Assembly: GCA_011109175.1 (NCBI GenBank)
Contig: RDEW01000034.1
Location: 242,140 to 306,139 of the forward strand
Length of the DNA: 64,000 nucleotides
Direction of reading: 5' to 3'
Source: Dicyema japonicum
Taxonomy: Eukaryota; Dicyemida; Rhombozoa; Dicyemidae
This document shows, in pieces, positions 1-64,000 of the stretch. Position 1 is the first letter of the stretch. Each line of letters starts with the position of its first letter. A model generated the notes under the pieces. It was not told where the DNA came from and searched no databases. It saw only the letters and a list, made by a program, of their open reading frames with translations. Position numbers and translations under genes: made by a program.

Positions 1-192
1 GAGTGGTGGTGCCAACATCATAGACGAGTCAGGTTTACCAGAAAGTCCCTCAGGAGAAATAGTTCCGATTGATCTATTGGAGAATGGGGCCAGTATAGTA
101 TTTTATTATCATCGAGTCTTCGGATGCATCCCGTAGGAACAAAATCGTGTATCTTTTTCAGACAACTCCGGTCATTAAGTCTGGAAAAGATG

Positions 193-350
193 GATGATAG
201 ACCGCCACTTTCCTACAACAAAATCAATATATGATAATTTATTAGTTAAAAATTAAATATTTAATTTTTATTCGCTTGTGAATAATTTTATTTTTTATTA
301 ATTTTTAAATTATCATATATTGATTTTGTTGCAGGAAAGCGGCGATCATC
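193..350. mobile_element. MITE with long terminal inverted repeats
   Basis: The left end, from GATGAT at 193, and the right end, finishing ATCATC at 350, are inverted repeats of about 50 bases. Both arms contain the stretch CTTTCCTRCAACAAAATC. The core is almost pure A/T and has no ORF. This is the structure of a non-autonomous DNA transposon of about 160 bp. A truncated relative lies at 43531-43600. No target-site duplication could be separated from the arms, so the superfamily is not assigned. Confidence 0.8.
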
Positions 351-888
351 AACTAAGTACCTAATGGGTGCTTATATCAAAAATCGCAAATTTGGTATTT
401 TCATAATGAGAATTATAGTTCATTGCTGAGAGATATTCTAGTTGGCGCACTCCAGTATGAAGAGGTCGTCTTCCCATCTATAAATTTTTTCCTGTGACTA
501 GTATGTTAGACTTTAAGAAATTTGCGAATTTTATGGGCCGAATTAACTTAAGGCTCACCAATGAGGATGGATCCTTGAGTTAGAGCTTATCTATAACGAC
601 TATTTGATGCACTAAGAAATCCACTAGGAGATCCATATTGTAACCGACCTCAGACTTTCCACAAGGATATCTATGAGGTATTACTTTAAATAGTTTAGGT
701 AGAAAAATGGTGTCACAAAAAAGTAGACCTTTCTGGTCCTTTCTGAGGGGAGTATAGTCTACCTACAATTTATATTATTTAATACGACCAGCACAAATCC
801 AATCAACTTCAAAGCATTCTCCTAAATAAGAGAATTAAAGGGCCAAGACCATAAATATCGATTTGTATGAACCACCAAGGATCATAGT
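351..888. other. No gene recognised
   Basis: No frame longer than chance and no recognisable protein or RNA; unassigned A/T-rich DNA. Confidence 0.5.
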
Positions 889-1005
889 GGAGATGTTCGT
901 ATTGATCAACAAAAACGCTGTTATTCGTTAAATGCATTCAGCTTAGCGAATCAAACAAGAATATTTCTAAAATAGAATCTAGGTGACCTAAGTTTACACG
1001 GGTGG
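889..1005. repeat. Dispersed repeat, copy 1
   Basis: About 117 bp that recur at 7230-7347 in the same orientation. Shared landmarks in order are GAGATGTTC, CGCTGTTA.TCGTTAAAT, ATTCAGC and AGGTGACC.AAGTTTACAC. No coding frame is shared, so it is an unclassified interspersed repeat. Confidence 0.65.
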
Positions 1006-1057
1006 TATTTGAAACAGTTGGAGAGTAATTCGTAGACGTCTAGAGTAGTAAGCATCC

Positions 1058-1112
1058 AAGTAGCATAGTGGTTAGGTGTCGGGCTAAAGTGGCTTGATTC
1101 TCGCTGCTGTTC
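1058..1112 (+). repeat. tRNA-like (SINE-type) relic
   Basis: TAGCATAGTGG at 1061 fits the pol III A-box consensus. GGCTTGATTCT at 1091 matches 8 of 11 positions of the B-box, but the spacing is short and no cloverleaf forms. It is best read as a decayed tRNA-derived SINE head, not a working tRNA gene. Confidence 0.3.
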
Positions 1113-1120
1113 ACCTGGTG

Positions 1121-2329
1121 GAAGGTTCCACGCATTTACGATGCCAAAATGGTTTGACGAGTGACGCCGTCATCAGTGGATACTCACTGTGGAACTGGAT
1201 TGTCTAGAAAAAACCCACACACAAGAAAAAGAAAAAAAAAGTGAAGATCATTCCTTGGTTTCTACGATTAGTTAAAATTAACTGTTTTTTACTTGAAAGG
1301 CAATACAACCGACAGATTTGTCACTTTAAGGAATACATCTTAACTAGGATTGATGTGAACGTGACTCTTCCTTGCTAATCGAGTTGATCCGTTTCATGAA
1401 TTTTAGTGGTCACTCGATCAGTAATGGAGTGGACTATTTAAAAGATCTTTGCAATCCTAATTGTGTTTGTGTGATCCAAGAAGTTTTCTCAGTAGCGATA
1501 AGATAAAATTGCTTTCAGGACTCAAAAACATAAATTTCCTTCACGTGGTCGAAGAACATGAACTGGGTCACAACCTTGGCCTCGTACATGTGGATGAAAT
1601 CATAGCTGTCTGGTGAGATGTATAATTATAACGTGAGCTCTTTGTATTATTCAGCAACTTTAAACTTTCAAACTGTTCGATAAAGGTCCAGCCGAGGAAG
1701 AGACGGAAATGCATAGGAAATCGATATGTGGGAAATGCGAGGATGGAAAAGATGAGAAGATTGCGACTCGAAACTCCTTCGGAATGTAAATCTATTTGTT
1801 GTAACCCACGAACGTGCAAATTCTATTACCGGAGTGAATGTGCGGAGAGGAACATGGGATAGTGGTTTGGCAAAATATTACAGATTTTCAACAGTAAAGT
1901 ATATTGCCACTGTTAATCTGGCAAAAAGTACCAAAATTGTGCAAAAATGAGAATGTGAGACTGAGGACAGTGTAGATTACCTCAGTCATGTTAGACCGTT
2001 TATTAATATTAGCAGTTAAGAAGATATCATTTGCTGTTATGTTGATCATAACAGTTCTCCTTCCGTTGTTATATGCTCGTTCTGCCTGGGAAGTAGGTAC
2101 AATAAATAAATTTTTTACAATATCCCTTTCGTGTAAAAATCAATATTTTCTGTGGAAAAACGAAATTTTTAAATTTGTGATTGAAAAAGACAAAAGTGGG
2201 AAACTAGCATCAATCCCCGATTTTCGGTAATAAACAAAATTAAAAACATGCTCTATGTTATTCAAAGTGTAAAAAAATTAAGTTTTTATTTAAAATTAAA
2301 TATTTTATTATAAATTCTAATTGGAGGAA
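1121..2329. other. No gene recognised
   Basis: Two short open frames occur (minus 1819-1568, plus 1988-2230). Neither resembles a known protein nor has a matching partner elsewhere in the window, and both look like chance in A/T-rich DNA. Confidence 0.4.
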
Positions 2330-2500
2330 TAAGTTGAAATCGTTTCGCTTCCTAAAGAAACTTGGACGCCTAGTTACACTAAAAATCCACGACGAACGTG
2401 AGACCCGATGGCTTCTCCAGCTGATCTCTGTTGCAATCGTGAGAGGCAAAGCAACGTTGATAGTGTCGATCGGGACCATTATACAATCGAGAACTCAGGC
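2330..2500 (+). pseudogene. Family A retroelement, 3' end of ORF
   Basis: The translation includes RETRWLLQLISVAIVRG. This is the last conserved block of the family A polyprotein (compare the ends near 33840, 19850, 47520 and, on the minus strand, 9200). Only the terminus survives. The same truncated piece recurs at 50125-50400. Confidence 0.65.
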
Positions 2501-2504
2501 TAAT

Positions 2505-3225
2505 GACGTTCAACGTAAGTGGAATATCGAAAGATTGGACAAGGAAAGTACTTGTGACGATCTCAAGAAATACAAAATATCTATTGGCTGCCTACAAGAG
2601 ACGAAAATCTTAAATGAAACAACTACCGACTGATTCTCTTCCCGACTGAATGCAAGCACTCCGGCATGGAATTTGCCCTACACGTGGATTACCTCAAAAA
2701 ACTACAACGCTATTGGAGAGTCAACGACCGAATATGTGTCCTACAAGTCGAACTAAATGATTTATTCCCGTCCAAGAGTCTATTAACTGTCATAAATGTC
2801 TATGCACCACACTGTGGACGAGTAATCCATAACCCTGGTGATCTCGATGAAATCTACTCAGAACTATCAAGTACATACTCTAATGATGCTTCTCGTCCCT
2901 TATCTTTGTTGCGGGAGATATGAATGTAAAGGCCGGAATGCGAATGGGACCCGAAGAATCCTCTATTGGAAGACACGGGCGTGGAAGGAGAAATGCATCT
3001 GGAGCCTCTCTGGTGAACTTCTGGGAGGCAAATAGCCTATTCCTGTGCAACACGGCCTTCACGCACTCAGTTCGCCACAAGACGACATGGCACGGACAAA
3101 AAAAAGACTCTGTCGGGGATATCGTGAATATATAATCAAATCGACTGCATTATCTGCCGAAAGTCTGATAAACACCGGCTAGATGATGCACGTTCCTACC
3201 AGGGGTTTAATAATAATATAACCAG
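2505..3225 (+). pseudogene. LINE endonuclease domain (RTE-like), frameshifted
   Basis: Three successive frames carry apurinic-endonuclease landmarks in the right order: LQETKI near 2590, VINVYAPH near 2800, and DMNVKAG near 2922 followed by NTAFTHSVRHKTTWHG near 3060. A further short match, ID.IICR, follows the last stop. The domain would nick target DNA for target-primed reverse transcription. Frame breaks and stops show that it is dead. No RT follows directly; the sequence runs into A/T-rich DNA at about 3230. Confidence 0.75.
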
Positions 3226-3655
3226 GCTAATTTTATTTCGTATCATAGAGACAAAAAAAACTGAGTGGACTGGATGTCATATACAAACAGTTCATTAAGT
3301 CTACAATGGAACACGAATTTAATGTCTGTGGATCTAACCTTGCTGCAACGAGTTTGGACAAGATCTAAAAAATTCAGGTAAAGACAGCAAACCTACTAAG
3401 GAAATCTTCCCATGTGGGAAATCCTGCACAGAAACTTTGAAAATACAATAGACGCGACTGGAACAGTGCCCCTGCGAAGGACTCGATTATGCGGACTCCG
3501 TCCATATCGGAAATGCGTAGAAAGCAGTCGAACACGAGAAAAGATGCAAAGACTGTTGAGGAGGCCGAAATCACTTGAATTTTGTTCCAATACACAGTTT
3601 CAAAATACAGTTTTAATACACATAACTCCTTTTTCAAAAAAAAATTTTTCAACAT

Positions 3656-4460
3656 AAAATATCATATTTTTCATTAATAATATAATTTTTACAAATAAAA
3701 AAAATTGAATAATTGATAAAGTAAACATCGAAAAATCAAATAGTGGAGAATAACTCACATTTATTGGTAACCAAAACTATTTATATTTGACATTTTGATA
3801 ACAGCCTTCAACACCATTTGATGAATCAAATAATATTTAATAATTGACAAAGTAAAACGAGTAAATTTAAATAATATTGAAGAAAATGTATGACAATACA
3901 ACAGAAAAACACAAGAAAACAAAGATAAAACAAGAAAACAAACACCAACCACAGAAACGTGGCAATTACAAGCCAAATAAAATACTAATGTACTAAAAGG
4001 TTCGCCATATTGTAACAATTTTTAATAATAAATTTTAAATTAATATAAATTTGTCTAAATTTGTCAAAACTGACTTTAATTAATGAATTTAACTATAGTT
4101 GTGGAAAAGAACATGGGTTATTATTAATAATTGATGCACATTGCCTTTTGTAGGATTGTGACGTGGCCGGAAAACGGAATTCATGGATTCCTTTCACAGA
4201 GAACAGCTTCATCATATCCTTTCCTCCTCCCGGAACCACCACAGACTGCCGATCGACATTCTTTAAAAGAGATCGAGGAGCATATCGATTTATCGCGAGA
4301 TCCTAGAGGCGAGATGGAGGCTGTTTAGACATACACTTTGTCTGGACCTGAGGACCCACTCAAACGTATTTGGAGGATTACTTGTAGTGGACGCTCCGCT
4401 TTTTTGAGGTCGAACTAAGACAACTTTACCGACCATCCTTGATGAAGTCGGGACATAAAG
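3656..4460 (+). mobile_element. Composite B-C repeat, copy 1 (family C LINE end)
   Basis: Positions 3656-4020 (segment B) are A/T-rich and recur at 11605-11940 and 54690-55010. Landmarks are AATTTTTACAAATAA, ATCAAATAGTG.AGAATAAC and GGTTCGCCATATTG. Positions 4190-4450 (segment C) read LEARWRLFRHTLCLDLRTHSN and later TTLPTILDE, the C-terminal end of a LINE RT polyprotein with several stops. B and C are adjacent in two independent copies, so they were joined in the mobile parent. Confidence 0.6.
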
Positions 4461-5362
4461 AACTAATCTGGCAGAGTGGTAGTAACCTTTTGCTATTGAT
4501 GAATTAACAATTTATTAAGAGAAAGTCATCAGAAACTGTAGACAGCACATTTGAATATCATCTGAGATTGTAAAACGAACTCCTGATAATGTTTATCGAC
4601 CAGAGAATGCTAGAGACTGTTTTTCAATGTCACGGCTTCTCTGAAGAGGAATTCCTAACCAATCGACTTTGTTTTGCTTTGGAAAAGGACAGACTAAGCG
4701 AATCTTCCTCCATTATGACCCGAAGGACTACGGTCGCAAACTAAAAAGGGAATATCGCAGTGATTGATATTATTATTTTTGTTAACAATGTCATTTATAA
4801 TAAATTTGTAAATTTAAATTTAAAATTTGTTATAGTGGGTCTTAGATTTCACGTGAAACTATGTTCAACAATTTTAAATTAACTGCATGTGAGATTAAAC
4901 GTTAAGTTTCAGGCCGAAAATAGACATGGGACATCAAACAAGTCAGAGAAATCAGTGAGGTCATATTCAGAATCTAAAATGATGATTATTTTACGATCCC
5001 TAAAATCGACGCATTGTAAATTAAACTGACGACTCCGATGTGTGATAGGTATTTGGCCTTCTGATTATCATTCTGCGAATAGATCTCAGCTTTTGACAGT
5101 CAGGACTATACAGAAGACGAAGAATTCTGAATAACCAGGTAATAACGTTTAACATGATATTGAGAAGGTAACTCTTAATTTTATTTATTTCTGAAGCACT
5201 GAAAATAGAGTTAACATTTTGATTGAAAAACCAGGACCCTCCACTTCACAAATGTTAGGGGGATAGCAAATGATTCAGTAAGTGGCACCCATATATTACT
5301 GCTTGCATGATGTTTTTCTGGAACAAAGATTAGGAAGGGAAATGTCGATCATGTAATCAGGG
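4461..5362. other. No gene recognised
   Basis: No supported feature; low-complexity A/T stretches near 4760-4830. Confidence 0.45.
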
Positions 5363-5405
5363 GGAATCGAACCGACGGATTATTGTTAGTGGTGACGTTA
5401 ACCAA
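5363..5405 (-). repeat. tRNA-like relic with perfect B-box
   Basis: On the minus strand GGTTCGATTCC (5373-5363) matches the pol III B-box exactly, and TTGGTTAACG (5405-5396) resembles a D-arm/A-box. The flanking T stem does not pair and no acceptor stem is found. A tRNA-derived SINE fragment is more likely than a functional tRNA. Confidence 0.3.
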
Positions 5406-6249
5406 TTTGTGGAAAGACATAATAGTGAGAATATGAGAGTTAGAAAGACACCAAACAGTCCGTTAACGAAAGCCATGATATATCCATGTTACTATTAAGT
5501 AATGATACAAACTGTAGATTTCGATCTCCCAGAAAATATATATTTTCGAATCCATGTTTCGCTGAAAGAGGAGTCGCTCTCTATTATTATTGAATGGAAT
5601 GATACAAATTGAAAGTTTGTGAGTTAATAGTTGGTTAGTTAATTAGTTAGTTGCCACGAGCTCGTTACCTTGTAGGAAGCTGGACGTGTGGAGGTGATAT
5701 TTATTTATTTCCTCCCTGTCCCTTCGAGTTGAAGAAATCGGTTTCAATCAAAAACGTCATAGTCATATTATATGGGGCTTCTCAGCTACAAGAGAAGAAA
5801 CTCCTCGTCTCCGTTCTTATTGTGACTGTGCATGAGGATTCAGGATACACGTTAAAATCTTCCATTAACTTAAACCATATTCTCGATAATATCTTTAACG
5901 TCGATTAAAAGAAATATCGAGAATTTCTACCAATCTGGCCAACCAACTAGCTTACCAGCCAATTGGCCGTTCTACTTTATAATAATTATTATCTCAACTA
6001 TATTTAAGTCAGCCTAGAAAATTAAATATACCATGTTCTCACAGGGAAATTGATCCAGCGAGTAAACAAGTTAAAGATCTTATAAGGGATTACTTGGATA
6101 GCTTCGCCAGAAAGATACACTAAACCTTCACATCAGAAGAATTTTATCAAAATAAATTAACTATGGACAAAAATAAGAAGATGCTTAGATCTACAGGCCC
6201 ACTGGGGCTAAATGCATACATCTGTATCTGTCTCTTAAATATGGAATTA
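5406..6249. other. No gene recognised; TTAG-rich tail at 5625-5652
   Basis: A short TTAG-type tetranucleotide run occurs near 5635. Similar runs mark the 3' ends of LINE copies elsewhere in the window (15178, 55417), so a LINE end may lie here. Nothing else is recognised. Confidence 0.35.
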
Positions 6250-6500
6250 ATAAGATTAGGAGACTCAAGACACACTCCGTGAAGTCTATTGTTGCGAGCG
6301 AGTCAGTGGAGATTAGAGTGGATACAACAGTAGCCAAGGATACAAAGGTACAGAATAGCAAACCAGATATTTTTGTGTTTGATAAAAGGAGAGACATCAC
6401 GCTGGTCGATAGGAATCACCTTTCAACACGCATTAAAACAAGTAGAAGAAGTAGAAAAGCTGCAAAAATCTGACCACAAGCATATATTCAGACAATTGTG
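6250..6500 (+). pseudogene. Family D (Dong/R4-like) LINE C-terminus
   Basis: Reads SKPDIFVFDKRRDITLVD, then after a frame change GITFQHALKQVEEVEKLQKSD. The same block with EVGITSQ...EVEKLHKYDLLANE occurs at 51780-51980. It is the terminal domain of the family D polyprotein, truncated upstream and frameshifted. Confidence 0.6.
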
Positions 6501-6734
6501 ATTAAGAAGACTTTTTAAGCAGAAGAGGGTAGAGCATAAATACGGGTTAGTCACAGCAGAAGGCTTGTGGGAAACTATTATCGACATTGGAATGATTGAC
6601 AAAGGACATGAAATTACTTGAAAACTAAAATGATGAAATTGAGGAAAGGGAAGCTCACCGGCCCAAACTATTTACTCTAAGTGTGGATGAGCCTGGCTCT
6701 TTAAGAGGAGTCGAATTACTTGAGGCAGACTTTA

Positions 6735-6880
6735 TCAGTTGTAAGTCTGGTCTACTCAAATGAGTCGTGGTCAATGGCCATTTCCAACTTCTCTCTCCAG
6801 AAGCTGTCCGTAATCCAAGAAGTTGCCAAAAGAGTCATTGGCCGCAACTTTGTGTTCGCCACTTGGAAGCAGTTTTTATT
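6735..6880 (+). pseudogene. LINE RT C-terminal fragment
   Basis: WSMAISNFSLQKLSVIQEVAKR resembles the 'leading W...L.KLQ.IQ..A.R' segment after the RT domain of jockey/CR1-type LINEs. It is short and isolated. The rest of 6500-7229 holds nothing recognisable. Confidence 0.35.
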
Positions 6881-7229
6881 GGACGACAACGGTAGTTGGT
6901 GAAGGCAGCTACTCAGCCTAACAACTACCTCTACGAAAACATGACCAAATACCTTTAAAGCGACCCAAAATACGAGATAACCATATTTCCTTTCTGGAGA
7001 ACCATCCAGGAATCTCGTCCATTCTTTTCCAATTAATATCAAAAATCAGTACCTCTGACAGATATTAAATGCAAATCTCGATTTTGCTCATTCTTATGAC
7101 TCCAAAATAAGTTCCCTAGGTATATGGCCTGCACCGAAGTTGACTATATATACTCCAGGAATTACCTGGATATGCTATTTATTAAAGATTCTCCCAAATC
7201 AAAAATTCAAGATCCAAGTCTAGAAAAAT

Positions 7230-7347
7230 CGAGATGTTCTTAGTGGTCAGCAAAGCGCTGTTAGTCGTTAAATTTATTCAGCTGAGAAAATCAAAAAAAA
7301 TGTTTCTTAAATAAGGATCAAGGTGACCAAAGTTTACACAAGGGTAG
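7230..7347. repeat. Dispersed repeat, copy 2
   Basis: Second copy of the 117-bp repeat at 889-1005, same orientation, roughly 75-80% identical by eye. Confidence 0.65.
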
Positions 7348-7689
7348 TAGGCATATACGTGTACAACGCCTCCGATCGAAGTGAGTTATCGTATTTTAGT
7401 CATGTTGTCGACGACGTAAGGTCAAGGTGTGGGTTGTCTAATGCTCCGAAGAGGAGCTTATGAAGGTTTTTAGGTTGATCCTTTAGATTAAATTAATTTT
7501 TTGTAATTCATTCAACCCCTTCGCGTTCATTAGCTCACCAACACCAACATACTTAGCAGACAAAAAGGTCTGATAGTGCCTAATTGTGTTTCTAATGTGG
7601 CGTTCTTCCTAGCAGACACGCTATTATGGTGTCGTGCATTCGAACGCTAACTTAGTTGACTACGTCACTGCCAAATTTTAGCCTTTTCT

Positions 7690-7996
7690 TATTGCCTGCC
7701 TGCACATGGACATAGTTGTATCTTAGTACTCCACGGATCGAGACATCCATCACATCTTTTAGACTCGAACTCTGCAACATCTATGTAGTAGTTCATCAGC
7801 GAGGTAGCATACTCAATACCATGAAGAACTTCCATGTATTTAGAGATCTTACATACAACGCTGACGTTCTACGAATTCTTTCAGTAATGTGCCGCTTTGT
7901 CTCAGACATGATAATGGACTTTGGAGATTCTGTAATACCCAGATATTTACATCCTTCGTGTTCCTCTAGGACTCTTAATATTATAAGCAACAACAC
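7690..7996 (-). pseudogene. Family D-type LINE fragment
   Basis: The minus strand reads CKYLGITESPKS and ETKRHITERIRRTSALYVRSL, matching the segment just after the RT palm in Dong/R4-like elements (K-Y-L-G-I motif). It is a relic, truncated on both sides. Positions 7997-9159 hold no further recognisable gene. Confidence 0.5.
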
Positions 7997-9159
7997 AGAA
8001 TCACATTAGCTATAATTCTATTCGTGATGCTCTTTTATGATCCTCGCTACTAGTCTCTCCCACTTTTTCCTATTCGATACCATACTTCGAAAACTACTGA
8101 GGTCTTCACCGTCTTTAGTGCTTTGTTTACAAATATCAAATCACCATTAAGGACCTCGTGAATCGAAGTTTCCGTAAAATAAATTCCAATTTAAATTTAT
8201 TTTCCCACGATTTATTCACATCAATGTTAAACACTTTTTTGAAAGACTGCCTTGAATCCGAATGAGATATTTTTAACATAACTGATAGTCGTCTCTCTGT
8301 AATGCAGTCAGACAAAACTTTGTGGGCTTCATAACCTGGCATGGAGTCTTCCTTAGAAAAGAAATACACTTGAATAGATTTGAGTACATCCCAAAGTCAA
8401 AGGCATAAATCTAACATTATCAAAAGAGGTACATATGATTATATTCTTATAGAGTTCAATCACATTCTCTAAATCGGCAAATACTTGTATATGATCATAA
8501 ATGACCCTCGAAATCAGAGTAAAGTTCATTCTGATAATGCAAAGTCTTCCAAATATTAAAAATTTATACTTCAATGTGCCAGTTAACCGGACAGTAGCCA
8601 CAACCCTGTACAAGTTCTGTATTGTATTTGTTCCAGAATGGTAATCACTTTAAGATGAGAAGAGGACTCATGTGAACTGTTCAAGTAAACGGAACATCAA
8701 AACTGTAACCATCCAATCTGACGAACTCCTCAAATAGGTGGCTGTAAAGTCTGTATCCAAATTATAGTCAAGGAAACAACCTATGCCATGACAGAGGTCA
8801 GCAATTTCGACGCAGGAATGTTGGTATCTGTAATTTTGAGTTCGGGTTGTTTATCCCTCAAATTCCTTGCAAATTGACCTGCTAAGTGACACACACTAAA
8901 ATAAATCTGAATGATGACAAAAATGTCAAAACGACAGTGGGAAGCCGAAGGGTAGACCAAATATGCAGGACCAAGCTGTTTGATTGAATACGTTGAAATT
9001 CAGAAGTGTTTTAATAGTCACACAAAGGGATGGAAGATAAACGTATTGTAGATACAATCTTTGAATAACTACTATATAACCCCCAATACTATTTTGTTGT
9101 ACATTATGTTAATTTTAAATATTCATTAATTATTTTAAAAATTTTTTTTAACAATTAAA

Positions 9160-10195
9160 CAAATGTCAGTTGAGGAAACCTGCTGCGTGGATTGCGAACG
9201 AGTTCTCTCGGAGTATGGCTATTCCAATCTTTTGTCTTAGCCATAACCCTTCTCGTTGATCCCTTTTCTTTCTGGCAAGCAATCCTCCGAGTTCTTGCAA
9301 GAATTCAGCCGTCATTGGACCAACGGCTCCCGATGATTCGGTCGCAACAGGAGTAAATCGGTAGCGATCCCGAGGCAAGAATATTTCTTGATTTTTAGGT
9401 TTTCCGCGGTCGAAGCAGCTGCTCCAGGTGTCTGAACAGATTTAAAAATGTTCGTGCTTGAGAACGTGTCTATGCAAGTTGCGTCCCAGACCAAAGATCT
9501 TCCAGACGTGAAGGGGAAAAGGGTCATCCCGTCAGGTCTCTTCCCATCTCCTCGATCAAGACCCACTGGTTCAAGCTGTGCTGGGAAGCCTGAAGCCTTC
9601 AGAGCTCTGACAATCACATCATTCAGAGCAGCATGACGTGGTCCCCTTCCGGCGCTTCTTCTGCAGGACAGCGGGTGCAACCCTTTCGCATCGACTGTTT
9701 TCCCGCTTTGGCATCGGTGCTCCTGGCAAACGTCTAGTCCCAGCCTTTGTCCGATTCCAATCCTCAAAGAATCGTCGTCCAAAAAGGTCCCGAGGTTTGG
9801 GCAAGGTATTGCACCAAGCCATGCTCCAATCCCTCGACTTGAAGCTGACACCAAACAAGCCAGATGATGTTGATTTATTTCTTTTTAAGGTCTTCCAAAA
9901 TTTTGGAGCAGACAATGTCTTCCCAATTTCTTTGCTTCGTTGTGTCTTCTGGGATTTTGAGTCCGGACCCGTTCCATTTCCGACAAGCTTCGTCAAATGA
10001 CTCATTCCAGCAAAGTCCAATTGTGTCATGAAGGACTTGCCGTGTCAAATGGCTGCAGCTTGAGAGAGACGATAGGTATGCCGGGTACGCAACCTCCAGC
10101 ACCGATCTCATTCCGACACCCCAAATCCAGAGGGAAGCTTGCATTGTTTCCAACCAAGTTTGTCGAAGTGGACGTTAATTATTGACTCGACTGTT
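9160..10195 (-). pseudogene. Family A retroelement, C-terminal half, best-preserved copy
   Basis: Read from 10195 to 9160, this encodes the RT thumb region (WIWGVGMRSVLEVAYPAYLSS), a zinc-like Cys/His stretch (DVCQEHRCQSGK...GLHPLSCRRSAGR), and the family hallmark DGKRPDGMTLFPF...LVWDATC, followed by VATESSGAVGP and an I.ILREN end. The PD...D-x-T-C pattern suggests a PD-(D/E)XK-like nuclease fold, though that is a guess. There are frame changes near 9370, 9860 and 9990. The longest open piece is 180 residues (9854-9312). The RT core is missing upstream of 10195. Similar ORFs are common in marine invertebrate genomes. Confidence 0.75.
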
Positions 10196-10389
10196 TGCTT
10201 GAGAGACTTGTCCATTGAAAGTAGAATGTCATATGTTAAATAATCTGTCCCGATGACACAGCTATTTATAGGGTTTCTTAACCAATGACGTCACTGTTTG
10301 AATCAATAAGGTCACTCCCAATAAATAACGTCAAAACAAGAAATGTGTGGACAGTGAGCCTTGAAAATCAGCAAAAGCGGACATTCTCA

Positions 10390-10460
10390 TTTTGATTAAT
10401 TAGTTGTGACTTTTTGTGCTGGACTTACCAAAGATTGTAATCCTGTGGTTAATGTCGAAT
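10390..10460 (+). repeat. LINE 3'-tail repeat, copy 1
   Basis: The stretch TTAGTTGTGACTTTTTGTGC through CCTGTGGTTAAT recurs at 55417-55475 with about 80% identity. It is probably the 3' untranslated end of a LINE. Confidence 0.45.
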
Positions 10461-10839
10461 AGCATCACGTCCGTGGTAAAGCATCGGGTCGGGCTGATAG
10501 GTTAAATTTATTATTATAAATCATCATGAGACGAAATTTTTAATTTTCAAAATAAAAACATGATTGGCGTTCCAAAAGACAAAAATGAGAGAACTTTACA
10601 TCAGTCCCTTATTTCAAAGGAAAAAATTAAAACATGCTCTACGTTGTTCAGATTGTAAGCAAAATTTACGTTTTGTTCAAATTAAATATAATCACATTTT
10701 GTTTTTATTGAAAAGTTTTTTACGACTCTTTCTGCTGACGAGAAGTATACGGTGGTTATGCTTTGTCGCTAGTTGGACAGGGAGAAACAATCTGGAGTAA
10801 CCAAGAAAAGATTAAAGTCATGGAAAAAATTGTCGACAT

Positions 10840-11010
10840 TTGAATGGAGGAAAAAATTTCGTATGGACAACCAAATGTTTGAATAGAATAGAAGGTCCTT
10901 TTACAGGAATTTGAATTCAGGACAAAATAATATTAATACCTCAATTGATAATGAAAAATGCGCAGATTTTTGGGAAGAATTATGGAAAGGAGGAGTCAAA
11001 ATTCGGATCA
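10840..11010 (+). pseudogene. Family D-like LINE linker fragment
   Basis: Reads RRSFYRNLNSGQNN and KCADFWEELWKGGV, the region between the N-terminus and RT in Dong/R4-like elements (F-Y-R...FW..LW). Relic only. Confidence 0.45.
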
Positions 11011-11179
11011 AAATGATCACTGTTAATAAAAAAAATATGAACGGTTTATGGCTGATTGCATCGATCTAAGCAATTTGGTTCATTACTATTTAAATCATTT
11101 TGGCCGTGACAGGGTATAAAAAACCAAATTTACACCATCACGAGAAATAAAGTCTATGCTGACAGGTATAACTGTTTTA

Positions 11180-11575
11180 ATTAATGTAGTCTTTGATCTG
11201 CATCTACCAATTCTATGGAAAATTAGGAGAATATATACAAATACTGAAAAAAATGGTTTTCTATTATAACAATTCTATTCATGAAAAACCCTTCATATGA
11301 ATTTAATGTGTTCATGTGGACTTCATAAGGAATAAGAAGTAAAGATGAAATAGAATGTTTTCTCCGTACATGAATCGGTAAAAAAACGTTTGATATAGCA
11401 GACAATCTCTATGATGAGAGACTAAAATACGAAAATTCATCCAACATCCTAGTGGAAATTTCAGATCACACAATGAAAACAGATACAAAAGCGATAATCG
11501 ACAACATGACAGTTGACTCAACAAACATATCAGACTGTTGGCGTGGATATCCAACTAACAGTTTTGTGCTCATAA
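11180..11575 (+). pseudogene. Possible Merlin/IS1016-like transposase relic
   Basis: TNISDCWRGYPTN at 11521-11559 resembles the conserved 'SDCW..Y' block around the second catalytic Asp of ISXO2/Merlin DDE transposases. The preceding EISDHTMKTDTKAIIDNM aligns loosely with the region before it. The upstream 300 bases are interrupted. The call rests on one good motif; a chance match is possible. Confidence 0.35.
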
Positions 11576-11589
11576 TAAATATTTTTTTA

Positions 11590-12560
11590 ATTCCAATAAA
11601 ATTTTGACATGGTAATAAATTATCATATTTTCAATAATATATAATTTTTACAAATAAGAAAAAAATTTGAATAAAAGATCACAGTAAATACCGAAAAATC
11701 AAATAGTGAAGAATAACCCATGATTATTGGTTACCGATATATTATATTGAGATTTTGCTAGTAGCCTTCAACACTATTTGATGAATCCAATAATATATAT
11801 AATATTGAATCAAATTTATGGCAATACAACAAAAAATACAATAAAATACAAAAAATAAAAAATATAACCAACCACAGATTCGTGGAAACTACACGCCAAA
11901 TAAAATTCTAATGTATTGAAAGGTTCGCCATATTGTAAAATAATTTGTAAAAGAACCCTGGAGTCTGCGGGATACCCCGCCATACTTGAACCTGTTGGCC
12001 TGGACAAAGGAGATGGAAAACGTCCCGACGGGATCACAATTTTCCCATTTGAAGAGGGGAAACCTTTGGTCTGGGACGCTACTTGTGTCGACACACTTTG
12101 CCCGGCCAACATTGTCGGGAGCGCAGTAGACACACTGTATGCCGCGGAAAAAAAGATGAGGACAAGGAGAAGAACACGAAGCGCTTCGCTACTCATTCGC
12201 GTTTTATCCGATTCTTAAAATAAATAAAGTTTAAATAAATTTGTCAAAATTTGACTTTTATTAATAAATCTAATTATAATTAACTGGTGACATAAGTATT
12301 AAACGAACGAATTTATGGACTCCTTTCAGAGACCAGCTTAAGCATATTTTCTCCTTCCATTGGAACCACTACAGACCGCCGTCAGGCATTTTTTGAAAAT
12401 GATTGATGAAGATAGCGATCCATGAGGCGAGATGGAGGCTGTTTCGACATCTACTTTGTCTGGATCTGGGAACCCCCCAAACGTGGCTACAGTGGATTAC
12501 TTTGTTATGGACATTCCGCTTTTTCCGATCGAACTAAGACAACCCTCCTGGCGTGTTTTG
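11590..12560 (+). mobile_element. Composite B-C repeat, copy 2, interrupted by family A
   Basis: Segment B (11605-11940) is about 75% identical to 3656-4020, and segment C (12230-12560) reads MEAVSTSTLSGSG-like remnants of the family C end. In copy 1 B runs straight into C. Here a 270-bp family A fragment (11945-12215) sits between them. Confidence 0.6.
11945..12215 (+). pseudogene. Family A hallmark domain inserted in B-C repeat
   Basis: One open frame (11916-12218) carries AILEPVGLDKGDGKRPDG and KPLVWDATCVDTL, then degenerates at RTRRRTRSASLLIRVL. The same terminal stretch (NIVGSAV.T..AA.K) recurs at 50125. It covers only about 90 residues of the element, so it is a truncated insert. Confidence 0.7.
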
Positions 12561-12869
12561 GATACTATCATAAAAGAGTAGTTTCTTGTAAGGATTGACA
12601 TCAAACTCGTCTGGTTCTAGGTAAATTCATAGACGGTAAATTCAGGTCACCAGGTTGGCAAGTTCCTAGATAGAAAAGGTCGAAATTTTAATTTTTTTAT
12701 ATTGGGTGATCCCGGCCTCTAAACAACCATCTCACTTTTGTTCGGTGTTCGATCTGATGCGCCTCCTGTGCGTTTGTGTTACTTGTGGAAACTCTGGAGG
12801 TGTCATTTTTGAATAACAGGATTAATAAAGATTTACCAACTTTATTTAACCAACAATAAAAAAGTTAAT

Positions 12870-13690
12870 ATATTTAATAATCAACAACTTTCCTCAGGCA
12901 GGTTCGATTCTGGTTGCTTAAACAACTTTGAGAGCGCCTGTCCAATTGAACCCACTGCCCATGTGGCATCTCCGGGCTCTGCCTCCTATACTCCAGTGTC
13001 AGGCTCTCTAGGGTTAGTTTTAATACAGTGGAATGTAGATAGGCTCTGTCTGTCTCCAAGCAATCTTGGTACAGATCTGCTCCCTCCATTTACTTGGTGG
13101 TCTGGCTCGTCCGTCAATTCCTCATAGGTGATCTGTAGTGCACAGCACTAGGGAGATGTAACCCAATGACCTTATTGGCTTAGCCTCTAGCGCATAAGCC
13201 ACAGCCTTATTGATACGGTTAACAATACTCCGTTAACCATTCTATGAGGGATCTTGCGGGAAAATCTACGGTCCTCAATTGGGACATTTGCCGCTGCAAC
13301 GAGATTCTGCGCAAAGACCTCACAAGCATGCTTGAGCTGCAACGTATCACAGCTCTGGTGCTCGTGTTCTCTTTGACAATTGTGGTTATCAGGTCCCTGC
13401 CACTTTAGACCAGTACCCTCTTTGCCTACAACCAGTTTCTTGAGTTCAATCATAGATTTAGCAGTACTAAATCTGTCACTGCAGAGCTCCGCCAAGTATG
13501 GCCAGCCATTCCAGGGCATTCGGGATAGCCTGCTACGTACCTGAAGGACTACCTGCCACTTCCATTCTTTTGGGCCAGCGCCACAAAATTCTCGGATATA
13601 GCAAGAATTATATTCTTACCATCTGGTAACGCAAGTGACCCTTCTCCATTTTTCTTTTCAACATTTTTACCAACTCGAGTGAGTTTTAAC
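12870..13690 (-). other. GC-richer island with long minus frames, unrecognised
   Basis: Base composition rises to roughly half G+C against about 36% around it. On the minus strand two frames of 110 residues (13519-13187) and 71 residues (13089-12874) follow one another. The first begins PWNGWPYLAELCSDRF and contains NCQREHEHQSCDTLQLKHAC. I recognise no family. It could be a horizontally acquired or viral or transposon fragment, or a decayed gene. There is no intron signal and no repeat partner in the window. Confidence 0.35.
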
Positions 13691-14169
13691 GCCACCGAAT
13701 CGAACGCACGTTGCATGTAGTCATAAAATAAAAATTATTATTTAAATAATTTTTAAATTTTATTTTCTAAAAATATGTTTTTCAGCACGTTGCTTCTTGT
13801 GGTGGTTTGGTTTTATTAGAAAATCTTGCTTATTTGATTTTCTAAGCTATGTTTATGCTATAGTCTGTATTTAAATTGTTAACAAATGCATAAATTCAAT
13901 GATGTCTGGAATTGCCGTATGATTAGTTGATTACTATCTACACTCTCTGAGAATTCTGCATTTTTGGTAGAGTTAACAAAATGTTTCCTATTACATAATG
14001 TATGGTTTAAGATCTTATATAGGACAAAAATTCTAAACCACCTGAGTGTGGTCTAGTCGATACGTTATTCTAAGAATATGATTTTGTCGACATATCAAGT
14101 CAAGATTTGATCTGACAAATCAATTATACTTTATTTTGTAAAGTTAATTTTTTTAGTGAAGAACAGTTG
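13691..14169. other. No gene recognised
   Basis: A/T-rich, nothing supported. Confidence 0.5.
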
Positions 14170-14455
14170 TCATAACTAATCGATAAGAAAGAACCAAGAT
14201 GAATAATTATAAATGACATGCCTTCCCATAGAAGCAACGATACTGTGATCCTTGCTTATACTGACTACATAATCTTGGCAACAAGAGAAAGTATCGACTG
14301 GGAAATGATGTCGGTGCAGGCCATCACAAACCAAGCATTTCCCCCTAGAGAAGGGGAAGACAGTCCAGACGCTTTCTATCTCAACGATCCATGCCCACCG
14401 GTTCCAGAGATGACGAGAATCCAACCGCCTCAAGAGAGCGCTTCACAACCTTGTT
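14170..14455 (-). pseudogene. Family A hallmark domain, degraded
   Basis: The minus strand keeps pieces of the hallmark: SGTGGHGS (for PVGLDRG), FPFSRGK and LVCDGLHRHHF where intact copies have LVWDATC.DTF. Truncated on both sides. Confidence 0.5.
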
Positions 14456-14504
14456 GATAATGGCATTCCTCGGGAACCGCTTACTTTTAAGAAGGCACGA
14501 TAGC

Positions 14505-14775
14505 GGATGAAGCCTGCCGATCGACATTCTTTAAAAGGGATCGAAGAGTACATCGATTTATCGCGAGATCCTAGAGGCTAAATAGAGACTGTTTAGACAT
14601 ATACTTCGTCTGGACCTGAGGACCCGCTCAAACGTAGCAATGGAGGACTAATGTGTAATGGACGCTCCGCTTTTTTAAGACAACTTTACCGACCATTCTT
14701 GATGAAGACCTTAAGGAAATCGGGAAAAGCCTCAATGACGGGGAAGATCTTGACAGACTGAAACATGGCAAAGAG
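14505..14775 (+). pseudogene. Family C LINE C-terminus, copy 3 upstream part
   Basis: Closely similar to 4250-4450 (LPIDIL, YREILEA, RLFRHILRLDLRT, TTLPTILDED). It continues as LKEIGKSLNDGEDLDRLKHGK, the part missing in copy 1. Stops interrupt it. Confidence 0.6.
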
Positions 14776-14889
14776 ACGTCAGTTATGTAAAAAGTAACTA
14801 GTAGTTTAATGGTCCGATCATTAGTCCTTTCTAATAATAAATAAATAAATCAGAGATAATTTTGGCTTCACGTGTAGATAAATTTGCCT

Positions 14890-15200
14890 AATCAGGCCTC
14901 TCAGACTGGACCCGACTACGCCATGTAACAGAATAATGGAAGAATATTTCTACTACGCCGGAAGTCGCGGATTTCGAGGCAGACCAAGAAACACACTTCC
15001 AACCTGCTTAAAAGATGACTACGAACAAAATAGTCGTAAATTGGTGACAGCGGACGATCTGGATGATGTTCGAATGAGGGCCAGGAACAAGATGGCGTGG
15101 GCGAGGATGGCGAGGAGGATGGCTGTAAAACATGGCTCAAGCGAACCCCTTTTTAGGGCCACGCGAAAGAGCTCTTAACTAACTAACTAATCAGGCCTCT
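14890..15200 (+). pseudogene. Family C LINE C-terminus with (CTAA)n tail
   Basis: An open frame from ATG 14936 to 15178 (80 codons) reads FRGRPRNTLPTCLKDD, then LVTADDLDDVRMRARNKMAW. This is the usual C-terminus of this LINE type (R-G-R-P-R-x-T-L-P...D-L...A..R..W). The stop codon is followed at once by CTAACTAACTAA, which looks like the element's 3' tail. This is the best-preserved end of the family in the window, but the RT upstream is absent. Confidence 0.65.
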
Positions 15201-15569
15201 CTATGACTAATAATACTGCATTTTACAAGGAGCCGTATTAGCTATTGCTCCTCCTAGTCAAGACACCCACTTTATTTTTAAGCAAAGAAAAGTAGTCTAA
15301 CTAATTGTAGAGGAAGAACTAATAAATAATCTTCACTTCTTTTTTCCTTTTTGTTGAATGAGAGTCCTTTATAGACGATCCAGTTCCGCTGTGAGATGTT
15401 CACTGATAAGAAAAAAGAACGCTCTGTGGAAGAATATTAACAAAAATCGATTAATTACAAAAAACCAATTAGAAAAAGTTAAAGAACAAATAGCCAAAAT
15501 TGTAAATTATAAGACTGGGACGAGGTTTAAAGCAGTCCGATTAATAAAGAAAAAAGAAGCTGCATGACA
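15201..15569. other. No clear gene
   Basis: A 69-codon frame at 15358-15567 is lysine-rich and could be the start of the LINE fragment that follows, but it matches no motif I know. Confidence 0.35.
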
Positions 15570-15770
15570 ATAGAGTTGGCAGAGGTTATCACAAAAATGT
15601 TAAATAAAGTTTTGAAGGAGACTACGAACTAGATATTGGTAGCGGGTGGTTAATTCACCTACCGAAGCCAAGAAAACTAAAAGGACCTACATATAATCTG
15701 AGGTCAATTATTATATTAACGACATTACGGAAAACATTATCCCTTAATGCTGTCCATTAATTTATGAACA
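15570..15770 (+). pseudogene. LINE RT N-terminal fragment
   Basis: Across two frames it reads GGWFTYLPKPRKLK-like residues and then YNLRSIILLTTLRKTLSLN, corresponding to RT blocks 1-2 (the 'LPKPGK...RPI.LL...K..S' region). Frameshifted and truncated. Confidence 0.5.
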
Positions 15771-16589
15771 TTATCATCCCCTATGAGGTTCTTAACTTCC
15801 AAAGAAATGTCCACGCATTTTAAGCATTCCAGTGAAAAGTTACTCGTTTCTTCGTTTTGGTATGTCTGTATATATTTATATCCAGGAAATGTAGTGGGAC
15901 TACTTTTAGTAGTTTGACCTCTTAGATAAGTGCAATATCAATGGTTTTTTATTCTGCACATTCATATCCGAGGCTACTGTTGAATCCACTTGAATCTCAC
16001 AAACTTGTTCGCAGTAATAATCTACATGGAATGTTCCTTGAGTCTCTTGTCTTCTTAATTATATATTGACGACACATGTACAGCCACCTCATTATGCCTT
16101 CGTAGGTAATCGCTGTTTAGCATATGACCACAGTTTTCCGCAAAGTAGTCGACACCTTTCCTGGCAGAATTACAGAGCTATAACTGATATGACTCCTCGA
16201 AAAGTGCGAATATTATTATTATGAAATGACTAGTAACTCAAATACTGCATTTATTCTTATTGAGCAATGATAGTCTCTGATTCTCTTGGAGATAACGATG
16301 CTCCTAATCGTGAATTATTAGTAATTTATAGGTTCTTATGTGATTATGCCCTAGATATTTCTAATTACCGAAAGTATAGCAGTTTGAATGGCCGGGAAGG
16401 AAAGTGAAATTATTGAATGATACAATAAATCTATCAACAAAGAGAGTTTCTTAAACTGACAATAAAAAATAATTTAAAACGCAAAGTGGTAATATATTAC
16501 CATTATCAAATTTTACTTTTAAACTTATAGCTTTTATGGAAGGTTAACATATATGACTGTTTAATCACTATTATCTGTTCGAGAAGTAG

Positions 16590-16860
16590 TAGACCGTCTT
16601 CTGGTCGTCAGGACGACATGATTATTGTCTAATTCTGTACAGATACGAATCTATATGGTGAAAACAACGTAGGCACACCAAGTTGAAACTTACTTTTTGA
16701 CACGATGAATCATCAAACGCTTCAGCTTTCGAGGTTAAATTGAGAAATAGGTCCAACCTCTTCCATTTTCATCACACATTCCACCATCGCAGAAATAACT
16801 TCATTCTTAGATGGAAGAGTTTTCACTTTGGAAATCTTCATTGGTGACTTTATTTATACT
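16590..16860 (-). pseudogene. LINE fragments (two small pieces)
   Basis: Positions 16595-16680 match 57798-57870 on the same strand (TGTCTAAT.CTGTACAGAT). 16740-16860 matches 27715-27825 and, in opposite sense, 55200-55330, with the shared translation K..PSKNEV.SA. Parts of a LINE coding region not otherwise seen. Confidence 0.45.
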
Positions 16861-19089
16861 CTTCAGAGAAGCTTAATATTATTTGTTTGAAAACTTATAG
16901 ACCAGCAAGAAAGAAGGTGTTATAGAGAGTATATAGAAGTCATACAAATTTGTTAAACGAGCTTATATGAGTTCAGTGAAATCTGTTTCATTATCCAATT
17001 CACAAGGTGAAAGTGCAATATGAGACATAGGTGAATTCATATCCGTTGCTAAAAGGCCACCACCAAAACCTTCAATTTGTAAGCAGATTACAAAATATTT
17101 TTTAACCAAGGCGTGAAAACAGATCCAGAAAGTTTTGATTCCTAGATAAGTGCAATATCCACTTTGATTCTGTCCGTGAATTGAACCTCTCTTCCGAGGG
17201 ACATCCAGGTAAACCTGGATCGTCTAAGATTTGGGTACCACCCCTCAATAAAGGCGTATGTACGTAAACTGGATTATCTAAATATGTTCCTTTTGCGAAC
17301 TTTCCAAGTTGAAAACAAATCACTATCTTGAATGTCCTGAATTAGTAAACGATTCGTGTACAATTCGAGGACTGAACGATCTATGTGAGCAACCAGTATT
17401 TGCAGCGTCCAAGGAATGAGGCCAGGATTACTTAAGGAAGTAACTAACTAACTAACTTTAAAAAAGATCCAGCCATCGTAAGATTGATCAATTTCGGAGT
17501 AACAATCTAATTATTTTAGTCATTTATTAATTTTATTTCCATTGTTTCATTATTTAAAATAATTATTTAATCCAACTAATAAAATATTAATTATTCAAAA
17601 TGAAATTTATTTTAAATATCATTATCTTAAAGCATCTAGTAATAATACATCAAATGATAATGTAGTATAAATTTTGCTCGATTCTTGAACCAAAAATTTG
17701 TTCTGTTTTCTACACAAACCGTATAAATCTTTCGCCTTTTACTAAAGATTTCCGTGTGTAGGGATATCAGTGAATATCCATTTTTTGTGCCTCTTTTGAG
17801 GTTTTTAAAAAAAAAATTTAATTACACCATAACATATTCTACATTGATTTAAAGATCCTTTAATCTCCATGCACATAAACAGTAAATCGAATATACGCTC
17901 CCAGGATGCATGTCCCATTATCTTAAGGAAACGAATCGATTTCTCCTTTATTCTTCCATTTGTCTCAATGAAACTAAACGTCGATGTTTTTTTTTAAATA
18001 AATGCAAAATTTGGCTAAAATTGTAGGATTAACGAAATAATTTTATATGAAATAAACGTCAAACAGTCCACGCTATAATTCTGTTGATGGTTCTGTGCCT
18101 CGGATTTTTTTTCCAGGATGTGAAGATCATCCTTCCGCATCAGAATCTGTCTAATTTTTTGACCACGCGTTCAGCTAGCGATCCGTTTATGTTGGGTATT
18201 ATCTGCCACATGAGATCCATAGAAGATTTGACTGAGGGTAGGGAAGTTGAAAGATCGAGTCTCAGTTGTGAACGGATCCCAATCCCTCCAAAACAAAGTG
18301 GTAACTTTTATCGGATCCAGCCATTTTCATAAAATGAAATATTAATATTTCTTCAACGGCGCCTCTTAACCTCTCTTGGTTCTTAAGAAATCCATGTCCT
18401 TGAAACAGGATGCTGTCCATAAATAAGTAGATGAGGCGTGAGATGGAAATTCTGGGGGAAGATAACTCTGTTATTAAGAGTTGTTAGGTTGACGACAATA
18501 GTTATACAGATTCATAGTTCTTTTGCAGGAAAGTTGGAACTTTCTTGTGATACAGCTGGAAGCCAAGAAAAATCAGTTTGGAGCTTAGAAATTTACAAGT
18601 TCCTCTGGCAGCAATCTTCACGTCAGGCGTCTAAGGTACATTGTCTATAGCAATGGATCTTAACCCATCTACAAACTTTTCTCAAGGCAATTGATTTTGA
18701 TGCAAACAGAAGTTCACGGACAGAATCTGAAAGCTCTTCCGATGAATGTGGTCAGTAAGAGACTTTATTGAATTGTTTAGGGTGTTTCCCATATAACAGA
18801 AGTAAGGTCCTTAATATGGCTTAATAGGCCGGAAAAACAAAGTTTAATTTTATTTAGTTGGCAAAGGGTAGGAAGGATGAATTAATTCAAAATTTCTGTT
18901 AAAAATATTTGAGCGTATAAATCGCTGATGAACTAAACAAAGCCCTCCATGGTAACTAGTAGGCTGTGAGCAAACGAATTAAGTTGCTAGTAATTATAGT
19001 AATTTTTAAAAACTATTGAGTAATTTTCACAGATATTTATTAATTGTTAAAACAAAATAAAATAAAGAAACACTCATACAGTGGCCTTC
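16861..19089. other. No gene recognised
   Basis: Several frames of 60-80 codons, none with a recognisable domain or intron-exon pattern. A CTAACTAACTAA run at 17443 probably marks another LINE 3' end. Confidence 0.4.
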
Positions 19090-19400
19090 TTGACTGCTTA
19101 CCTATTCCCTCTACGATGGCGAACGAGATTCGTTCAAATAGTCAGCAGCGCTCACGAAGATCTCTTGTGGTTATTATGGTGGCACTCTAGTATTTTGAAA
19201 AGAAGTGCATTTTATCTTGGGACTCCCACGAGACTGGAGGAATACTTTGTTATGGATGCTCCGCTGTTCCCCAGTCAACCAAAAATAACCATACTGACGA
19301 AAAAGACCCTAAAGAATCGGTAGACGCCTCACGATGTGGAGGACTTACGAGACATGACGAGGAGTCTCCAAAAATGGAAGATTTCAACTAGTAATTGATT
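19090..19400 (+). pseudogene. Family C LINE C-terminus, copy 4
   Basis: Contains the family C landmark 'GAGGAATACTTTGTTATGGATGCTCCGCT' in degenerate form (compare 14650 and 12490) followed by a PRD.TLP-like stretch. Strongly decayed. Confidence 0.45.
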
Positions 19401-19799
19401 TTACGTGTTGCACATGTCACGCCTATGAGATAGCGTAGGTGCCAATAATAGTTGTAGCTGTGTGTAAAAATCCATGATATGTTCTTCATAGCTAACCACA
19501 TATGACTCGTATTTTAAGAGCGGTCAGAATTAATGATCTAACATGTAATTCCTCGTTACTCCTCCAGGTAGTTTATCTGAATATTCTCAAAGACGAGATT
19601 TGACCCATCTACATGTGTTGATACATTCTCTCCGAAGAATTTGGCCGCTTTAGTCTCTGACCTAATTTATGCTTTTGAAAAAGCCGAAGATCACAAGAGA
19701 AGAAAGTACTGAAGCATTTCGGAGGATCACTTGTTTGTCCCATTTGCTGTTGAAACGTAAGGAATTTTTGGCACACAAGCTGAAGATATAGTCCGAAAG

Positions 19800-19920
19800 A
19801 TAGGCTCAATGATCCAAAGGGTCATCAAGGATCGACATAAGACTGGATGGCTTCGGGAGCGTATCTCAATAGCCATTGTCAGAAGAAACAACATGGCCAT
19901 TCAATCTTTCTAAATTAAGT
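19800..19920 (+). pseudogene. Family A retroelement, 3' end
   Basis: Reads KTGWLRERISIAIVRRNNMA, the terminal block of family A. Short remnant. Confidence 0.55.
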
Positions 19921-19999
19921 GCTCTTTTAACTTTAATTTTTTTATGTTCAATGATTACGTTTGCAAAAAAAATTTTTTTATTCAATCATTTAAATCAAT

Positions 20000-20250
20000 A
20001 ATGTTAATTCCTGACAAGGTCTCCATTATCGGCTGCTGGCATCGAGCACGCATGGGAGTTATTTCTCATTGTCATGAGCTTAATTTTCTGGAAGAGGCAT
20101 CGTTTCATTCACTCTTCCGCTGTCCTCCAAGCAGTCTGATTGACATGCTAAAATCAGTGTGCTCGGGCCAAAAATGCCAGAAGTCTCAATTTAGATCTAC
20201 TGTAATTTGAACCAACCCCCAATGCCAAATACTTTTCTTTTTCAAAACTT
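20000..20250 (-). pseudogene. Family A retroelement, 3' end
   Basis: The minus strand reads SGIFGPSTLILACQSDCLED, matching the 'ETSG..GP.T..F...L' block after the hallmark domain. A sister copy lies at 23330-23580. Confidence 0.5.
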
Positions 20251-20260
20251 CAGTTCTTGC

Positions 20261-21009
20261 TGCGAAACCCGAGCGCGAAAATGACTTAAGCAGATTCGCT
20301 TTAGTGAATCCTGTCTATATCCGCAATTGTGGTAACCCCTCCAGTTGACTAATGAAAAGCAAGATTCTTTTTGTTATCAGCTACCCATTGGGCGTCTCTT
20401 ACAAGTTATCAAAAAAATAAAGTAGTTTTTAAATTTACTGATGACTTCTTTACCAATTCTTACTACCTCCCCAGAAGTTACGAGGTGATTGAGATGAAAA
20501 GCATTTTTCAACTTCCTTAGTTCACCAGAGTACGATGATCTTTGAAATGTTTTAAATTACTATAAAACCTTAATTTTCTTTTTCTTTCAATGAGAAAAGT
20601 CAGATATACTCAGAAAGAAGATAAGTGACGACAAATTGAATATATCCAGTTCTCGCTACTGCAGATGCAGAGACGAGTCCTTCTAATGTTACACAAAAGT
20701 CTTTAAGAACCATAGGTAAGTTAAGAGAACTTACTGTTATGTAAACTTGCAGAAATACATACACAAGAAATAGATAGAGTTGTGAAAATTTGTAGCCGTA
20801 GTTTCATCAGAGACATAGCAACATCAGTTCAACATACAGCAAAGCTCATTGAACTACGGTTCACTGACATTTTAAAGTTTGTAAGATATTAAAAGTTGAT
20901 TAATCGTTACTTTCGGTCACACGGTTAAATCGATTTTACGGATCGTTCTCAACCTTAAATCATTGTCAACTGGTCACAATGATTTATTTATTTTGTCTCA
21001 TTTTGAACG
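20261..21009. other. No gene recognised
   Basis: Nothing supported. Confidence 0.45.
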
Positions 21010-21680
21010 TCTCAGAACAAAGGAACAACTAAAAGCAACATTCAAACGTATGGAGATGCTGGACTCACAGACATCTCTATTCCTGCTGAGAACGCCTTGC
21101 CAGCACAAAAATTAAGCTACGTTCTTTGGGGGCACGTTGTTATCAGAAAATGCAACACCTCAAACTATCGATTCCATCTTCAGGACCACTATCGAACGTC
21201 TTACAAATGTTAATTTTGATGACCAAGGGTGGACCAAGCAACCTGACCTGTTAGCTTTGGTAATCTGGGAATCCCCTTACTAAATGATTTAGCACGCCCT
21301 GCGTATCTGTTATTCTTGTGCTCCAGTCAGTATTTGATCAAGATGATTCTCTAACTCCAAACAGAATCGATGGAGATCAGAGATATGGAGCATCTGAGAG
21401 TCAAGATGCCTGAACAGAAAGACTGATAGAGGTCCATCTGCGAAGATAAATATGAGAGGCTTCTGAACCAATCAAGCGAACACCAATGTGCTTGTCTAGT
21501 CACTGGAAGATACAAATTGAGTGGCACTGATCAATGCACTCCCAATCGGTAGCGTCGGTACCCACCATGATGACGATACTTTCCTCACCGGTAATCGCCA
21601 CATGACAGCCTTATTGCTTTCATACAATAACTACGTAACAGCTTAGAATAACACGGTGGCTCTTTCAAAACATTAACTCG
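21010..21680 (+). pseudogene. Family A retroelement, RT thumb region
   Basis: Reads SIFRTTIERLTNVNFDDQGW, then DLLALV.WESP and ALINALPIGSVGTHHDDD. These correspond to the stretch between the RT and the hallmark domain in the 10195-9160 copy (GIGAWLGAIPCPNLGTFLDDD). Many stops. Confidence 0.5.
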
Positions 21681-22010
21681 CGATCATGAGAGGTCCTTTT
21701 TTCACAAACTTCATTAGCAGACTTATTATAAAGTGGTCTGAAAAATGAAAATCTATTAAAATTATTTTAAAAAACCAACCTGCTATATATGTCGATGACT
21801 GTTAAGATCCATTCGGTAAGGGATAACTCGTCTAGAAATAACATGTAATAAATATAATTTTTCTGCATTTCATATTGGGTTTACGAGGAGTATGCGAGCA
21901 AATTCCGGAACTTGCGTAGATACGAAGATTTGCATTTACGTGAAAACTTTTGGGAGGGAAAGTGAGAATTTAAACACAACTTTGAATGATTTTTCAAATA
22001 ATATCATTCT

Positions 22011-22334
22011 TCACAGTAAAATATCGTAGTTGACATTCATATTCGATTTTGTTGACTCCTCCATATGAACATTCTTGTAGGGCTTTGTCAAGATCTCCAT
22101 TACAGTTTCAGTATCAAGGGAAATGAGTAATTTAAGATCTGAATCTTTGAATCTGAGATACAACCTTTTGATGATAACAAATGTACAATATTTTTCTTTA
22201 ATTATACAAAAATTATGAATCTTCTTAAGTAGTTTATATTTTCCTTGTCTCGTAAGATGTTCAGGGAATTGCAAGACGTCTTTCAAAATTTCATATTCTG
22301 AACTATCTTTCACAAAACCTCTGCAAGAAACCAA
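22011..22334 (-). CDS. Unrecognised 107-codon frame, possible exon
   Basis: The frame opens just after a TTGCAG acceptor-like site at about 22323 preceded by a long T run, and stops at 22011. The translation contains KYKLLKKIHNFCIIKEK and ETVMEILTKPYKNVHMEE. Spacing and residues resemble loosely the region before the integrase H2C2 motif in the KRBA2-like frame at 51323-51075 (EY..IK...KYRLKKK...LYLEDS). No start ATG is evident. It may be a relic of the same element type or an exon of an unknown gene. Confidence 0.3.
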   Translation of the reverse strand: MVSCRGFVKDSSEYEILKDVLQFPEHLTRQGKYKLLKKIHNFCIIKEKYCTFVIIKRLYLRFKDSDLKLLISLDTETVMEILTKPYKNVHMEESTKSNMNVNYDILL

Positions 22335-22559
22335 TAAAAAAAAAAAATTTGAAACACGCTAGATATTTAGGGTTGCCACCATAAAAATAAAATTCTGATA
22401 ATCAAAGATATTTGATTTGACCTTTTCAAAGTTAAAAAATGTAACTTGCCCATGCATAACCAGTCGGCCATGTGACATAGCTGGCCACTCGGACGGCCAG
22501 CAAAAGAAGTGTCTTACTTTATTGTACGAACAATTAATTAGGAAGACGTTAAACTATGC

Positions 22560-23130
22560 CTGAAGTTGGTCACTTGCATAGCACAAAAGTTGCAGCAGAT
22601 TCAAAACTCAGCATTGAGATTCTAACTGGCTGTTTGAAATCATCTCTCGTTGGGTATTGCACTGGGAGTCGAAGATCTGAGTGACCACCTTGAAATGAGG
22701 AACTAACAATATCTCAGACAATCGCTTGACCTAAACCTCCCAACCTTTCCATTATTTGAGTTCACAAATCGTAGACACATATGGGGAACATTTAATGATC
22801 TTCAAAGAACACTCCAGAAAATTCCACTTCGGGATAAAGACCAGACCTATACCGATGTAGACTTTGCGTCTACTCGTCTCATACAAACCATTGAAGAGAA
22901 CAAGATTAGCACTTCAGAAATTCGTCCAAGGGCCGTCAGACTAGAACTTTCTCGTTTATGATGTGAACATCATCAGTTTATGGTTGGGAGATAAGATCAG
23001 GATCTTCTTGATTGCTCTGTGCCACATGAGCTAGACGTCAAGGTATGGTCTCTGAGAGCGTCCTCGCAACTTTATCAATACAGTTGAATTCTTTCGCAGC
23101 ATTTACTAAACAAGAAATGCTGGATACTCT
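22560..23130 (+). pseudogene. Jockey/CR1-like LINE C-terminal region
   Basis: Reads LQQIQNSALRF, then SLDLNLPTFPLFEFTNRRH and DVDFASTRLIQTIEENK. The IQN.ALR motif and its distance to the end are typical of jockey-type elements. Several in-frame stops. Confidence 0.5.
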
Positions 23131-23329
23131 AACTCCATGGTTTGATAATCTATTTGATGTTTTTTTTAAATCCATCTATTATGAAACCACTTTATTCCCG
23201 TCTCTTTTTTACATATTTTACTAATTCCGACAACACACTAATAATATGAAGAATCATTGCATTAGACAAATATTCAAGACAACCACCGAGTAAATGAAAT
23301 AAGTTGACATTAATTTTAGATTTTTTTGG

Positions 23330-23580
23330 GAAAAACAATTTATTAACATAAAGTAAAGTTGTTATGACAGATCCTTATTATGACCTGCAGGCATTGAGCC
23401 CCATGGGCGGTACCTCTCATAATCGCTAGCCTAATGTTCTTAAAAAACCATCGCGCCATTCTGATTCAATCTTCCGCTTCCATACAATCCGTCTGAGTAA
23501 CCTGATAAAATCAGACGTGCTTGGGCCAATAACACCAGACGTCTCAACGGAGATCGGCTGGAAAAAGAACCGATCCACGA
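23330..23580 (-). pseudogene. Family A retroelement, 3' end plus 3' UTR
   Basis: The minus strand reads SVETSGVIGPSTSDF then GLAIMRGTA, ending in a 3' UTR whose CTCAATGCCTGCAGG and TCATAACAACTTTACTT are shared with 57460-57505. This fixes the 3' end of the element. Confidence 0.65.
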
Positions 23581-23899
23581 TACCGTGGTACTTCCTACTT
23601 TTTATTTATTCGGCAGTGCTCGCTGCGAAACCCGGGTGTAACAATGACAAACAAATTACCATTGGAGAAAGTGTTCATGCACGTTGAATTCTAAGAAGCA
23701 TGATTGTTACGTCATCCAGCCTCTTTGTCAACGCCGAAGGCTCCAGAAAGCAAGTAAACCTTGCGTCTTCATAGCTCACGTGACAGTCGCGTTTAAAGTG
23801 GTGTGACGAGAGAATCTCCGGAGCTTCGTCTGCATGACATTAAAAATGAAATCGTATCTTTTAAAAATATATATTATTACAGTTTATTACCATCAACTC

Positions 23900-24197
23900 C
23901 CATTTTTAAATTTTCCATATTATTGGAAAATATTTTAATTATTATTCAACCAAACTTTAATTATTATTCAACCAAACTGCCAAGTGGCGCCAACTTTAGT
24001 TTGGTGCTATGTGACTACTTGAATTGAAGCTTTTTTGTTTTTTTTCCTTTTCTTCCTCTTTAGCTCCAAGAGATTGAATTGTTATCTCGTCATGTGGTTC
24101 ATCATCTATGTGGCTTCAGATATAATCCTAAGTAATACAAAAAAGGGACATTAGTCAACAACCATCGTGGTCAAAGAGCCACGGCTGCCGACCCCTG
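23900..24197 (-). mobile_element. hAT-like transposon end
   Basis: Reading inward from 24197 on the minus strand, the sequence begins CAGGGGTCGGCAGCCGTGGC, very like the widespread hAT terminal inverted repeat CAGGGGTCGGCAAC. The interior is A/T-rich with a 20-bp direct duplication at 23935-23978. The other terminus was not found. A related end occurs at 32711. It abuts the dynein pseudogene. Confidence 0.5.
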
Positions 24198-24222
24198 TCC
24201 TAAAGGATTACAAAAAAATAGA

Positions 24223-25580
24223 TAAACCAACTTTTATGGAATGCTGATTGGGGATCTCACTTCTAATGAGAGGCAGAAGATCATGACTATCTGCACAATC
24301 GATGTCCATACAAGGGATGCTGTAGAGAAATTTTATTCAGCAAAAAAGTTCATATTGGGCACTAACGAGTAGGTTGAGAATAGTCAAGTTTTCACGTGGC
24401 TGTGCCAACTCAGACACTGTGTGATGAAACCAAAAAGGACTGCTTCATTAAAATATGTGACGCCATCTTCAGATATTCCCATGAATACTTGGTTGTACTC
24501 CCAGAATGGTTATAACTCTACTAACTGATCGGTTGCATCCTTTAATAGCTGAAACAACTAAGGATTTGGAGAAGCTCATTGGAATTATGGCCTACATGTT
24601 CAACTGCTAGGAGAACATATGGATTGTAAGGTTCAAACTGTTTATGAATTAGTCCGCTGGTAATATTTACACATGACTGACTCAATCAGGGGTTGGAGAT
24701 GCTTTGTTGTGTTTAATAGAAAATCGGTGTAAGTATTATCAGTTGTGGTGAGGTTGATAATATTCAGGACATTAAGATAAGAAAGATATTCATTTTATGT
24801 GAAACTGGGTACTACCAACTATTGAGATATTTCTAACTATGAATTCTGTTATGCCGGGGTACTGAACTCCCGGAAAACTCGAAGGCTTTATTCAGCCATA
24901 TAGTTATCTGATTTTATGGCCATGTGTCATGTTGTCTCCGATTTTGAGATGAATTGTGAAATTGGTGAAGGCTTATCGGATGCGGAGTTTTGGCTCATTA
25001 GCTTAAAAATCTGTACAGTTTTGCAAGGAACTCATTTCCAAACAAGATCACTATAATTGGGACTTTGAGCCATCAAATAAGTCCTGGTTCTCTTAAAGAG
25101 CAGATTTACAACGACCGGAAGACCAGGTAGACTAAACATTAACATTTTAGGTTCTCATGAGAGCTTGAGGGACTTGAATATACCAAAGATAGTCACTGAT
25201 ATTTCCCATTTTTATTGGACTGATTAGAGATTTTTTCACTTCTATTGATGTCCACAGAAAAGGGAATTTAGAATTGTGAAGAACATTCGAAAGGCTACCC
25301 CTGACCTGAAATTACAACCTGAGGAAAACATTATATTAAAAGTTCATTTTGTCATAAATTGTAGGTCGTCCAATTGGTGGAACTGCTGGAGGTCTGTCAC
25401 TCTGTTTTTATCAGTGGAAATGCAGGGGTTAGTAATAGCATGACTTTGCAGATGTTTTTAAAGACACACAGGAATCTCAGATAGAAGGGACTCGCCGTGG
25501 ATCTTAATCCTAAGGTCGTCAGGAACGATGAACTCTACGGAGTATTAAACCTGGCAACGAGGAAATTATCTCAAGTATTC
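24223..25580 (+). pseudogene. Axonemal dynein heavy chain pseudogene, part 1 (AAA1-AAA2)
   Basis: Outer-arm beta-type dynein heavy chain (DNAH9/11/17-like), the ATP-driven motor of cilia. The frame opens with [20 protein letters not shown] (linker end). It then gives VFTWLCQLRH, CDAIFRYSHEYL, the AAA1 Walker B region (CF..FNR), the ELPENL-like stretch, DLNIPKIVTD, DLKLQPEEN and the AAA2 entry GNAG, ending at VDLNPKVVRNDELYGVLN near 25560. The AAA1 P-loop (GPAGTGKTE) is deleted near 24535, and the AAA2 Walker A lysine is replaced (GNAGVSNS). More than ten stops or shifts show decay. A 23-nt intron persists at 25342-25364 (...LK|V.QLVELLE), so this is a DNA-level copy, not a processed one. It continues at 33972 after a large insertion. 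Confidence 0.9.
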
Positions 25581-25639
25581 AAAATTATGGTTATTTTACG
25601 TGATGCTGTCTGGTTCTTGGTGAATAAAATTGTATTGGT

Positions 25640-26515
25640 GTGCATAATGCCTATCCCTGAAATCTACTGAGCATCAACAATCAACTCCCTAAATCCACCG
25701 AGTATCATCCCTCAATATCTTCTGAGTCATGCCTCGTCCTTTGCAGGGAAGTTCCCCGTACCCTGCCACTGTTAACTCTCCTGCTAATTGTCCACCAGCC
25801 ACGGATCCCGAAACAATTTTGCGCCTTCCGCACCGGGATTTGATCGAGATGGTCACGAAGAAGAGTCTCTCGCTGCCGCCATGAGGACCAACATTCGTTC
25901 TTTTATGGGAGGAACTCATATCCCCAGTTGCCCCACATCTACTAACCATACGCGGGAGACACATAATCCGAACAAGGAAGTGAAAGTGCTCCGTCTCAAG
26001 AGAACTGTTCTTACGCAGTTAATCGAAGGTGGTACCCGCGCAGTCATCAGGGTATTTTTTTCAAGTGAACTTATAAAACCGACTCCCGGAGTCTACAACA
26101 TTTTGCTGAACAAGCACTCTCTGCCACCCCACAGCCAACTCCAATTGCTCCTCCAGCCGAATTGAGTCCCCATGAATGCATCAACGATGAGGTTCTCCTC
26201 GCAATACGGAACAGTGGCGTGCTAGACCGAATGAGACCTGGCCATCTGAAAGATCTAAATCTTTGTCAGAATGTGACCAGGAACTTCGTCCTAAGAATTC
26301 AATTACCTACTTATGAACCGGATTCTGTCTGGAGTACTTCCTGAAGTTGTCCGCCATGTTCTGTTCTTTACCAACTTGATAGCCTTAAATAAGAAGGGCG
26401 AAGGAGTACGACCGGATGTGGTTGGGTTTATCTCCATAAGGCTGGCTGTTAAAATTGTTTCAGACATTCTATTCCACTCGTCACACAAGATACTCCCTTT
26501 AGGATTCTGAGGTGA
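25640..26515 (+). pseudogene. Family A retroelement, N-terminal half
   Basis: Frames at 25788-26165 and 26162-26510 read GGTRAVIRVFFSSELIKPTP, GVYNILLNKHSLPP, ECINDEVLLAIRNSG, LDRMRPGHLKDL and RILSGVLPEV...VRP. This is the part before and into RT block 1 of family A (the 'AGGLDGLRPQHL' and 'KK.GGVRPI' motifs). It starts right at the break in the dynein pseudogene and has the same orientation as the family A C-terminal half at 32340-33900, so the two may once have been a single insertion. Confidence 0.65.
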
Positions 26516-26669
26516 TAAATTTAGCCGTCAGTTGCTGGATTGGAATTAAATTGCAGTAAATACGAAATCTACAATTGTGGACATATATAAAAGATGCATT
26601 AACATGCTTTGTCATCTTTCGCGAATTTACTAGCTGGAAGTATTTCCACGCCCTATAAAGTATTTCCAC

Positions 26670-26906
26670 CTAATATGGATATTCATCAACCAGACAAAAA
26701 TATCCTTCACGAAGAAATTGAAAATCTCGGGGATCACCTCTGACATAAACATGTCCTATTTTCTCACTTAGAAGCATCTCCGGCAGCTGGTCGAGAAATC
26801 TAGGTATAATCAAATGTATTTTTGGTGGCACTAAGACTTTTTTTAAGGATTGAAATTTTTCTACAAACAATTCATTGAGCCATTTGTAGCTATGCTTGTA
26901 TGTCAT
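26670..26906 (-). CDS. Unrecognised 78-codon frame
   Basis: ATG at 26906 to stop at 26670. The product contains KWLNELFVEKFQSLKKVL, PPKIHLIIPRFLDQLPEM and GDPRDFQFLREGYFCLVDE. It has a protein-like residue balance, unlike chance A/T frames. No family is recognised with confidence. It could be an exon of a decayed gene or element. Confidence 0.3.
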   Translation of the reverse strand: MTYKHSYKWLNELFVEKFQSLKKVLVPPKIHLIIPRFLDQLPEMLLSEKIGHVYVRGDPRDFQFLREGYFCLVDEYPY

Positions 26907-26909
26907 GGG

Positions 26910-27969
26910 GAATCAACCTGTCATTGACGAATGAGCAAAAAATCATTGACATTTAGTTTTTGACAGCCATTACTATTAATAATTTCGAGAAACTAGAAAA
27001 ACTATTCGCCTAATCACTTGAAGACCTTATCCGACGAAATAAATTTGGCTTCCTGTGCAGGCAGGGCAACTCCCACAGTACACATCCATGACGTGTTTAT
27101 GAGAAGGGTATACATCACCCCTCTCCGATTTCTATTCCCCAAATCATCTTGCACACAGTTAAGTTGCGTTGGGTCCTAGAAGGCGCACAAGGAGAAAATG
27201 AGAAATTTGATTGAGGCCTTCGAGATCTAGCGATTCTGTAACTCTCCATACCTTAAATAGCCGATTCATGATTGATAGATGAACTGCAAACCCCATTCAA
27301 TAGTGACGGCTGTCGAGTAGTAGTAGTGTCAGCCAGTAATTTATGTAACTTACACCCTGATACACTTTCGCTCTCGCATCTTGCAAGCGCCATAGGCGGA
27401 ACCCTAAGTATTAATGTGTTTATGGGTAAGGCGGGAGTGCATTTAACTAGCCTCTAATGCTCAATTCATTAATTTAATGATGGAAGATTATTCCTGGAAA
27501 TGTCACCTAAAAAATTATTTGTGACACTCTTTACGTCTTACAGACAACAATATACAAGGAACCTAAGACTACGATTAATGATGTGACAATCCATTTTACA
27601 GCTACAGAAATCATTAATCCAAGGAAGAAATCCAAGTTAGAACATCTGCCTGTGCCGACCAAATTCATTTTCCAAATAGTCCATTACAGGCCTTATCTTT
27701 AGAAAGAGGTAGCAAGTAGGTCCGTCCTCTGCCATTTTTATCACACGTCTTACTTCGCGGACATCACTTCATTTTTAGGCAAAGAATTTTCATAATGGTA
27801 ACCTTCACCAGTGGAGTTGGTCAGGGAGAAGGCATGAAGGTCCTTTTCAACAACTATGTCGTGCTAGAAGGACTCCGGTTTACGAGAATTGACCTTTGTT
27901 AAAGAGTCCATCGGGTTAGACCTCACGGCAGTAAGATCCGATATCATCAGACGTTACTTTCAGCCAAGA
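26910..27969. other. No gene recognised; one LINE fragment at 27715-27825
   Basis: The 27715-27825 piece pairs with 16740-16860. The rest is unassigned. Confidence 0.4.
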
Positions 27970-30139
27970 GGGCCTAGTATCCTATTATTGTAGACAATCT
28001 TATTTTTATATAGATACTGGGATCAACAACAACAACACCAGAGATCACGATCACACAAACTAACTAATCACGTGATACCAGCACGCTCTAGCAAATGCCT
28101 CATCTTGGCCCGATGCTTCTCCCTCGTCCCCGCACAAGCACGTATCGGTCGAGTGACTAGACCTTCGCAGTCACGACGGCGCGATCCGTGGTTCATTCTT
28201 ATCAAGGCTTCAAGAGGCATTGGTGGCTGGAGTTCTCCAGAAATCTAGCGTTCAGTGACTTTGGAGGCTCTTCTTTCGGCTAGTTTCGATCTTCAAGACA
28301 TTCGTCTAAGAGATGAGTGTACCCATATATCGCATTCATAAGAGATGCATGGTTCAATAAATTGTTTATATACAGTTCCCAAAACAGAATGCTTTCCGAT
28401 CTTCTATAAGCCTGTGAGGCATTTCAGAACAATAGTTTTTTTTCGCATTTCGTAATTACGCTTTTAACATGGACAAGAATGACATATGCATGTCAAAAGT
28501 CACCCCAAAGATCCTTGGGATTTTCTATAAGGAATAGCTTCATTGTTTGCCTTTAGTTCGACCGTCCGTATTCCCAGTCTCTTGTCTGAAGTAAATAGGG
28601 TTGTGACAGACTTTTCACTGATAGTAGTTAGGCGATTCTTCGATAGCCATTTGTCAAGCCGGTCCAGATTTTCTTGCAATTTCAAAATGGCAATCTGGAT
28701 GTCTGATCGCGTGAGGCAATGACGATGTCATCGGCATAAGTTAGAATAATATTATTTTTGGAGTCTGGAGTGAAAGTCCGCCATGAATAGGTTGAATAAA
28801 ACTGAAGACAAAGGGAATCCTTGGGGAATTCCGTTAGGGAGAAGCCGTGAAGTAGACCTTGACTGGCCAATGCAGACGCGTCCCCTCCGATTACTAAGGA
28901 AGTTAGCTAGCCAGAGTTTGAGCTTTCCAGGGATCTTAGGTAAATTTTCCAAGTAAGAATCCGCCTTGACAGAGAGTCGAAAGCCTTGTGGATGTCTATG
29001 GAGCAAAGTATAATCTTCATGTGTCCCGGTCTGTGCGAGAAACCATATCGTAAAATTAGTCAATGCAGATAAGTGGGTCGAAGTAGACCTTTCCTTTTTA
29101 AAACCATGTTGAAATGACAAATCCAGAGGAAATTGATTTTCGCAAGAACCAGCCTTTCCAGAATTTTCGACACCGAGCACAATAACGCGAGCGGTCTGTA
29201 TGAAGCTGGGTCCTTCTTCATTTTACCGGGTTTCTAAATTGGACGTAAGTGGGCCAACTTCCATAATGCTGGAATACAATTTTTGTTAATGGAGTGATTG
29301 AATATCTTCGTTAATGCAGCGATTCCATAGTCTCCAGATTCTTTAGGAGGATCATTGGGATCTCATCCAGTCCGTTAGAATAGGCTGTTTTAATGGCTTT
29401 CAATGTATATCTCACGTCGTTTTCAGTGAAGTGAATCGTTTCCGGTTACTTTTTCGGTTTACTGAGATGTTTCGGGGTACATCCGACTTCTTATGGTCTT
29501 TATGGGATATTTTCACATAGTATTTTATTAGGTTGTTTAAGTCCTTTTGGCTATGGTTCACATCGGACGATCTTTCATCCCTCTCGAGGCGTCTCGGATG
29601 GTCTTCCAAATTACAGTAGTGGGTCTATTTCTATTCAACGAGGACAACACATGCTTCCATCTTGATATTTGTGCTCTTGCCTCCTGTTTTTTAGTTCATT
29701 GTTCAAAGCCTTCAAGTCTAGATTTATCCTCAGAAGTTAATCGGTCAGACTTTTTGAGTTTGTTTCTTTCCTTGGTTAATGTCGACCTGCCATATCCCCT
29801 GGTGTATTTTAGGTGGTGTTTAGGTACAGATAGTGATCTCGCGTCCAAGATAGTGCGGTTTACATAAGCGACTACTTTGTCCATGGAAGTAATACCATCC
29901 AGGTGCTGCAGTAGATTGTCAGTAAGTGTACGGTAATGTGTCCAATCTGCCCGTTTATCTTGCCTCTTACTCCATTGATATTCAGTTGAAGAACCGTGGT
30001 CCGTTTCTTGCGGTTGACTAAGGGTTCCTTTCGGGTAGATGAGGATGATAGAGCATGCCGCCGGGAAACAGTTTCCTCGGAGGTGGATGTCTAATGGTGC
30101 TCTTTGGAAGAGCATTAGGTGCTCTCTGGGAGTTACCAA
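27970..30139 (-). pseudogene. Family J (jockey/CR1-like) LINE, RT-bearing copy
   Basis: Read from 30139 to 27970. The linker (HYRTLTDNLLQHLDG...RSLSVPKHHLKYTRGYGR) is followed by the RT with GFKKERSTSTHLSALTNF, then GIPQGFPLSSVLFNLFM, then LTYADDIVIASRD (YADD catalytic motif near 28720), then RLDKWLSKNRL. The C-terminal part runs to a 3' end with CACGTGATTAGTTAGTTT at about 28060. At least four frame changes and several stops. The endonuclease domain is not present upstream of 30139. Length is close to 2.2 kb of the roughly 4 kb expected. Confidence 0.8.
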
Positions 30140-30190
30140 AATTTACAGAATCGGTGAACCACATAACGCCACTCTACTGAAAAACTTAAT
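30110..30190 (-). repeat. Short dispersed repeat (SINE-like 2), copy 1
   Basis: On the minus strand AGAGTGGCGTTATGTG.TTCACC...ACTCCCAGAG recurs at 32064-31960 and 57408-57290, giving three copies in the same relative order. No coding frame. Confidence 0.45.
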
Positions 30191-30286
30191 AAATTTGACT
30201 TTTTGGAGTTATTTAATGTTATTTATTTTATATATTTAAATAAAATTTAGTGTTAACTTTTTAAATTAAAATTAGTTTTATTGTCA

Positions 30287-31782
30287 TTAAATGCTTTCTA
30301 TCGTTTCTTTAATGATTAAAATAGCTTCCAATAATTGCTCCTCTGTAATAGTCAATGCCGGTGTAAATCTAATTTTATCCACGTGGGTCGTTTTTGTGAG
30401 AATTCCATTTATCATTAATTTCCTGCAAATTTCATCTGCGTTGTATTCTATGAATTAAGCGGACATTTCGACTTTCATCGATCACGATTCCATTAAGAAG
30501 ACCTTTGCCACGGACAGTTTTTATATATTTTGGGTCGATCTTGTTCATTTCCCGTCTAAAATTTGTCCGAGGTATTCAGCTTTCTCAGCGAGGTTTTCTT
30601 CTTCGATGACCTAACAAAAATAGTGATCACATCTACCTTCAAAGCTTCTAAGGAAACTTTACATGCTAAAGGATTCCCCCCAAATGTGGATCCATGAGTC
30701 CCGGGTTTCAAGGTCAGCATTATTTCGTCATCGGCTAGAACACACGATACCTATTTGAAGGTTATAGACGAGGAAATTACTGGTAAAAATCCACCAGCCA
30801 GGGATTTCCCCAAAATGAGAATATCTGGTCTCACTTTCTCATGGTCAACGCAGATTCGCCAAAATTTTGTCAAATTCAAAATACTTGCCAGTTCTCCCAA
30901 GTCCAGTTTGGACTTCGTCCGCGATAAATAAGACGTTGTTCCTTTTCGTTATTTCCCGTACTCCTTTGAGATACCCTACTCGAGGGAGTCACGATTCCAG
31001 CTTCTCCCTGAATAGGCTCAACCATAAATGCGCACACATATGGATCTCTGCAAGCTCTCTACCAAATAAAATGTCCCCGAGTACTTCTAAGCTTTCCAAG
31101 TCGTCGTAGGGGATCATAACATTTCCAGGTATATAAGGACCGAACTCTTCATAGCACACAGGATCGCTAGATGAAGATAAAGCTGCTAAGGTCCTCCCCC
31201 AAAAATTATTTAAAGTGAAAATTATTTTGGCTTTATCCTTCGGTATTTTTTTGATTTGATACCCCCATTTTTTAGCCAATTTGCAAGCGGTTTCTCCTCC
31301 CTCACTTCCTGGATAATGATTTGGGTCAAATACCTGAATTCATAGGCAAAACCTTGTCATAACCAAACAAGTTGGTTATGTATTCCGAATATTCTGAATA
31401 AATGTTGTTATGAAAGGCACGAGATGTGAGAGTGAGAGTATTCGCTTGCTCAGTTATCGCCTTCACCAACCGAGGGTGGCAGTGTCCTTGATTCATGGCG
31501 CCGTATCCACACAGGAAGTCGTAATATTGCTTCCCAAACGTGTCCCATACATAAGGCCCTGCAGTGATAATTGGAGAGGACCTTTTCCCTCCTTAATTAC
31601 TACTCGTTGTGGAGCATAATTGTGAGCAATATATTTATCTACCATTTGAATCAGATGTGTGTCCTCTTTGTAGATTATTCCGTTTCTCACAGAAGAGACT
31701 GTTTGAAACGAATTAATTTACCCTTTTTCGAAAATTTCCTTAAAAAACACATTTGCTTCAGCTCGGATAATAAAACCAACAT
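30287..31782 (-). CDS. OAT: Ornithine aminotransferase, nine exons, probably disabled
   Basis: PLP enzyme transferring the delta-amino group of ornithine to 2-oxoglutarate, normally in mitochondria. ATG at 31782, TAA at 30289-30287, AATAAA at 30282-30277. The first 25 residues are Lys/Arg-rich, like a targeting peptide. Exons: 31782-31722, 31698-31582, 31558-31334, 31308-31085, 31058-30885, 30859-30781, 30750-30637, 30610-30473, 30447-30287. Introns are 23, 23, 25, 26, 25, 30, 26 and 25 nt. Motifs: [77 protein letters not shown] (PLP lysine), [10 protein letters not shown]. About 430 aa, the family length. Lesions: an extra base near 30980, a missing base near 30558, and intron 5 ending TG instead of AG at 30860. 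It is a young pseudogene, or a functional gene with assembly errors. Confidence 0.9.
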
Positions 31783-31959
31783 AATTTGCTTTAAATAGGC
31801 CGAACCGAGAATGTGTCTATTAAATAATATATCCATAACTTTCCTAGAATTAATTGTTTTTACACAGAAATTGTGATATTTATACGAAATCCAGTTTCCG
31901 TGGTCGCAGAAGCAGGCATCTTCCAATATTAAACAAAAATCCATCTAGAATCGGCAAAA

Positions 31960-32064
31960 GGGAGTTAAACATCAAGGAATCTCTTCAATTGAGTGGCGGA
32001 AAACAAATGATCGTTTTACACTGGGAGTATCTGAGACTGGTGGATCCCATAACACCACTCTAGT
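31960..32064 (-). repeat. Short dispersed repeat (SINE-like 2), copy 2
   Basis: Shares AGAGTGGTGTTATG.GATCCACC and ACTCCCAGTG with copies at 30190 and 57408. Confidence 0.45.
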
Positions 32065-32339
32065 AGAATGAGGGGAGATATGGAACTGAGCATACACAAG
32101 CACGTTACGGAGGTATAACCGGATCCATGTAGTTGAACAGGAACGCTCCTCGGTTTACGGATTAGAGATTCCAGAGGCACTGGAGAGAAAACCTTCCTAG
32201 AAGTCAATCTCCCTTAAACTCTGAATTCCCTTTTCTGGTTAGCTTTAGTCTCCACAAAAATGCCCAATGGACCCTATGAGGCGTATGTGTATGGAATGCA
32301 TAGTTATATGTACGACTTGTCGACGGTCTAAGTATATAT

Positions 32340-32710
32340 GTGTTTTGGCCTACACCCCTCTCTGCAGGAAGAGTGCAGCAGATCTGCCAGATATATGGCT
32401 TTGAACGAAGTCGTTAGGTGAGCTTTGGACGCCGCTGGACACCTTCCATGCTCGAACCAGTCGATCTTTGCAGCCGTGACGGATAACGACCAGATGGGAT
32501 GACCATCTTCCCCTTTGAAGCCAGGAAACCTCTTGTCTGTGACGTCTTCCCTTTGCAACCTATCCAGAGCCTGTTCTGCCGTTGAGAAAGCCGAGAGGTT
32601 GAAACGGGAAATATACGCGGTCCTACCCAAGGATTTTTTATTGGTCCATTCGTCGTTGAAACGTCTGGTTCCCTTGGCCTGCGACACTGGAATTCTTGAG
32701 TCTTCTAGGG
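32340..32710 (+). pseudogene. Family A retroelement, C-terminal part before hAT insertion
   Basis: Across frames reads ARHMALNEVV.RALDAAGH, the DGKRPDG-like region, FPFEA.KPLV and VVETSGSLGL, and breaks off at SLLG exactly where a 1.06-kb insert begins. The reading resumes at 33775 (NRISARTRDPREFNWLFERI). Confidence 0.65.
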
Positions 32711-33774
32711 CAGGAGTCGGCAACTGTGGCTTGAGTTTTTTATGTGACTCTTATTGAAATTGATTACTTACATCCCATTAAAAACATTCTCAAGATAGTG
32801 TTCTTCTTCCAAAATGTTTTTTATTTATTTAAATTATTACATATTTTTGAATATTTTTATTGAAGAAATTTTACTCGCTTAATCACAAATTATGTTTGAC
32901 TCTTCAGTAAAGTGTTTAATTAAAAAAATAAGTAAAAAACGGATAGAAAACATCTTTATAAACTTCAATGGACTGAGATTTTTTGCCATCATATCAGATG
33001 ACTTTCCATAATGTCTTTTTTGCCACGGAAAATTCAACCAGAAGAAAAAGTCAAATCTGGAGAGACACTAATTCAAAGCACGGTAATTTTTCAAGAAAAT
33101 ATCCAATGTTAAAATTGAAACTTCAACATTTAATTATTGGAAACAGTCTGCCAGGACTTATAATATCGGAAGCTTCATCGTCAGTCATGAGATTGCAAAA
33201 TTTAGAATATCATTCGCGGATGGTGAATACATCAAATCTTGTTTTCTAAAATAGTCACAACAATTATTTCAAAATTGTACGAATAAAACAGATTTTAAAT
33301 CAAATTAAAAAATACATAGTTATCTGCAAAACAATTGCGAATTGTCTTAATAAGATATCATGTGGCGAGTCAAATTACTGATGTTAATTTGTAATCTTGT
33401 CTTAAGTTCAAAATGACAAGTCACAAGCCAGACATAACATTATTGGCGAAGGAAATGCAGGGTCAATTATCTCATTAATTTGATTAAATATAATTGTCAA
33501 CGTCCGTATGTGGAACTCAACAAAAACCAATCAAAATAAAAATTAGTTATCAAGATAATTCAGATTTTTCTAGTTGAATGTTGTAATTTTTAGTTAAAAT
33601 CGGTAATATTTTCAAAACATAAAATAGCAAAAAACCAGTCAATATGAATAGAGTGTCATTTTAATTAAATTTTATTATTCATAATTAACAAAAAACTTTA
33701 TTAATATTTAAAAATAATAAAAAATGAAGACTTACCTATGACACATATTCTCAAATTATTACGAATTTTCCCTA
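32711..33774 (+). mobile_element. hAT-like insertion in family A copy
   Basis: Starts CAGGAGTCGGCAACTGTGGC, a hAT-type terminal repeat, and is about 75% A/T with no transposase frame. The family A reading frame is continuous across the insert. The 8 bases before it (TTCTAGGG) and the last 8 bases (CTCTAGGG, 33767-33774) are 7/8 identical, as expected for a hAT target-site duplication. The right terminal repeat has decayed or is missing. Non-autonomous. Confidence 0.6.
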
Positions 33775-33900
33775 GACTCTAGGGAATCGGATTTCTGCAC
33801 GAACAAGAGATCCCCGTGAGTTCAACTGGTTATTTGAGCGAATCTCGCTCGCCATCCTGAGAGGGAATAGTCACCAGATCAGGACGCCCGTTTGACTTTT
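33775..33900 (+). pseudogene. Family A retroelement, 3' end after hAT insertion
   Basis: Reads NRISARTRDPREF, then NWLFERISLAILRGNSHQI and a stop. Continuation of 32340-32710. Confidence 0.65.
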
Positions 33901-33971
33901 GTTCATTCTATTTTGTCATTAGTAAAATTTTGTTTTAAAATTTATCAAATTCAAGCAGAAACGCCGTAAAT

Positions 33972-35760
33972 AAATTATTCTTGATTGTGGCATTAATCCA
34001 ATGTGGATCGAATCTATGAATATTGTAATGAATCATAACAAAGTGATCATTTACTATATTTTAGATGTTATCTTTGCTTAGCAATGAGAAAATTTCATTA
34101 AAACTTCAATGCGAATGATCTTTGAAATTTTTAACCTCAAAACTACAACCCAACGACTGTCTCGAAAGCTGGGATCCAGTTTATTTACCCCGGTGACGTG
34201 GGGCGGTCTCCTAATGTGAACAGTTGGATCGAGGCTAGAGAGGTTCAGACCGAAAAGGCAAATCTGACAACTCTGTAATACAAATTTGTCCCGACTTATT
34301 TGGAAACACTGAGGACCCGATTCAAAAAGATAACCACAATCTCGGATATTGCACCCGTCCAGGTTCAACTTCAAATCGATCCTTTAGATACTTTACAGTT
34401 TACTGGAAATTATGCTGACCCCCGAGAACACCACCCTGGACTGTTCAAACGAACTCTACGAGATATACTCTGTGTTTTCTTGCGTCTGGGCGTTTTGAAG
34501 TTATCTGTTCCAGGATCAACATGACTGAGATATATGTGAATAGCTTACTGACTACCGAGTCGAATTTTCATAGTGGTAGTCCAAGGAATTTAAGCAGATA
34601 AAGTTCCTAACGACAGGAATTCTGTTCGACTACTTCATTGACAATAAGACCTGAAATATGAGCCTTGGAGTAAGTTGATAACAAAATTTGAACTCGATTC
34701 TGACCCAACTCTTCAGGTTCAAACACAGGAAACAGTTAGAATTCTGAGGTTCCTCAACAAATTGATGGAGATTCGACGTTGAAGCTGCCGGGACCGGGAA
34801 GAGTTGTATGCGGAATAAACTGAAAGAACTCTCTGACGACTTTCTCGTGGCAAATGTTCTGTTCAAATTTTACACGACGTCGGAAAAGCCCCTGGAAAGA
34901 AGGCTGGATGGACCTCCTGGGTTGAAGAGACTCATTTACTTTGATGACCACATGAACATGCCTGAGGTAGATAGCCAACTTAAAGTAAGTCTGTTCAGCT
35001 CTACCAGAGATGTAGTATCAAAAACGACCCACAATTTTTTACTGACTGATGCTCAGGTAGACAAATAAACTAGACTCTTAGATCCTCGAAGAACAGTTCC
35101 TGGTTTTGATTAACGATCTACTGTCGACTTGAGAGATTCCCGATCTCTTTACAAACGATGAATACGAGACACCCATCTCTGGAGTCCGCAATGAATGCAA
35201 ATTAACAGTAATGATGGACACAAGAAAAAACTGCTGGAACAAGATCGTTAGGAAGGTTAGAAGAATCTTAAAGGTGAGCACGTGGAATTAGTGAAATAGA
35301 CTATACTGTGCTTTTCTCCACTCGGAATAAGTTGAGAGTCCACGAATGGCCGGAAGATGTCATGATTTCCGTCAGTTACAGACTCCTAAGTGAGGACGAG
35401 CTTTTGACGAATCAATTGGCCGAGAATGTCTCAAAACTCATGGCATTTGTCCACAAATCTGTTAATGAAATCAGCCAACAAGATTAAGCCAAAGAGAAAA
35501 GATATACAACCACCACCCAAGTAATTCTTAGAGTTGATAAAGCTATACCAGGCTTTACTGAAGTATCACCACAGGGAAAATGGGCATTAAAAACTTAAGA
35601 GTACCTCATAACTAGTCTATGATCTGAAGGAAGTTAAATTGACCATAAAGAAAAAACGGGAACAAACTAATCCAAGTAATGGGTGCTGAGTGTGGTGACA
35701 AAGTCTCTACCACCGAATCACAAGAGTCGAGTTAGTCTATCCTCAGCCAAGCTAATCGAC
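33972..35760 (+). pseudogene. Axonemal dynein heavy chain pseudogene, part 2 (AAA2-stalk base)
   Basis: Picks up about 17-20 residues after part 1 stops. It shows LDCGINPMWIES, IFNLKTTT, NSWIEAREVQTEKANL, LETLRTRFKKITTISDIAPV, DYFIDNKT, the AAA3 entry, NKLKELSDDFLVANV, LIYFDDHMNMPEVD, LLTDAQ, EEQFLVLINDLL, MDTRKNCW, LCFSPLG, HEWPEDVMISVSYRLL, AFVHKSVNEIS and NKLIQVMGAE at the stalk. The AAA3 P-loop is lost (GPGRV for GTAGTGKS), and about 18 residues are deleted before HEWPEDV. Three introns remain: 34043-34064 (22 nt), 35057-35081 (25 nt), 35274-35299 (26 nt). Stops and shifts are frequent but sparser than in part 1. The end beyond 35760 fades; the C-terminal AAA5-6 region is not in the window. 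Confidence 0.9.
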
Positions 35761-36319
35761 TATATCAAGTGATAATAACTGTATGTAGACAATATCACTA
35801 AGTGACGCATGTTGATTTAGTCTAAGACGTCATTAGGTGACTAGAAGCCTTTAGTATATGGAGGAGGTCTCAACTCTCTAAAACTTGAAATCAATAGCCA
35901 TTAGGAAAAAAGTAAATGTGGTTGTTCTAAGAAAACCTAGTTTTACAGCACGGTCAGGTACACCAAAACAAAAAACCTCGGACATCTATTTTATTTAATT
36001 GTTCTCATTTTAGCCATAATAGATTTTCATTAATCTCAGACACAAAAATCTGTCTCTCAAGAAATGGGATATTAAATAAATCTACCAGAAGACCTTACAT
36101 CCTCTATAACGAACGACATGAGAATACAGCATTGTAGTTCTCTTGAAATCGATAAAGTGGATCGATGGTTATATTTTGTTAGCTTTTACAAAAAATGAAA
36201 ATCCTCTAGTTTAATCTGTGTCATGAGCCAAAGAAAATCTTCAGTATTGAAAATCTAAATTCTAACCGTAATCTCAGCAAAGCACGAGAAAATGGGATCA
36301 CTTAATTAAAAAATTCCCT
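35761..36319. other. No clear gene; possibly fading dynein stalk
   Basis: Could continue the dynein stalk but nothing aligns with confidence. Confidence 0.35.
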
Positions 36320-36640
36320 TTCTTACCTCTGATGGCGTCATTGGATCCACCTTATAAGGAGACTCCCAATGCCTGGCCGGCATTCAAAAGGATCCAACTA
36401 TTCATTCATGGGGACAATTTCGTTCCTTGTCGACGAGTTCTGAAATCGACCTCAACTCCATGGATGACGCCCTCTGGATCACTGTTCTTGAGGAAGGTCT
36501 TGCTGGAACGCGTCAGCATCAAGGAATTAGTTAGTTTGGTTTTATCCGTGGTCTTGAGGCAATTTTGTTTATTTATGAGATATGCCAAAATTCTTATCAC
36601 GTGGGATGGTGCGTTAATAAACAAATCAAAAAGGTCACAC
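36320..36640 (+). repeat. SINE S1, copy A
   Basis: One of four copies (also 40310-40620, 51430-51710 minus, 60720-60990 minus). Shared core: GGCGTCATTGGATCCACC, CCCAATGCCTGG, AGGATCCAACTATTC and GAGTTCTG. The 3' tail TTAGTTAGTTTGGTTTTA is shared with the end of family J LINEs (43060-43020). Confidence 0.7.
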
Positions 36641-36696
36641 GTGACATGGAAAGCTCGTTTATAATATTTAAAATAAATAAATGAATAATTTTAATA

Positions 36697-38277
36697 TTAA
36701 TTTATGATTGAATTAAAAATTGGTTTGTAAGTTGGTGATGGTCTTTGGATGGTTATCGGTGAGCAACTAGCAAAGATAACGAAGATCACCCCGCAAATAA
36801 ATTGTATGCTAACCAGAAGCACGAATGTGTATAACCATTGAATTCCAGTCTCTAAAACACTCAAATTCAATTACTATGTCTGTGACTATCATTGAAGTGA
36901 CTAATATAAAAAATGCACTCAATAGTGATCCAAAGCTGTTCACAACTCCCGTAATGTACTCACTGTGATTCCTGTCGATATCTTCAATGTTTGAGAATGT
37001 AATTGAACTACATATTCCAGTACAAAAACAAGCTATTATGATAGAGAATTCCCCCAAAATTGCGTTGGATGTCAATGAAGCGAAAAGTAAGGACAATCCT
37101 GTAGGTATGAGACCTATTTGAAAAAATTGATCTCAACCGATTATGGCGAACAATTTAACAGCAATCAGCTTTTTCAAGATTTTCTTTTTTACGAGTAAAT
37201 CGCAAAAAGGAGTTCCAATGATATCTCCAAAACATATAAAGATGGGAAAGATGACAAACGGAATTTGCTAAAATAACGACATAATCAACATTTTTGACTG
37301 TTTTATGGTAAAGACCATCAATCAAGAATGGAATATATGTACATATTCACCACCAAACTTAAACTTCCGCAAATTTGAACACCAGCCACTGCTAAAATTG
37401 ACACTGAAGTAAAAATTTTCTTGATTGGTATATCCAGTAACTAAAGGTAACTTAGATTGATCATACATTGTAAACTTTTAATTCTTTTACTTATCTACTC
37501 AAGCTTTCCTTCTCATTGATTAAGATCCATGTGTTATCTATGGGAAAATCCGTTATAAATATCATTAGTAAGAGACAGCAGATCACCTCAAGGGCACCTA
37601 AGATGACGATAAAAATGACAAAAATGCTAAAATGTTAAATGGCAGTTCCCATGGTCCATTTTTATATGAATTGCTTGCCACTGCTATGTAACTAAGAAAT
37701 ATTTCCAAAGTATGAGCTAACCATAATGATTCGACACCTGACGATGCCAATTTTATTATTTTGTTTTTTTCTCTGGTGGAGTCCAATTTTGAATAAACAA
37801 ACATAGAGAAGGCAGAATTCCACCCTATTTGTTTTTTAGACAGCATTGAACCTGAATAACTCCCATAATAAATCTAGCGAATCCAACTGCATAGGTGGAC
37901 CTTTTCAAAGCTGATGGAAGTATGACAAAAATTAACGTAGATTGTATAGTCATTATTAGAATCATGAATTTTGGTCCGTATGTGTAAGACAGGAAGGGAC
38001 CGATCAGTTGAGAGAGGCTGTATCCTATGTAGAAAGTCATTAGAACACCTCCCCTCTCCAAATTTGAAAAAATAATATCTTTCTATTCCAAATGACCTGA
38101 TTTAATACATTGTGAGGATTTTTTGAATCAACAGTCAAAATAACGGCCAAGGTTATGCTGAAGCAGTGTCTTTGAGCCTCCATTATTAAAATACACATGA
38201 ATCCAGTGAGTGCCGTGAATAAATTTCCTTTGGAAATTTCTTACTGGTTAATATTCTGCCTTACCAAAATGTAGCAT
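36697..38277 (-). CDS. SLC17-like MFS anion transporter, probably disabled
   Basis: Membrane transporter of the sialin/vesicular glutamate transporter family. ATG at 38277, TAA at 36699-36697, eight exons. Introns: 38240-38264 (25), 38083-38108 (26), 37825-37851 (27), 37441-37466 (26), 37268-37289 (22), 37114-37137 (24), 36850-36874 (25 nt). The first membrane segment is FTALTGFMCILIMEAQRHC, then LERGGVLMTFYIGYSLSQL, the MFS loop YGPKFMI, FARFIMGVIQGG...NWTPPE, IKLASSG, then paired helices to VIFVIFASCSP at the end. Coding length of about 1400 nt fits the family (about 470 aa). All lesions lie in the fourth and fifth exons: a shift in an A7 run near 37765, a shift near 37637, an in-frame TAA at 37493-37491 and a shift near 37347. 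Substrate unknown. Pseudogene or assembly indels. Confidence 0.85.
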
Positions 38278-38599
38278 TTATGAACGCAGTAATATGCGTT
38301 TATATAGGCCAGAAAATAATAACGAACTTCGTTTCCTACAGAAGAGAATTATTTTATGAGCGACTTCAGATAGTCTTTAAGAAAAAACGAGAGAGATCAT
38401 TTTGAGCAAAAGGACTGTGTTCGTCCGCAGGACTTGATGAGACCTTACTACTAGTTATCGCCGCAGGATCCCTTAATTAAACTGAAAAAATTTTTCAGCT
38501 AACTAAGTAATGACAAAAAATGCTGTGTCGAGTGTTCCTGTTCACATTGGACACGTCGTGAGCGCATATCTAACGAGTTTTAAAGGTATCTAAGAAGGA

Positions 38600-39380
38600 T
38601 TTCGTAGAGGAGGTTCATGGTGGGTTGGATGTTAACAAAATTGCTTCAAGATGCATAGACTTTAAATTAGTTCAATCACTCAGTTTGCTGCTTCTTTCAT
38701 TATGGTTAACTTGTGCGAGGGAGAAAGAGAGATTTCCAGTAACCATGATGATTGTGTTGCTTAGGAGGATTCTTGGTGTTATTCTATAGTGCTTTTTGAA
38801 TTAGAAAAGATTAAAAAGGGTTACAAAGGAGTCAACATTGAGTCCTGCAGTTCTTGTATATCAGAGTGATGTTCGATATGCTTTATCCCTGGTAATATGG
38901 ATGATAACATCGGCGTATAAGACAGAAGGAAGTGTTTGTCGAGAGGTTATAGCATGTAATCTACACACAGGTTGAGGTTTGTCGGTAAAGTCAGAACCTT
39001 TGGGAACTCCGTTCGAAAGAAGCAGGCATTCGATCTCAAGAGAACTTGTATAAATTCTCAATACACTTTTTATTCACTTCAAGATATGTCCAAACCACGT
39101 GCAACAACAATTTATTAACTTTAGAGTTAAGAGTATTCTGGAGAGTATTACATTGAGTGCTACCTTTAAGGCTTGGACTCTCTCCCGGACCCTTCCTCCT
39201 ATTTTAATTTTCCCAAAACGTTTCTTCCAGTTTTATTTATGTGTACTGGATCTTTGATATCCTCCTGAAAGCGTTAATTTGATTCTCCACAATCCTGCTG
39301 ATTATTGCTAGCAGCTTGTTTTTGTCCTCGCTTGACAGTCTATCTCAGTTTCTTGTTTAAGGAGAGCTTAAATGCACCTC
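38600..39380 (-). pseudogene. Family J LINE, RT fragment
   Basis: The minus strand reads ALLKQETEI and later LLLSNGVPKGSDF, then LYADVIIHITRD, a decayed form of G-x-P-Q-G-S...YADD. Truncated at both ends. Confidence 0.55.
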
Positions 39381-40309
39381 TCGTTGTTTTCTCCAGGAAA
39401 GATAAGATCTTCTCCTTCTTTGGAGAAAAGAACCATCCTTCGCACCACAAAATAGGCTAGGGAGAATAATTCTTTTAAGATGAACAGGTAGCTAACGTGC
39501 AACTTTTGTATCCATAGGAGTGACTGAAACGCTATTGTTTTCATCCCCCTTATGTCCTCCATGCAATCTTCCACGTGTCCATAGTCAACGCCCAAATGAC
39601 TCAGACTGCGTGTATTGTTAACTCCCAGTTTGTATTCAGGTTTCAGTGTTTTTCCTATTGCTTATTTAGAGTGCGCATGGTAATTTTACGGGGGTAAATC
39701 TAATCCAGGAACTAGAGGTAATCAATGCAAGGCTCCTTAGCGGAAATTTAGGAAAGATAGAAAAAACGTCAGACAGTTAGGTAAATCCCAGTTCCCGCAA
39801 TCAAACGAGCCATCCAACGTCTGTGGTCTCCCATTGTTCCCACTACCGTGCGAGAGAGCCAACCAATCGAATTTCTTTTGCCTTGGAAAAGAAATGGCTA
39901 AGCGGGTTTCCGTCCTTTTTACAGACCTGAAGGAATCCGGTGTTTGCGATTCCCTTGATCTTCCCATAATAATTTAATCCGTTAAAAGACATAAAAGTTA
40001 ATTCAACTAATATGAAATAAAGTCCATTCATGACCTCTCAATGACTTCGATTTTAATTTGGATAATTCACACTATTATTTTATTTAGGTCTCAGATTTAA
40101 ACAGAATGTCTTTTTAAACACGTGTTCATTATTATCTGTAAAATCACTATTTTGAGTCTCATGTTTGTCCCCAAATTGTACGCAGCCTATTTTGTTGAGG
40201 AAACTAAACACAATGCTGTGTAGTTTTATCTTAAATAGAAAATTATTTTTTGTTTTTTGAGAGTTTTGTCTTAAAATTATGTTTATTCCTTGTGGACAAA
40301 TACTATCAT
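39381..40309. other. No gene recognised
   Basis: Frames of 60-80 codons without recognisable content. Confidence 0.4.
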
Positions 40310-40620
40310 GATTAAGTGGTGCCATGTGGTTATTTTATTAAGGTTTCCCTTCATTCCTTCTACTGGTGTCATCTGATCCACCTAACTTAGGAGACGTCCA
40401 ATATCTGGACCTCATTCAAGAGGATCCACTTCTTCATTCCAATAAGAGACTATTTTTCTCCTTGGTGACGAGTTCTGACCTCGACCTTAGCTTCTCGGAT
40501 GATGTCCTCTGGATTACTGTGCATATGGTCTACTAGAACTCATATGGATCACGGGATTAGTTAGTTTGGTTTTACTCTTGGTTTATGGAATAATTTCATT
40601 TGTTCGCAAGCATGATTTAC
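40310..40620 (+). repeat. SINE S1, copy B
   Basis: Begins GTGGTGCCATGTGGTTA and ends ATTAGTTAGTTTGGTTTTAC. About 70% identical to copy A throughout. Confidence 0.65.
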
Positions 40621-41020
40621 TTCAGTTTAGTCAAGTGTAGATTGTGTTAATCTTTCAGCTTCTTAGCGATAATCACAGGTATTTGAAAGCACACCTGTTT
40701 GGATTTCCATTTAGAATGGCTTTCATCTTATATTAGCTGATTTAGAAATTCTGGACATACAAGAAAAACGCGATAATTTAGAATTTTAAATAGCACTTAT
40801 TTTAGTTAAAATAAAGTTGATTGATGGCTGCTGTATTTGTGGATCATCGTATGCGTCAGAATGTCTAGGCGGGGATGCCTCAAAAATTCAGTTATTCCTA
40901 CTCTAACTAAACTTATTGATGTTCCTGATAGAGGGCTACGTCAATATTGGAAAGTACACACTCTAAACTCTCTTTGTTCCCGACATTTGACTGTAGGGTT
41001 CTATGTACAGGGTTCTCCTG

Positions 41021-41164
41021 TCAATAACGACACGTCGTCAATCACTAACGACAATAGTCATTCAATAACGACAATATTCAATCATTAATGACACGTCGTC
41101 AATCAACAACGACACTTGGACAATCAATAACGACAATATCAATCAACAACGACATAATTGCGAC
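41021..41164. repeat. Irregular tandem repeat (CAATCAATAACGACA)n
   Basis: Seven or eight units built on TAACGACA or CAACGACA, spaced about 17-21 bases, some carrying CGTCGTCAAT between units. Minisatellite-like and non-coding. Confidence 0.75.
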
Positions 41165-41279
41165 AAATATCTTAAACGATTAAGTCAACCATAAACTTGT
41201 TTATATTACTCACTCAAAAAGCTTTGAATTTGAAATAATAAAGTTCCATTTAACGTCACACCCAAACTCAATGAGTCGA
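41165..41279. other. No gene recognised
   Basis: Unassigned. Confidence 0.4.
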
Positions 41280-41650
41280 TACTTTTATTACTCCTCCCAT
41301 AATTGAATAGATTTTTACAAGTTATAACGCAACAATACAATAATCCAGCTGATAGGATGGAATGGCTGTTTTCCCTACAACTGCCAAAGAAATTCCTTTG
41401 GAACAAGCATACCCGACGCACATTAATAACTTTCGAAATTATTGACCCAAGCGATCTTATAAAGAGACCGTGTTGGGTCCAAGGATTCCGCTCGTCTTAA
41501 CAACTGTAGAGAGGCTGTCGTATTTTTTATCTTGAAGTGCTCGATAGTCCAAACAGCCTCCACAGCTTTCAACGCGGAATCAGTAAGTCTCGACTGGGAA
41601 AAGATGTTGATACAGGCTCCATCCCAAATCAAGTATTTACCAAGTTTTTG
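41280..41650 (-). pseudogene. Family A retroelement, C-terminal fragment
   Basis: The minus strand reads LIWDGACINIFSQSR for the LVWDATC.DTF hallmark, then VVKTSGILGPNTVSL. Truncated and frameshifted. Confidence 0.55.
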
Positions 41651-43014
41651 TCATTTTTGGGGTTGTATTGGTCGGCGAGGTTGTACAGAGAAACAAATTG
41701 TACTATTTTCCTTACGGATTACTAATGATTAACTTATCTTCCAATGTCATGTTTATCCAATCCTTGCATTTATGGGAACCTTTCCAATGGAGGATGCGAA
41801 TTATAAATATTAGGGAATAAACCAGGTTCACCTTGAAAAAAAGTGAACTGAGATTTTGTTACAGCAAAGATTACATATTGGGGGATAGCCAGTCATACAC
41901 CAGGTGAAGAACTAATTCTCCACAATGATCTATAAAAATCGATCATCGCCCCAATCTTCAAAGCCAGCAAGATCCTTACTACCCTTCATCAGATGATCCA
42001 CTTTACAGTTTGTTGTGGAGATTCCATGTGTCCTGTGCCACAAAAACCCTCACTCTCGTCGCAGACTAGCACTGTCAATCAATTATCACGTCCAACTAAA
42101 TAAATCGAGCACAATATCATTCAACTGGGAACCTCACAAAAAGACATCACATTGATGTCTATTGCATGAGTCCATATTTCGGAGTGGAATCCTAACACCA
42201 AAGATCCTTGACTATTTGGTAATCCGACGTGAAAGACGGAAAACTTGGGAGAGTTTTACTATCTATAATATGTCACTCGGTTCCTTACGAGATCATCCAC
42301 TGTGTCTATAGTCCCTACAAAATAATGATTGCATCGAACTGATGACTACAACCCTACAAACTTCGTCCATTCGTTTTTCCTCAATTTCATTACTAACAAA
42401 ACTCAAGAACCTAATCATTTGTGGATACTTTAATGTGAGGCATTTCTTTGTTCCATATGGAAAGCTCATGAAAAGATTTGGAAATTGAGGATCTGTAAGA
42501 TTTTTTGCATCCTCAAAAACTCGACCCTTCACACAAGAACCATCTACTCAAAATGATGGTAAACCATGATCCTCTGACCTCTCTTCAATATAAAAGTGAT
42601 AAATTGGAGCATTAACAATAAGCATTTGGTAGCAGTAATCTGATCCTTTACATTGATATTCTGTCAAATGCGACATTCTGGGCATTCACAGCTTGTTCTT
42701 TTTGAACTTGAATACACGATCATGTATACAAGAAAATTTGCCAACCATAATCAACTATGACCTCGGCAATTGATGAGGCATCAGTCAATACGTGGTTGCA
42801 TGGATGTTCTATTGATCAAATAGGCAAATGTTCAAACAATCATATGAAGCAAGAACACTATTCAAATGGACAGAATTTCTCCATTTTCCGAACACTAAGG
42901 CACAAAAACATTGATTAAAAAACGAAATAGTCCCAAGAGGAAGACCTCACCGCTAATGCTGACACCTAAGGAGACTGCTGAAAATGGGAGATGGTGCTTA
43001 TTTATTTTATTTAT
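41651..43014. other. No gene recognised
   Basis: A 79-codon minus frame (42532-42293, no ATG at its start) contains DPQFPNLFMSFPYGTKKCL but matches nothing I know. Probably LINE debris. Confidence 0.35.
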
Positions 43015-43520
43015 TTAACACCCAAACCACGGTAAAACCAAACTAACTATCACGTGATCTCGATTTCCACCAAAATCTTCATCCTTTCCCGGTGTTCCTC
43101 CTTCGTACCCACACAAGCTCGTACTGTGTGGCTGACAGCATTTGCAGGGCCACCTTCCCGAGTTAGTTTTATGAAGGCCTCCAGAGTAGTCGGTCCGGTT
43201 TTGTGTTTCCCACAAGTCTGCCGCTCTGTGACTCTGAAAGCTTTCTTTTGTACGTCCTCGATTTTCTTAGTATTCGTCCATGACAATGAAGGTCCCCAAG
43301 AATCACACAGTCGAGAAGCATGCATGGTTGTTTGTAGATATTTATCAAGACCGGGTGGCTACCGGTCTTCCATATTCCAGATAAACATTTCAATACATTG
43401 ATTTTCTTTTCGCACTTCAGAACAATGTTTGCCACGTGTGGTGACAAACATAAATGCCTATCCAGTGTCACGCCCAGGATCTTCAGACATTTGCTGAAGG
43501 GGATTTCAACGTTGTCCAAT
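43015..43520 (-). pseudogene. Family J LINE, C-terminal end and 3' tail
   Basis: The minus strand reads PFSKCLKILGVTLDRHLCLS, VLKCLSGIWKTGSHPVLINI and IYKQPCMLLDCVI, the section after the RT palm. The 3' end CACGTGATAGTTAGTTTGG at about 43050 defines the tail shared with SINE S1. Confidence 0.65.
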
Positions 43521-43530
43521 TTAGAATATG

Positions 43531-43600
43531 ACAGCTACTTTCCTGCAGCAAAATCATATATTGTATTTTTTAATTAGAAAGTAAATATTTAATTATTAAT
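43531..43600 (+). mobile_element. MITE, truncated second copy
   Basis: ACTTTCCTGCAGCAAAATCA and the following A/T core match the left half of the MITE at 193-350. The right inverted repeat is missing. Confidence 0.55.
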
Positions 43601-44449
43601 TTTCTACGATTAATTTATTTATTTTATTATGGGTGTTAAATAAATAAAAATAACTTAACCCAAAAACACCAATAGTTAATATCTTGAAATTAATTAGGTC
43701 ATCGCGACAATCCTGATGAGCATTCTAAGCTTCTCTCGATGTTGGACTTTTGACCCAACACTATAAATTTCTTACGATTAATGTAATTTTTTATTTAATA
43801 TTTTTTGAATTTTCTATCTACAAATTCTGATCTTGTTGACTATTATTCATGAGAATCGAATTAATCTCTTCAATTTGCCTCAAAATATAGAGAAATCTAA
43901 TTTTTATAAGAAAAGCGGGTTTTCCTGATATAAGATACTGAAAAAAGGACACGTTGTTTATCAGACACGTCTGTGCAAATAAATAGATTACCTTTTAAAA
44001 TCGAAAATCAGCATTGTTTAATTAAAGTTATACCTTCTAAGATCAACTAAGGTACTGATGTTTTTCATCACAGTCAATCTTCATAAATTACTGAATTTTC
44101 AAATAATCCAATGAGTGATCAAGCCCATCAAACTTTTGGAAAAATTTGTTATCAAACGATTAATACATATTTTTTATCTATTAACTTAGTAATACGTTTC
44201 TAACCAATTCTCCACGGGGGACAAAAGTCACCGATAATCAGAGACGTAGCGATCTTAATAAGTGCAGATCATATGCGGATTTCAGCTCCTTTTCACTTTT
44301 TGAATATATCATTCGTAGAAAGTCAGTAATAAATATTTTGGGATTTCTCTAATTTAATTATACACAACATCAATTGAAGAAATTATTTTTAAATTTAAAA
44401 ATATAAATTAAAATAAATTATTAATAATCATTAAAATTTTATTCGTAGG
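43601..44449. other. No gene recognised
   Basis: Very A/T-rich; nothing supported. Confidence 0.5.
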
Positions 44450-45090
44450 CTACTCTTCTGAAGGTCGTAGAAGGGTAGGGAATGTCGAATAGTTCTCTTC
44501 CATGCAGAACTTGCACTGAACGTCATCAAGTAATCGTGTCGACAATTGAATATGCCTGCTCTGCTTGGAGATTTGCTCTTCCCTCTTCGAGGGTCGAGTG
44601 CATTAACTAACTCAGGCGAAGATCATGCGGTATATACCATATCGTTCTGAGTCTACTTTCAGAGTTGGTGACGTTGAGAAATTGTCAAGCTTCTTACGTA
44701 TCTGCAAAAAACTATGAAGGTCATTCATAGAAAGGGGTCATCGGAGGAATTCAATAGGCAATAAAAAATACACTTCAATAGAATACAAATATTGAGGACG
44801 CTAAAAACCTGAAGTATTACGCCTCTATAATTCACAAGGACTTTTTGCAGACTCAGAACTTTTTACTCATACCGAGGTTACACAAGCAGTAAGATCCATG
44901 AAGAAGTCATATACATGTAATCCAGATGGTATTCCTGAAAGTCTGCTATTGCATCTTGAAGAGATTGCAATCAGATCGATTACTTTAATTTTTAATTTGT
45001 CTTAACTCTTCACGAAGGCTACCCGTAGTAAATGGAAGAACTCAGATATCAGACCGTCTTAAAACCAGGAAAACCGAAAGTCTTATCTTC
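44450..45090 (+). pseudogene. Family J-like LINE, linker and RT start
   Basis: Reads FADSELFTHTEVTQAVRSMK, then NPDGIPESLLLHL (RT block 1, S/N-P-D-G-I-P) and KWKNSDI.P.*KPGK. The segment at 44470-44525 (AATGTCGAAT.GTTCT, CCATGCAGAAC) recurs at 48573-48635. Confidence 0.55.
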
Positions 45091-45587
45091 ATCTTACCCT
45101 AGTTATCCCTTCCGTGTCCACTTTCGCGCCTCGTGAAAAAAAACTCGTGCTTTGGAAATTAAACCTCATTTGCCGTTTTGTCACTACCAACACAGATTCA
45201 GATCGGAACGTTCTACAATCCAGAGCAAATGTTGAAAGCCACACAAAATATTTCAATAAATTTACAAATAAAACATTTGATTTTATTTCATTAACACTGT
45301 AGTTGTTAAAAAACGAAAATAATATTAAAAAAAAACATTTCATTTTTAAATCAAAATTGCTAATGTTACCAAATTAAAAAAATTGAAATTTCAATCGAGC
45401 ATATGTAAAAAGCCACTTTTTATTTCCATATATATAATTGCTTCAATTTTCTTTATTTTATTTTTTTACTGATTCAAATAACATGAATGCCACGTTTTTC
45501 ACTTTAAAAAGAATCAAAATCATTGCGCTCTATAGTGAAGGATATTCACAACGGATGATTTAAAAAATACATGTTACTCGGAATCCG
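45091..45587. other. No gene recognised
   Basis: A/T-rich, unassigned. Confidence 0.45.
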
Positions 45588-45900
45588 ATCGCTTCTATCA
45601 ATCAGTGATAGAAGCCGCCGATACACATAAATTTGGAAAAAACGACTCCTCTCAAAAGAGAAACGCTTTAACTACTATGGAGGTGCACAAAAAAGCTTCC
45701 GATTTTGTTGAGGTCTACCGGGATCACTTAAATATATTGTCTTCTTTTTTGGTATTCCCTTTTTCGTGGTTAGAGAATTATAATAATGTTAGTAGTCCAT
45801 ACATCAGACGGTTACTCACTTTCTATTGGTCAAGGAGTCCTCGAATTCGAAGAGGAAGTCGAACTGATACTAGAAGTTCTTTATGNTTGACAAACTCGAT
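45588..45900 (+). repeat. Dispersed coding-like repeat, copy 1
   Basis: Matches 59335-59530 (GAAGCCGCCGATACAC, GGAGGTGCACA, GAGGAAGTCGAACTGATACT). Copy 1 has about 110 extra bases at 45735-45840. The shared translation AADTHK.GK...EVHK suggests an element's ORF. There is an N at 45886. Confidence 0.45.
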
Positions 45901-46009
45901 TGAAATCATGGAAACTAGATGAGGCTCTTTGGACACGTTCTCAAAATAGACATGGATCTCCAAGATAACGTGGTCATAGAAGACTTCTTCGCCTCTGACG
46001 CTTCCCGAT

Positions 46010-46160
46010 TCCGCAGACGACCGAGGACCACCCTCCCTATGGTCCTTGAAGGGAAATTCAAAAAAATTGTGAGACGTTTAAGAGAGGGAGAGGATTAGAT
46101 AGACTATGTGAGCTTGCAAATGACAGTGGCAAGTGAATGACGATTAATGCCGGACGGTTA
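46010..46160 (+). pseudogene. Family C LINE C-terminus, copy 5
   Basis: Reads RRRPRTTLPMVLEGKFKKI, then RRLREGED and LANDSGK, the same block as 14985-15070. Confidence 0.55.
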
Positions 46161-46676
46161 ACTGCCAACGATGTCTGGGCACACAAATGGTTTTGTGACA
46201 AAAATACAAAAGACAAATAAAAATTTTGGAGATAAACCATTCGAGTGCTTTGACATAGTAAACAGAAACAAGCTGATGAAGGTTCTAGAAGAAATACTAG
46301 GATGAAGTTGATAAAGGTTTTCAAAGCTGATTAAGGTTCTTGAAGAAATACTTGTTGTAAGTCTCTCGAGTTGCACATGGCTTGTTATTAACATGCCAGG
46401 CTTGATAACTCAGGGCAAGAATCTTTAATGTATGAAGTTTCTGACTAAGAAAGTTCAATTTTTAAAGTTAAACTTATATCAGCAAAAAAAGAGGAATTTA
46501 AAAGAGATGCGTCAAAAATTAAACACATGACTAGAGCTTCAAGAAACTTGATCAGAATAAAATCAGGTGTACTACTTATTGGGAGTTTCATAGACTCGCC
46601 AGTGTCAGTAAAAGTGCTCCACTTTTTTGTCGCGTTATTATTACTGGCTAACGATGAAAACCTTTTTTTAGCGTGA
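46161..46676. other. No gene recognised
   Basis: Unassigned; repeated GAAGAAATACT motifs near 46280-46350. Confidence 0.4.
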
Positions 46677-47155
46677 TATTATCATTAAAGCACTTTTAAA
46701 AAAGCCAAAATACCTCTTACCTTGCATGTAGCAAAATAATCAATTCTTAATGTCAATCTCTTCCACACACCTCGATCGTTAATCTAGGTAAAGCGTCGTT
46801 TTCAACTCTAGTTGCTAAGGAAATAATGTGCCTCGTTTCTCGATTTGATAACAATCTCTAGATAGCAGAAGATACAAAAGAATGCATAGCTTCTGCAGCT
46901 CCTCACATTCAACGCNTATTATCATTAAAGCACTTTTAAAAAAGCCAAAATACCTCTTACCTTGCATGTAGCAAAATAATCAATTCTTAATGTCAATCTC
47001 TTCCACACACCTCGATCGTTAATCTAGGTAAACCGTGGTTTTCAACTCTAGTTGCTAAGGAAATAATGTGCCTCGTTTTTCGATTTGATAACAATCTCTA
47101 GATAGCAGAAGATACAAAAGAATGCATAGCTTCTGCAGCTCCTCACATTCAACGC
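46677..47155. repeat. 239-bp tandem duplication with an N at the junction
   Basis: Units 46677-46915 and 46917-47155 differ at only about four positions. The single N (46916) lies exactly between them. It may be a true tandem duplication or a contig join artefact. No gene inside. Confidence 0.85.
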
Positions 47156-47499
47156 TAGGAGTATATCAAAGACCTGTGACGTTTCCATCTCGAAGAGAAT
47201 CATGGAAAAATATCAATTAATTTTAACGCTGTGATTCAAAGCATTATGGATTCGGAATTGCTATCTATTCAAAATTGACTCCTGAAATTCACGGTGTTTC
47301 GCGTGTGAGTGACGGGTTGATGCAATTCAAATACGCCTAAGCCACCACGCCTAGAGCATATAGTTTCTCGTTTGAGATTTTTATCGGACAGAAGATTCCA
47401 GTCAGTTATCGCAGTTGGCTTTTTAGAAAGTATCTAGGCACTCTAAATCGTTTTTTGAGGTTCCCCATGTTCCGGAATGAAATTAAAATAGATATTAAA

Positions 47500-47575
47500 A
47501 ATACTTTATGTCACAGACCAGAATGCAGAGAGTCGGAATCGCCATTCTCAAAAGCAATTGTCTTGGATCCGTGAT
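47500..47575 (+). pseudogene. Family A retroelement, 3' end
   Basis: Reads RMQRVGIAILKSNCLGSV, the terminal block of family A. Confidence 0.5.
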
Positions 47576-47639
47576 TATTTATTTTTTTAATTTTTGAAAT
47601 CCACGTACACGACTTTTTTTATTTTTACTTCGTAACACA

Positions 47640-47834
47640 TTATAGTTCCCTTAGTGCGGCTTCGAGATAGACACAGACAGTAAGGGAAAGAGAATTTCCC
47701 TGAGGAGCACCGGTTGTAGTTTTGAAAGGCCTGGATATAGTTCTTCCAATCCTGATTAACAGATCAGTGCTAGACTGTAGTACTCGGATTATCCTTTGCA
47801 TCGATTGGTCCACAAATTGTTGTAGGACATCCAT
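47640..47834 (-). pseudogene. LINE RT fragment (block around G-x-P-Q-G)
   Basis: The minus strand reads IRIGRTISRPFKTTTGAPQG, then NSLSLTVCVYLEAALREL, matching the RT segment 'F....GvPQGdsLSP..F..YLE.AL'. Flanking DNA to 48680 (minus) looks like the same debris but gives no firm motif. Confidence 0.5.
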
Positions 47835-48680
47835 TAATTAAATATAAACATTCTATTAAATAATGTCGAAGAGATGTATAGGTCCATAATTCAGCAGTTC
47901 CGGGGAGATACTATCCGGTCTAGCACTCTTAGCCTGCTGCAAGCTTAGATGTGATAATTGTTTCCAGCATCTGCGGTTCTCAGACGAAGGGGACAGATGT
48001 GATAATTATTTCCAGTATCCTCGCATTGAGCAGTCTTTCAAAATGAGAAGCAATCAATTCGATCTGTCGTCTGGTTAAGTCCTTAATAATTGACAGTAGA
48101 AGTCATCCAGTTCACCAGGTTTTTTTCAAAAATCTACCACCATATGGAGCATCCACGTTAATGATTGTCATGTAGCTTTAGGATGGGCACATGTCATTCA
48201 TCCTGGTTTGCAGGACTCTGATCCTGTCATTGACGATCCAAAATTGATGTATTCGATGAACAAGGTGGTCATGGACCGCAAAACCTTGTCCGTGATGTTT
48301 CGATTCACGGGAAGAGAATTAGTTTATGGGTTCCATAGTGTTCACAGCATCCATCAGAGATCTTCGTTTCTTGAAAGTATTCGATAGAGATGCGGTACTT
48401 CTTTAAATCATCTCACAATGCTTTCCTCATCCATGTCTTCGAGATCCCTCTGACGTTAAAAGAGAGTAGATTAAGGCCACCCAACTGAGTCTTGTGTTTT
48501 TAGGCTGAATTTTTAAAGCCACGTCACCAGTTCTGTCATGCTGATCATTGGCTCCCCAAAACGAGTTCATGGTGGAGTAGGAATGTCGAACGGTTCTTTT
48601 CCATGCAGAACCAGAACTGAACGCCACCATAACAGGTGAATCGCATGATGTCACGCTAAAAAGACACGTTTGCATCCTAC

Positions 48681-50124
48681 ACTACTACAACCCCCACTTT
48701 TTGGAAGAGTCCACGAGGAACCATGGTCATGGATTCCTGTGTTTCTGCAAAGAGCTAGGAAGCCCATTAAGGGATGATATCAATTAAGCAGAAGAACGTA
48801 GATTAGGAGATAGCTTCTCTTTCGTCCCAATCGCTTCCGAAATAGAAGGAATTAATAAGGAAGTCATCAATAAAATGTGGAATGCAATCACGTCTCAACC
48901 CAAGACCCCCTAAACTGAGGTAGTTTTCAGAAGGTTTTGAAATTTCCACTATCCGCGTAATTCTCCTGTATCTTTTGGCATCTGGTGCTTGATTTTTCTA
49001 TTAATTTCAAAAAAGTGTGCTGGAATTGAACAATATTTCAATTTAGGTGACGTGACAAAGATGTATTTCAATTTATCTAGATTCTATTAATAGCCCTGAA
49101 TATACCGGTAATGATTAAGTGTCAATTATCGTATAATTATGAAATATCTAGTTTCCACGGTCTGTGTAAGACGCTTTTTTCTAACCATCACGTCTATTTA
49201 CATCAGGAACCTTTACAGTGGAGTTAGAAATAGAGTCATTTGTTAGGGATGTCAGCCGTGCAGAGAGCGTTTCTCTAGAGAGGTGGATCACATGACACTT
49301 CTCAATAAGAAGGCACAGAACAGTAAAAAATACTTTGACCAAGAAATGTAGCAGTGTGAGAATCGAAATGACAACTAATCGAGACACATGTGACGGCAAT
49401 CGAATGCAATGTACGACCTTTCCACTAGCAGTTGCTACAACTATTGAGAACTTTATGGAAGAATTGATAAATATAAAATTTGGATGGAAATTGATTTTAT
49501 TTGAATTTTTCAGATATAAAAAATAATGACAAATTTTTTTAAATTAATAATTTCAATGTTAGCTAAAAATATTGAACATCCAATATTTTCATAGTTTAAT
49601 TGACTAATATCCACAGACACGTACTCAGTAAGTCCAATTTGAGATAATTATCAAATTTCTAGTAAAAAGTCAGATATGTCTCAGCATATAAGTTAGGATC
49701 CACTCACAAGCTAAGGGACAGGTTCTCAAAAAGTCGAATTTGAGAAAATTAATAAAATTTGTACGTATTATTTTGGACAACTATTATCATGTGACTTAAA
49801 AATGTGAATTCCGTTGAGGGAAGTCTCGAGGGCTCACAAGTGATCCAAAAACTGCTGTTTTCGGAAATTGCATAAAGTCAGTTTAAGACTAATTAAATTT
49901 ATAGAATTAAACTTGGATGCACTACAGCAAATAAATTATATAAGAAAGGTTACCGGGGAAATTAATATTGTCAAGTGAAACTGAACAAAACTCTCAGTGA
50001 TCACGCATGTTTGGATTATCTCATTACTGGGTCATTTATTTAATTATTTAATGTGTCGCGAGCTCTGAGAGTGATCCATCTATGTCAATCAATGTCAAAA
50101 ATAAAAATAATCCCTTTTTTGCAA
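48681..50124. other. No gene recognised
   Basis: Short frames only. Confidence 0.4.
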
Positions 50125-50400
50125 ATCCAACATTGTCGGGAGCGCGGTATACACACAGCATGCAGCGAAAAAACGATGAGGGAAAAGGAGAAGAAATAGG
50201 AAGCGCTACGAGACCGATTTTCGTTCTATTCCATTGTGGTCGAGACAACTGGAGGAATAAGTGGGAGATCGCTTCGCTTTTTAAATAAACTTAGACGCCT
50301 AACTACACCAAAAAGCCACGACGCATGTGAGACCCAGTGGCTTCTCCAGTTGATCTCTGTTTAAATCGTGAGAGGTAATGTCGGCGGGGACCACTTTGGA
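50125..50400 (+). pseudogene. Family A retroelement, 3' part
   Basis: NIVGSAVYTQHAAKK matches the end of the copy at 12106-12160. The following FAF.NKLRRLTTPKSHDACET matches 2330-2490. This copy bridges two truncated pieces and shows that they belong together. Confidence 0.55.
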
Positions 50401-50749
50401 TGAGTTGCTGTGTTAGTTAGTTGTTACTTTTAAAATGTGTTATTTTGTTGCTACAAAAAAATATCAAAGTTAACTGAGACCACTTAAAAAAGTGATAAAC
50501 TAGTAATTAAAAAAGTGATAATTAACTAATATTTTTGGTGGTTTTGAATTTTGTTAGACAATTTCTCGACAAAAGTAACTAGATTCCCATACGGATGTTC
50601 AAATTTTTTTAATCTAAGAGAAGGATAATTATTTAAATACGAACCTTTAACAAATTAAAAATAGAATACAATATCTCCACATCTAACTCATATTTTGATC
50701 GATGAACTCCCATCTTCCTATTCATTCTTCTATAATACGAAGACTTCAA

Positions 50750-51323
50750 GTTTACCCTTTCAAAGTTATACTGGAACTCATCGGCTTTACAACTCATCAT
50801 CTTACTTTTCTACATCTTCCAATTCTTCTATATTAAAAATTCTGGATTTTCGTGAACATCTGATTCCAAACCTTGGAAATAGCATAAATTTATACCTTTT
50901 TAGGTCAATCAAATCAATCAGAAATCTCTCATTAGGTACATAACAAAAAATATGACTCAGATCGTTGTAACTTTTCAGTAGCACTGCAGACAGGTATATA
51001 TCGCAGTCTCTTCCACCTGACGTATATTTTAATGAAGCATAATCTATTTCCAAACAATTCTTCCAAAGTATTTGTCAAGAATGGTTAGCGTCATGCATCG
51101 CTTCGGCACTTATCCGCATCTCCTCTGTTGGTTGGGCGATAACGAGCCTGTGATTAGATAACGAATCTTCAAGATAGAGATTTCCGTCTATCAAAAAGAT
51201 GTTCTCTGCCTTCTTTTTAAGTCTATACTTCCGAGCTGCTGATTCATTCAGGTCTCGTGCTCCGAAAATGCATTTTATAACGTTGTACTCTTGAGTATTT
51301 TTTATAGTAACTTTGTTAGGCAT
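50750..51323 (-). pseudogene. KRBA2-like integrase relic
   Basis: ATG at 51323. The frame reads EYNVIKCIFGARDLN, RKYRLKKKAENIFLIDGNLY and EEMRISAEAMHDANHS (an H2C2-like His pair), then a TGA at about 51069. After the stop the same frame continues into YVPNERFLIDLIDLKRYKF. 'NER..IDLID' is the region around the first catalytic Asp of KRBA2-type retroviral-like integrases. Later catalytic residues are not seen. It is a dead element or a domesticated integrase fragment. Confidence 0.45.
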
Positions 51324-51429
51324 CTGGACAACGTGATTAGTGTGGTTACTTTTTTGATTTTTTTGTCAAAAATTATGGTATGCCGACAAAATTGGTGTAA
51401 ATCTATTATAAAATACTATTACATATAAT

Positions 51430-51710
51430 AAATTAAATTTATTCCAAAGACCAAGGGAACCAAACTTACTAGCTCATGATCTTGACTCGTTCCAGCGTTG
51501 CAGAACTTGTCTCTAGGTAACGACATTGACTCCGGGGAAAGAATATTGGATCCTCTTGATGCTGGCCAGGCATTGGGCGTCTCGTCAGTAAGGTGGATCC
51601 AATGACGCCATCAAATGGAGGGAAAATAATTTTTGAAACACTAACCACATAACTCCACATGGCGCCACGCGGTTGACGTGATAATAATTATTATTACCTA
51701 ATATTATATT
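51430..51710 (-). repeat. SINE S1, copy C
   Basis: On the minus strand begins GCCATGTGGAGTTATGTGG and passes through GGCGTCATTGGATCCACC and AATGCCTGGCCAGCATCAAG to AGTAAGTTTGGTTCCCTTGG. Confidence 0.7.
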
Positions 51711-51719
51711 ATATAGGAT

Positions 51720-51990
51720 TAATTAATATTGAACCTTACGAAATAAAGAAGGAAGTAATTTTAATTGAAGTGGGGATTACCTCACAAGACCGACTAAAGC
51801 AAGTTGAAGTTGAGTAACTTCACAAATATGACTTGCTAGCAAATGAACTTTCGCTGCTCTATGAATGCCAAGTGAAAATTATTCCAGTGGTTTTGACATG
51901 GGATGGAGTTGTCTCAAAATTCCTGACGTTTCCACCGCGAATGGAACAAAAAGATAGTATTGATTAATTTTTATTAAACACGATAGATGT
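51720..51990 (+). pseudogene. Family D LINE C-terminus
   Basis: Reads VILIEVGITSQDRLKQVEVE, then LHKYDLLANELSLLYECQVK and TWDGVVSKF. It is truncated at the left by SINE copy C. The best-preserved D terminus here. Confidence 0.65.
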
Positions 51991-52399
51991 TGACACCTGT
52001 CAAATCGCGTGTCATCATTCTCAGCGCTCGCTACATAGTAAATCTGAATGTACCAGGAAGAGGTTATAAATCAATTAAAACAACAATAATAACAATTTAT
52101 TATCGAAGAGTTTAGAAGTTTTATGGAAGGTGAAGTCAGTGTAATGAATGTATATTTATTTCCCATGGTAGGAATGAGAACTATCCCTTCAAGTATCACA
52201 TCCAAATTTATTACTGTGATAACCATTCTACAGGAATAGAAATAGTAATTCTTTTAAAATCTCTATCAAATGAGCTAGTTTACCAAACAAAAAGTATAAA
52301 AAATGAATGCTCTAAAGCTAGAGTTGCAAAACTTTCCATCCATCTTAGCAAAATAAAAAAAAACATCATTATCCTAGAATTACTTTGTCAAAGAAAATG

Positions 52400-54600
52400 A
52401 AATAAAAGTTCTAAACAAATTAGGTGATTTCAGACCGACAAGGGCCACCAGTAAGGTTTATTTTCTGATGAAAGTTTTCCTTAATAAAAAAATCTGAGGA
52501 AGCACTCAGATTAGCTAGAAAAATGCTCAACGAGGTCTTCAGGGTGTAAACCATCTTAATCATAAGCTCAACCTGGGAGTTAGAAAATCATAAACTGGCG
52601 AATCAATGTGGACTTGTGTGGTCCCATAATATGGAAATCCAAAGATACAATTATTAAACTTGGAAATTCAGAAATTTGAATTTAGAGTTTAATCGGGGGA
52701 TCAAATCAATGATGACAATTCCCTAATTCAATGTAATAAAAATAAAGAAATTTTTTAGTGAAAATAGGTCAATGACATTCGGATATTTTCGGATAGATTT
52801 AGGGATCTCGCCTGTGAACTGTTGTTGGAGAAGGATAGCCATAAAGAAAAGAGAAGTACTCGATTATTATAAATCGCGGTCATTGGCTTTCAAGCAATTG
52901 GAGAAGTAAAGCACTCAGCCAAAGATACAATTATTATGACTTGAAAATGCAAAATATTGAATTTGAGAGTTTATTCTGAGACATACAAGTATGACTTTGA
53001 CTTATCCTCAGAAAGCGCGCGAAAAGAAAATAAATTTATTCCAGGTTTGTAGTGACAACCCAACTAGGGGACTGACTCAGAATCAGTGGGAAACTGTCAT
53101 GAATTTGATCAAGGTTCACTTTCAGTCCTAATGACAAAGATAGGAAGTTTTCCCTCAGTTTGATGTGGATTATTTGGATTTAGGACCGATTTGTAGACAA
53201 ACACTATTCCTCTGACTCTTCGAAAAGAATGAAGTCGGTATTATAGCCTCCCTGTCGTTTTTGACTAACTGTTTGCTCACCGCTTATTTTAGATGAGCGG
53301 ACCGCAAACATTACAGCTATCTTCACTGATCCGGTCATTATAGACCGCATTATAACGGAACCCGAGTCAAATGTGAAAAGTTCTTATGGAACGTTTCCAG
53401 CATTTTATGCAATATCGTCTACCACGTGCATGGTAAACCAATTTACTTTTCAAAAAGAAATAACTTTGATTTATTAAAAAACGGAATTGTCAATATTATC
53501 AAAAAGATCGCTTTGAGAAAAAGCTTCTCCCGATAGTTGCCGGGACAAATCTCAGACTTTATAACCAAAAACTAGGGATATTACATTCAGCTAAATTTCA
53601 CGGGTATCCTCAAGTTGACGTCCAAGAGGATGAACAAGCCATTTTTCGTAGCAAATATCACATTTATGTTATAAAAACGGAAGATTCAACCTCAGAGGAT
53701 TACCCCACAAAGATATTTATCAATCATTTCCGTTAAATAATATTAATGCTTAACTACGCAGTATGGAAACGCCCTTTATTCTGCTTGGGTTGATGTGAAG
53801 AAGTCCTTTGATTCTGTTGACCATAAATATTTATTTCATGTATTGGACTGTTCAGGAATACCCCGTTGAATTGTTAACTTTGTGAAGACCATAGTCAAGA
53901 AGTGGACTGTAAATCTCCACTTAGATGGAAGAAGAATTGGTTCTGTAAAACTGGGACGTGGAATTCTGCAAGGAGATTCATTATCCCCTCAACTATTTGT
54001 TGTGGTAATGGAACCCTTGAGCAGGATCCTTAACTCTATGTTCCCAAGACTCCAAATTAATCAGGAGGATCCTAATACTCTGACTTTTCTGCCAATCATT
54101 TGGTGTTCATTGATGACCTAAAGATAATTGAGCTAAAAGAAGATACTGTTATTAAAATTCGGAAAAGTCAGTCTCTAATGTTAAATCGTCATCATGTTGC
54201 GAGACTCTGGAAGGAGTCAGTGAATATCGATATTTGGGTGTTTTTGAAGACGAAAGAAGTAATGTTCTTGAACAAAGTTATGGAGTCCATTTTTTGAAGA
54301 CAAGGGAAGTAATGTTCTTGAAAATAAAGTTATGGAGTCCATGTTAAGAAGAGAATAGCCATGATTTCAAAAACTAAGTTAAATTCTGCGAAATTGTTTG
54401 GTGCAATAAATGAATACGCAATTTGCCACTTCGATTCATTTCCGTTAATTCCGTGATTGACTATTGTTCCGTGTTATTCCTATTTTTCATTTAGTGTAAC
54501 AGAAATATAAGCAGGAGAATATAAACTTCTTTGTTGGTTCGGTGGAATCCAAATGCTAAAGCTGCATCAACTTCCCCAATAAATACTTGTGAAACATGAA
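52400..54600 (+). pseudogene. Family D (Dong/R4-like) LINE, N-terminal and RT domain
   Basis: N-terminal remnants (TQNQWETVMNLIKVHFQS near 53075, FDVDYLDLGPICRQT near 53165) lead into an RT with SAWVDVKKSFDSVDHKYLF near 53790, DGRRIGSVKLGRGILQGDSL near 53930-53985 and LVFIDDLKI near 54100, then KTKLNSAKLF.AINEYAI near 54380. The catalytic box is FIDD, not YADD or FADD. A tandem duplication of about 50 bp (54241-54342) and a TGA at 53867 add to the damage. Confidence 0.75.
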
Positions 54601-54689
54601 AATAATCAATATATTGAAAATCCAGCTAAACTAATAGATATACCAAGTAGAACAAATAAAATACAAACCAACGAAGAGAGCGGCAATTA

Positions 54690-55010
54690 TTGTAAATATT
54701 CTAAAGAAATCACACAAAGAATACATTGCAATAGAATTTGAAAGGACAAATCAAATAGTGGAGAAAAATCCATATTTATAGGTTACCGAAACATGTATAT
54801 ATAATAGACATTTTGATAACAACCTTCCGCACTACTTGATGAATCCGTGGAAAGTAGAATATAATTTAGAATATAAAAAAATACAACAAGAACAGCTAGA
54901 ATGTGACAGCAACACACTAATAAAATATTATTAAAAAGTATACCACAATGTAAACCAATTTTTAAAAATAAATTAATATTAAATTAATTTTTAAGCTATT
55001 TAATAAACTG
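54690..55010 (+). repeat. Segment B repeat, copy 3
   Basis: Shares ATCAAATAGTGGAGAA, GACATTTTGATAACA.CCTTC and GATGAATCC with 3656-4020 and 11605-11940. Segment C is absent downstream. Confidence 0.55.
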
Positions 55011-55194
55011 AATTAACACTAAGTGAATAACCAAACAGGGCTAATGTTTCTGGCAGAAATCTTGGATGAGCCAGCCGATTATAAAATTAAGTTTATATTT
55101 TTAATTATATACACGAATGTTGATATTGAACTGGAATGATTTATATAGGATTCGAGTAGATTGGAATCAACGACTGTTGTCAATAATAATCCTA

Positions 55195-55475
55195 CCTTTC
55201 TCCCTGACCAAACCCTCTGATGAAGATTGCATCATGAAAACTATTCCGCTAAAGAATGAAGTGATGTCCGCGACGGTTGGATGTGAGACAAAAATGGAAT
55301 AGGGCGAACCTACTTCTCCACCTCTTTTCGAAGTGGAGCCTGTAATGAAATATTGGAAGATGGATTTGGTCGGCACAAGCAGATGTTCTCCCTTTGGTTC
55401 CTTCCTTGGATTAGTTAGTTATGACTGTTTGTGCTGGGCTTACAATGGTAAGCCTGGGGTTAATTAGAATAATAA
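55195..55475 (+). pseudogene. LINE coding fragment and 3'-tail repeat
   Basis: KTIPLKNEVMSATVGCETKM pairs with 16740-16860 and 27715-27825. The end at 55417-55475 pairs with 10390-10460. Confidence 0.45.
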
Positions 55476-55479
55476 ACCT

Positions 55480-56180
55480 GGAAGGCCAAGAGATGACTCA
55501 GCGTCTTTTAGACCAGTGTCACTACTATGTTCCATGTCAAAAATCCAGGAGAGACTTGTGTTCGGGAGAATAAACGAATTTTTAGCAGAGAGGCCTTTTT
55601 ACTTCGATTCAAAAAGATCCACGTCTACATATTTATAAACATTGACTGACATTCGAGTCGGATTTACAAAAAAGCCTAAGCAATTAAAAACAGTGCTTTG
55701 TTCGATCGACATATAAGTCTCGAGGAAGATTCTATAGAGAAAAATATTTCAATCGGAGATCCCAGGGAAGCTCATGCTTTAGATCACCAACTTTCTAAGG
55801 GGAAGTGTATGCCTCGGAGGTCTGAAATCAATTTCACGTCTCCTCCACAACGGAGTCCCTCAAGGATCTCTATTATCCCCTACTCTGTTTAACTTCATTC
55901 GTCCGGTCTCTCGACACTTGAATCTAATAATGATGCTCTACTCTCGTATGCGGATGATATTGTGTTGGCTTCGTGAGATCGGGACATTCAAAAGGCCACA
56001 GAATGAATATCCACGTCCCTTTTACCTCGGACAAAAGATTGGAAGGAAGACAGTCACCTTGAAGTTAAACAAGGTCGACATCTCTTTCAAAAGATGTCAA
56101 AAAATCTTGGATGTGACAATTGATTGCATTTCTGTTTGACACACACGTAGACGTCTCCCGAGTCTATCGCCTTGTCCATG
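55480..56180 (+). pseudogene. Family J LINE, RT domain
   Basis: Reads SFRPVSLLCSMSKIQERLVF (RT block 2), then HNGVPQGSLLSPTLFNF, LSYADDIVLAS (YADD near 55960) and KVDISFKRCQKILDVTID. Several shifts. Ends about 190 bp before the POU gene's stop codon, in the opposite orientation. Confidence 0.75.
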
Positions 56181-56369
56181 TTCACTAGAAGAAAAACCAA
56201 TACAAGTACGTCACGACCTCAACCTTCAGACAAATTAATCACTTATCTAACTGGTTATTTTTTTGAAACACAAAATGCTATCAAATTGAGCTCAACGTGT
56301 ATCGTTTGCATAAATATGTCAAATTTTTAATTTATGGGTCAAAAATTGAATTAATTTACAAAATTAAAT

Positions 56370-57125
56370 TTACAGTTTTTTTAAATCAATTTTACGCTTT
56401 TTCTGTATTCTGTTAGCGTACCAAGTCCTTATAGTATGCTCCGGCAGATCAAAGGTTTTTGCAATTTTTTGAATCTCTAGTTTGTACGGATAATTGTTCT
56501 TATTAAAAATATTCTCCAACTTCTTTTTGATATCTCCTTTAAAACATCTTCTTTTCTTGACAGTTTGACACGGTAACAAACTGATCTTGGATTTAGAGAG
56601 GCTGTCTCTCATTATTTGATCCAAAATATCGACAAACTGAGGTCTAAGGTTCTCCATTTTTAAAAAAGGCATTTTCCCAGTTTCAAAACGACAAACCGTC
56701 GATTGACAAATGGGGTATTCATGTTGCTCCATTAGCGATGCGATCTCATGTTGCGAATAGCCAAGTCTCTTACGCTCTCTCATAAAGAAATTGGAGAAAT
56801 GATAAATGTCTGACTCTGAATTTTCTATTTCAAAATAACTGTTGGCATGGACATGTGATCCATTTGGTTGATGGGGGCAACTCCAGAATAGATCATTACT
56901 ATCCTGTCTGGAAAAATTGTCGGTCTCTTGATAGTAATGATGTTCATCCGATTCGAAATTGCCCACAGAGTTGTAGTTCAGGAAATTATATGAATTCTCA
57001 GGGTCATCTGCATAAAAGGGATCTGTAAATTTCAAATGAGAGCAATTACAGGAATAATCGAAGTCGTTTTCCACGAAGTCATTATCGGGAATCGTATAAT
57101 TTTTGAAATTGTTATTATTGCTCAT
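56370..57125 (-). CDS. Divergent POU homeobox transcription factor, intact
   Basis: Single-exon gene, 251 aa, ATG at 57125 (MSNNNNFKNY), uninterrupted to the stop at 56370. An upstream in-frame extension has no ATG. The N-terminal 105 residues are acidic and rich in Asn, Asp and Tyr. A POU-specific domain lies at about 107-171 (FMRERKRLGYSQHEI...QSTVCRFE). A 15-20 residue linker leads to a homeodomain at about 188-247. Helix 3 reads RTWYANRIQKKRK where POU proteins have RVWFCNRRQKEKR. The F, C and second R of the WFCNRRQ box (homeodomain positions 49, 50 and 53) become Y, A and I. DNA-contact Gln, Arg and Asn51 are kept. It does not clearly join POU class I-VI. The nuclear DNA-binding role is inferred from the domains; expression is unknown. 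Confidence 0.9.
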   Translation of the reverse strand: MSNNNNFKNYTIPDNDFVENDFDYSCNCSHLKFTDPFYADDPENSYNFLNYNSVGNFESDEHHYYQETDNFSRQDSNDLFWSCPHQPNGSHVHANSYFEIENSESDIYHFSNFFMRERKRLGYSQHEIASLMEQHEYPICQSTVCRFETGKMPFLKMENLRPQFVDILDQIMRDSLSKSKISLLPCQTVKKRRCFKGDIKKKLENIFNKNNYPYKLEIQKIAKTFDLPEHTIRTWYANRIQKKRKIDLKKL

Positions 57126-57279
57126 CAGAATGCGAAGCACACGTGTACGGGAATTTACACTAAAATATTCCCAACGTTACGAAACTACGTTAAACGATGT
57201 AAACTAGTGATCGATCATGGTTTCTCTCGTCAAGTCTACGACCACTGCTGGGTTAATCCAGAAGCAGCATAAAAGGTTG

Positions 57280-57410
57280 AAAACGTCCATACCTCGCAGT
57301 CGTGGGAACCCATCCAGTGGATGGGGGAAATAAAATGATCATTTACATGCCACCCTGGCAGTGTGCGCCATCTGAGACAGGTGGATCATATAACACCACT
57401 ATATTCTAAC
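57280..57410 (-). repeat. Short dispersed repeat (SINE-like 2), copy 3
   Basis: The minus strand carries ATAGTGGTGTTATATGATCC, ACCTGTCTCAGAT, then diverges. Partner of 30190 and 32064. Confidence 0.4.
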
Positions 57411-57414
57411 AGAA

Positions 57415-57510
57415 CATTGGCCTCGGGATTGTGAGAGGTAATTCCCATTGCATGCTCAATGCCTGCAGGCCATAATGGAGACCTATCATAACAACTTTAC
57501 TTAATTTTAA
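57415..57510 (+). pseudogene. Family A retroelement, 3' end plus UTR
   Basis: IGLGIVRGNSHCMLNAC followed by the 3' UTR CATAATGGAGACC...TCATAACAACTTTACTT shared with 23396-23335. Confidence 0.55.
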
Positions 57511-57619
57511 TAATTGTTTTCACATGATTTTAAAGTTAAAATGCAATAATTTGTATATTTTTATTACCATAAAAAATAATGTTAGTTTCATAAATTATGT
57601 TAATATCGAAAACATTTTA

Positions 57620-57870
57620 TTAATCATGTTAATTCGATGAGAAATTCATCTGCAGTTATCCTAGAGATAATTAATTCTTTATTAAAAATAAAATTACAGG
57701 GTGCAGTCCTAGCTTCAAATCTGCTCAAATAACTAACAGCGTTCACAGAAGTCCTCTGACAAGCTGAGATTAGTTTTGGGCACGATGGGCATAGGGGAAA
57801 AGACGATTGTCTAATCCTGTACAGATGCGATAGTAAATCCACGTGGTGATCACAAAGTAAACGCGCCAAG
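57620..57870 (-). pseudogene. LINE C-terminal fragment
   Basis: The minus strand reads HHVDLLSHLYRIRQSSFPLC, resembling the 'GH..LL.HRYRI......C..C' end of R1/RTE-type ORFs. Related to 16595-16680. Confidence 0.45.
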
Positions 57871-58881
57871 TGGACATGAACATCCCGCGCTATGGAAGCT
57901 GGTGGACTACGTTCCAGAAGCTTGTTGATAACAAGGCTTCTAATGGCTTTAGTTGATACCCGGTCATGGACTGCGATTGATAGGGCTCAGTATCGTCTCT
58001 TGTATTGAAGATATAACATTCTAAATACATTTCAATGACAGAGATATATTAACAGTTGGGAGTCCAGAGTAACGAGGTAGGAATCCTTTTCTTTAATTCC
58101 CCTTGAACTTTCCAACTTATTTGTCCCATGTAATAATAGTTACGTTGTACTGAAAGTAAGATCTTCTTTTGCAAATCTAGTAGACCCTCCCAACTGTAGC
58201 TATATCTCAGTCAAGGAAATCATTTTATAAGTATTATTGTATTGATTTATCTAATCACTAGAAATCACTCCCACATGGAAAAGAAAACTTTTAACTCATC
58301 TTTATTCTTTCTCTCCATACGTGAGTCAGACATCTATCCTCTATGGCATTCAATGGGATATCCTCGTAATCACCGCTTAGTTGATCCTCAGTTTAATTAG
58401 ATGGAGAGATGAACCCATCATCAGACATCTTAATTCAATGCCTTTACTCGATTACTATACTCTCCTGAGTTTTCTTTAGTTCGAGTGATTGAATTTATGC
58501 CCTCTTTGTTTCTATAGGTAATTGTCCATATACTTTTGAAGCACTAGATAGCTCCATCATAGATAAACAGTATTTGTAACAAAATATGGTATATGTTGAA
58601 AGATAGATGAACTGAGTCAAGAATGTTAGTCAGATGCTTATGCTCAATTATCATATCTTCCAATAAACCATGTGGCCACGTAAAATGTAATTCCGTTGAG
58701 TATTGTCCAGATATAGAAAAGTGTTAGATAAATAGTCTTAAAAAAGCAGATTTATCATCTCTGTTGTGGTCTCAAGAATAGATGGAACATATCTCCCTTC
58801 TTGCTCATAGTATCAATATTTTTGAATATCTTTTTACATCAGGAGGACTCCCTTCGGATCGTATCGCTTTTAAAAGGCGCA
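57871..58881. other. No gene recognised
   Basis: Unassigned. Confidence 0.45.
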
Positions 58882-58952
58882 TGCATGAAAACAGCCACAG
58901 AGTTTCGTTTCGAGTCAACTCTTTTTAAGCTTTTTTGTGGCTGCTTCATGCA
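58882..58952. repeat. Long hairpin (inverted repeat)
   Basis: TGCATGAAAACAGCCACA (58882-58899) pairs with TGTGGCTGCTTCATGCA (58936-58952): a 17-18 bp stem with one bulge and a 36-base loop. It could be a MITE end pair, a hairpin RNA or chance. Confidence 0.6.
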
Positions 58953-59334
58953 GGTGTAGTGGATCAGCTAACCTTTCTTAGATGGATTTGATTCATGGTG
59001 ACATTATTCCAATGAAAACACATCCAAAAAAACAGTGAGTGACCCTGGACCCCTAACTCTCTTTCTCTCGACATATAAAGAACGTTCTGACAAGAGTCCT
59101 TAGAAAACTCATAACCTTTTAAACTCCTGGACCCAGCCTCACAGGAATGCGCAGCCGTCTTATACTACTAGTTCTTAAAGCCGACAATGGAGTACGCCAT
59201 GCCTCATGGGCTTTCGGAATTTCAAACTTCTACAAAATAAATTCCTTAAGAAAAAATGCTTAACTATTTCCCCATTACTCGAAATTTCGGCAATCCGAAA
59301 CAATAATTACGGCTTCATCACTATCTGCGACTCG
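58953..59334. other. No gene recognised
   Basis: Unassigned. Confidence 0.45.
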
Positions 59335-59530
59335 GAGTTATCGCTTCTAGCAATCATCAATAAAAGCCGCCGATACACGTAAATTGGGAAAAAACTCACG
59401 CCTCTCCAGAAAAGAACGTCGTGGATTTAGAAAAGCTGTGGGTACTGTGGAGGAGCACAGACGAGCTCTCGATTCCGTTTAGCACGACCAGGAGGAAGTC
59501 AAAACGATGCTAGAAGTTACCACCATTGTG
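59335..59530 (+). repeat. Dispersed coding-like repeat, copy 2
   Basis: Partner of 45588-45900; the translation includes FRKAVGTVEEHRRALDSV followed by a stop. Likely part of an element ORF with coiled-coil character. Confidence 0.45.
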
Positions 59531-59849
59531 AATTACTTTCGTAGTTTCCTCACCATGGTTATTTTAGTGAGTGTATTCCGCGTATTACTGCTATTTTTAA
59601 TTTATTGAGAACAGAATGGAACTGAAAAGTCAAAGGAAGCTTTTTGTCTCTGTATATTGAGCTTACAAACGGTCTCTGAAATCATAGTAAGAATTCAGAT
59701 TTGAATGCAAATTATAATGAATAGGAGACAAAAATACTTAGAGTCGTCAATCAACACGTTTATTAGATGAATTTCACTTTGGTTTAGTATCTCTTCAGGA
59801 ACCTTCACCAGCGTGTTTCTATTTATTATTTCAAGCCACTTGAAAGGTA

Positions 59850-60330
59850 CATCGCCCGGAACTTACTGAGTGTTTGAATGTAGCATTGCAGAGATATAAT
59901 CTGATCACCAGAAAGATTCATTAAGTTTTTCCTGTGTGATCCAATACATAGGTCTCTATCAGGTGCTATTCCAGCTCTAGCATTCCAGTCTCCAGCAATA
60001 AATAAGAAGTGGGATGAGGAGAGTTCAGCACATTCAATTGAGAGGCAATCATAGAACTCTTTATGTTCCTTGCTACTGTTGGGGGAACTAATCACGGATT
60101 TCATGATTCTATTCGATTATTGATACTCTTGTTTGCTGACATATTGTTCAATGCTATTAAGCACAGCGGAACCAAGACCATAATTCGGGTATCCGGAGGA
60201 GAAGAACATAAACGTATAGTCAATAATACTGATCATGTGTTGCTTCTTTATCTTGATTTCTTCTAGACAGAAGATTGATATTTGTAGCTTCTAGAGCTAG
60301 CTCACACCTCTTCTGATCATCGTTTAAGAC
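59850..60330 (-). pseudogene. LINE endonuclease domain
   Basis: The minus strand reads SGYPNYGLGSAVLNS, then EFYDCLSIECAELSSS and FLFIAGDWNARAGIAP (catalytic G-D-x-N) and IGSHRKN. Apurinic-type endonuclease of a LINE, truncated before the RT. Confidence 0.6.
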
Positions 60331-60499
60331 ACGTGTGTTTAGGAAGCCAATTTTATTGTGTTAGTAAAGGCGACACTGTTCCGAACAAGTGTCCTCGACT
60401 ACGAGAGATCCTGTTAATGTTTAGTTTCAGAAGTTCGGAGAAATGCCTGAATTCGGGAATGCATAGACACCTCTTCCCATTCAAAATTATCAAATTCCT

Positions 60500-60740
60500 C
60501 GCTAAAGCTCGAGAAATCTAAAATAAGAAAATACTACAGCTTCTCCAACAGATTCAACGTGTAGCCCATTGTCGTCGAGACGACTGGAATCTTTGATCCA
60601 AAGACTGTCTCTTTTTTTAAGATCGGTTGGATCAGTGGTATTGAAAGTGTCCAACGAGCATTTGAAAATAGAATCGCTGTTACAAATGATTTCTCTGGTA
60701 TTCGTGAGGAAAAACAGCCACTCCATTCTTTTCAAAAATT
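60500..60740 (+). pseudogene. Family A retroelement, C-terminal fragment
   Basis: Reads KYYSFSNRFNV, PIVVETTGIFDPKTVSFF, then RAFENRIAV. It meets SINE copy D tail to tail at 60740. Confidence 0.55.
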
Positions 60741-60990
60741 AAAAGTATTCTAAAGACCAAAGGTAACCAAACTAACTGCTTCATCCTGCCTCGTTCCAGC
60801 GTTCCAGAACTTTTCTCCATGTAAGGACATTGTCCCCCGGGAAAAGAATAGTTGGATCCTCTTGATGACTGCCAGGCATTGTGAGTCATGTGGATCCAAT
60901 GACGGCATCAGAGGAAGGAAAACAATTTTTGACCAACTAGCCACATAGCACAACATGGAGCCAAGCGACCAACTTTGATTATTTTGTTAT
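60741..60990 (-). repeat. SINE S1, copy D
   Basis: On the minus strand begins GGCTCCATGTTGTGCTATG, TGGCTAGTTGGTC (A-box-like), has GCCGTCATTGGATCCAC and ends CAGTTAGTTTGGTTACC. Confidence 0.7.
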
Positions 60991-61059
60991 TAAGCTGTGT
61001 TACTTTAAAAAATTTTTATTGTATTTATTTTTAAAATTATTTTTTAAGATCATTTTATT

Positions 61060-61560
61060 TTGAGTTGAAAACAATGGATGACCTCGATGAACTAAGAGAT
61101 CTTGCGAAACGGCGAGGCCTTTGGATGCGATTGGTGCAAAGGGTGGCCGGCGCGCCACAAGGGAACCTTAATTGACTTTTGTTTTTATGTGTTCTTGGCA
61201 GTGCTGATAATAATAATATTTTGAGTACTATATACAAACAATACGTTGAACCATGCATCTCTTACGCAGTGATATCTGGGGCCCATTCATATCTTGGACA
61301 AATGTCTTGAAGATCGAGGCTAGGCGAAAAAGAGCCTCCAAAATCATGGAACGGTGGATTTTTGAAGAGTTCGGTCACCAATGCCTCTTAAAGCCATGAT
61401 ACGAATGAATCATGGAACGCGCTGTCGAAACAGCGAAGATTCAGTCATTCGACCAATAAGCTCTCGTGTAGGATCGAGGGAGAAGCATCAGGCCAAGATG
61501 AGGTCCCTGTTGGAGCATGTTGGGATCACGTGACTAGTTAGTTTATATTACCGTTGTCTC
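61060..61560 (+). pseudogene. Family J LINE, C-terminal end and 3' tail
   Basis: Reads ILSTIYKQYVEPCISYAV, then RRKRASKIMERW, and ends with GATCACGTGACTAGTTAGTT at 61526. Same end as 28060 and 43050. Confidence 0.6.
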
Positions 61561-61744
61561 TAGTGTTATTATTATAATCGTCTGGATCAGGTAGCACACA
61601 TTTCGTACTGCGTCAATCGTTTTCATTTATTGTTGTAATAATTTGATAAAGAATTAGAACTTGTTCACAATTCCTTGGTTTAAGTCTATTGTAAGTTTTT
61701 TAAAGTTCTTGAATTGGTTTCAATGGTGCATAATATTAATTTAT

Positions 61745-62160
61745 TACTATCTCAATAATCTTCGCTTCCCCCAGTGACGATTTTGTTAAACTGTTTACTA
61801 TTATCTCTGTAGCTGCACAAAGTTCTCTTGAGCACTTTGCTTGTATATAATTTAGGCTTGAGAGAAGATTGCATTGCTCTCATCTCCAAGTAATCTCCAA
61901 TCGGAAGGATCTTTGAGTCCCAATGAAGATGATCGATAGGGTTGATATGAGAGAATTCGAAATTCAAAAATTTTGTTACTTAGAACCCGCCTTGATGTAG
62001 GATCAAACTACTTGATTAGGTCAATCTAGGCAAGGAATTTAATGAATTTCCTGTTCTTCCAGCCACTTCGACGCGTAAAGAATTTTTTCAAGTGGTTTCT
62101 TGACACCACGTTTGTGCTCGACAATCAAACTTTCTAATGTTTTCCTTAACACTCATAGGA
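61745..62160 (-). CDS. Unrecognised exon-like frames
   Basis: One minus frame reads LRKTLESLIVEHKRGVKKPL then KILYASKWLEEQEIH to a TAA near 62038. A second (61967-61752) reads INPIDHLHWDSKILPIGDYL, EMRAMQSSLKPKLYTSKVLK and a stop. Both look like real protein, rich in charged residues and unlike LINE debris. No exact GT...AG junction joins them. They lie downstream of the TRIM37-like relic on the same strand and could be its 3' exons or a separate decayed gene. Confidence 0.35.
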
Positions 62161-62377
62161 GACAAAAAATCACATTGAGTTTAATTGTTGAATCTACCAG
62201 TGATTGAATGGAAGCAGTACAAAAGTGTCACTTTTAGAAGTATTTTAACGGGTCTGTCGTGGAAGAACTATTTTTTGTAAAATTAAACAGAATAATCAGA
62301 CAGTAATCAAATCCACATCAAGGCAACAGATTTCAAACTGCAAAATTTCGGGAGTTTAATGTCTTAATCAAAATGTG

Positions 62378-63180
62378 TCATGCCCTACATGATCTTCTTG
62401 ACTTCACAAGGACACTCACTAAAATTACTAGGATGACGAATTTGTGAAAAGAATTCATAACGTATTGTAATGAGTCGATCATATTTGGGATTTCCTGCAT
62501 TATTTTGACCTTTTCCTCAACTTGCTCAACCAACTGATAAGTGAATGATTTTAGTTTGAACTCTGTGTTCTTTATTAAGGTCGGAACCAGGACAATATTC
62601 TTGTTGATGTCGTTCCTGAATTCAATTAGAATTACAAACCTTTTATTTTCTAGTTCAAGCAATTTCTCTTTTTTATAATCTCCAGCACACAATTTTGTCA
62701 ATTAGCTTCGCCGATATATCATTTCTCTCTTTTGGAATAACGAGATTGTCACTTGTCTTATTTCTGAGTAACTTTTATACGACCACGATGGGTTTGAATT
62801 TGTATTTTATATGCACATTGGACCAGAGGACACAGTCGCTACAGATTAAAAAAGAACACGTGTTGCAGTGTATTTCCCTTTTTTTCTAGTGAACAGTCAA
62901 ACTAAATATATAACAGGTTTTTACAATTCTGAGAATCCTTGGGAATTCAGTGATGTTCCATTTTTCAATAACCTCACCAGCCCAACTACAGTTGACAAGA
63001 TTATCAATTTTAAGTGAGGACATGATTTTTGACATTTGTCTATCTACTTCTTCACACAGTCAAGACAACACATTTAGAGCAGTTTGGACAAAGGACAGCA
63101 TTTACTAGTTTATTGAAACAAATGAAACAAATAAAAATGTCTGCAATTAAAATAGAATTTATTGAACCAGAAAAACACCG
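62378..63180 (-). pseudogene. TRIM37-like RING/B-box/coiled-coil gene, disabled
   Basis: E3 ubiquitin ligase family member; in animals TRIM37 controls centriole number. Read from 63140: RING start IFICFICFNKLVNAVLCPNC, second RING cysteines CCLDCVKK, a TAG where tryptophan is expected (about 63037), then CPH. Next comes IDNLVNCSWAGEVIEKW, the post-RING motif LVNC.WAEEV typical of TRIM37. The B-box reads EIHCNTCSFLICSDCVLW, then H and KFKPI. A coiled coil (ELENKRFVILIEFRND...LVEQVEEKVKIMQEIPNMI) runs to about 62378. A 27-nt intron (63141-63167) precedes the RING exon. At least three shifts plus the stop show loss of function. The MATH domain is not recognised. Confidence 0.7.
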
Positions 63181-63289
63181 TCATAGCCAGAATGAAAAAA
63201 ATGCAGGTGATCCCGGACTCCCTCAGACGTCTTCACATGCTCGGAATTGAAGGACGCCTCTTACTTGTATAACAATTCGGGTAGAATAA

Positions 63290-63480
63290 TTCTCATAAAT
63301 ATGAAAAAGAACGTCTAAGTGTTGACACCCAGTTTTCGCGTACAGATATGTACGTGTAGCGTTTATTTTCTCCTTGGTTCAACATCCTCCAGAAATGAGG
63401 CTTCATGATTAATCGTAACACCCAGGTAGCTGAGCCATCGCACTTTTGGCACTCCGATCGCGTATGGCAGGCCATGGTGA
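63290..63480 (-). pseudogene. LINE fragment
   Basis: The minus strand reads WLSYLGVTINHEASFLEDVE (in another frame), a post-RT 'YLGV..N' segment. Truncated. Upstream 63195-63250 looks like a separate LINE scrap. Confidence 0.4.
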
Positions 63481-64000
63481 CTTCTGATAAGGCTGTTCAG
63501 AATCCGGTAATAATTTATCAAAAAGAGCATTGGGTTCTCAACCTGTGATGGGGATTTTACTAGGGAATAGCATGTCGACGGTACTATAATTTTGTGTTTC
63601 GAACCGTTTAGTAGATTACTTAGAACAGAACGATCACTAACTGACTGTTAATGTGATGATAAATGGATGGCATTTTGTATTTATTGATGATGTAAAGTTG
63701 ATGAGCATGAACCACTAGCCAGTTACTGAAATACATTGCCTTAGAAGTTGGCGACACAAAATCTGATAATAATGACCCGTATGTGATGAGTTAACACAAG
63801 TGCTAGAGGAACATGAAACGTTAAACCACAGTCCCTTGTCAGATACAAAAACGAATCGGTAGAGTAATTGAAAGAGCAATCCGAATTTGGAAGGCAGATA
63901 TAAATGCAAAGAATTCATTCCAAACAACGATCGACCATTCATTTTTCTGTTTAACTGCTATATTAAACTGATTGAGTTCGAGCTAGAAGATTATGTTGAT
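63481..64000. other. No gene recognised
   Basis: Short frames only to the window end. Confidence 0.45.

Follow-up and report, generated by a model that had tools for sequence, protein, structure and literature searches.

The window, the whole stretch of 64,000 nucleotides analyzed here, corresponds to positions 242140-306139 of contig C120 in a Dicyema japonicum assembly of 64,672,829 bases and 191 contigs. Its GC content in 2-kb blocks is 0.33-0.42, and the recognized introns in the genes studied are 22-30 bp long. The assembly is similar in size, GC content, short introns, and repeat load to the published D. japonicum genome (67.5 Mb, GC 36.7%, mean intron 38 bp, 49% repeats; PMC6736024). 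Positions below refer to the window unless a contig is named. The features at the locus are as follows.

24196..25604, plus strand: dynein heavy chain pseudogene, part 1; end of the linker region to AAA2, beta type DNAH9/17; 81-88% identical to C87; 12 indels in 24196-25308 common with C83
25605..26660, plus strand: retroelement A, left part; a copy on C127 matches 25725-25814, 25814-26483, and 26503-26660, with 25605-25724 unmatched by it; adjoins dynein part 1, also on C83
26679..27227: dispersed repeat of about 550 bp; at least 33 further copies, 78-81% identical (best 40 of 1294 candidates scored)
27605..28025: segment beside the 3' end of OAT; 27605-27830 resembles a dispersed repeat, and 27671-28025 is common with C117
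28026..30184, minus strand: LINE J; internal deletion at about 29956; RVT_1 match below the Pfam cut-off; empty site on C117
30211..31639, minus strand: pseudogene of a third OAT paralogue, intron-bearing; extent from a DNA alignment to C148b, with coding apparently continuing to about 31717
31640..32340: 5' side of OAT and further sequence; common with C117, where 31822-31969 occurs twice
32341..32710, plus strand: first of two pieces of the right part of retroelement A; ends with the left copy of the 8-bp target duplication made by the insert, TTCTAGGG (32703-32710)
32711..33776: hAT-like insert; left terminus CAGGAGTCGGCAACTG; right terminal repeat unrecognizable; no recognized transposase
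33777..33939, plus strand: second of two pieces of the right part of retroelement A; starts with the right copy of that 8-bp duplication, CTCTAGGG; junction to dynein common with C117
33940..35709, plus strand: dynein heavy chain pseudogene, part 2; AAA2 to stalk; 75-81% identical to C87; indels in the first kb common with C117

The two dynein halves lie on the same strand, and both match one beta-type axonemal dynein gene on C87 (minus strand, inside 2173000-2188999) with 75-88% identity, in four BLAST pieces with E-values from 0 to about 1e-121. On C87, the ends of the two halves are 8 bp apart, with TATGCGAG between them, and the break falls within an exon. The preliminary description had read the locus as one dynein gene split by an 8.4-kb nest. 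The two halves on one strand and their match to one gene agree with this, and the nest was measured as 8335 bp (25605-33939). The break lies in AAA2, as had been stated, and the half boundaries, placed earlier at about 25580 and 33972, are at 25604 and 33940. The loss of about 20 residues at the joint is not seen, as C87 has just 8 bp between the ends. The origin of the halves from different paralogues, which would have spoken against a single split gene, is ruled out because both match the C87 gene, and this gene is also the copy without the insert for which a search in the same genome had been proposed.

In the printed alignment, the insertion site corresponds to about residues 2187-2190 of the DNAH17 chain, in AAA2. 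For the C87 pieces around the insertion site, DNAH17 and DNAH9 took the top two places among 84 and among 91 distinct sequences from solved chains. By this similarity, the C87 parent is an outer-arm beta dynein heavy chain of the DNAH9/17 type, and the window copy is assigned to the type by its match to C87. A DNA search of the assembly with part 1 yielded five matches: itself, C83 (92%), two pieces of C87 (81 and 88%), and a short stretch of C68 (79%). The search with part 2 yielded 20 matches, including C117 (92 and 97%) and C87 (81 and 75%). In part 2, 1024 bp of C87 is absent at 34990/34992.

Degraded partial copies of the same dynein are observed at C68:672-674k, C131:283k, C28:38k, and C148:50k, and C28:23k is also among the matches listed. 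They were rejected as witnesses of the empty site; the alignments of C68 and C131 to C87 jump over it, and those of C148 and of one of the two C28 copies begin past it. A gap at about 8918-9697 of C87 (reverse-strand numbering) is common to the C68, C28:38k, and C148 copies, and this sharing suggests one ancestor that was already broken. At the right edge of the dynein copy, 35733-36348 is also present on C174 and mostly missing in the C125 relative; it is probably a further insertion at the edge of the pseudogene.

Short introns of the C87 gene are retained in the window copy (for example, GTGATCATTTACTATATTTTAG versus GTGATCATCGACCTCATTTTAG), so the absence of introns that marks a processed pseudogene is not observed. 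Retained introns, a parent gene present elsewhere, and a broken frame are all found, as in duplicated pseudogenes. Because the short introns are kept, the window dynein is a duplicated rather than a processed pseudogene. In part 1, up to 25308, 12 indels relative to C87 are common to the window and C83, and 10 of them are not multiples of three. In the first kb of part 2, up to 34990, nine indels are common to the window and C117; three of them are at slips of C87 itself, one is intronic, and five are left. The pooled differences between the window and the C83 and C117 dynein copies at codon positions 1, 2, and 3 are 50, 39, and 62 (P 0.07 versus flat). The retained introns, the shared frame-breaking indels, and these counts together indicate that the dynein copy was made at the DNA level and was already dead before the C83 and C117 copies parted. 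The spread over codon positions is not perfectly flat, and it counts against this explanation.

Private 1-bp deletions in the dynein comparison number 15 in C120 and none in C83 and C117; they may be real or assembly noise. Within about 410 bp at about 2180.2-2180.7k, the C87 gene has one TGA and four 1-bp slips of its own, the slips lying at or beside single-base runs. As long frames are open along the remaining gene, these are read as assembly noise, though C87 may be damaged. This reading also weakens the single-base lesions called elsewhere. One +2 shift in C87 is read as a 23-bp GC-AG intron, a type outside the intron-finding rules used.

The same strand and the single parent gene would also fit a living dynein gene with the nest inside a long intron. 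However, the break lies inside an exon of C87 with 8 bp missing, the frames of both halves are broken, and only the middle of the gene is found. No more pieces of the same dynein were found in the 184 kb of C120 around the locus among tblastx matches of at least 35 bits outside 24-36 kb. A living gene is thus extremely improbable. A Dynein_heavy match at C120:348487 was accordingly not assigned to the same dynein.

Retroelement A stands on both sides of the nest, as described earlier. In a single copy on C127, the sequences corresponding to 25725-26483, 26503-26660, 32341-32710, and 33778-33874 are collinear and in this order. This copy is continuous through both interruptions (26660/32341 and 32710/33778), and it contains 411 bp at 26483/26503 and 733 bp at 26660/32341 that are absent from the window. 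Given this collinearity, the two parts belong to the same type of element and are correctly ordered. At the boundary between dynein and A, no target duplication was seen; instead, 8 bp is lost relative to C87. Repeat searches scored the best 40 of 1294 candidates for the left part and the best 40 of 1385 for the right part; the left-part copy on C83, found by BLAST, is outside the former list. As to the reverse transcriptase domain expected of a non-LTR retroelement, the C127 copy has a YLDD stretch. Among the pieces of A tested from the window and C127, no relevant Pfam match was found; three C127 pieces had no match, and the fourth had two unrelated matches below the cut-off. The joined pieces of the left part found no relatives. 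One C127 piece found 20 relatives, none of which has a Pfam domain or an informative name (one, from a beetle, is annotated as "hypothetical").

The right part of A is interrupted by the insert at 32711-33776. The insert is flanked by an 8-bp target duplication, as is expected of hAT elements, whose two copies are alike at seven of eight positions. Two A copies downstream on C120 (window coordinates about 90118-90362 and 94602-95042) are free of the insert and read GTCTAGGGAATC and GTCTAGTGAATT, and the C127 copy is also without it. The left end resembles hAT ends. The paired terminal inverted repeats of hAT elements are not apparent, as no right end matching the left one was seen, and the one ORF tested for a transposase (32977-33249) had no Pfam match at E 0.5. 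An insertion inside the right half of A, as in the preliminary description, is thus confirmed. Its assignment to hAT is reduced here to "hAT-like" because of the missing right terminal repeat.

The reverse-oriented family J LINE reported within the nest is present. Its RVT_1 match (E 6.7e-6, 26.4 bits) is below the Pfam cut-off of 29.6, and an open YADD stretch lies nearby. At least 39 other copies are 79-93% identical (best 40 of 935 candidates scored). On C117, in a flank comparison that omitted self matches, the flanks of J are directly joined, GGGATCA to CTTAATAAA, and on C120 J stands between them. Because of this direct joining, J would have been inserted after the C120 and C117 copies parted, or it was cleanly lost from C117. 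The dispersed repeat at 26679-27227 is one more layer of the nest, beyond those of the earlier reading.

The OAT gene between the halves of A is present as claimed, but not as an intact gene, since it is broken by indels and a lost acceptor. It has Aminotran_3 matches with E-values of 9e-22 and 7.6e-11. The Aminotran_3 search of the assembly gave 15 matches (18 of 18 candidates scored) at four places: two on C148, the window locus, and C117. As the matches are confined to these places, the third OAT paralogue is found only in the nest and its C117 copy. The name comes from the C148b relative, to which OAT is closest; the window copy is 73% identical to it and matches Aminotran_3, the class III aminotransferase family. 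The window OAT covers residues 78-466 of a Capitella OAT. Its six recognized introns (23-30 bp) coincide in position with introns of the C148 OATs, which have seven. In protein sequence, it is 73% identical to both C148 copies, and these are 91% identical to each other. The differences between the window OAT and C148a at codon positions 1, 2, and 3 are 96, 39, and 228 over 387 codons. As they are mostly at third positions, the third paralogue must have evolved for a long time as a working gene.

The C120 OAT has one base added and one base lost, and the C117 OAT has lost about 100 bp and contains 1-bp indels. None of these frame-shifting indels is shared by the two copies. Both have lost the AG acceptor of an intron near 30859. 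Single-base lesions in OAT need caution because the alignments of the C148 OATs also show single slips (one and three).

Parts of the dynein, A, and OAT sequences occur a second time, on C83 or C117. Collinear pieces link C83:1074500-1082311 to the window from 3074 to 26498, and C117:261000-274469 (reverse) to the window from 27671 to 44293, in both cases mostly near 90% identity. The adjacency of dynein and A is also present on C83, without the last ~290 bp of part 1, and the A/dynein junction is also present on C117. The right junction of the OAT segment is common to C120 and C117. The link from the left part of A to the OAT segment (26498-27671) is seen in C120 only; C83 runs into Ns there, and C117 into another element with Ns.

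Single Ns were observed in several places. Two 239-nt copies, 99% identical, lie at 46677-47155 with a single N (46916) between them, as if overlapping ends had been joined in the assembly without being merged. Single Ns are also at 45886, on C117, and on C83; those on C117 and C83 look like joins. Such Ns with repeated ends (46916, C117, and C83), together with the one witness for the middle link, could point to an assembly chimera. The window has no N from 1 to 45885, however, and both sides of the nest are found again elsewhere in the assembly, the dynein/A adjacency on C83 and the A/dynein junction on C117. This recurrence argues against a chimeric arrangement, which is very improbable.

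The collinear pieces at about 90% over tens of kb could also be explained if C120, C83, and C117 were allelic haplotypes of one region and the nest were one locus. On the other hand, no second near-identical copy of the parent gene besides C87 is among the matches listed. Other parts of the window match C118 (94%), C148 (91%), and C115 and C95 (90%), so that the region resembles a mosaic of duplicated blocks and not a single pair of alleles. For D. japonicum, the genome paper gives 1.24% heterozygosity, with alleles merged (PMC6736024). The allelic explanation is accordingly improbable. Divergence between the copies is patchy, ranging over 1-17% in 200-bp blocks of the collinear parts (BLAST pieces above 150 bits inside set ranges), and gene conversion or several duplications are possible. 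In the comparison of 27600-38600 with C117, blocks a few hundred bases long switch abruptly from about 98% to about 87% identity and back, the pattern that gene conversion leaves.

Between the C120 and C117 OATs, 26 codons differ (11 synonymous and 15 not). After omission of four at the edge of the C117 deletion, 11 of 22 counted changes, one of which is in an unspliced intron stretch, are synonymous, against a neutral expectation of 22-27% (P 0.003-0.016). This excess hints at selection on OAT after the copies parted. OAT might then have been a working gene inside the nest until some time past the copying, with each copy broken separately. The restriction of the paralogue to the nest locus and its C117 copy, the concentration of its differences to C148a at third codon positions, the synonymous excess, and the private frame shifts are in its favor. 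However, the loss of the acceptor in both copies means that their ancestor may already have been damaged. The introns have diverged between the copies to the same degree as the exons (two differences in 155 bases), a similarity that gene conversion would likewise produce, and the long selection could predate the arrival of the gene in the nest. A working OAT in the nest is therefore possible, but unlikely. Somewhat less likely still is the whole history in which an intron-bearing host gene was transferred into a retroelement in a dead dynein, became the sole copy of its paralogue, worked there and stayed under selection while the locus was copied, and was then lost twice, once in each copy.

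The locus is, with high probability, a long-dead, duplicated, intron-bearing copy of an outer-arm beta dynein gene that collected insertions in a largely definable order. Retroelement A sits in the AAA2 exon of the dynein copy, at a site that has lost 8 bp of target. The hAT-like element entered A, making the 8-bp target duplication, and A has a further interruption, the segment with the intron-bearing OAT gene. Since it keeps its introns, is not bracketed by repeats of 16 nt or longer, and lies where 733 bp of A is missing, this segment probably came in at the DNA level, with filler at a break in A as the most likely route. Parts of the locus are present in second copies on C83 and C117. Both OAT copies, on C120 and C117, probably decayed thereafter, and LINE J, which would have come later, is in the C120 copy only. 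The order is defined for most layers, except for the hAT-like insert relative to the OAT segment. The earlier reading of a stratified nest of insertions into one pseudogene holds in outline, with the insert-free A copies on C127 and C120 and the empty site of J on C117.

Nested transposon clusters, of which the maize adh1 region is the type case, also contain elements within elements that can be dated by their order. The nest differs from them in having been built in a duplicated dynein pseudogene and in including a layer that carries an intron-bearing host gene. Like other duplicated (unprocessed) pseudogenes, the window dynein keeps introns, has a broken frame, and has its parent elsewhere; unlike the usual ones, it consists of only the middle of the gene, is split by the nest, and has further partial copies. 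The OAT segment resembles the filler DNA at repaired breaks described for maize p2/p1 (PMC2686159) in being foreign DNA at an internal breakpoint. It differs from the filler as described there in that it would be a near-complete gene, and its left junction is indistinct.

Nested insertions in pseudogenes are a known kind of structure, and this nest is a well-preserved example. The dynein break, the hAT-like insert, and J each have an empty site elsewhere in this short-intron, repeat-rich genome. The OAT layer lifts it a little, as the nest holds the only copy found, apart from that on C117, of an old paralogue. A whole gene with introns may thus land in a nest of repeats and be copied and lost there. 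If OAT did work inside the nest, such a nest would be a viable home for a gene.
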